Shown in pieces: positions 1-34,361 of a stretch of 34,361 nucleotides of DNA. Below the pieces are notes generated by a model. It was not told the DNA's origin. It did not search any database and was given only the letters and a program-made list of their open reading frames with translations. A program made the translations under genes and the position numbers. Every line of letters starts with the position of its first letter. Positions within the stretch are counted from its first letter, which is position 1. This stretch comes from Candidatus Cloacimonadota bacterium (GTDB lineage: Bacteria > Hydrothermota > E44-bin80): assembly GCA_004375965.1 (NCBI GenBank), contig SOIS01000176.1, positions 1-34,361 of the forward strand, in the 5' to 3' direction.

Positions 1-1
1 A

Positions 2-142
2 GTATGGAAGAATAACATAGAATTTTATGAAGAAATGGTTAAAAAAGTGATAAGCTTCTGTGAAAAAAATGATATAAAATATCATATCAAATTTGGAACA
101 CCATTAAGCAATAATATAACAACAAATATTTTTAAGGATTAA
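2..142 (+). CDS. 3' end of an unrecognised protein (partial)
   Basis: An open frame runs from the window edge to a TAA at 140-142 and gives 46 residues. The tail is rich in Lys, Asn and Ile and includes the stretch EEMVKKVISFCEKNDIKYH. No stop or start interrupts it, so it is most likely the C-terminus of a gene starting left of the window. I recognise no family. The next frame starts 2 bases later (ATG at 145), which would suit an operon or the decayed remains of one gene. The reading frame is visible; that it is a gene is inferred from its openness, and its function is unknown. Confidence 0.4.
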   Translation, partial: VWKNNIEFYEEMVKKVISFCEKNDIKYHIKFGTPLSNNITTNIFKD

Positions 143-144
143 AA

Positions 145-348
145 ATGGAATTGAGCAATCATATCCTTTCCCTCACCCAATCCGAAGAGTACCTTAAAAA
201 CTCCCAGAAACAAGCAAAGGTGCACCCCGTTAGATACAATAGGTTATCTAACGGGGTAAAGAAATTAGAACGAAAATTTGACCAACTTGTTTATAAACTT
301 TACGGCCTTACTGAGGAAGAAATAAAAATTGTAGAGGGAAAAGTTTAA
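145..348 (+). pseudogene. C-terminal remnant of an Eco57I/TaqI-like restriction-modification protein, with palindromic insert
   Basis: This is a 67-residue frame with an ATG. Its last part, KFDQLVYKLYGLTEEEIKIV, is the characteristic extreme C-terminus of large class I SAM-dependent DNA methyltransferase/restriction proteins (Eco57I, TaqI and BREX PglX-like). Its first part (HILSLTQSEEYLKNSQKQAK) resembles the segment just before that tail. Full proteins of this kind run to several hundred residues or more, so this is a fragment; no methyltransferase motif lies upstream in the window. Between the two halves about 12 residues (HPVRYNRLSNGV) are encoded by a 36-nt palindromic insert that keeps frame (225-256 is the perfect stem). 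It may be a translated small ORF, but I read it as a relic. The family call rests on the recognised tail only. Confidence 0.5.
225..256. repeat. 12-bp perfect inverted repeat inserted in a coding frame
   Basis: CCCCGTTAGATA at 225-236 and its exact reverse complement TATCTAACGGGG at 245-256 enclose an 8-nt loop. The unit, with the flanking bases CA and TA, is 36 nt, a multiple of three, and is read through as HPVRYNRLSNGV. This looks like a small palindromic mobile element, similar in principle to Rickettsia palindromic elements that insert in frame inside genes. The repeat is directly visible; its mobility is inferred. Confidence 0.8.
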
Positions 349-405
349 ATGTCGCTGAGTAAATGGATAAAGAAAATCACTGCAGGTTATGTAGAATTTG
401 AGGAC

Positions 406-459
406 GGGGAGAGAATCCCCCTAAATCCCCCTTTTAGAAAGGGGGACTTATTAGGGGGG
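406..459. repeat. C/G-rich nested hairpin repeat
   Basis: Three stems can be drawn: GGGGA 406-410 with TCCCC 416-420; CCCCCTTT 427-434 with AAAGGGGG 438-445; and an outer CCCCCTAA 417-424 with TTAGGGGG 451-458. Translated in one frame it reads NPPFRKGD, a peptide commonly produced by this widespread intergenic repeat class. A 45-codon frame (349-486) crosses it, but I consider that frame repeat-derived. It lies between the restriction remnant and the secreted protein gene and could attenuate read-through transcription. Confidence 0.7.
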
Positions 460-537
460 TGTGCTTTAAAAACGGTATATGAATAGGAAAATGCTTAAAT
501 ATTGAACACAGTACTATAAACAAACTAAGGAGGGAAA

Positions 538-2196
538 ATGAAACACAAGACCCTAATCGTAGTTATCTTCTTTGTCCTTACCCCATTCTTACTCCAGGCT
601 CAAATAGGAACTTTCTTAAGAGAATGGGAGAACATAAAGATAAACGATGATACAACAACAGAGCTTCAGAATGAAGAACAGATTGTTATGAATCCCAAAG
701 ATACAACTAATCTCGTTGCTGTATGGCGTGATTTTAGATTAGGTTATCGTCAGGTAGCCTATGGATATTCTTTTGATGGTGGTTTAACCTGGAATCAGGA
801 TTTATTCGTTGAACCTCAGTACATCTGGGACAGCGACCCTGGATTAACCGTTGATACTGCGGGTAATTTCTATGCAGTGATTTTATCGTACACTGGTTCA
901 ACATATGAGCCTAATGGCCTTTTTGTATTCAAATCCACTAATGGAGGTATGAGCTGGGGTGATCCAGCAACAGTAATTAATGGAGTTCCAGGAGTTTTTG
1001 AAGATAAAGAGTTGATCGCCTGCGACAGATCAGGCGGGCCTTACACTGACAATCTTTATGTTGCCTGGACACGGTTTTATAGTACTCAAATTCTCATGTG
1101 CCGTTCCACTGACGGAGGTAACTCATTTGTTGATCCGGTTACTGTCAGCGATTCATACGGTGTTCAATGGCCAGTACCGTGTGTTGGTCCAAACAGCGAA
1201 GTCTATGTTGCCTGGGTTCACTATTCACCCGGTTCAATTCGGTTTGACCGTTCAACCGACGGTGGGCAAACATTTGGAACGGACATCACAATACAGAATG
1301 CCTCCTTTATCTCAGGATATATAAACGGTGGAATTATGGTCTTCTCTTTTCCTGCAATGGATGTAGATATTACGGGTGGTCCATATAATGGAAATATCTA
1401 TGTTGCTTATATGGATGATGCTCCAGGTTATACTGATACCGATATATACTTTATTCGCTCAACGAACAATGGTAATACATGGAGCCAAAAAATCAGAATC
1501 AACGATGACCCTCTCAACAATGGCTGTGATCAGTTTCATCCCTGGCTTACTGTTGCACAGGATGGAAGTATCATCGTTGTATTCCTGGACCGCAGGCTTG
1601 ATTCAGGAAATCTTTTCATGGATCTGTACATGACAACCTCTACTAATGGAGGAAATACCTGGTCAGAGAATGAACGAATAACAACCGTATCTTCAGACCC
1701 TACGGCTGGTTCAAAATTTACCCCCCTATGTCAAGCTGCAAATAAATTCCCGATAAAAATAGATCAACCATTAATCCTTACTGGAAGGGCTGGACTGCTT
1801 GGGGAATATATCGGAGTCACTGCTTCATCAATCGACGATATCCATCCAATCTGGACAGACACAAGACTTGGAAATCAGGATGTGTTTACAGGAGTTAAAA
1901 TACCACCTTCGGTTGAAGAGAAGATATCACAGCAAATACATAAGGAAGTAATAATATTATATCCTGAACCTTTTGTTAAGGATGTTCGGATTGATTTTTC
2001 CCTTTCTGAAAGGAAAAACATTGAATTTTCTCTCTATGACATATGTGGAAGGGAAGTCATATCAGGCAAACTTCATACAGAACATAAAAGAGGGAGTTTT
2101 GTATTGAATGGAAAAGACCTTCCTCAAGGAACCTATTTCCTTCATTTGAAAACCACGAATTTTTTAAAATCTTTCACCCTGCACAAACTTAGATAG
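538..2196 (+). CDS. Secreted Asp-box (BNR/sialidase-fold) protein with C-terminal sorting domain
   Basis: The 552-residue product starts with a clear Sec signal peptide (MKHKTLIVVIFFVLTPFLLQAQ), so it is exported. At least six Asp-box/BNR motifs of the S-x-D-x-G-x-T-W type lie near residues 78, 133, 190, 239, 308 and 368 (for example SFDGGLTW, STNGGNTW), the pattern of a sialidase-like beta-propeller. The last 80 or so residues form a beta-rich Por/T9SS type A-like sorting domain (VRIDFSL, YDICGREV, LPQGTYFLHL), which in the FCB group directs secretion across the outer membrane. BNR motifs alone do not prove sialidase activity, and I see no confident catalytic Arg triad, so the substrate is unknown. 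The start is fixed by a strong ribosome site (AAGGAGGGAAA) just before the ATG. It stands alone, converging on the anti-sigma gene. Confidence 0.8.
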   Translation: MKHKTLIVVIFFVLTPFLLQAQIGTFLREWENIKINDDTTTELQNEEQIVMNPKDTTNLVAVWRDFRLGYRQVAYGYSFDGGLTWNQDLFVEPQYIWDSDPGLTVDTAGNFYAVILSYTGSTYEPNGLFVFKSTNGGMSWGDPATVINGVPGVFEDKELIACDRSGGPYTDNLYVAWTRFYSTQILMCRSTDGGNSFVDPVTVSDSYGVQWPVPCVGPNSEVYVAWVHYSPGSIRFDRSTDGGQTFGTDITIQNASFISGYINGGIMVFSFPAMDVDITGGPYNGNIYVAYMDDAPGYTDTDIYFIRSTNNGNTWSQKIRINDDPLNNGCDQFHPWLTVAQDGSIIVVFLDRRLDSGNLFMDLYMTTSTNGGNTWSENERITTVSSDPTAGSKFTPLCQAANKFPIKIDQPLILTGRAGLLGEYIGVTASSIDDIHPIWTDTRLGNQDVFTGVKIPPSVEEKISQQIHKEVIILYPEPFVKDVRIDFSLSERKNIEFSLYDICGREVISGKLHTEHKRGSFVLNGKDLPQGTYFLHLKTTNFLKSFTLHKLR

Positions 2197-2350
2197 TAAA
2201 TAATCAGTAAACCCTTTTACATTCTCCTGTCAGGATGTCATTGCGAGTGTTTTTTCATAACCTCTTCCGAAGCAATCTCGGTTTTTCGCACTATGAGATT
2301 GCCACGCTCACTTCGTTCGCTCGCAATGACAGTGTTTACTGACTATTTAC
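2196..2350. repeat. 155-bp long inverted repeat with TCATTGCGAG arms, copy 1
   Basis: Three nested arms are visible. The outer GTAAATAATCAGTAAAC (2196-2212) pairs with GTTTACTGACTATTTAC (2334-2350), 16 of 17. The middle TGTCATTGCGAG (2236-2247) pairs with CTCGCAATGACA (2320-2331), perfect. The inner GCAATCTC (2272-2279) pairs with GAGATTGC (2295-2302). It sits between two convergent genes, begins at the last base of the upstream stop codon, and could act as a bidirectional transcription end. A longer copy lies at 4921-5136. There is no transposase, so a non-autonomous MITE-like element is likely. Confidence 0.85.
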
Positions 2351-2382
2351 CTTAGATAAGAACTGTTCTCGTTTTTTCAAAG

Positions 2383-3108
2383 CTATATCTTGAAGAGAAA
2401 TGATGCAGTTATGAAACCCTCAACCTTTACCGTCCCTATTTTCGCTGGGTTAAATTTCATAGTTTTCGCAGAGGCAATAGAAAGTGAATCAGCCTCAGAA
2501 GATAATGATTTCGTAACTCTCACACTCTTTGTATCTCCTGTTTCGTCAACTACAATATTGAGAATTACTGTCCCCTCAATATTTCGAGAGAGAAGTTTTT
2601 CCGAATAGGAGGGGGTTTTAATACTCACAACCTCTGGCGGTGTGTATTCATCAATACTATCCCTGAAAGGAATTGAAAAACTCACGGTAACACTTTCCCT
2701 CTCTTCTGTAAGCATTATTTTCTCAATCTTTATCGGTTTATATGAAGGGATAGGGGATATCATAAACCTGTAATCTCTGAAGAGAGAGAAGATAGAAATG
2801 TTAATAATGATTGCAATAAGCACGGCAACTCTAATGGTTACAGGGAACCAAACCATCTCTGGTAATGGTTTAATTTCAGTTACTCTATCAATAATTTTCA
2901 ATGGAAGATAAGAATCAACCTCAACCCTTTTTATACCCTTTATCATCTTTTTTACATTTAATAGTGTATGATATTCTTCTCTGCAAATGCTACAGGTTTT
3001 AAGATGCTCCTCTACCCTGTTCATTACCTTCTTATTAAGCTCTCTATCAATATATGCAGAGAGTTCAGATTTTATCCTTTCACAATCCCTTTGTTTACTT
3101 GAAGGCAT
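2383..3108 (-). CDS. Membrane anti-sigma factor fused to a TonB C-terminal domain
   Basis: This 241-residue protein has an N-terminal zinc-finger anti-sigma (zf-HC2/ZAS) domain with the H-x3-C-x2-C motif at His35, Cys39 and Cys42 (EEHLKTCSICREEYH). A single transmembrane segment follows at about 90-110, and the C-terminal 85 residues look like a TonB C-terminal domain (EGTVILNIVVDETGD, then MKFNPAK in place of the usual W-K-F-x-P). The finger should hold the neighbouring ECF sigma factor in the cytoplasm while the TonB-like domain faces the periplasm. The linker between membrane and TonB domain is only about 45 residues and not proline-rich, so it probably cannot span the periplasm as an energising TonB would; a sensor role is more likely. 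It overlaps the sigma gene by 14 bases, which indicates translational coupling. Domain calls are from recognised motifs; the role is inferred. Confidence 0.8.
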   Translation of the reverse strand: MPSSKQRDCERIKSELSAYIDRELNKKVMNRVEEHLKTCSICREEYHTLLNVKKMIKGIKRVEVDSYLPLKIIDRVTEIKPLPEMVWFPVTIRVAVLIAIIINISIFSLFRDYRFMISPIPSYKPIKIEKIMLTEERESVTVSFSIPFRDSIDEYTPPEVVSIKTPSYSEKLLSRNIEGTVILNIVVDETGDTKSVRVTKSLSSEADSLSIASAKTMKFNPAKIGTVKVEGFITASFLFKI

Positions 3109-3655
3109 CTTCTCTCTCCAACCTTTTTTTCATCGCCTCTCGTGCCCTGTGGATAAGTGATTTCACTGCTTTTTTTGAAATTTTCATTACCCTTCCTATC
3201 TCCGCGTACGAAAGTTCTTCCCATTCTTTCAGTATCAAGACCTCCTTCATCCTTGGCTGCATTTCATAAAGAACCTTTTTAACAATACTCTTTTCTTCAT
3301 CTTCTTTGGCTCTTTCCTCCAAAGATAAAACAGGATCACTGACTGAATCAATCAGCTCCCTATTATATCTTTTTGTAAAGAGTGACACAAATCTTATTCT
3401 TTTAAGGTTCTCCATTTTCATACGATTTATTGAGAGATTCCTTGCAATTCTCATAATCCAGACATGAAAACTTTCTTTTCTTCTCAATCCCTTGAATGAA
3501 CGGTATGCCCTTAAAAAGGTATCTTGTGTTAAGTCTTTTGATAGTTCATAATCATTGACAAGTGTATTTATATAATTAAAAACCCTCCTGTAATTATCCA
3601 TCACAAGTTTCTCAAATGTCTCTTCCACATTATTTCTCTCTTTATTTATAGACAT
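3095..3655 (-). CDS. ECF-type RNA polymerase sigma factor
   Basis: The product is 186 residues, the usual ECF length. Region 2 (about residues 15-82) contains the core-binding and -10 recognition signature, with DLTQDTFLRAYRSF and then ESFHVWIMRIARNLSINRMK. Region 4 (about 124-175) carries a helix-turn-helix (LSYAEIGRVMKISKKAVKSL) for -35 recognition, followed by HRAREAMKKRL. It directs RNA polymerase to a stress- or envelope-specific regulon. The gene overlaps the anti-sigma gene downstream by 14 bases, the standard arrangement for a sigma/anti-sigma pair, and lies 93 bases downstream of the C25-type peptidase gene on the same strand. The start is an ATG with only a weak ribosome site. Confidence 0.92.
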   Translation of the reverse strand: MSINKERNNVEETFEKLVMDNYRRVFNYINTLVNDYELSKDLTQDTFLRAYRSFKGLRRKESFHVWIMRIARNLSINRMKMENLKRIRFVSLFTKRYNRELIDSVSDPVLSLEERAKEDEEKSIVKKVLYEMQPRMKEVLILKEWEELSYAEIGRVMKISKKAVKSLIHRAREAMKKRLEREDAFK

Positions 3656-3748
3656 TTTAATTGATAAAAGGTTCTGTGTTTTTTAATTTCGAATCATTTT
3701 ACTAATAAGTTTTTCAGTAATTATGCTATCTATTTATCCCAAAGCAGC

Positions 3749-4840
3749 CTAAATTCCCTTTTTTGTAAATCCGAGAGATGGGTCACCGTAGAACTGAAAT
3801 TCTAATAGTGTTTTCTTGTCGTCATCATCAAGAAATCCCTGCGTTCTCACCATCTTCTTTGCAAAATCGATTTTTGCATTTCTCAATGCATCTCCAAAAG
3901 GGACTCCCCTTTCCACGTACTGGAAAAAATATTTGCAAAGAAGGTCAGCTTCCATTGAAGGGGGAGTAGGTGGTCCGTATGCGATGGCAGTAGAACCTAC
4001 AAACCCAATAGAACCCTGAGAGAGGAATTTGAGCGCCATTGACTCCTCTGTTCTCTTCTTGAAAATCCAGGCACCATAGCAAGCTTCCGTAAATACACAA
4101 CTTCTTTTGAGTGCTGGAACTGCTTCAGGAGTGATTGCAACAGGATAGATAGGAAAATTGGGAGCATCACCAAGTGCCTTCTGACCATACCAGTTCGGGG
4201 TTTCTTTCGTACCATGAAGATTAAAGTATAAAAATTGTCTTTTTAGCCATGTTTTTTTAATGTTCTTAGCATTAAGAGGTGGAGAAACCTTCAATTTCTT
4301 CACGTCACCAATAACCCTGAAAACTGCCTTGGAAGCTTCCTTCCAGATAGAAGCAGAATAACCAAAACTTCCCTTATATCCCTCTTGTGCTTTATAGTAT
4401 TCTATTGTTTGTTCGATAATACTCAGTAGGAAATCTTCCGCTTTTTCATGGGAGTCGGGAATCCTTCCAAAAGCCCTCTGGGGTATTAGAAAATCATCGT
4501 CGCGAGATGCATAGGGTGCATCGGTTAATATCACCTTATCTTCATCATCAGTTGGATTTTCGACTTTATAAAAAGGAATTATGGAGTTACCTCCTATTAT
4601 AAGAAAAGTATTCTCTTTCTTAGAATCCTTATCAAGGACATCCAAAAACTTCTTAAATCTTTTTGGTTCAACCCTCTTCTTAAAATCGAACCCATTCAAT
4701 ACACCATTGTGTTCATCAATAAGAAACAGCCTGCCACTTTTTACTCTGACAAGTTTCTTTACAGCCTTTATTATATGAAATGTCCCTTTTTTCCCATACT
4801 TTCTCAAAAGCCTTTTTTTATGTGTAATAACAAAATCCAT
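3749..4840 (-). CDS. C25 (gingipain-like) cysteine peptidase domain protein without signal peptide
   Basis: The 363-residue protein shows the landmarks of the C25/caspase-like clan CD fold. There is a GRIP motif region (residues 125-128, after a DDD stretch), a catalytic His in FNLHGTKE (His209), a catalytic Cys in FTEACYGAW (Cys254), the conserved IGFVGSTAIAYG strand, and a terminal FQFYGDPSLG block as in C25 peptidases. Unlike gingipains it has no signal peptide, no transmembrane helix and no sorting domain, so it should be cytoplasmic. The family cleaves after Lys or Arg in its best-known members, but the specificity here is unknown. It lies upstream of the ECF sigma and anti-sigma genes on the same strand, so co-expression is possible. 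The start ATG has AAGGAA about 5 bases before it. Confidence 0.75.
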   Translation of the reverse strand: MDFVITHKKRLLRKYGKKGTFHIIKAVKKLVRVKSGRLFLIDEHNGVLNGFDFKKRVEPKRFKKFLDVLDKDSKKENTFLIIGGNSIIPFYKVENPTDDEDKVILTDAPYASRDDDFLIPQRAFGRIPDSHEKAEDFLLSIIEQTIEYYKAQEGYKGSFGYSASIWKEASKAVFRVIGDVKKLKVSPPLNAKNIKKTWLKRQFLYFNLHGTKETPNWYGQKALGDAPNFPIYPVAITPEAVPALKRSCVFTEACYGAWIFKKRTEESMALKFLSQGSIGFVGSTAIAYGPPTPPSMEADLLCKYFFQYVERGVPFGDALRNAKIDFAKKMVRTQGFLDDDDKKTLLEFQFYGDPSLGFTKKGI

Positions 4841-4866
4841 TAGTTTCCTTTTAAACCAGCAGTCAA

Positions 4867-4894
4867 GTAGGGGCGTTCAATTGAACGCCCCTAC
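4867..4894. repeat. 28-bp perfect palindrome (GTAGGGG family), copy A
   Basis: GTAGGGGCGTTCAA (4867-4880) is followed immediately by its exact reverse complement TTGAACGCCCCTAC (4881-4894). It lies 26 bases upstream of the C25-type peptidase start codon, so it could form a cruciform or hairpin in that gene's leader. A diverged relative is at 5227-5253. Confidence 0.9.
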
Positions 4895-4920
4895 CTTTAA
4901 ATCGGAGAAGAATTGTAAAC

Positions 4921-5136
4921 GTAAATAATCAGTCAACCCCTTTACATTCTTCCGAAATGCTGTCATTGCGAGTATTCTCTCATAATTTCTGCCGAAGCAA
5001 TCTCATTTTCGCATTTATATCTCTTGTTTTCACTTTTAACTTTCTATTGTCAGTATGAGATTGCCACGCTCACGGAGTTTACACTGAACAAAGTGAATGT
5101 GTTCGCTCGCAATGACGGGGTTCACTGAGTATTTAT
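4921..5136. repeat. Long inverted repeat with TCATTGCGAG arms, copy 2 (expanded)
   Basis: The same element as 2196-2350, but 216 bp. Outer arms are GTAAATAATCAGTCAAC (4921-4937) and GTTCACTGAGTATTTAT (5120-5136), 14 of 17 pairing; middle arms are TGTCATTGCGAG (4961-4972) and CTCGCAATGAC (5106-5116). The extra length comes from two segments missing in copy 1: one between the inner GCAATCTC and GAGATTGC arms (about 5017-5055), and one between CACGCTCAC and TTCGCTCGC (about 5078-5100). Copy 1 therefore looks like the compact form. Confidence 0.85.
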
Positions 5137-5226
5137 CATCACATTGGAATCTATAAACAGCAAAGTTTAACCTGCATTTAGTGTATCTGATACATAATGT
5201 ATTTAGGTATTTTAGTACAATCTCCT

Positions 5227-5253
5227 GTAGGGGTATTCAATTGGACACCCCTG
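5227..5253. repeat. Diverged GTAGGGG palindrome, copy B, at the 3' end of pilR
   Basis: GTAGGGGTATTCAATTGGACACCCCTG is a mutated form of the palindrome at 4867-4894. The conserved tail that follows both copies (AATCGGRGAA) runs into the pilR gene here, and the pilR stop codon (TGA on the minus strand, 5256-5258) lies within that tail. Confidence 0.75.
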
Positions 5254-5255
5254 TT

Positions 5256-6602
5256 TCAATCGGGGAAAAGTCTTTTCATCTTTCTGTAAAGGGTTGAAGG
5301 ATGTATGCCAAGCATCTTTGCTGCCTTTACTTTATTACCACCGCATCTTTTGATTACATCACGTATCGCATTAATCTCCAAATCTTTGAGTGTTCTTTCT
5401 TCTCTTGCTGAGATATCTGAATGTATGATAAGAGAAATATCTTTTTCAGTAATTTTATCACTATCCAGAAGAATCATTGTACGCTCTACACAATTCTCAA
5501 GTTCCCTAACATTTCCAGGCCAGGTGTAGTCCATAAGCTTATCCATTGCCGCTGGAGAAAATTCCTTTATTGCAATCTTCAGACGTTTCGCTGTCCTTTC
5601 AGTAAATCGTTTGATTAGGAGTGGGATATCCACCTTTCTATCTCTTAAAGGGGGTATAAAAACAGGGATGACGTTAAGTCTGTAAAAAAGATCCTCTCGA
5701 AATTCTCCCCTCCTTACAGATTCTTCTAAATTTTTATTTGTTGCTCCAACTAATCTTACATTCACTTTTACTGTTTTTGTATCACCAAGAGGAACAACCT
5801 CCTTATACTGAAGCACACGAAGCAGTTTCACCTGAATCTTTGGACTTATCTCCCCAACTTCGTCAAGGAAAAATGTGCCACCATCAGCCACCTTAAATAG
5901 ACCCTTCTTGTTTTGAACGGCTCCAGTAAAAGCACCTCTCTTGTACCCAAATAGTTCACTCTCAAGTAGTGTATCAGGAAGAGCACCACAGTTAAGTGCA
6001 ACAAATTGCTCACTTTTTCTGTAACTCTTATTATGTAATCTTCTCGCAATAAGTTCTTTTCCAGTACCTGTTTCTCCATATATCATTATAGTAGCATCTG
6101 TTATTGCAACCTTATCTACAAGAGTAAGGAGTTCTTTCATCTCTTTACTTTCTCCAATTATTACACCTTCCTCTTCTGTTATTTTATTCTTTAAAAAGAT
6201 ATTCTCTTGACGCAATCGCTCCTTTTCAAATACATTCTTCAATCTAAATGTAATTTCATCTATCCTGAATGGCTTTGTTATAAAATCACTTGCTCCACTC
6301 CTTAACGCTTCAACCGCACTTTCGAATGTGCCGTAAGCTGTGATTATTATTGTAATTACATCTGGGTCTTCTTCCTTCAATTTCTTGAGGAGTTGTAAGC
6401 CATCCATTCCTGCCATTTTTATATCAGTTATAACACAATGGAAATATCTGCTTCTTGAAAGCTCAAGTGCCTTCTCTCCACTCATTGCAGTCTCCACCTC
6501 ATAGCCTTCCTTTTCGAGAGCAATCTTGAGCCATTCAATCATTCCTTTCTCATCATCAACAACTAAAACAGATTTTTTCATTCTCTTTTCTGTCTGTTCC
6601 AT
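5256..6602 (-). CDS. pilR: Sigma-54-dependent NtrC-family response regulator (PilR-like)
   Basis: The 448-residue protein has the full NtrC layout. The receiver domain (about 10-125) has phospho-acceptor Asp60 (VITDIKMAG) and Lys110. The AAA+ domain has Walker A GETGTGKE (176-183), the sigma-54-contacting GAFTGA loop (223-228) and Walker B GGTFFLDEVG (241-250). A C-terminal Fis-type helix-turn-helix (NKVKAAKMLGIHPSTLYRKM) binds DNA. Once phosphorylated it should activate sigma-54 promoters. The neighbouring PilS-like kinase and pilus motor genes indicate the PilR role, although no pilA is in the window. The start is uncertain: ATG at 6581 also has a purine-rich site before it and would give MKKSVLVVDDE. 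The stop codon falls in repeat sequence. Confidence 0.9.
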   Translation of the reverse strand: MEQTEKRMKKSVLVVDDEKGMIEWLKIALEKEGYEVETAMSGEKALELSRSRYFHCVITDIKMAGMDGLQLLKKLKEEDPDVITIIITAYGTFESAVEALRSGASDFITKPFRIDEITFRLKNVFEKERLRQENIFLKNKITEEEGVIIGESKEMKELLTLVDKVAITDATIMIYGETGTGKELIARRLHNKSYRKSEQFVALNCGALPDTLLESELFGYKRGAFTGAVQNKKGLFKVADGGTFFLDEVGEISPKIQVKLLRVLQYKEVVPLGDTKTVKVNVRLVGATNKNLEESVRRGEFREDLFYRLNVIPVFIPPLRDRKVDIPLLIKRFTERTAKRLKIAIKEFSPAAMDKLMDYTWPGNVRELENCVERTMILLDSDKITEKDISLIIHSDISAREERTLKDLEINAIRDVIKRCGGNKVKAAKMLGIHPSTLYRKMKRLFPD

Positions 6603-6670
6603 ACTTCTATATTTATTTTATCTCTGGTCCCTTTCAAGAATAAGTAGACCAGGGGTTTGACTTTTGTTTA

Positions 6671-8272
6671 TTATGTTTCAACGAGTGGGAGCCATACTGT
6701 GAATGTGCTTCCTTCCTCCTTTTTTGATTCAACAGTAATTTCACCGTTATGCTGTTCTACAATCCTGTGAGCAACCGATAGTCCTAATCCTGAACCCTCT
6801 CGATTCTTTGAAAAGAACGGTTGGAATATTTTTCCAATGTCTTCTTTTTCTATTCCTATTCCATTATCTCTAAATGCAATACCACAGTAATTATTTCTCT
6901 TTAAGAAATAGAGAGTTATTTTTCCCTCCCTTCCAACTGCTGAGAATGCATTCAGGAGTATATTGAGAAATACCTGCTTTATCTGCTCAGGGTCAATAAA
7001 GACAATATATTTCTCCTCAGAAAACTCTGCAGTAATCTCTATTCCTTTATTATACATTGGATGATTCTTCACAAGTTCAACGACATCTCTAAGGATAGAA
7101 GCAATATCTGCATTTCTCCTCTCCCGTTTTGGAATACGAACAAACTGTAGAAATCTTTCTATGATATTGTTTAACCTTTCTGCTTCCTTGAGTACAAGGT
7201 CAACAAGTTTTTCCACGCTTTCATGGGATTCAATCCCCCTTGTTATAACCTCCAGAGCACCTTGAATAGAAGCAAGTGGATTCCTTATTTCGTGTGCAAT
7301 TCCAGCTGAAAGCTCAAGCGCTGTTTTCATTCTGTCCGTAGTTCTTAATCTTTTCTGAACCTCCTCTTCTACCGTAAGGTCAACAATACTGATTAATATA
7401 CCACCATAGTCGACATTTTTCCTCCTCATTGCTGATATAGTTACCATTACGGGTATCTTTTTATCTTCATTATTAGTAATCTCCAACCTTCTTTGTTCTT
7501 TTCCTTTATCTGAAAAGGAAGAAATTAAATTTGACAACTCTTTTAGTCTCGAAGGAAAAACCTCCTTATACGATTTCTCAATTACTTCCTTCTCATCAAG
7601 AGAAAGAATGGACATTGCTGCGGGATTAAATTGTTTTATTTTTCCACTTTTATCAGTTGTAATAATTCCGGAGTTTATATTTTCAATAATATCATCGGTT
7701 GTCATAAGAACAGCTTCGAGGGCGCGAGAACCCGCTGTAAATCTCTCTCTGAAATATGTAGTGAGCGCAGTTGCGAGATAAAAGAAGAGAATAAAGATGA
7801 ATATTTTTAAGAAATAATGAATCATTTCGATATTAAATATTATCGTATCTATTTCTGTTGAAAGATGGTGGTTCATCCAGACAATCCCCATTGCTATAAA
7901 TGATGCTGTTGCAATTGTGGTAATGGTAAATGAACCAACAGGACGAAGGAAGAAACTCCCTTCAAATATATTAAGAAAGTAGAGAAGGGTGTAAGGACTG
8001 TTTATGCTACCAGTAAAATTAACAAGACCTGTAATTATAATTGTATCACTTACGGTCTGGGCAAAATCATAAACTGTTCCCCTCTTTCCAGTTTTTAAAA
8101 TTAAATAGAAAATAATACTTGCGAAATAACTTATCAGAATAACAACAACAAGGGGGAAAACCTGGGAGAAAAGCTCGTTCTTTCGAAAATAGATTTCAGG
8201 TCCAAGAACTACAGTTGATATGATGGGACGCAATAATATTATTAATCTTCTACGGTGGAGCATTCCTACCAT
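6671..8272 (-). CDS. pilS: Membrane sensor histidine kinase (PilS-like)
   Basis: The 533-residue protein has several N-terminal transmembrane segments (about 35-60, 73-90, 112-132 and 150-172). A PAS domain follows (about 190-300, SGIITTDKSGKIKQFNPAA), then a HisKA dimerisation domain with the phospho-accepting His327 (AGIAHEIRNPLASI), and a HATPase domain with N box (NILLNAF, about 437), DNGIG (469-473) and GSGLGL (493-498). It should autophosphorylate and pass phosphate to the PilR-like regulator, whose gene follows 68 bases downstream. A multi-pass sensor region followed by PAS is the usual PilS architecture. It starts 20 bases after pilC ends, within the same transcription unit. The ATG at 8263 is a possible alternative start. 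Confidence 0.88.
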   Translation of the reverse strand: MVGMLHRRRLIILLRPIISTVVLGPEIYFRKNELFSQVFPLVVVILISYFASIIFYLILKTGKRGTVYDFAQTVSDTIIITGLVNFTGSINSPYTLLYFLNIFEGSFFLRPVGSFTITTIATASFIAMGIVWMNHHLSTEIDTIIFNIEMIHYFLKIFIFILFFYLATALTTYFRERFTAGSRALEAVLMTTDDIIENINSGIITTDKSGKIKQFNPAAMSILSLDEKEVIEKSYKEVFPSRLKELSNLISSFSDKGKEQRRLEITNNEDKKIPVMVTISAMRRKNVDYGGILISIVDLTVEEEVQKRLRTTDRMKTALELSAGIAHEIRNPLASIQGALEVITRGIESHESVEKLVDLVLKEAERLNNIIERFLQFVRIPKRERRNADIASILRDVVELVKNHPMYNKGIEITAEFSEEKYIVFIDPEQIKQVFLNILLNAFSAVGREGKITLYFLKRNNYCGIAFRDNGIGIEKEDIGKIFQPFFSKNREGSGLGLSVAHRIVEQHNGEITVESKKEEGSTFTVWLPLVET

Positions 8273-8292
8273 CTTTCGCCGTTTTTCTCTTC

Positions 8293-9510
8293 CTACTCAC
8301 CAGCCATAAATGTTGAAGCGAGTTTAAAAATAGGAAGATACATAGCAATAACAATAACCCCTATTACAGCTCCGAGAAAAACAACGATGATAGGCTCAAT
8401 GGCTGCCATCAGGTTTTCTACTGCTGAATCTACCTCCCCTTCATAAAAATCTGCTACCTTATTAAGCATTTCATCAATGCCTCCAGTTGCTTCACCAATG
8501 GTAATCATCTGGACAACCATTGGTGGAAAAACGCGCTTTTCTTGTGAAAGGGGTGCTGCAATTGTCTCTCCTTCTTTTATACTACTGCGTGCTTTCATTA
8601 TTGCATTTTCAACAACCTTATTCCCAGATGTCTTTGCAGTTATTTCAAGTGCATCAAGGATGTTAACACCACTTGCAAGTAAGGTAGAAAGAGTTCTTGA
8701 AAACCTTGCAAGAGCTGTTTTTTTAATCAGGTCACCAAAAATTGGAACCCTAAGTATTATCTGGTCTATAACCAACCTTCCATTCACTGATCTATAATAT
8801 AATCTTAGGGCCACAACAATAGCGATAATTGCACCGATAAGAATCAAGAAATATCGTCTGAGTATATGGCTCATGGCAAGTATTACTTTTGTAAGCCCAG
8901 GAAGTTCCGCTCCCATTCCAGCATACATACTTGCAAAAATTGGGATAACGAAGATTAAAAGGATCGCCACTGCGCCGATTGTAACAATCATAATCATAGC
9001 TGGATATATCATAGCACCTTTTATCTTTCTAATAATTTCAGCAGTCTTTTCTAAATAGGCTGCAAGCCTGAGTAAAATGGTATCAAGTGCACCCCCTGCC
9101 TCACCAGCAGCAACCATATTAATATAGAGATCTGAGAAACTCTTTCTCTGTCTTGAAAGAGCATCTGCAAGCGTTGCTCCGCCTTCAATGTCCTCCATAA
9201 TCTCTGTGATGACCGTCTTAAAACCAGGTTTCGTAACTTGTTTCTTAAGGGTATCAAGACAGTCCATTAACGCAAGCCCAGCATTTATCATTGTTGCAAA
9301 CTGTCTTGTAAAGATTGCAAGCTCTTTTGTACTAAGTTTCTTCCCGCCAAAAAGGGCAAATGAAATTTCTCTGGGTTTGGGTTTTACCGAAACAGGAATA
9401 ACCTTCTTTGTTCTCAATGCCTTTAGAACTTCAGCCTGATTCTCTGCTACCATTTCTCCTGTTTCAACCCTTCCAGAGGCGGTTCTTCCTTTCCATAGAA
9501 ACGTCGGCAT
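8293..9510 (-). CDS. pilC: Type IV pilus inner-membrane platform protein PilC (GspF family)
   Basis: The 405-residue length is typical for PilC/GspF. Two T2SSF domains are visible, about 65-190 and 267-392, each with the conserved glycine/acidic signature (GEAGGALD near 136, GEATGGIDE near 339). Three transmembrane helices lie at about 170-192, 220-238 and 370-392. The N-terminal MPTFLWKGRTASG is the family's standard start. PilC sits in the inner membrane and couples the cytoplasmic ATPases to pilin assembly and disassembly. A strong ribosome site (GGGAGG) precedes the ATG, and pilT ends 25 bases upstream. Confidence 0.95.
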   Translation of the reverse strand: MPTFLWKGRTASGRVETGEMVAENQAEVLKALRTKKVIPVSVKPKPREISFALFGGKKLSTKELAIFTRQFATMINAGLALMDCLDTLKKQVTKPGFKTVITEIMEDIEGGATLADALSRQRKSFSDLYINMVAAGEAGGALDTILLRLAAYLEKTAEIIRKIKGAMIYPAMIMIVTIGAVAILLIFVIPIFASMYAGMGAELPGLTKVILAMSHILRRYFLILIGAIIAIVVALRLYYRSVNGRLVIDQIILRVPIFGDLIKKTALARFSRTLSTLLASGVNILDALEITAKTSGNKVVENAIMKARSSIKEGETIAAPLSQEKRVFPPMVVQMITIGEATGGIDEMLNKVADFYEGEVDSAVENLMAAIEPIIVVFLGAVIGVIVIAMYLPIFKLASTFMAGE

Positions 9511-9535
9511 TTAATACCTCCCTATAAAATAAGCA

Positions 9536-10606
9536 CTAAACAACAACAGCGCTTTTTTCTTCTATCATCTTTTGAAGTTCTTCGGGATTTCTTGAATGAG
9601 CAAAAGCATTCTCAAGTGTTATCTCCTTCCTCATATATAAATTGTATAATGACTCGTTCATCGTCTGCATTCCATATTTATGTCCTGCCTGGATATGACT
9701 ATATATCTGGTGAACCTTACCATCCCTTATCAACGCCTTTACAGCTGGAGTAGCAACCAGGACCTCGAGACCAAGGGTTCTTCCCCCTCTAATCCTCTTT
9801 ATAAGAGTCTGCGTTAGAATCCCAAGAATTATAAATGCAAGCTGTGTCCTCACCTGTGACTGTCTGTTTGTTGGGAATATGTCAATGATACGTGTAATAC
9901 TCTCTGCAGCGGAGTTCGTATGGAGTGTAGCAAAAGTAAGGTGGCCTGTTTCTCCTATTTTTAAGGCTGCCTCTGTTGTCTCAAGGTCTCTCATCTCCCC
10001 TACCATTACAACATCAGGGTCCTGTCTGAGAACATATTTCAGGGCATTTGCAAAACTTTTTGTATCGTCTCCAACCTGCCTCTGATTAACTATGCATTTT
10101 TTGTGTCTAAAAAGATATTCAATGGGATCTTCAACCGTTACGATATGGCTTCTTCTTTCACTATTTACCTTATCTATCATTGTTGCGAGGGTAGTAGATT
10201 TTCCACACCCTGTTGGTCCTGTAATAAGGATAAGACCTTTCTGTCTCGTGGAAAGTTCAGCAGCAACAGGCGGTAATCCTAATTCCTTGAAACTCCTTAT
10301 GTGAAAAGGAATTGTTCTGATAGCCATTGCAATTGCGCCTCTTTGCATGAATACATTTCCCCTAAAACGGCTCAAATTAGGAATACCAAATGAAAGGTCT
10401 AATTCTCTCGTTGTCTCAAACCTTTTCTTCTGCTCATCGTTCAGTAGACTGTAAATTAACTCTTTTGTGTTCTTAGGTGTAAGAACCTCATGATTTGTTG
10501 GAACAAGATCTCCATCTATTCGCAACACTGGCGGGGTACCAACTGTAAGATGAAGGTCTGTTCCATTTCTTGAAATCAACTCCTCTAATAATTGTGTAAT
10601 TGTCAT
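9536..10606 (-). CDS. pilT: Type IV pilus retraction ATPase PilT
   Basis: The product is 356 residues, the normal PilT size. Walker A is GPTGCGKST (130-138), Walker B is VVMVGEMRD (199-207), and a His box TGHLTFATLHTN is at 220-231. The C-terminal ALIRDGK motif (291-297) matches the retraction-specific AIRAGK element that distinguishes PilT from PilB, and the tetracysteine zinc site of PilB is absent. PilT hexamers power pilus retraction and twitching movement. A very strong ribosome site (AGGAGGAAAG) precedes the ATG. It lies between the second PilB-type gene and pilC. Confidence 0.95.
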   Translation of the reverse strand: MTITQLLEELISRNGTDLHLTVGTPPVLRIDGDLVPTNHEVLTPKNTKELIYSLLNDEQKKRFETTRELDLSFGIPNLSRFRGNVFMQRGAIAMAIRTIPFHIRSFKELGLPPVAAELSTRQKGLILITGPTGCGKSTTLATMIDKVNSERRSHIVTVEDPIEYLFRHKKCIVNQRQVGDDTKSFANALKYVLRQDPDVVMVGEMRDLETTEAALKIGETGHLTFATLHTNSAAESITRIIDIFPTNRQSQVRTQLAFIILGILTQTLIKRIRGGRTLGLEVLVATPAVKALIRDGKVHQIYSHIQAGHKYGMQTMNESLYNLYMRKEITLENAFAHSRNPEELQKMIEEKSAVVV

Positions 10607-10699
10607 CTTTCCTCCTGTATTATTAAGATGACGGATATCAAATAACTGATTATTCTGTCTTCTGACCTCTGTCCTCTGACTTCTGATTTTGATATCATC
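10607..10699. repeat. 93-bp spacer with imperfect inverted repeat and 7-bp tandem array
   Basis: Five heptamers of the form CTGWCYT or CTGATTT run head to tail at 10655-10689 (CTGTCTT, CTGACCT, CTGTCCT, CTGACTT, CTGATTT). Around them, AAGATGACGGATATCAAA on the left (from 10625) is nearly the reverse complement of TTTGATATCATCTT on the right, so the array sits in the loop of a potential hairpin between the second pilB-type gene and pilT. It may uncouple expression of the two ATPase genes. Confidence 0.65.
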
Positions 10700-12409
10700 T
10701 TATAGAGATGCTGTCTCTCTTATGACCTCTTCAAGGGTCGTAATACCCTTTCTTACTTTCAACAGTGCATCATCCCTTAATGTATTCAACCCCTCTTCCC
10801 TTGCTCTTTCCCTGGTGGAAGCTGCAGGGGCATTCTGGAGAATCAACTCCCTGATACCAGGTGATATAGGAAGAACCTCTGTTATGGCAATCCTACCCTT
10901 GTATCCTGACTGATTGCACCTCGAACAACCTTTTCCATAATAAACCTTTTGACCTTCAAGTTGCTCGGGGTCTATATTCGCTTCCTTAAGGAGAAGAGGA
11001 TCTGGTTCTATCTCTTCCCTGCATTCTGTACAAATCTTTCTAACAAGCCTCTGCGCCTGAATGAGATTCAGTGAAGCGGCAACCATAAAGGGTTTAATTC
11101 CCATATCTACAAGACGGTTGATAGTGCTTGGAGCATCATTTGTGTGAATTGTTGAGAGAACAAGGTGCCCCGTCAACGCTGCCCTTACAGCAATTTCAGC
11201 GGTTTCTGTGTCTCTGATCTCTCCCACCATTATTATGTTAGGTGACTGTCTCAAGAATGATCTCAGGGCTTTTGCAAAAGTGAAACCTATATCCTCATTT
11301 ATTTGAACCTGATTTATGCCTTTAAGATTATATTCAACAGGGTCCTCTGCAGTTATTATCTGAACTTCCTTAGTGTTCAATCTGCTTAATGCTGAATAAA
11401 GTGTTGTCGATTTTCCACTTCCTGTAGGTCCTGTAACCAGTACAATTCCATAAGGCTGTTCTATGGCTTGAATAAACCTTCGTAAAGCATTTTCTTCAAA
11501 ACCCAGATCTTTCATGTCAAGCATCAAACTACTTTTATCAAGTATTCTCATAACAACCTTCTCACCATAGATTGTGGGAATAACAGAAACTCTAAGATCG
11601 ATAACCTTACTGCCAACCCTTACATTTATTCTTCCATCCTGAGGGATCCTTCTTTCAGATATATTAAGGTTTGCCATAATCTTAACTCTTGAAACAATCG
11701 CCATTTTCATTCTTATAGGAGGAGACATAACCTCTTGAAGAATACCGTCTATCCTGAAACGAACCCTTAAAAGTCTTTCATACGGCTCAATATGTATATC
11801 ACTTACGCCCCTCTTAACTGCATCTGTTACAAGAAAATTTACCAGCTTGATTACGGGAGCGGATTTTCCATATGCTTCAAGTTGACTTATATCGACCTGT
11901 TCTTCTTCTTCTTCAGCATCTGGTTCTACAATCTCAAATTCGTCTATCTCATCTTCAAATTCCTTAATAGAACTGAGCTCTCTAACAACAGGGTAGTGTT
12001 TATTAATAAGTTTCTTTATGTCTAATGCTGAAGCAACCCTGGGATGTATATCCAGACCCGTGTTAAAACTTACATCTACTATTGCATAAATATCGCTTGG
12101 ATTAGACATCGCGAGAATAAGGGTTTTACCATTTTTTTTGACAGGAAACACCTCATACCGATGAGCAAGTTCAGAACCAATCAGTGAAATTATTGCAGCA
12201 TCAGCTTTAATTTCATCAAGTTTAATTGGAGGAATCTTAAACTGTTTGCTCAAGAAATCTACAAGTGTTTCAGCTTCAATGTATCCGAGATTTATAAGGG
12301 TTGAACCAATCTTGTCACCCGTTTTTTTCTGTTCCTCAAGTGCACCCTGTAGTTGTTCCTCAGTTATTATTTTCGCCTTTGCCAGCATAGTTCCTATTTT
12401 CTCTCTCAC
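10700..12409 (-). CDS. pilB: PilB/GspE-type assembly ATPase, second paralog
   Basis: This 569-residue protein has an N-terminal MshEN-like region (about 1-140), an acidic linker (about 150-172, with a run of Glu), and a GspE ATPase core. The core has Walker A GPTGSGKST (327-335), Walker B NIIMVGEIRD (391-400), a His box (GHLVLSTIHTN), and four zinc-binding cysteines (Cys460, 463, 495 and 498; KICTEC and GCSRCNQ). It powers pilus extension or a related secretion pseudopilus. The start is GTG at 12409, supported by GAGGGAAGA directly upstream and by the family's usual N-terminus; ATG at 12388 would cut into that. It lies 11 bases after a close paralog, so the two arose by tandem duplication or serve two machines. 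The usual symbol is shared by both copies. Confidence 0.9.
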   Translation of the reverse strand: MREKIGTMLAKAKIITEEQLQGALEEQKKTGDKIGSTLINLGYIEAETLVDFLSKQFKIPPIKLDEIKADAAIISLIGSELAHRYEVFPVKKNGKTLILAMSNPSDIYAIVDVSFNTGLDIHPRVASALDIKKLINKHYPVVRELSSIKEFEDEIDEFEIVEPDAEEEEEQVDISQLEAYGKSAPVIKLVNFLVTDAVKRGVSDIHIEPYERLLRVRFRIDGILQEVMSPPIRMKMAIVSRVKIMANLNISERRIPQDGRINVRVGSKVIDLRVSVIPTIYGEKVVMRILDKSSLMLDMKDLGFEENALRRFIQAIEQPYGIVLVTGPTGSGKSTTLYSALSRLNTKEVQIITAEDPVEYNLKGINQVQINEDIGFTFAKALRSFLRQSPNIIMVGEIRDTETAEIAVRAALTGHLVLSTIHTNDAPSTINRLVDMGIKPFMVAASLNLIQAQRLVRKICTECREEIEPDPLLLKEANIDPEQLEGQKVYYGKGCSRCNQSGYKGRIAITEVLPISPGIRELILQNAPAASTRERAREEGLNTLRDDALLKVRKGITTLEEVIRETASL

Positions 12410-12420
12410 TCTTCCCTCAG

Positions 12421-14124
12421 CTATTTTATTGTGGTTTCCTTAAGAACCTCTTCAATGGTTGTTGAACCTTTCTTTAACTTCTCTACTGCAACATCTCTGA
12501 GTGTTCTCATTCCTTCTTTAACGGCCTCTACGTGTATCCTATCAGTAGAAACCCTTTCCAGTATTAATTCCCTTACACCTGGAGTTACAGTCATCACCTC
12601 AAATATGCCAATTCTTCCCTTGTATCCAGAACCATTACAGACAGGACATCCGGCACCTTTATGGAACGTTACTCCATCAAATTCATCAGGATTTAGCCCT
12701 ACCCTTTTCAAGTAATCATTAGAGATCTGAACCTTTTCCATACAATTCAAGCATATCTTTCTGAGCAACCTCTCTGATAAAACAAGGTCAAGTGTAGATG
12801 CGAGTAGAAATGGTTCCACACCCATATTTACAAGCCTTGTAATAGTTGCTGCAGCTGTATTGGTATGAACAGTACTAAGGACGAGGTGTCCTGTTAAAGA
12901 TGCCCTTATTGAAATTTCAGCAGTCTCTTTATCCCTGATTTCTCCAACCATTATAATATTGGGGTCCTGTCTTAAATAAGATCTAAGAGCACTTGCAAAT
13001 GTTAGTCCTACCATTTCCCGCATTTGAACCTGGTTTATACCAACAAGGCTGTACTCTACAGGGTCTTCTGCAGTTGTTATGTTCACTTCAAGACTATTTA
13101 TTTTTTCAAGTGCCGCATAGAGAGTTGTTGTCTTTCCACAACCTGTCGGGCCTGTTACAAGAACGATGCCAAAAGGCATTCTTATTGCTTGAAGAAATTT
13201 ATCGAGTTGCTCCTTTTCAAACCCAAGATCCTCAAGATTAAAAGAAATAGCTGATCTATCAAGGATTCTTAGTGCCATCTTTTCACCATAAATTGTAGGC
13301 ATTGAAGCAACCCTAAAATCTATAGGCTTCCTCTTTATCCTGACCTTTATTCTTCCGTCCTGTGGTAATCGTTTCTCTGCGATTTTCATTTTCGCCATAA
13401 TCTTTATTCTCGACACAACTGCTTTGTGCATTTTCTTGGGTGGTTTCATAACCTCCCTTAAAATTCCATCTATTCTAAAGCGAACTCTAAGTTCTTTATC
13501 GTAAGGTTCAATATGAATATCACTTGCACCAGCTTCAACTCCTTTTGTAATTATTGTGTTAACCAGTTTTACAATAGGACCGGATCCTATCTCTGCAGCA
13601 AGATCACTCATCTCATCTTCATCTGCTTCTTTATCTCCTGCTTCAACCACCTCAACTTCTTCTTCAACTGCCTCCATCTCCTTCTCTACTCTTTGCAAAA
13701 GATCTTGTCCCTCATAGAATTTTTCTAATGCATTTCTGATTGAAATCTCAGTTGTAACCACAGGTTGAACCTCGAACCCTGTACTGAATTTAATATCTTC
13801 TAATGCAAAGATATCGTCCGGGTTAACCATTGCAACCGTGAGCGTTTTACCTATCCTTGAAAGTGGAATGAGCTCGTACTTTGTAGCGATATTTGAAGGA
13901 ATGAGTTTCAGGATACCATCTTCTATGTCCATGGTACTTAAATCAACTCCCGGCACATTGTACTGTTTTGAAAGGATTGAAATTAACTGCTTTTCCGTTA
14001 TATAACCAAGCTTCATAAGATTGGTACCAAGACGACCTCCATGCACTTCCTGGTCCTTTAACGCCTTGTCAAGTTGCTCTTGAGTAACTAGATTTTCCTC
14101 TAATAGAAACTTCCCTAATTTCAT
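12421..14124 (-). CDS. pilB: PilB/GspE-type assembly ATPase, first paralog
   Basis: The protein has 567 residues. The N-terminal MshEN domain has two related repeats, the second being close to the c-di-GMP-binding consensus (RLGTNLMKLGYITEKQL, starting at 31). An acidic linker (about 146-174) precedes the ATPase core: Walker A GPTGCGKTTT (325-334), Walker B NIIMVGEIRD (389-398), a His box near 412-422, and zinc cysteines 458, 461, 493 and 496. It assembles pili with the PilC platform. It is the first gene of the pilus block, behind a consensus sigma-70 promoter with a leader of only about 13 bases and no clear ribosome site. It is similar along its whole length to the downstream paralog but lacks the heavily acidic Glu run at the same place. 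Confidence 0.92.
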   Translation of the reverse strand: MKLGKFLLEENLVTQEQLDKALKDQEVHGGRLGTNLMKLGYITEKQLISILSKQYNVPGVDLSTMDIEDGILKLIPSNIATKYELIPLSRIGKTLTVAMVNPDDIFALEDIKFSTGFEVQPVVTTEISIRNALEKFYEGQDLLQRVEKEMEAVEEEVEVVEAGDKEADEDEMSDLAAEIGSGPIVKLVNTIITKGVEAGASDIHIEPYDKELRVRFRIDGILREVMKPPKKMHKAVVSRIKIMAKMKIAEKRLPQDGRIKVRIKRKPIDFRVASMPTIYGEKMALRILDRSAISFNLEDLGFEKEQLDKFLQAIRMPFGIVLVTGPTGCGKTTTLYAALEKINSLEVNITTAEDPVEYSLVGINQVQMREMVGLTFASALRSYLRQDPNIIMVGEIRDKETAEISIRASLTGHLVLSTVHTNTAAATITRLVNMGVEPFLLASTLDLVLSERLLRKICLNCMEKVQISNDYLKRVGLNPDEFDGVTFHKGAGCPVCNGSGYKGRIGIFEVMTVTPGVRELILERVSTDRIHVEAVKEGMRTLRDVAVEKLKKGSTTIEEVLKETTIK

Positions 14125-14143
14125 TTTCTTATAATCTCAATAA

Positions 14144-14172
14144 ATTATAGCAAAACGAGTAAAAATTGTCAA
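14144..14172 (-). promoter_or_regulatory. Consensus sigma-70 promoter for the pilus block
   Basis: On the minus strand a perfect -35 (TTGACA, 14172-14167) and a perfect -10 (TATAAT, 14149-14144) are 17 bases apart. Transcription would start near 14137, only about 13 bases before the pilB start codon at 14124. Just upstream, TTTCCG (14189-14194) and CGGAAA (14202-14207) form a small inverted repeat that could be an operator. The match is visible in the sequence; activity is inferred. Confidence 0.85.
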
Positions 14173-14314
14173 GTCTTTTTTACTGAGCTTTCCGAAAAGG
14201 ACGGAAATCTCTGATTCTTCACCACGATAGATATGAAATTTTCTAACTGGGGCGGCAGATTAAAGTTAAGATTATGAGGTTTTTAATCAGTTTTTCAGAA
14301 GCTTCCATAAAAAT

Positions 14315-14860
14315 CTATTTTTCACCCTTTTCCTTTTCTTTTATCCACAAGGCAGCATCAAGCAGATCCTCTGCAACATAATCAGGTTTAACCTTCCCTT
14401 TACTTTCCTCGCCATAACCTGTCATCACAAGAATAGTTCTTAATCCTTTCTTTTTTCCCATCTCTACATCCTCTTTTTTGTCTCCAATACAGTATGAACC
14501 GCGAAGTTGTAATTTAAGCTCATTCTCAGCTTTCTCTAATAGTCCAGTTTGGGGTTTTCTTGTGATAGACTTTTCTTCAGGGAGATCAGGGGAGAAATAG
14601 ATACCATCAATTGCAATACCTTCCTTTAAGAGCAAAATCTTTAATTTCTTGTGTACCATTTCAAGTTCTCTTTCGGTGAGTATTCCCCTTTTTATGCCTG
14701 ACTGGTTTGTAATAATAACAAGTTTGAATTTCATCTCTCTAAGTAATCGTAATCCCTTTACTGTTCCTTCTATCAATTCAATCTCAGAGCAATCTCTTAA
14801 ATAGTGTTTCTCCTTTATTATGGTTCCATCCCTATCAAGAAAAACCGCTCTCAGTTTCAC
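14315..14860 (-). CDS. gmhB: HAD-family heptose bisphosphate phosphatase (GmhB-like)
   Basis: The 181-residue protein is the usual size for GmhB/HisB-N phosphatases. HAD motif I is FLDRDGTI (Asp9 nucleophile, Asp11), motif II is TNQSGIKRG (51-59), the RKPQTGLL lysine loop is at about 101, and motif IV is IGDKKEDVEMG (125 onward). The expected role is removal of the 7-phosphate from D-glycero-manno-heptose-1,7-bisphosphate in LPS-core precursor synthesis, which fits the two heptosyltransferases upstream. The Cys/His zinc loop that normally precedes RKP is replaced by FSPDLPEEKSIT with no cysteine, so this is a zinc-less variant and the substrate could differ. The GTG start overlaps the upstream gene's TGA stop by 4 bases (GTGA), giving tight coupling. 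Confidence 0.78.
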   Translation of the reverse strand: MKLRAVFLDRDGTIIKEKHYLRDCSEIELIEGTVKGLRLLREMKFKLVIITNQSGIKRGILTERELEMVHKKLKILLLKEGIAIDGIYFSPDLPEEKSITRKPQTGLLEKAENELKLQLRGSYCIGDKKEDVEMGKKKGLRTILVMTGYGEESKGKVKPDYVAEDLLDAALWIKEKEKGEK

Positions 14861-15837
14861 AGCAGTTCCTCCATACTCTGTTTTACATCTCCGAGTGTAA
14901 TTTTTTTAAAGCATTCGTACGTTCCTTTAGAACATCTTCTCTTAAAACAGGGTGAACAAGGTAGATTTTTGTAAATCACACGACTTCTGGGATTAATGGG
15001 ACCTGTCCATAGAGGAGAAGAGGAACCAAAAATAGCTATCTGCTTAACGCCAAGCGAGGCAGCAATATGCATTCCTCCAGTATCGGGAGAGATAAACAGG
15101 TTACACTTTGATATTGCAACAATTGATTCCCTGAGGGATAGCTTGCCTGTAAGGATAAAGGGCGTGCAATCTGTCATTTTGATGATTTCCTTAACAAGGT
15201 GTACTCCATCCTTAGAACCAAGTAAAACCACAGGTAACTTTTTCACTTTCATTATGTAATCTACAAGTCCTGCATACTTATCAACTTTCCAGACCTTTGC
15301 CTTGCCATAAGCACTTCCGGGATCTATTATAACAGGTTTTATGTTGTTGAAGTCAAATCTCTCAAAAATTTGTTTTCCTTCCTCATCCTTTGAAAGAAAA
15401 ATTCCAGGTGTAAACCCAAGTGGGTCTCCGCTTTTAATTATAGAAAGAACAATTCTTTTGTAATTATCCAGAAGGTGTTCCTTCCTTAATTGGGGCATGG
15501 TAATGGCATCTGTGAGAAGAAATGACCTCTGTTCGCTTCTATATCCGATCCTTCTCTTAATCCCGCTTAAAGCAAAAAGAAGGGCAGATGAGAATGAATT
15601 CGGTAGTATTATTCCTATATCGCCTTTGATTTTCTTAATGCTATCCTTAAAACCTTTGAAAATAATGATATCGTTGATGTAAGGATTATTTTCAAAAATT
15701 CCGTAGACATATTCCTTCGCAACAACAATGATTTTCTCATTCTTGAAATAATCTCTTAGTGGCTTTAGAACTGCCGTTGAAACAACAGCATCACCCACCC
15801 AGTTTGGAGATCTTACAACTATTGTTCGTCTCCTCAT
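14857..15837 (-). CDS. waaF: GT9 lipopolysaccharide heptosyltransferase (WaaF-like)
   Basis: The 326-residue protein belongs to glycosyltransferase family 9. The N-terminal SPNWVGDAVVSTAVL has the family's G-D pair, PGSAYGKAKVW (173 onward) and SPDTGGMHIAASLG (250 onward) mark the nucleotide-sugar site, and a C-terminal cysteine cluster (Cys294, 297, 302, 309; LPCSPCFKRRC) is typical of heptosyltransferase II. It should transfer an ADP-heptose unit to the LPS inner core on the cytoplasmic face of the inner membrane. The coupling to gmhB supports an LPS-core role. The acceptor is not determined by the sequence. Confidence 0.85.
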   Translation of the reverse strand: MRRRTIVVRSPNWVGDAVVSTAVLKPLRDYFKNEKIIVVAKEYVYGIFENNPYINDIIIFKGFKDSIKKIKGDIGIILPNSFSSALLFALSGIKRRIGYRSEQRSFLLTDAITMPQLRKEHLLDNYKRIVLSIIKSGDPLGFTPGIFLSKDEEGKQIFERFDFNNIKPVIIDPGSAYGKAKVWKVDKYAGLVDYIMKVKKLPVVLLGSKDGVHLVKEIIKMTDCTPFILTGKLSLRESIVAISKCNLFISPDTGGMHIAASLGVKQIAIFGSSSPLWTGPINPRSRVIYKNLPCSPCFKRRCSKGTYECFKKITLGDVKQSMEELL

Positions 15838-15908
15838 CTTAATATTAATTTAATCAAATTTTCGCATTTCAATTTCCCCATCCTCTAACCTTTATCTTCT
15901 ACCCATTC

Positions 15909-15936
15909 TTTATCCTTTATCCTTTTTCCTTTATCC
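15909..15936. repeat. Four 7-bp tandem units spanning a stop codon
   Basis: TTTATCC, TTTATCC, TTTTTCC, TTTATCC run head to tail (plus strand). The array begins in the spacer and extends into the 3' end of the minus-strand GT9 gene, whose stop codon (15917-15919) and last few codons (RIKEKG) are made of it. The adjacent spacer (15889-15908) holds decayed versions of the same unit. Confidence 0.75.
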
Positions 15937-16948
15937 TTGTCTTCTCATTAGCAAGTAACCTTTCTATCTCCATCCTAACTTCTTCTACATCAATTAGTTT
16001 CATACAGTCATGGTGACCCAGAGGACATATATCCGTTCCGTGAAGACTGCAGGGTCGACAGGGAAGGGGTTTTGAGACGATTACACTCTTCTGATTATAC
16101 GGTGCAAACCCAAACTCCGGTACTGTAGGGCCAAAAATGGAAACAACTGGAGTGCCTACAGCAACAGCAATGTGCATCGTGCCCGAATCGGTTGAAAATA
16201 GAACATCACAGCCCTTAAGAAAAAGTGCGAGTTCTCTGATACCTGTTTTTCCTACAAGGTTGAGACATCTATTATGCAATTCTTTTTGAATTCTCTTCAC
16301 AAGTGAAATTTCGCTTTTATTTCCAAACAAGACAATGTAAACATTATTTTTTTCCATTAATGTAAGAGCAAGATTTTGCAATTTTTCTAACTGCCACACC
16401 TTTGCTTTTTTTGATGCACCCGGAGCAAAACCTACAACTTTTTTCCTACCTCTCATTTTACTCAATAATTTCCCGACTTTTTCCATCTCCTTTTTCTCCA
16501 AATAAATCTTTGGCTTGTAATCATTTCCATTCTTTCCATTAAAAGTTGCAAGGTATCTATCTACTATGTGAGGAATCATTTTTCTAATATGTGACTTAAC
16601 CATAAGTCTCCTCTGAAGAGAGAATTTATTGAGCCTCTTTCTTCTTGCCGCTCTACCAAGAAAAAGGAAAAACAGTGAGCGGGGAATAATATGACAGTCA
16701 ATAATCATATCATACCGTTCTTCTCTAATCTTTTTAAGATATCGAATAAGATACATCAGGTTTTCACCTGAGACATTGTAGGGAATTATCCTATCTATAT
16801 TCGGGTCGGTTCTGAAAAGGTCTATAAATTTTCTATCTGTAAGAAATGTCACATGAGATGATGGGTAATGATGTTTTATCTTCTGAAAGAGAGGGGTAAC
16901 TAAAACAACATCACCAAGTGAACTAAATCTAATAACAAGTATCTTCAT
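15917..16948 (-). CDS. Second GT9 heptosyltransferase-family protein
   Basis: The product is 343 residues from ATG 16948. MKILVIRFSSLGDVVLVTPL is the classic GT9 start with the catalytic-loop Asp13. PGASKKAKVW (176 onward) and STDSGTMHIAVAVGTP (252 onward) form the donor site, and the C-terminal cysteine-rich block (LPCRPCSLHG, then CPLGHHDC) resembles heptosyltransferases. It probably adds another heptose or a related sugar to the LPS core, working with the GT9 protein downstream. An in-frame TTG two codons earlier (16954) is a less likely start. The C-terminal six residues are encoded by a 7-bp tandem repeat, so the tail has probably been replaced. An 79-base spacer separates it from the next GT9 gene. 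Confidence 0.85.
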   Translation of the reverse strand: MKILVIRFSSLGDVVLVTPLFQKIKHHYPSSHVTFLTDRKFIDLFRTDPNIDRIIPYNVSGENLMYLIRYLKKIREERYDMIIDCHIIPRSLFFLFLGRAARRKRLNKFSLQRRLMVKSHIRKMIPHIVDRYLATFNGKNGNDYKPKIYLEKKEMEKVGKLLSKMRGRKKVVGFAPGASKKAKVWQLEKLQNLALTLMEKNNVYIVLFGNKSEISLVKRIQKELHNRCLNLVGKTGIRELALFLKGCDVLFSTDSGTMHIAVAVGTPVVSIFGPTVPEFGFAPYNQKSVIVSKPLPCRPCSLHGTDICPLGHHDCMKLIDVEEVRMEIERLLANEKTRIKEKG

Positions 16949-17056
16949 AATCAAAGTCTATATTATTTTTTTACTGAAATCAAGGAAAAAGTTAACAGCT
17001 TTTTTCATTCTTCACCTTTTTTTATTGATACTTTGGGCTTCAACATTGGAATTTTC

Positions 17057-17072
17057 CGAGATTCGGATCTCG
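17057..17072. repeat. Small inverted repeat in a 208-bp spacer
   Basis: CGAGAT (17057-17062) and ATCTCG (17067-17072) enclose TCGG. It lies between the M23 gene's stop and the GT9 gene's start on the minus strand. There is no T tract, so it is not a standard terminator. I see nothing else definite in the spacer; a weak -35-like TTGATT occurs before the GT9 gene without a good -10. Confidence 0.5.
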
Positions 17073-17156
17073 AACATTGATAAGCGTATCTCAGAATAAA
17101 GACAATAAACAGGTTGGTTGTGAGGAAGAGCTTTTGGGGGAAAATTACTACTTCAT

Positions 17157-17819
17157 TTATTTCCTTAATATCTCTTTCACCAAATCTCTTATTTCCTTGG
17201 GGGTTTTTCCCTTTCCGAGAAAATCTTTGCCAAGTCTTATTTCAAAATGGAGATGGGGAGTTTTTGATTTTGTCCCGGAACCACCCACAAAACCGATAAT
17301 GTCACCTCTTGTAACCTTTCCTTTAAGTCCCTTTGAGATTCTGCTAAGATGGCAGTATCTTGTTACTATGCCATTCCCATGACTTATCCAGACCTGCCTG
17401 CCTCTAAGAACATCAAGTGTGGAATCTGGAGTAAATCCGAGATTACGTACCTCCTTCAGTAACGCTTCTCTTTTCTCAAGTTCAATATCAATATAATTCG
17501 TATCAGCTCTTATAATCTCCCCATTCGCTATTGCCAGAATTGGAGTACCATTTTCAATCTTAACACCACAGAATCCATTATAAAAATCAAACCCCTCGTG
17601 AGAACCACACCTGTAATTTCTCGGTGCATTTGGAAGTTGGTTGTTATTTTTTGTGATAGATGCACCCTTAATTGGCAAAATTGGCCCCATCTTCTTCAAT
17701 GCATCTATGTACTCATCATTTGATAGTTCACTTTCAGGAACCTCTTTTTTATCCATTTGAATATCCACTTCCTTCTTATCTCCAGTTTTCACTTCACAGC
17801 TAATGCAAACGATAATCAT
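17157..17819 (-). CDS. M23-family metallopeptidase (LytM/peptidoglycan endopeptidase-like)
   Basis: The 220-residue protein carries the zinc-ligand motifs of M23: H-x3-D in GSHEGFDFYNG (His74, Asp78), RYCHLSR (His157) and TPHLHFEIRLG (His189, His191). M23 enzymes cut peptide cross-links in peptidoglycan, or serve as activators of amidases when ligands are missing; here all are present, so it is likely active in the periplasm. The N-terminus is short and odd: MIIVCISCEV looks like the end of a lipoprotein signal (Cys8 as lipidation site) but lacks a charged start. An upstream non-ATG start is possible, since the frame is open only 6 codons back to the preceding gene's stop. No strong ribosome site is seen. 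Confidence 0.8.
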   Translation of the reverse strand: MIIVCISCEVKTGDKKEVDIQMDKKEVPESELSNDEYIDALKKMGPILPIKGASITKNNNQLPNAPRNYRCGSHEGFDFYNGFCGVKIENGTPILAIANGEIIRADTNYIDIELEKREALLKEVRNLGFTPDSTLDVLRGRQVWISHGNGIVTRYCHLSRISKGLKGKVTRGDIIGFVGGSGTKSKTPHLHFEIRLGKDFLGKGKTPKEIRDLVKEILRK

Positions 17820-17837
17820 TGAAATTATTTTACCTAT

Positions 17838-18122
17838 TCAATCATCTTCATTTTTTATTAAACCACCTGGCTCATCAAAGATTCTGAATGCTTCACCAGA
17901 ACAACATATGTAAGCAAGTTTTTCATTCTCTATATCAGGGAGTACAATATCTACACACGGATTCATTGCAATCTCTTTTGCTTTTCTTGAACCATCCTTT
18001 GTAGAAAAATAGATTTTTCCTGCCGAAACAATACAGATAAGTGGACGAATATGCGGTTTCCCTTCTTCATCAACAGTAGCAAGAAAGGCAAGATGTCTTC
18101 CATCTTTTACTATACCTTGCAT
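17838..18122 (-). CDS. Short pyridoxamine 5'-phosphate oxidase-like flavin-binding protein
   Basis: This is a 94-residue frame whose start (KDGRHLAFLATVDEEGKPHI, then RPL) and middle (GKIYFSTKDGSRKAKEIAMN) match the split-barrel PNPOx-like family that binds FMN or F420. Relatives are about 125-150 residues long, so the C-terminal strands and helix are missing; the frame ends at GGLIKNEDD. It may be a naturally short form or a truncated relic. It ends 18 bases before the M23 gene, in the same reading frame, separated by a single TGA. The substrate cannot be predicted. Confidence 0.6.
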   Translation of the reverse strand: MQGIVKDGRHLAFLATVDEEGKPHIRPLICIVSAGKIYFSTKDGSRKAKEIAMNPCVDIVLPDIENEKLAYICCSGEAFRIFDEPGGLIKNEDD

Positions 18123-18381
18123 ATCTATTTCTTACAGCAAACAATCCTCTAAGTCAAGGAAAAAACCGTAGAGCAGACGCTGTTAAACGTGAGACTGTTG
18201 ACGATAGATTAAAAAGGATGAATTTCTCAATTTCTGGTTTAGCAATTTCTATCTCGTGTCCAAACTTTATATCCTCAGTTTTATGTCCTAAGTCTAATTT
18301 CAAAATCTACAATCTGACATCAAATGCGCTGTGGTTCAATGATTACTTACCAAAACTACCCAAAAAATTATCTCATTTTAG

Positions 18382-18410
18382 TTGACAAAATAGGATTTTT
18401 AATGTATAGT
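18382..18410 (+). promoter_or_regulatory. ptsH: Sigma-70 promoter for the ptsH operon
   Basis: TTGACA (18382-18387), a 17-base spacer and TATAGT (18405-18410) give 11 of 12 consensus bases. The start of transcription would be near 18417, which leaves a leader of about 120 bases before the ptsH ATG. Confidence 0.75.
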
Positions 18411-18502
18411 ATAAAATCTTGCAATGAACAGCATCCTGGTTAGAAAGTGAAACGCTATGAAAACAATAAGTGATTGTGGCTCATCAAAATCTTTTTTGCA
18501 TG

Positions 18503-18533
18503 AGAGTAATAGCTAACAGTTATGCTATTCTCT
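18503..18533 (+). promoter_or_regulatory. Hairpin immediately before ptsH
   Basis: AGAGTAATAGC (18503-18513) and GCTATTCTCT (18524-18533) pair with one bulged base around a 10-nt loop. The ptsH ATG (18538) follows after 4 bases and has no Shine-Dalgarno sequence, so this structure occupies the place where the ribosome site should be. A role in translation control is possible but unproven. Confidence 0.45.
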
Positions 18534-18537
18534 ACCA

Positions 18538-18807
18538 ATGATAACAAAGGTAGCAAAGATTGAAAATAAACTTGGTATACATGCGCGACCTGCATCGTTA
18601 TTTGTAAAGACTGCCGGCCAGTTTGAGAGCGACATCAGAATTGAAAAGGATGGGGTTGAGGTAAACGGAAAGAGTATTATGAGCGTTATGATGCTCGCTG
18701 CTGAGAAGGGAAGTGAAATCACAATAACAGCGGAAGGAGTTGATGAAAAAGAGGCTATCGATTCACTCATAAAACTCGTTGAGGAGAGAAAGTTTGATGA
18801 AGAATGA
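18538..18807 (+). CDS. ptsH: Phosphocarrier protein HPr
   Basis: The 89-residue protein has the canonical active-site His15 in GIHARPASLF and the regulatory-site Ser46 in NGKSIMSVMMLAA, both at their standard positions. HPr receives phosphate from enzyme I and passes it to sugar-specific EII components or to regulators. No EII gene is in the window, so it may work in a regulatory PTS or with EII proteins elsewhere. Ser46 would be meaningful only with an HPr kinase, which is not seen here. The stop overlaps the ptsI start by 11 bases. The ATG lacks a ribosome site, and a hairpin lies just upstream. Confidence 0.95.
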   Translation: MITKVAKIENKLGIHARPASLFVKTAGQFESDIRIEKDGVEVNGKSIMSVMMLAAEKGSEITITAEGVDEKEAIDSLIKLVEERKFDEE

Positions 18808-20575
18808 TATTATATTGAGAGGCATTGCTGCTTCTCCAGGTATTGCTATAGGACCTGCTTTTCTTTTCGAAGAGAGGAGTATCCTTCTTGAGGGAGCTTT
18901 GCAACCAGTACGTGATATAGATAAAGAAATAAAAAAATTCAAAACGGCAATTAGGAAATCAAAAAAAGAACTCGAGGACATAAAGAGAAACCTGGTAAAA
19001 AAACTTGGTCTTACAAAGGCAAATTTTCTTGATGTCCAAATACTTGCATTAGAAGACACCTGGATATTCGACGAAACAATAAAAAGGATACGAGAAGAAA
19101 AAAAGGAGGCAATACGTGCAGTAAAGGAGATAAGTAAGGGTCTCCTTGCAAAATTCAAAGAGATAGACGACCCCTACCTAAAAGAAAGAGCTTGTGATAT
19201 AAAGGATGTAACAAAGCGGATTATAAAAAATTTAATAGATAAGAAGGACAAAGCAATCAGTTTTCCAGAAAAGATGATTATCCTTGTTGCCAACAATCTT
19301 TCTCCATCGGATACAGCACAACTCGAAAAGGAGAAGGTGCTTGCATTTCTTACCGACCTCGGTGGTAGAACTTCTCATACTGCAATTATGGCAAGAGCGC
19401 TTGAAATCCCTGCAGTTGTTGCCTTAAGAGAGATTACTGATAATATATTTGCGGGTGTGAAAATTATTGTAGATGGATATGCAGGTGTTGTAGTCGTAAA
19501 TCCAACTGAAAAAACTCTTAAAAACTTCGAGGAAAAAAGGAACCATCTTTTAGATATAGAAAAGGAACTCCTTGGTTTAAGGGACCTACCTGCTACAACT
19601 GTAGATGGCTATACCATTGATTTATCCGCAAATATTGAGTTCACAAGTGATGTTGATTCTGCCAAAAACCACGGAGCACGGGGTATAGGGCTTTACAGAA
19701 CTGAATTCCTATATCTCACTCAAATGGAATTACCCGATGAGGAGTTACAATTTAAGATCTATAAAAATGTAGTTGATAAGATTTACCCTGAAACTGTCAT
19801 CTTCAGAACCCTTGATCTTGGTGGTGATAAGATTTTCGATAATACTACACCTGAACCGAATCCCTTCCTTGGATGGAGGGCAATACGCTTCTCACTAAAA
19901 AGAAAAGATATCTTCAAGACACAACTTCGTGCTATCCTGCGTGCAAGTTACAGAAAATCAGTAAGGATTATGTTTCCAATGATTACAGACTTAAATGAGG
20001 TGAAAGAAGCAAAACGGATAGTACGAGAGGTTGCAGATGAACTGGATAAAAAAGGAATTAAATATGATAGAGAACTTGAGATTGGTATAATGGTCGAAGT
20101 CCCTTCTGTTGCAATTCTTGCAGATGAATTCGCAAAAGAGGCTGATTTCTTCTCTATTGGTACAAATGACCTGACTCAGTATCTCCTTGCAGTCGACAGA
20201 ACAAACGAACTTGTTGCTTCACTATATGATCACCTACATCCTTCAGTACTCAGAACCATAAAAATTATTGTTGAGTCAGCACATCGAAACAGTAAATGGG
20301 TTGGTGTTTGTGGTGAAATTGCGGGAGACCCCCTGGCAATCCCTGTTCTTTTAGGACTGGGGGTAGATGAGCTCAGTGCAGCACCTATAGTAATACCTGA
20401 GGTCAAAAAGGTCATCAGAACCCTGAGCCTCAAGGAATCAAAGGAGATTGCAAATAAATGTATCGGTTTCTCAACCTCAAAAGAGGTTAGGAATTTCCTA
20501 CGTGACATTATAAATACAAAACTTACAGCAATAAAAGAACTCATACTTGGAGAAGATTACACCAAAAAAAAATGA
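18797..20575 (+). CDS. ptsI: PTS enzyme I (PEP-protein phosphotransferase)
   Basis: The product is 592 residues from ATG 18797, close to the usual 575. Its N-terminus KNDIILRGIAASPGIAIGPA is the family start. The phosphorylated His194 is in GGRTSHTAIMARALEIPA, and the PEP-binding C-terminal barrel carries TEFLYLT, SIGTNDLTQYLLAVDR and the GVCGEIAGDP cysteine motif. It transfers phosphate from PEP to HPr, the gene directly upstream. The start chosen has GAGGAGAG before it; an upstream TTG (18779) would add six residues. The gene ends in nine A residues (20564-20572) just before TGA. Confidence 0.95.
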   Translation: MKNDIILRGIAASPGIAIGPAFLFEERSILLEGALQPVRDIDKEIKKFKTAIRKSKKELEDIKRNLVKKLGLTKANFLDVQILALEDTWIFDETIKRIREEKKEAIRAVKEISKGLLAKFKEIDDPYLKERACDIKDVTKRIIKNLIDKKDKAISFPEKMIILVANNLSPSDTAQLEKEKVLAFLTDLGGRTSHTAIMARALEIPAVVALREITDNIFAGVKIIVDGYAGVVVVNPTEKTLKNFEEKRNHLLDIEKELLGLRDLPATTVDGYTIDLSANIEFTSDVDSAKNHGARGIGLYRTEFLYLTQMELPDEELQFKIYKNVVDKIYPETVIFRTLDLGGDKIFDNTTPEPNPFLGWRAIRFSLKRKDIFKTQLRAILRASYRKSVRIMFPMITDLNEVKEAKRIVREVADELDKKGIKYDRELEIGIMVEVPSVAILADEFAKEADFFSIGTNDLTQYLLAVDRTNELVASLYDHLHPSVLRTIKIIVESAHRNSKWVGVCGEIAGDPLAIPVLLGLGVDELSAAPIVIPEVKKVIRTLSLKESKEIANKCIGFSTSKEVRNFLRDIINTKLTAIKELILGEDYTKKK

Positions 20576-20597
20576 TGCAATCCTGAGGGGGAGTATA

Positions 20598-21617
20598 ATG
20601 GTTAGTGAAGAATATGATATTTCAGGAATGAAGGAAAAGATAAAAGGACTTCCAGACCAGATTATGAATTCCTGGGAAAAAGGTCAATCCGTTGAAATAA
20701 AAGGAAAGCCAAGAAACTTAGTAGTTACTGGCATGGGCGGTTCTGGCATTGCAGGTGACCTTCTAAGTGATCTTCTTTTTCAAGATCTTGGGATTCCTTT
20801 AATGGTCAACAGGGGATACGACCTTCCTTTCTTTGTTAATGAGGAAACCCTTCTTTTTGTATCAAGCTATTCGGGAAATACAGAGGAGACACTTTGCTCT
20901 TTGAATGAAGGGTTAAGAAGGAAAGCAATAATAGTTGTTTTCACAAGCGACGGAGAGATTGCGAAAACAGCAGAGCATAACAACCTTCCAAGAATAGAAT
21001 TTCCAACAGGCTACCCACCAAGGAGTGCTCTCGGTTTCTCGTTCTTTTCAATGTTGGGTCTCATTAAAAAATTCTTTGCAATTTCTTTGGACAATAAGGA
21101 TATAGAAAATTTAATCCTAACGTTATCAAAATTAAGGGATAAACTCACACGTCAAAATAACGAAATCACCAAACTTGCAGAAACGCTCGTGAATCAAATA
21201 CCTCTCATATATATCACCCAAAGGCTTAGATCTGTTGCATTTAGGTGGCAGACACAGATAAATGAGAACAGCAAAACATTCGCTCATATAAATGTTATTC
21301 CAGAAGCAAATCATAATGAGATAGTAGGGCTTGAATTTCCACGGGAGAAGATAAAACAAATGCATTTGATATTGCTGAGAACGGAAAACTATGAAAACAA
21401 ACAGATAAAAAAACGATTACGTATAACAGAGGATTTACTTAAAAATTCGGTTGGAAACATAACAACAGTAAATGCAGATGGAAATAATAAACTTGAGGAT
21501 ATGTTTTCTTTAATCTACAAAGGTGATTTTCTTAGTTACTACATCTCCCGTATTCTCAAAATAGACCCGACACCTGTAAAAAGAATTGATTTGCTAAAAA
21601 GAAGGCTAAAGAGCTAA
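20598..21617 (+). CDS. Bifunctional phosphoglucose/phosphomannose isomerase
   Basis: The 339-residue product belongs to the SIS-domain Pgi/Pmi family known from archaea and many uncultivated bacteria. It has VVTGMGGSGIAGDLL (42 onward), the sugar-phosphate site SYSGNTEETL (90-99), the family motif PPRSALGF (140-147) and the putative catalytic Glu223 and His239 (QINENSKTF, EANHNEI). It interconverts fructose-6-phosphate with glucose- or mannose-6-phosphate, feeding sugar-nucleotide synthesis. ATG 20598 is preceded by GAGGGGGA; an in-frame ATG at 20547 inside ptsI would add 17 residues but has no such site. It lies 22 bases after ptsI and one base before the nucleotidyltransferase gene. Confidence 0.85.
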   Translation: MVSEEYDISGMKEKIKGLPDQIMNSWEKGQSVEIKGKPRNLVVTGMGGSGIAGDLLSDLLFQDLGIPLMVNRGYDLPFFVNEETLLFVSSYSGNTEETLCSLNEGLRRKAIIVVFTSDGEIAKTAEHNNLPRIEFPTGYPPRSALGFSFFSMLGLIKKFFAISLDNKDIENLILTLSKLRDKLTRQNNEITKLAETLVNQIPLIYITQRLRSVAFRWQTQINENSKTFAHINVIPEANHNEIVGLEFPREKIKQMHLILLRTENYENKQIKKRLRITEDLLKNSVGNITTVNADGNNKLEDMFSLIYKGDFLSYYISRILKIDPTPVKRIDLLKRRLKS

Positions 21618-21618
21618 A

Positions 21619-22623
21619 ATGAAAGGTCTGAAGGTCATACTTCCAGTCGCAGGTAGTGGAACCCGATTAAGACCTCATACTCTTACAAGACCTAAAGTCC
21701 TCCTTGGGGTTGCTGGAAAACCGATTCTTGGCCATATTATGGAAGAAATTATTAATCTTCCTCTAAGCGAAGTAATTTTTATTGTAGGTCATCTTGGTAA
21801 ACAAATTGAAACATACATTACATCGAACTTCAGAGTAAAAACCCGTTTTATCTTCCAGAAAGAACAAAAAGGACTGGGCCATGCTATATATCTAACAAAA
21901 GAATTTATAGAATCGGACGATGATTTAATTATCATCCTTGGAGATACTATTTTTGAAGTAAATCTCAATGATATAATAAAAAGTAAAATGTCGATTATCG
22001 GTGTAAAAGAGGTAGAAAACCCGAGTAGGTTTGGTGTCGTACAACTAAAGGATGGAAAAGTAAAGGGTTTTGTCGAAAAGCCAGAGAAATTCATCAGCAA
22101 CCTCGCAATTGTCGGCATATATTTTATAAAACAACCAAAAGAACTCCTCAATGGATTAGAGGAAATTATTAAGAACGGTTTACAGACGAGAGGTGAATTT
22201 CAATTGACAGATGGGCTTCAGAGCCTCGTTGAAAAAGGACATGAAATTGGTATCTTTCCTGTTGAAGGATGGTTTGATTGTGGAAAACCAGAAACCCTGC
22301 TTGCAACAAATCAACATCTATTGGAAAAGTATCACAAAGAGGTAACCATTAAGGGCTCATTTATTATTCCTCCGGTTCTCATTGGAAAAGATGTAAAAAT
22401 AAAAAGGTCGATTATTGGTCCTTACGTCTCAATAGAAGCAGGTTGCAGAATCGATGATTCCATTATTAAAAACAGTATTATATATTCAAACTCATCTGTT
22501 TCAATGAGTATCCTTTTTGATTCTATAATCGGTGAATTTGTAACTGTTAAAGGTTCATTACAATCTCTCAACGCAGGAGATTTTCCTCAAATTGTTCAGA
22601 GACAAAAGAAACAAGAAGCATAA
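21619..22623 (+). CDS. Sugar-1-phosphate nucleotidyltransferase (RmlA/GlmU-like)
   Basis: The 334-residue protein opens with the nucleotidyltransferase signature LPVAGSGTRLRPHTLTRPK, followed by GLGHAIYL (NTP site), a metal-binding aspartate region (IIILGDTIFEV), SRFGVV and FVEKP. The C-terminal 90 residues are hexapeptide repeats of a left-handed beta helix (IGKDVKIKRSIIGPYVSIEA). It most resembles long-form glucose-1-phosphate thymidylyl- or uridylyltransferases, making an activated sugar for LPS or glycans; the exact sugar and nucleotide are not readable. It follows the isomerase gene by one base, so the two likely act in one pathway. Confidence 0.82.
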   Translation: MKGLKVILPVAGSGTRLRPHTLTRPKVLLGVAGKPILGHIMEEIINLPLSEVIFIVGHLGKQIETYITSNFRVKTRFIFQKEQKGLGHAIYLTKEFIESDDDLIIILGDTIFEVNLNDIIKSKMSIIGVKEVENPSRFGVVQLKDGKVKGFVEKPEKFISNLAIVGIYFIKQPKELLNGLEEIIKNGLQTRGEFQLTDGLQSLVEKGHEIGIFPVEGWFDCGKPETLLATNQHLLEKYHKEVTIKGSFIIPPVLIGKDVKIKRSIIGPYVSIEAGCRIDDSIIKNSIIYSNSSVSMSILFDSIIGEFVTVKGSLQSLNAGDFPQIVQRQKKQEA

Positions 22624-22708
22624 AATTAAAAAATGACAAAAGAAATAGACGCAGAAGTAGCAGGAAACGCAATTACCCAATTACCTATTAACCTAATCAC
22701 GAAAAAAT

Positions 22709-22752
22709 GAGATTGCTTCGTAAGACAGTATGAAATAGAACTCGTAATGACG
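22709..22752. repeat. Degraded remnant of the TCATTGCGAG-type repeat
   Basis: GAGATTGCTTCG (22709-22720) and CTCGTAATGACG (22741-22752) match the inner and end arms of the elements at 2196-2350 and 4921-5136, with the left arm lost. It lies upstream of metK. Confidence 0.5.
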
Positions 22753-22759
22753 TCTAATG

Positions 22760-22791
22760 ACTCAATAACTTAATAACATAATAACTCAATA
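22760..22791. repeat. Four 8-bp tandem units
   Basis: ACTCAATA, ACTTAATA, ACATAATA, ACTCAATA run head to tail directly after the degraded repeat and 53 bases before metK. The 221-bp spacer (22624-22844) otherwise shows no SAM riboswitch-like structure and no clear promoter. Confidence 0.75.
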
Positions 22792-22844
22792 ATTATATGT
22801 TGAATCTACGTCCAAATTAAGCCATCAAATAAGAGGGGGTGAAA

Positions 22845-23990
22845 ATGGTAGAAAAAAGACTTTTAACATCTGAATCTGTAACAGAAGGTCACCCTGATAA
22901 GTTATGCGACCAAATATCGGATTCTGTTCTCGATGTGATTATGGAGAACGACCCAAATGGTAGAGTCGCATGTGAAACATTTGTATCAAGAGGACTCGTG
23001 ATGGTAGGAGGGGAGATAACAACCACTATTTATGTAGACATTCCAAAGGTTGTAAGAAAACTTGTGAAAGATGTTGGTTATACAGATCCTGCACTTGGAT
23101 TTGATTATGAAACCTGTGCAATAATTACCTGTGTTCAAGAGCAGTCTCCCGATATTGCACTTGGGGTTGACATAGGTGGTGCAGGAGACCAGGGAATGAT
23201 GTTTGGCTATGCAGTGGATGAAACAGAAGAGCTGATGCCGCTTCCTATCATGCTTGCACACAAACTTGTAAGGAGATTGACCGAGGTTAGGAAAACAAAG
23301 ACAGTAAATTATTTAAGACCAGATGGAAAATCCCAGGTAACAGTAGAATACGAGGATGGAAAACCAGCTAGGGTAGATACTATCTTAATATCTGCGCAGC
23401 ATGCACCGTCAGCAAAAGAAGAAAGACTCAAAGAGGATATAATTAATAAAGTTATCAAGGTAATTGTCCCTGAAGAAATGATAGACAGCAAAACAAAATT
23501 CTTTGTAAACCCAACAGGCAGGTTCGTTGTTGGCGGTCCTCAGGGTGATACAGGAATCACAGGAAGGAAAATAATGGTTGACACATATGGCGGTCTTGGA
23601 CGACATGGAGGCGGATGCTTTTCAGGAAAGGACCCCTCCAAGGTAGACAGATCGGCTTCATACATTGCACGATATATTGCAAAGAATATTGTAGCAGCTG
23701 GGATTGCTAAAAAATGTGAACTCCAATTATCCTATGCAATTGGAAAGGCTGAACCGGTAAGTGTTTCTGTTGATACTTTTGGCACAGGCAAAGTGAGCGA
23801 TAGCAAGATAACGAAAGTTGTTCGTAACCTTTTTGACCTGACGCCCAACGGTATTATAACAAAACTTGAACTAAGAAGGCCAATATACCGTAGGACTGCA
23901 TGCTATGGTCATTTTGGTAGGATTGAGGAAGGTTTTTCATGGGAAAAAACTGATAAGGTTGATGAATTAAAGCGTGCATTATCGTTGTAA
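22845..23990 (+). CDS. metK: S-adenosylmethionine synthase
   Basis: The product is 381 residues. Conserved blocks are present: [20 protein letters not shown] (ATP and metal site), [13 protein letters not shown] (the family hexapeptide region) and [20 protein letters not shown]. It makes SAM from methionine and ATP in the cytoplasm. ATG 22845 is preceded by AGAGGGGG at good spacing; the GTG two codons earlier (22839) overlaps that site and is less likely. The gene is followed 18 bases later by ahcY, so production of the methyl donor and removal of its by-product appear co-transcribed. Confidence 0.97.
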
Positions 23991-24008
23991 CAATAGAAAG
24001 GAGCATAT

Positions 24009-25265
24009 ATGGATTTTGATATTAAAGACACAAAACTAAAAAAGAGCGGGAAACTGAAGATAGAATGGGCAGACAGAAATATGCCTGTCTTGGAATCCAT
24101 AAGGGAGGATTTCAGAAAAAAGAAATCTCTAAAAGGTTTGCGCATTGCAGCCTGTCTTCATGTAACAAGCGAAACCGCTAACCTTGTAAGAACACTAAAA
24201 GTGGGTGGTGCAAGGGTTACTCTAACAGCCTCAAATCCACTATCAACACAGGACGATGTGGCAGCATCACTTGTAAAGGATTATAATATACCTGTTTTTG
24301 CAATAAAAGGAGAAGATGATAAGACCTATTACAAACATATAGACGCTGCACTGAGTATCAAGCCAAACATAACAATGGATGACGGAGCAGACCTTATATC
24401 CACTCTCCATTTAAAGAAAAAGAAACTACTTGATGGAGTTATTGGTGGAACTGAGGAAACAACAACAGGTGTTGTACGGTTGAGAAGTATGGCTAAAGAG
24501 GGTATTCTACAGTATCCTATCATTGCTGTCAATGACTCATACACAAAATATCTTTTTGATAACCGCTATGGCACAGGCCAGAGTACAGTCGATGGTATTC
24601 TCAGAGCAACGAACATATTGTTTGCAGGTTCAACCGTTGTTGTCGCAGGCTATGGATGGTGTGGAAGGGGTTTTGCTCTAAGGGCAAAAGGTTTAGGAGC
24701 TAATGTCATCGTTACGGAAGTAGATTCTGTAAAGGCACTTGAGGCGGCTATGGATGGTTTCCGAGTACTTCCTATGAAAGAAGCTGCCCCTCTTGGAGAA
24801 CTTTTTGTCACATTAACAGGTGATATAAATGTTATAGATATTGAGCATTTCAAGAGAATGAAGGACGGTGCAATCGTCGCAAATTCAGGTCATTTTGATG
24901 TGGAAATCAACAAAAAGGGACTAAAGAAAATCTCGAAATTAAAAAGAAAAGTTAGACCATCTGTTGAGGAATATACATTAAAAAACGGTAAAAAGATTTT
25001 CCTTCTTTCGGAGGGAAGACTTGTTAATCTTTCATCTGCAGAGGGTCATCCCGCCTGTGTTATGGATATGTCATTTGCTAATCAGTCAAAGGCGGCTCTA
25101 TATTTAAAACAAAACGGAAAATATCTCGGTAAAAAAGTGTATAAACTGCCAGACGAGATTGACATAGAGATAGCACGTCTAAAGTTAAAGCGCCTTAAAG
25201 TTCGTTATGATAAGCTAACAAAGGAACAGGAGGAATACCTTTCTTCATGGAAGATAGGAACATAA
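24009..25265 (+). CDS. ahcY: Adenosylhomocysteinase
   Basis: The product is 418 residues, the short form without the insertion seen in some bacterial and eukaryotic enzymes. The N-terminal block ([18 protein letters not shown]) and [13 protein letters not shown] carry substrate contacts. [20 protein letters not shown] is the NAD-binding glycine-rich loop, and [17 protein letters not shown] is the conserved late motif. It splits S-adenosylhomocysteine into adenosine and homocysteine, relieving inhibition of methyltransferases. The C-terminus ends [16 protein letters not shown], as in archaeal and thermophile-type enzymes, rather than the longer tail ending in Y-R-Y. The start is clear (AAAGGAGCATAT before ATG). 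Confidence 0.95.
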
Positions 25266-25466
25266 AATACACATTTAAGGTGTTAAGTAGTTATTAAGTT
25301 AACGAGTAATTATGAAATGAAAACGAAGATGTAAACCTGTTTGTAACCGCAAGCTTCAGCCCGCGTAAATGTTGCGATATGAAAATAAAAAAGTTCGAAA
25401 TTTCTATTTCTTATCTTCGGTCTCATATCTTATGCCTGAACTAAATGTTTAATGAAGGAGATGAAT

Positions 25467-26783
25467 ATGGATAGAAAAAAGGTTATTATTATGGGGGCTG
25501 CTGGAAGGGATTTCCATAACTTTAATACCTTCTTCAGAGATAACAGTGAATATGAAGTAATCGGTTTCACTGCTACACAAATACCCAACATTGAAGGAAG
25601 GAAGTATCCAAAGGAGCTTGCAGGAGAACTCTATCCTGATGGAATACCTATTTTTCCAGAAAATGAACTAACTTCATTAATAAAGGATAAAAACGTTGAG
25701 TTCGTTGTTTTCTCTTACAGCGATGTTTCACACACCTATGTGATGCATAAAGCATCAGAGGTGTTAGCAGCAGGAGCACATTACTTACTCCTTGGCTCTA
25801 AAGATACAATGCTAAAATCTGAAAAGCCTATCATCGCTATATGTGCTGTCCGTACAGGTAGTGGAAAAAGTCAGACAACAAGAAGGGTTACAGACATACT
25901 GGCAGCTCATGGAAAGAAAGTGGTTGTTATTAGGCACCCAATGCCTTATGGTGATTTGAAGGAACAGATAGTTCAGCGTTTTTCAAAATATGAAGATCTT
26001 GAAAAACATAAATGCACAATTGAAGAGAGAGAAGAGTATGAACCCCACATTGAAAAAGGTATTGTAGTTTACGCCGGTGTCGATTACGAAAAAATCTTGA
26101 GAGAAGCAGAGAATGAGGCAGATATAATCCTGTGGGATGGTGGCAACAATGATATTCCATTTTACAAACCAGACCTCCACATTGTAGTTCTGGATCCTCT
26201 GAGAGCGGGGCACGAACTGTTATATCATCCAGGAGAAACGAACCTGAGAATGTGCGATGTTGCAATTATCAACAAAATAGATAGTGCAAAAAAGGCTGAT
26301 GTGGAGAAAGTAAGGAAAAACATTAAAGATGTTAATCCAGATGCAACAATCATTGAAGCAAACTCACCAGTTAGCGTGGATAAACCAGATCTTATTAAAG
26401 ATAAAAAGGTTCTTGTTATAGAAGATGGTCCTACACTTACACACGGTGGGATGTCTTATGGTGCAGGATTTGTAGCAGCAGAGAGAGCAGGGGTGCAAGC
26501 GGTTGTTGATCCGCGACCTTTTGCAGTTAGAACTATAAAAGAGACATTCAATAAATATCCTCAGACAGGTAAAATACTCCCAGCAATGGGTTACGGAGAG
26601 GAACAGATAAAGGATCTTGAAGAAACAATAAATTCATCACCTGTTGATGCTGTGATTATAGCCACACCCATTGATCTTTCTAAACTTATCAAAATAAATA
26701 AACCAAGCGTTCGGGTAAAGTATAAACTCGAAGAGATAGGTGACATAACCCTCTCTAATGTCTTGAATCCTTTTTTAAGGTAA
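25467..26783 (+). CDS. COG2403-family P-loop protein ('cyclic 2,3-diphosphoglycerate synthetase'-like)
   Basis: The product is 438 residues from ATG 25467, which has AAGGAG six bases before it; the ATG at 25452 precedes that site and is rejected. An N-terminal Rossmann-like part (KKVIIMGAAGRDFHNFNTFF) is followed by a P-loop NTPase part with Walker A AVRTGSGKSQTTRR (127-140), a WDGGNND motif (223-229) and NKID (269-272), as in G3E/SIMIBI-type proteins. Databases commonly name such proteins after archaeal cyclic 2,3-bisphosphoglycerate synthetase, but a thermoprotectant role is not evident here. Its stop overlaps the carbamate kinase start by one base (TAATG), so the two are made together and may share a pathway. 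The function is unknown; the family is recognised with good confidence. Confidence 0.75.
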   Translation: MDRKKVIIMGAAGRDFHNFNTFFRDNSEYEVIGFTATQIPNIEGRKYPKELAGELYPDGIPIFPENELTSLIKDKNVEFVVFSYSDVSHTYVMHKASEVLAAGAHYLLLGSKDTMLKSEKPIIAICAVRTGSGKSQTTRRVTDILAAHGKKVVVIRHPMPYGDLKEQIVQRFSKYEDLEKHKCTIEEREEYEPHIEKGIVVYAGVDYEKILREAENEADIILWDGGNNDIPFYKPDLHIVVLDPLRAGHELLYHPGETNLRMCDVAIINKIDSAKKADVEKVRKNIKDVNPDATIIEANSPVSVDKPDLIKDKKVLVIEDGPTLTHGGMSYGAGFVAAERAGVQAVVDPRPFAVRTIKETFNKYPQTGKILPAMGYGEEQIKDLEETINSSPVDAVIIATPIDLSKLIKINKPSVRVKYKLEEIGDITLSNVLNPFLR

Positions 26784-27724
26784 TGATAGGGAAAAAAGCA
26801 GTTGTCGCACTTGGCGGAAACGCCTTGATTAAGAAGGGTCAAAAGGGCGACATACATGAACAGTTTGCGAATGCAAGGGAAAGCTTGGTCGGTATTGTAG
26901 ACCTTATAAATGAAGGTTATAAGATAGCGATAACACATGGGAACGGTCCACAGGCAGGTGCTGAACTCATAAAAAACGAATGCGCAAGGAAAGAAATTCC
27001 ACCACTTCCATTAGGTTGTATAGATGCAGAAACAGAAGGATGGATGGGATATATGATAGAGCAATCCCTTCAGAATCGTCTAAAAAGGGAAGGTATCAAG
27101 AGAAGTGTCGTAACGATCATCACACAGGTAATCGTTGATAAGAACGACCCGTCTCTTAATAAACCAACAAAGTTTGTCGGTCCATCATACAAAAAAGAAG
27201 AACTTGATGAATTGTTAGATAAGGGTTGGATTATAAAAATAGACAAATCACGAGGATTTCGGCGGGTTGTACCTTCTCCAAAACCAATCGAAATCGTTGA
27301 AAAAGAGGCGATTAAGCATCTTGTAGATTCTGGAATTATTGTCATCGCTGCAGGTGGAGGAGGTATCCCGGTCTATATCGAAGACGATGGTACATACGAA
27401 GGTTTAGATGCAGTTATCGATAAAGACAGGGCATCCGCTGTTCTCGCACATGATATTGAAGCTGAACTCCTTGTTATCCTCACAGACGTTGACGCTGTTT
27501 ATTCAAACTTCAACACGGAAAAAGCAAAACCCATCAGAAAAATGGATATAGAAAAGGCTGAAGAATACCTGAAGGGTGGTGAATTCTCCGCCGGCACAAT
27601 GAGACCAAAGATTGAAGCAGCCATCAATTTCTTGAATTCAGGTGGGAAGGAAGTAATCATTGGCTCGCTTCACGAGGCAAAAGCGGCTGTTGACAAACTT
27701 TCGGGAACACTCTTAGTTCCATAG
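26783..27724 (+). CDS. arcC: Carbamate kinase
   Basis: The 313-residue protein is standard length. Landmarks of the amino acid kinase fold are KAVVALGGNALIKKGQKG at the start, THGNGPQAGAE, GPSYKKEE, RRVVPSPKP, AAGGGGIPV (about 189 onward), the DKDRASAVLA lysine/aspartate site and LTDVDAVYSN. It interconverts carbamoyl phosphate plus ADP with ATP and carbamate, usually making ATP from arginine, agmatine, allantoin or purine breakdown. No ornithine carbamoyltransferase or arginine deiminase gene is in the window. Its ATG overlaps the TAA of the COG2403 gene. The 131-bp spacer after it holds no clear terminator. Confidence 0.95.
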   Translation: MIGKKAVVALGGNALIKKGQKGDIHEQFANARESLVGIVDLINEGYKIAITHGNGPQAGAELIKNECARKEIPPLPLGCIDAETEGWMGYMIEQSLQNRLKREGIKRSVVTIITQVIVDKNDPSLNKPTKFVGPSYKKEELDELLDKGWIIKIDKSRGFRRVVPSPKPIEIVEKEAIKHLVDSGIIVIAAGGGGIPVYIEDDGTYEGLDAVIDKDRASAVLAHDIEAELLVILTDVDAVYSNFNTEKAKPIRKMDIEKAEEYLKGGEFSAGTMRPKIEAAINFLNSGGKEVIIGSLHEAKAAVDKLSGTLLVP

Positions 27725-27855
27725 AATATGTATGTTTTAGATGAGAAACGGAGAAAGGGTGTATCGGAGAAACGGGGATATGACTTAAGGTTTAATGACT
27801 TAATTACAATTAAAACAATACATTTTAAGCATAAATCTATATAAAGAGGAGATAG

Positions 27856-28257
27856 ATGGAAAAGACATTGTTTTTCATTAAACCTGATGCAGTTAAAAGA
27901 AATATAGTTGGGAAGATTCTTAAAATAGTAGAAGAAGAAGGATTTAAGATCGTTCAACTCAAAATGCTAAGATTTAGCAAAAAGACTGCATCCAATTTTT
28001 ATGCAATTCACAAAAGAAAACCTTTCTTTGATGATCTCATTAAGTACATTACCTCCTCAGAATGTGTTGCATCTGTTCTTGGGAAAGAAAATGCGGTTAA
28101 TGAATTGCGGAAACTGGTTGGAGAAACAGACCCACTGAAATCACCCCCTGGAACAATAAGAAGATGTTACGGAACTGATATTCAAAGGAACGCTGTTCAT
28201 GCATCAGATTCAGTTGAAAATGCAAAGATAGAAATCTCTATAATTTTCGGGGAATAG
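27856..28257 (+). CDS. ndk: Nucleoside diphosphate kinase
   Basis: The 133-residue product starts with the family signature TLFFIKPDAVKRNIVGKIL and contains the phosphorylated His115 in RNAVHASDSVENA, plus GPT-like GETDPLKSPPGTIR. It balances nucleoside triphosphates using ATP. AGAGGAGAT before ATG 27856 fixes the start. It stands between the carbamate kinase and acetate kinase genes, with spacers of 131 and 306 bases, so it is probably its own unit. The sequence VLGKENAV replaces the usual V-x-x-G-x-x-A region as expected. Confidence 0.96.
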   Translation: MEKTLFFIKPDAVKRNIVGKILKIVEEEGFKIVQLKMLRFSKKTASNFYAIHKRKPFFDDLIKYITSSECVASVLGKENAVNELRKLVGETDPLKSPPGTIRRCYGTDIQRNAVHASDSVENAKIEISIIFGE

Positions 28258-28563
28258 GAAAATTTGCAACAACAGAAACTATGGACGAAGAAAAATAACA
28301 TTAACAGGGATTGTAAGAGAATAGATGAGATAATAAATAAAAATTAAACGAAATTAGGAAAATGGAAAATGTTCTTAACAGACGAAAATGCGAAAATGGA
28401 AGTTACGAAAATTAAAACAAAGGGTACAATAAACAATTTCAAATTTCTCAATTCCGGGTCTATCAATTGCCCAATTTCTAAAAACCCCTGTTGATAATAA
28501 AATAGAATGCTCCATATGCTATCTGCGATCTATGCAATCTCTCTGGCTAAATGAATAAAAATT
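28258..28563. other. 306-bp spacer between ndk and ackA
   Basis: No gene is credible here. The spacer contains a 29-nt motif (28442-28470) that matches 18221-18249 at 24 of 29 positions, and a candidate sigma-70 promoter for ackA (28491-28520). The remainder is A-rich and shows no stable hairpin with a T run. Confidence 0.6.
28491..28520 (+). promoter_or_regulatory. Candidate promoter for ackA-nfnAB
   Basis: TTGATA (28491-28496), an 18-base spacer and TATGCT (28515-28520). This is a fair but not strong match; the leader to the ackA ATG would be about 37 bases. Confidence 0.35.
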
Positions 28564-29889
28564 ATGAATGATATTATTGTTTTAACATTAAATTGTGGTA
28601 GTTCCTCGGTAAAATACCAGTTGTATAACTGGAACAAGCGGACAATCATGTGCAAAGGTATAGTCGAAAGGATAATAATCGGTGGTACATTTATAAAGCA
28701 TGAGGTGCCAGGTAAAACAACGCACAAAAAGAAGAAAGAGTGTGCAGACCACAAGGAAGCAATTCAACTTGTTATAGAAACAATCATCAATGGAAAAGAA
28801 CCAGTAATTAATGATCTTTCTAAAGTTAAGGCGTGCGGGCACAGGGTTGTGCATGGAGGTGACAAATTTGTGAAATCTACTCGAATATCCCAGAAAGTGC
28901 TCGAAACCTTTGAGGAATTAAAAGATCTCGCACCACTCCACAATCCTCCTAATATCACAGGAATAAAAGCATCAATGGAACTCATGCCAGATATTCTACA
29001 TATCGCGGTTATGGATACAGCATTCCTTCAAACCTTGCCCAGGAAGGCATACACATATGCGGTTCCTTACGAATGGTATGAAAAATATAAGGTAAGGAGA
29101 TACGGTTTTCACGGCACTTCTCATCTTTATGTTTCGAGAAGGGCTGCTGTGCTCTTAAAAAAAGCGAAAGATGAAGTCAATCTAATAACCTGCCATATTG
29201 GTAATGGTGTGAGTTTTACCGCAATCAAAAAGGGTGTAGCAGTTGACCATTCAATGGGTTTTACACCTCTTGAGGGACTTGTAATGGGTACGCGTTCTGG
29301 TGATATTGACCCTGCAATAATAAGCTACATCTCTGAAAAAGAAGGGTTTACAGCATCACGAATAGTATCCATTCTTAATAGGAAAAGTGGTATACTTGGA
29401 ATAACAGGAAAATTTACTGATAGAAGGGATGTAACAGAAGCAATGAAAAAAGGAGATGACAAGGCAAAACTTGCCTTTAATATAGAGACATACAGAATAA
29501 AAAAATATATTGGAGCCTACATGGCTGTTCTCGGTAATGTAGATGCAATCGTTTTCACTGCAGGTGCAGGAGAAATGTCTTATGAATTGAGAGAAGCAGC
29601 ACTGGATGGACTTGAGTGCTTTGGAATAAAAATCAATAAAGAAATAAATAGAAAGGCAGTAAGCAGAAATCATGAATTTACGATCTCAAGTGATTCATCA
29701 AAGGTAAAAGTTTTTGTCATACCTACAGATGAAGAAACGGTTTTTACAGAGGATGTAGTTGCAATACTTAAAGGAGAATATACTGATCCTCAGACATACA
29801 ATTACTCTTTTGAAAAACCATCATACATAAACAGGATGAGGGAAGAGGCTTACAGAAAAGAAAGGGGATTAAATGAACCAAATCATTGA
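28564..29889 (+). CDS. ackA: Acetate kinase
   Basis: The 441-residue protein is about 40 residues longer than typical acetate kinases. Family blocks are LTLNCGSSSVKYQLYNW (Asn and substrate site), CGHRVVHGG, AVMDTAFLQTLP (catalytic Asp), RRYGFHGTSH, VMGTRSGDIDP (catalytic Arg), FTAGAGE, and VFVIPTDEE near the end, where most members have P-T-N-E-E. It makes ATP and acetate from acetyl phosphate. No phosphotransacetylase lies beside it. The extra length is mostly a charged C-terminal tail (SFEKPSYINRMREEAY). It has no visible ribosome site, and its last 17 bases overlap the nfnA start, suggesting acetate formation is co-regulated with redox balancing. Confidence 0.93.
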   Translation: MNDIIVLTLNCGSSSVKYQLYNWNKRTIMCKGIVERIIIGGTFIKHEVPGKTTHKKKKECADHKEAIQLVIETIINGKEPVINDLSKVKACGHRVVHGGDKFVKSTRISQKVLETFEELKDLAPLHNPPNITGIKASMELMPDILHIAVMDTAFLQTLPRKAYTYAVPYEWYEKYKVRRYGFHGTSHLYVSRRAAVLLKKAKDEVNLITCHIGNGVSFTAIKKGVAVDHSMGFTPLEGLVMGTRSGDIDPAIISYISEKEGFTASRIVSILNRKSGILGITGKFTDRRDVTEAMKKGDDKAKLAFNIETYRIKKYIGAYMAVLGNVDAIVFTAGAGEMSYELREAALDGLECFGIKINKEINRKAVSRNHEFTISSDSSKVKVFVIPTDEETVFTEDVVAILKGEYTDPQTYNYSFEKPSYINRMREEAYRKERGLNEPNH

Positions 29890-30721
29890 TAAAAAGAGAC
29901 TTGCGGAAGGAATAAATCTTTTTGAAATAGAGGCACCACTTATTGCAAGAAAAAGAAAACCTGGTCAGTTTGTCATTATAAGAATTGATGAGAACGGGGA
30001 AAGAATCCCTTTGACAATTGCTGATGTAAATAAAGAAAAGGGAATTATAACCATTGTCGTCCAGGTTGTTGGTAAAACTACTGAACATCTTGGAACATTA
30101 AGTCCCGGCGATAGTCTGCTCGATGTTGTCGGACCTCTTGGTCAGCCTACACATATTGAGAAATTTGGAACAGTTGTTGCAATCGGTGGAGGAGTTGGAC
30201 ATGCAGTTTGTTTTCCCATAGCAAAAGGAATGAAGGACGCAGGGAATTACCTCATAACAATAGTAGGTGCAAGAACAAAGGGCCTAATTATACTGGAGGA
30301 AGAGACAAAAAAATTCTCAGATGAATTTTACATTACAACGGACGATGGTTCTTATGGGAAAAAAGGACTTGTAACAGACCAGCTAAAGGAACTTTTAGAA
30401 GGAGGGAAAAAAATTGACCTTGTTCTTGCAGCCGGTCCTGCAATTATGATGAAATTTGTATCTTTGATGACAAAGGAATATGGGATAAAAACGATCGTGA
30501 GCCTTAATTCTATTATGGTAGACGGAACAGGAATGTGTGGTGTTTGCAGGGTGGAAGTGGGAGGCAAAACAAAATTCGCCTGTGTTGATGGACCAGAATT
30601 TGATGGACATGAGGTAAATTATGACCTTCTTATGAAAAGGCTCGCAACATACAAAGAAGAGGAAAAACTTGCATATGATAGATACATGCAGAAAATCAAG
30701 GATAAAGGAAAAGAAATGTAG
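29873..30721 (+). CDS. nfnA: NfnA: small subunit of NADH-dependent ferredoxin:NADP+ oxidoreductase
   Basis: The 282-residue protein is a ferredoxin-NADP reductase-fold subunit: a flavin-binding barrel with RIPLTIAD (44-51), an NAD-binding part with AIGGGVGHA (103-111), and a C-terminal [2Fe-2S] site with Cys222, Cys225 and Cys237 plus the nearby Asp217 (VDGTGMCGVCRVEV). Paired with the downstream NfnB-type subunit it forms the bifurcating transhydrogenase that couples NADPH oxidation or formation with ferredoxin and NAD. The alternative annotation is sulfide dehydrogenase SudB or a dihydroorotate dehydrogenase electron-transfer subunit, but pairing with a GltA-like subunit favours Nfn. It overlaps ackA by 17 bases and has AAGGGG before its ATG. 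Confidence 0.88.
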   Translation: MNQIIDKKRLAEGINLFEIEAPLIARKRKPGQFVIIRIDENGERIPLTIADVNKEKGIITIVVQVVGKTTEHLGTLSPGDSLLDVVGPLGQPTHIEKFGTVVAIGGGVGHAVCFPIAKGMKDAGNYLITIVGARTKGLIILEEETKKFSDEFYITTDDGSYGKKGLVTDQLKELLEGGKKIDLVLAAGPAIMMKFVSLMTKEYGIKTIVSLNSIMVDGTGMCGVCRVEVGGKTKFACVDGPEFDGHEVNYDLLMKRLATYKEEEKLAYDRYMQKIKDKGKEM

Positions 30722-30722
30722 C

Positions 30723-30741
30723 GTTGGGGCTTGTCCCCAAC
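30723..30741 (+). repeat. GC-rich hairpin between nfnA and nfnB
   Basis: GTTGGGG (30723-30729) and CCCCAAC (30735-30741) enclose a 5-nt loop directly after the nfnA stop codon. No T run follows, so it is more likely a small intergenic repeat or an mRNA-stability hairpin than a terminator. Confidence 0.6.
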
Positions 30742-30781
30742 AAAGAACAGAAAAATGATAGAATAAAGAGAGGATTAAACA

Positions 30782-32203
30782 ATGGTGGAAAAAAAGAAAA
30801 AAAAGAAGAAAAAGAGACCACCGCGACAGGAGATGCCAAGACAGGATCCAAAGGAGAGGAGAATGAATTTTAACGAGGTAGCACTTGGATTCTCTGAGGA
30901 GACAGCAGTCATTGAAGCAAGCAGATGTATTGGTTGTCCAAAGCCAGAATGCATTGATGGGTGTCCTGTTTTCGTTGATATCCCTGAATTTATAAAACTT
31001 GTGCAGGAAAAAAAGTTTGTAGAAGCATCAAAAAAGATAAAAGAGACCAACATCCTTCCTGCTATTTGTGGAAGGGTTTGTCCACAGGAGACGCAATGTG
31101 AAATCGTATGTGTTCTCAGCAAAATAGACAAACCTGTTGCAATTGGAAGGCTTGAAAGATTTGTTGCTGATTATGAAGCAGCAGCTGGAGAGGTAGAGAT
31201 TCCTCCTAAGTCTGAACCGAAGGGGAAAAAGGTGGCAGTTGTTGGCTCAGGTCCCGCAGGGCTGACCGTTGCTGGTGAACTTGCAAAGATGGGGTATGAA
31301 GTAATAATCTTTGAGGCACTTCATAAACCGGGTGGTGTTCTTGTATATGGCATCCCGGAATTCAGACTTCCAAAGGCAATAGTGGCAAGGGAGGTAGATT
31401 TTGTCGAGAAATTGGGTGTAGAGCTAAAAACAAATTTTGTTGTTGGACGAACAGTTACAGTCGAGGAATTCTTTGACCAGGGTTATGGTGCTGTTTTCCT
31501 TGGGTTAGGAGCTGGTCTCCCTTGGTTTCTGAACCTTCCAGGTATAAATCTTGTTGGTATATACTCAGCAAATGAATTCCTGACAAGAAGTAATCTGATG
31601 AAAGCATACCTTTTCCCTGAATACGATACACCCCTAAGGGTTGGCAAAAAGGCAGTAGTGATAGGGGGAGGGAATGTTGCAATGGATTCTGTGAGAACAG
31701 CTTTAAGGCTTGGTGCAAAGGAAACACACATAATCTACAGAAGGTCGAGAAAGGAGATGCCGGCAAGAGAAGAGGAGATAGAGAATGCAGAAGCAGAGGG
31801 TGTAATCTTTGATTTTCTTGTAAACCCTGTGGAATTCCTTGGAGATAAAGAGGGAAGAGTTTGCGGTATGAAACTTATCCGAATGGAACTTGGTGAACCC
31901 GATGAGAGTGGAAGGAGGAGACCTGTCCCTATCGAGGGCAGCGAATTTGTCTACAATTGTGATACAGTTGTTATTGCAATCGGTCAGGGACCGAATCCTC
32001 TTGCATTAAGCACTATGAAAGATTTAAAACTTAACAAATGGGGTTATATAGTTGCAGATATTGAGACATGTAAGACCTCTATGAAAGGTGTTTTTGCAGG
32101 CGGTGATATTGTTACTGGAGAAGCAACGGTAATAGAGGCAATGGGATTTGGATGGAGAGCATCCATTGCAATTGACAAGTACTTTACCACAGGGGAATGG
32201 TAG
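30782..32203 (+). CDS. nfnB: NfnB: large subunit of NADH-dependent ferredoxin:NADP+ oxidoreductase (GltD/GltA-like)
   Basis: The product is 473 residues. An N-terminal iron-sulfur domain carries two cysteine sets (Cys49, 52, 57, 61 and Cys96, 100, 106, 110), then an FAD site VVGSGPAGLTVAGELA (153 onward), an NADPH site VIGGGNVAMDSVRTALRLGA (about 293 onward), and the late FAGGDIVTGEATVIEAM block. Stand-alone homologs are often named glutamate synthase small subunit, but without a large glutamate synthase subunit and directly after nfnA the bifurcating transhydrogenase NfnB is the better call. The first 12 residues are almost all lysine (MVEKKKKKKKKR), an expanded A-rich tract compared with the usual few Lys. 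AGAGGATT precedes the ATG. Confidence 0.88.
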   Translation: MVEKKKKKKKKRPPRQEMPRQDPKERRMNFNEVALGFSEETAVIEASRCIGCPKPECIDGCPVFVDIPEFIKLVQEKKFVEASKKIKETNILPAICGRVCPQETQCEIVCVLSKIDKPVAIGRLERFVADYEAAAGEVEIPPKSEPKGKKVAVVGSGPAGLTVAGELAKMGYEVIIFEALHKPGGVLVYGIPEFRLPKAIVAREVDFVEKLGVELKTNFVVGRTVTVEEFFDQGYGAVFLGLGAGLPWFLNLPGINLVGIYSANEFLTRSNLMKAYLFPEYDTPLRVGKKAVVIGGGNVAMDSVRTALRLGAKETHIIYRRSRKEMPAREEEIENAEAEGVIFDFLVNPVEFLGDKEGRVCGMKLIRMELGEPDESGRRRPVPIEGSEFVYNCDTVVIAIGQGPNPLALSTMKDLKLNKWGYIVADIETCKTSMKGVFAGGDIVTGEATVIEAMGFGWRASIAIDKYFTTGEW

Positions 32204-32232
32204 TTTACCCGTACTTTCTTCAAAAGTGCAGG

Positions 32233-32275
32233 TTCGTTTGAATCGTTTGAGCGTTTGCAACGTTTAGTTCGTTAA
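32233..32275. repeat. Degenerate tandem repeat of CGTTTG-type units
   Basis: Five CGTT-bearing units with irregular 9- to 10-bp spacing (TTCGTTTGAA, TCGTTTGAG, CGTTTGCAA, CGTTTAG, TTCGTTAA) lie between nfnB and the inverted repeat preceding mnmG. Its function is unknown. Confidence 0.55.
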
Positions 32276-32285
32276 TGATTTATTC

Positions 32286-32356
32286 GTCATTGCGAGTTTA
32301 TCTTCTTTAATGAACCCCTTCCCTTACAGTCTCTTTTTAACGGGGCTCGCAATGAC
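32286..32356. repeat. Short copy of the TCATTGCGAG inverted repeat before mnmG
   Basis: GTCATTGCGAG (32286-32296) and CTCGCAATGAC (32346-32356) are perfect 11-bp arms, the same ends as the elements at 2196-2350 and 4921-5136 but with an unrelated 49-bp interior. Its right end is only two bases from the mnmG ribosome site (GGAGAGGG, 32359-32366). Confidence 0.8.
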
Positions 32357-32374
32357 ATGGAGAGGGAAAGTGCC

Positions 32375-34258
32375 ATGAGTGGAACAACTGAACATTATGA
32401 ATGCGCTGTAATAGGCGGCGGGCATGCAGGTTGTGAAGCCGCACTCGCTGCTGCGAGAATGGGATGTAATACCATTCTTATAACGATAAATTCTGATAGG
32501 ATTGGTCAGATGTCCTGTAACCCCTCTGTTGGAGGACTTGCAAAAAGTCACCTTGTTTTTGAAATTGACGCACTCGGCGGAGAAATTGGCTTCAATACAG
32601 ATAAAACGGGAACACAGTTCAGAATGCTCAATACGTCAAAAGGAGCTGCAGTCTGGTCGTTAAGGGCACAGGTTGATAGGGTTGCCTACAGGGAAGAGAT
32701 GAGGAAGACAATTGAGAGTGAAAAAAATCTTACAGTAAAGGAGGCCATTGCAGAAAAAGTCCTTATTGAAAAAGGAAAGGTGATTGGTATTGCTACCACG
32801 ACGGGAATGGAATACAGAACAAAGACTGTAATCCTTGCAACCGGGACATTTCTCAACGGGCTTATCCATATTGGATTAGACCATTTCCCTGCTGGAAGAG
32901 CAGACGAACCTCCCTCTGAAGGTCTATCGAATGCTTTATCGGAAATAGGTCTTTCGTTGGGAAGACTGAAAACAGGAACATCTGCAAGGGTTTCAGGAAA
33001 ATCAATAGATTTTTCCACTCTACAATCACAGTTCGGAGATAAACATCCAGAACATTTTTCTATGAGAACAGAATATTTCAATCCTGAACAGTTGCCATGC
33101 TATATCACATCTACAAACAAGCAAACACACAGCATTATTCTAAAAAACCTCGATAGGTCTCCTCTTTTTACAGGCATTATAAAAGGGAAAGGACCAAAGT
33201 ACTGTCCATCCATTGAGGATAAGGTTGTTCGATTCAGGGAAAGGAAATCACATCAGGTTTTTCTTGAACCTGACGGTAGAACAACAGATGTCTTTTATCT
33301 CAATGGACTTTCCACATCACTTCCGGAGGATGTCCAAAGAAAAATGCTCAGAACAGTAAAAGGACTTGAAAATGTGAAGATTATAAGACCAGGTTATGGA
33401 ATAGAATACGATTTTGTCTACCCAACACAGATATTTCCAACACTTGAGACCAAAAACATAAAAGGTCTTTTTCTTGCAGGTCAGATAAATGGAACTTCAG
33501 GATACGAAGAGGCTGCTGCGCAAGGGTTTATGGCAGGTATAAATGCAGTATTGAAAATAAAGGGAGAGAAACCATTTGTTCTTTCAAGGAATGAAGCATA
33601 CATTGGAGTTTTAATAGACGACTTGATTACAAAGGAGGTAAAAGAGCCGTACAGGATGTTTACCTCGCTTGCAGAGTTCAGATTGCTTTTACGACAGGAC
33701 AATGCGGATACTCGTCTTCTTAAATACGGTGTTAGATTTGGCCTTGTCGAAAAGAAAGAGATGACGAGGCTCAAGAAGAGAGAGAAAGAGATAAAGAAGA
33801 CAATTGAAAACTTTAAAAAAACCATTGTTGTTCCCAAAGAGATAAATGAAATCCTTAGAAAAAGGAAATCAAGTGAGATAACCGAGGCAAGACCGCTGTT
33901 TCAGATAATAAAGAGACCCGAAGTCTCTATTTCAGATATTGAAAAAATAACAGGAAAACTTGCTCCAGAGGTTGCAAAACGGGTGGAGATATTTGCAAAG
34001 TATGATGGCTATATAGAAAGGCAGGAACTGCAAATCAAAAAAATGAAGGAACTTGAGAATACGCATCTACCGATAAATATTGATTACACAACATTAAAAG
34101 GAATCTCAAAAGAGGCAGCAGAGAAACTCAATGAAATAAAACCGCTTACCCTTGGTCAGGCATCGAGGATTTCAGGTGTCCGCACCTCCGACATCTCCCT
34201 TCTCATGGTCCACCTTAAACGGATGAAAACAAAACCAACCACAAATGAACACAGATAA
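32375..34258 (+). CDS. mnmG: tRNA uridine-5-carboxymethylaminomethyl(34) synthesis enzyme MnmG
   Basis: The product is 627 residues from ATG 32375, the standard MnmG/GidA length. The FAD-binding start is [20 protein letters not shown]. Conserved MnmG blocks follow: [39 protein letters not shown], and later [20 protein letters not shown] and [13 protein letters not shown]. With MnmE it modifies U34 of certain tRNAs. ATG 32375 has GGAGAGGG at good spacing; the in-frame ATG at 32357 lies in the repeat's right edge, precedes that site and is rejected. Its last codons overlap the ATG of the next, frameshifted gene. Confidence 0.96.
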
Positions 34259-34361
34259 TCATCATATTTCTTTATAAAAAATTAACAGAAAAAATTATTA
34301 AAGCGATCTATGAAGTCCATAACATATTAGGTTCTGGATACCTTGAGTCCATCTACAAAAA
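34245..34361 (+). pseudogene. GxxExxY-type protein, 5' end only, with apparent frameshift
   Basis: From about 34267 a frame reads FLYKKLTEKIIKAIYEVHNI and then LGSGYLESIYK to the window edge, the N-terminal signature of GxxExxY proteins (a small PD-(D/E)XK-like family of unknown function). That frame has no start codon. An ATG at 34245, inside the end of mnmG, reads MNTDNHH, the usual beginning of these proteins, but in another frame that stops 11 codons later. Skipping one base (A at 34266) joins them into a normal start. So the gene is either disrupted, or the base is an assembly error, or it is a frameshift site. The rest is beyond the window. Confidence 0.55.

Follow-up and report, generated by a model that had tools for sequence, protein, structure and literature searches.

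Results

Architecture of the anti-sigma–TonB_C protein

The window analysed in this study is a stretch of DNA of 34,361 nucleotides, the source contig (C27) of which belongs to a 2.29-Mb genome that is 95 % complete. The gene under study occupies positions 2383-3108 of the minus strand and encodes a protein of 241 aa; the plus-strand frame over the same positions is interrupted by many stops. Our domain searches reveal that this protein carries a zf-HC2 domain (class I zinc-binding anti-sigma), one predicted transmembrane helix and a TonB_C domain. The zf-HC2 domain covers residues 9-43 (2980-3084, minus strand) and is matched by Pfam with an E value of 5.9e-9 and 36.3 bits against a cut-off of 22.2. 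Its candidate zinc ligands, C9 together with H35, C39 and C42 of an Hx3Cx2C motif, are invariant in all four orthologs. The predicted helix at residues 92-110 (2779-2835, minus strand) is the sole strongly hydrophobic stretch between the two domains in the hydropathy analysis and is marked by a conserved WFPVTIRVAxLxAI block. The TonB_C domain covers residues 165-241 (2386-2616, minus strand), where Pfam reports an E value of 1.3e-10 and 42 bits against a cut-off of 24.6, with positions 2-79 of the 79-position profile aligned. The protein is also matched above the cut-off by NCBIfam TIGR01352, 'TonB family protein' (E 1e-8). PDB profiles of TonB match the TonB_C domain, and a Pfam scan at E<=1 gives no FecR or STN match anywhere in the protein. 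Since both domains score over curated thresholds, their assignment is far beyond chance, and the combination of finger, single membrane helix and TonB-like domain in one protein, as given in the preliminary description, is upheld.

Structure prediction gives a less complete picture. An AlphaFold model of the full protein from a four-sequence alignment is confident for residues 1-50 only (pLDDT 64-87), a region that includes the zf-HC2 domain. The isolated C-terminal domain, modelled from four sequences, adopts a beta-beta-alpha-beta (EEHE) order at low confidence (pLDDT 43). When this model was searched with Foldseek, the best 20 PDB matches were all TonB or a TonB homologue, with a best E value of 0.035 and a TM score of 0.57. 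The model is weak alone and agrees with the sequence evidence for TonB_C. The TonB-like structure expected earlier is favoured by the PDB matches, but the model behind them has low confidence; no confident non-TonB fold was obtained.

The adjacent ECF sigma gene and neighbouring genes

Directly upstream of the anti-sigma gene, co-directional with it and overlapping it by 14 nt, lies a gene for an ECF sigma factor (3095-3655, minus strand), which encodes 186 aa from the annotated ATG and matches Pfam Sigma70_r2 (1.9e-13) and r4_2 (2.6e-13). These co-directional overlapping genes are kept together in four genera, which supports the earlier pairing of the anti-sigma protein with the adjacent sigma factor. 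Further upstream, at 3749-4840 on the minus strand, is a gene for a C25-like (caspase-like) protein with no obvious signal peptide, in which His209 and Cys254 are invariant. On the other side, at 538-2196 on the plus strand, lies a gene that converges on the anti-sigma gene in all four genera; its product has BNR repeats and a sorting tail of the T9SS type.

Conservation within WOR-3

Two samples were used for comparison, a phylum sample of 147 WOR-3 genomes and a family sample of four genera (G000-G003, 9.5 Mb). Each of the three further genera sampled from the family has a full-length ortholog of the anti-sigma protein, with identities of 71, 58 and 56 %, and the MAGs that carry these orthologs are assigned to candidate division WOR-3 or Candidatus Cloacimonadota. 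The zinc-ligand candidates, the transmembrane block and the TonB_C core are conserved across these orthologs, and the TonB_C domain shows a mean column identity of 76 % within the family. Where the contigs are readable, the four genera have a common gene order, the C25-like gene, the sigma gene, the anti-sigma–TonB_C gene and the convergent BNR/T9SS-tail gene. Because full-length orthologs occur in three further genera, a frame error, a chimeric contig or another assembly artefact is ruled out, and the zf-HC2/TM/TonB_C architecture is confirmed as real. A search of genome contigs with the single anti-sigma sequence gave no match, and the same search with the four-row alignment found the same three MAGs only; a plasmid search returned ordinary TonBs only.

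More distant anti-sigma proteins of the zf-HC2/TM/TonB_C-like type were found in two more WOR-3 families, f8 and f36, where they have the same layout and adjoin a different ECF sigma. A full-length profile comparison between the family anti-sigmas and the f8/f36 type gives an E value of 2.4e-18, to which the zinc domain contributes much; the C-terminal domain alone is matched more weakly, with a probability of 80 %. A profile of the four sensor domains matches loci L046 and L064 at 1.7e-4 and 4.6e-3, respectively. Pfam makes no TonB_C call in the f8/f36 anti-sigmas, and their C-terminal domains are probably degenerate TonB_C domains. The domain pair, whose co-occurrence in other genomes had been named as a check, is represented by orthologs in four genera and probably by distant relatives in two more families. 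Our survey of this architecture covered WOR-3; other phyla, too, may have proteins annotated with zf-HC2 plus TonB_C.

Several related proteins were observed during this survey. In a second set of zf-HC2/TM anti-sigmas (L046, L048, L054-L059 and L064), the C terminus bears a shared block, IVRAIVDSxGxVVKVATGN...PERDT, for which Pfam gives no match. Where these loci were read, a sigma gene lies upstream and is itself preceded by a gene for a conserved secreted protein of the MYEMSTTTEGMMGMGGGE type. In one ORF (L003, G000:C9, 1-1737) a solute-binding protein of family 5 (SBP_bac_5, E 7.6e-67) ends in a TonB_C domain (4.6e-16), and open frames comparable in length (685-735 aa) with TonB_C matches occur in many WOR-3 genomes. 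Another ORF (L040, G059, 907-1833) fuses a cyclophilin-type peptidyl-prolyl isomerase to TonB_C.

A promoter-like motif common to the sigma operon and an orphan tonB gene

Upstream of the sigma gene, the sequence CAGAACYTTT-N12-TGTCT occurs in all four genera with identical spacing. ECF promoters have an AAC-type -35 and a GTC-type -10 element, and it is plausible that this motif represents such a pair. In the window, the putative autoregulatory ECF promoter reads CAGAACCTTT-N13-GTCTA (3649-3676, minus strand); the evidence for it consists of its conservation with exact spacing in four genera, genome scans and an alignment of six sites. The annotated ATG of the sigma gene overlaps the putative -10 element (3628-3655, minus strand). 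If the motif serves as the -35/-10 pair, transcription would start inside the annotated sigma ORF, so that a GTG start would be required. An in-frame GTG at 3628, located 24-27 nt past the ATG, is conserved in all four genera and gives a protein of 177 aa, and this GTG is more likely than the ATG to be the start.

The pattern GAACYTTTN(13,14)GTC, derived from the sigma sites, has 35 matches in the four genomes, a number not above that of a reversed-pattern control, suggesting that the regulon is very small or that the promoters of other members are divergent. Two of the 35 matches, in G000:C106 and G002:C167, lie just upstream of tonB at the same locus, which contains LptC-like, LpxL-like, tonB and prepilin peptidase genes (the neighbours being named by eye), with a good Shine-Dalgarno sequence downstream of the motif. 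A 15-base form of the motif has five perfect matches in 9.5 Mb, at three sigma and two tonB genes, against 0.06 expected by chance, this form having been written after the tonB matches were seen, with extra bases that are common to the sigma sites. The fourth sigma site differs from it by one mismatch. Of the near-matches with one or two mismatches whose loci were read, most lie within genes or antisense to them and none recurs in two genomes, and a larger regulon based on them was rejected. No receptor gene was found behind the motif, nor was a perfect motif found in the f8/f36 anti-sigma loci or in the tonB loci of other families.

The tonB locus is readable in two genomes only, G000 and G002. 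G001 has a truncated LpxL ortholog of 80 residues and G003 has distant paralogs only, so tonB in these two genomes is probably unassembled, not absent. The two motif-bearing tonB genes are 45 % identical, and in a small TonB_C tree their C-terminal domains are not sister to each other; their orthology thus rests on position. The same tree places the sensor domain of the anti-sigma protein on a separate branch and gives no support for its recent derivation from the C-terminal domain of the orphan TonB. In our view the orphan tonB is quite probably a target of the ECF sigma factor, which would itself read the motif, and a regulon made up of the sigma operon and this tonB gene is well supported. 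The preliminary description proposed a compact route from envelope state to an ECF regulon; the promoter evidence points to the orphan tonB and the sigma operon as that regulon.

Features that separate the protein from an energising TonB

The linker of the anti-sigma protein was rightly described as short: it is 49 aa long with 12 % proline, whereas that of the orphan TonB in this genome has 88 aa and 22 % proline. At the start of TonB_C the PxYP motif is degenerate, reading PSYS at residues 166-169 and PSYS or PSYT across the four orthologs. Neither exbB nor exbD was found beside the anti-sigma gene and no ExbD on the whole contig, although such proximity is a weak criterion, since orphan TonBs exist. 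The genome has five ExbD genes, with ExbD on contigs C94, C148 and C240 and ExbD-linked TonBs also on contigs other than that of the anti-sigma gene, which indicates that a Ton motor exists independently of the anti-sigma protein. The short, proline-poor linker, the PSYS sequence and the lack of adjoining exbB/exbD argue for a sensor with a TonB domain and not for an energy transducer, in agreement with what was first proposed. A restriction of the sensor to a partner near the inner membrane, deduced at that time from the short linker, does not follow, as 49 residues fully extended could span about 170 A.

Discussion

The likeliest identity of the protein, judged from its domains and gene context, is a class I (zinc-binding) membrane anti-sigma factor that would bind the sigma factor encoded just upstream and would use a TonB C-terminal domain as its periplasmic sensor. 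Our best explanation as a whole, in which we place middling confidence, is that this TonB_C-sensing anti-sigma factor controls its own operon and the orphan tonB. In the resting state, the cytoplasmic domain would sequester the sigma factor. Occupancy of the TonB_C domain would then change, either through an outer-membrane protein bearing a TonB box or through pairing with the C-terminal domain of TonB, so that the domain would sense demand, by way of TonB boxes, or supply, by way of TonB. Such a change would release the sigma factor, probably by proteolysis of the anti-sigma protein, a step we infer from other membrane anti-sigmas such as FoxR (PMC11637429). The freed sigma factor would act at the CAGAACYTTT-N12-TGTCT promoters of its own operon, encoding sigma and anti-sigma, and of the orphan tonB, and the supply of one TonB would be adjusted to need, provided that the feedback has the sign, and the signal the direction, supposed here. 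That the TonB_C domain senses Ton status is a possibility that we rate slightly below even odds, and we suggest still more tentatively that it acts as a TonB mimic measuring free TonB partners or TonB itself, to which the sigma factor would answer with the orphan TonB, matching supply to demand. The degenerate PSYS might mean that TonB-box binding has been lost, and the cytoplasmic zinc site itself could be the sensor, responding to redox.

Other explanations have to be weighed against this one. The protein may be an ordinary class I anti-sigma factor in which TonB_C is a generic anchor or a protein- or peptidoglycan-binding module serving general envelope stress, with the tonB promoter either one of several targets or coincidental. 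Such a role would suit a domain that is promiscuous in the phylum, where it is also fused to a solute-binding protein and to a cyclophilin, and it would suit both the replacement of PxYP by PSYS and the divergence of the f8/f36 C-terminal domains beyond recognition by Pfam, which suggests loose constraint. We nevertheless regard it as rather unlikely, since every perfect match to the promoter other than those at sigma lies on tonB, in two genera, and the sensor domain is strongly conserved in the family. The complete TonB_C profile match would also fit a bifunctional TonB that energises a receptor and carries an anti-sigma domain as well, but the short linker with its low proline content, the degenerate PxYP and the lack of adjacent exbB/exbD make this very improbable.

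A TonB-dependent receptor (TBDR) might instead provide the signal, as in cell-surface signalling. The layout of a cytoplasmic anti-sigma domain, one transmembrane helix and a periplasmic domain is the same, and three TBDRs are present in the genome. None of them, however, is on the contig of the anti-sigma gene, and the genome's single STN match, in a 537-aa frame on C245, is separate from the contigs of the three TBDRs; in a genome 95 % complete the absence of an STN-bearing TBDR is not absolute, but this lone STN does not support classical signalling via an STN-bearing transducer. Moreover, the periplasmic part of the anti-sigma protein has 131 aa, compared with about 215 for the CCSSD of PupR (PMC7186176), and no receptor gene stands behind the motif. 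A TBDR-dependent mechanism is accordingly improbable in our judgement. Cleavage of the anti-sigma protein by the adjacent C25-like protein, releasing the sigma factor, would be in keeping with the position of its gene, which immediately precedes sigma in each of the four genera, and with the candidate His209/Cys254 dyad. Yet homologs of this protein occur in 42 of the 147 WOR-3 genomes, and in the seven loci read outside the family they have unrelated neighbours and no adjoining ECF gene, while the putative sigma promoter sits between the two genes; we find this role hardly credible and have rejected the C25-like protein as part of the module.

If control of the orphan tonB by a TonB_C-sensing anti-sigma factor is correct, a sensor that copies the business end of the regulated protein controls the gene for that protein, by a simple titration of TonB against its outer-membrane partners. 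To our knowledge, such a regulatory principle has no counterpart in the Ton system. As both a promoter motif and a candidate target are at hand, the question of sensing can be tested directly in a heterologous host.

In the open-licence literature searched, neither a description of a zf-HC2–TonB_C fusion nor work on WOR-3 ECF signalling turned up, and the comparison below is with the nearest known systems. The protein resembles class I zinc anti-sigmas such as RsrA, RsiW and the ASDI families (PMC7406223) in its zf-HC2 domain with Hx3Cx2C, its gene that follows and overlaps an ECF sigma gene, and its single transmembrane helix. The domains to which ASDIs are fused vary and are specific to each group (PMC7406223), so that TonB_C would be one more sensor on a known type; the word 'TonB' does not occur in the text of that study. 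With TonB itself (energy transducer, PF03544) it has in common the C-terminal domain family, one transmembrane helix and a C-terminal domain predicted to be periplasmic, and it departs from TonB in its N-terminal anti-sigma domain, its short linker that is not proline-rich, the lack of adjoining exbB/exbD and the PSYS in place of PxYP. FecR, PupR and FoxR (PMC7186176, PMC11637429) are likewise single-pass anti-sigmas with a cytoplasmic anti-sigma domain and a periplasmic sensor, so the statement in the preliminary description that these parts are separate proteins in FecI/FecR signalling has to be corrected: the FecR-type anti-sigma also joins cytoplasmic, transmembrane and periplasmic parts in one protein, and the difference is that its periplasmic end is STN-like (PMC7186176) and here it is TonB_C. 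The sensors of these proteins contact a Ton-linked protein and release occurs by proteolysis (PMC7186176, PMC11637429); they consist of CJM and STN and read the signalling domain of a TonB-dependent transducer, whereas in our genome no such transducer was found. The nearest functional parallel is PUMA3 (VreA/VreI/VreR) of Pseudomonas aeruginosa (PMC2729926). There, an ECF/anti-sigma pair receives its input from a TolA/TonB-like domain at a C terminus, exbB2 and exbD2 belong to the regulon, and the tonB homologue PA0695 is part of the cluster. This likeness is at the level of description, and in PUMA3 the TonB-like domain is on the separate periplasmic VreA (STN plus TolA/TonB CTD) and not on the anti-sigma factor. 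The PUMA3 operon, moreover, combines a sigma factor with a receptor (PMC2729926), unlike the locus described here, where the sigma gene is followed by the anti-sigma–TonB_C gene.
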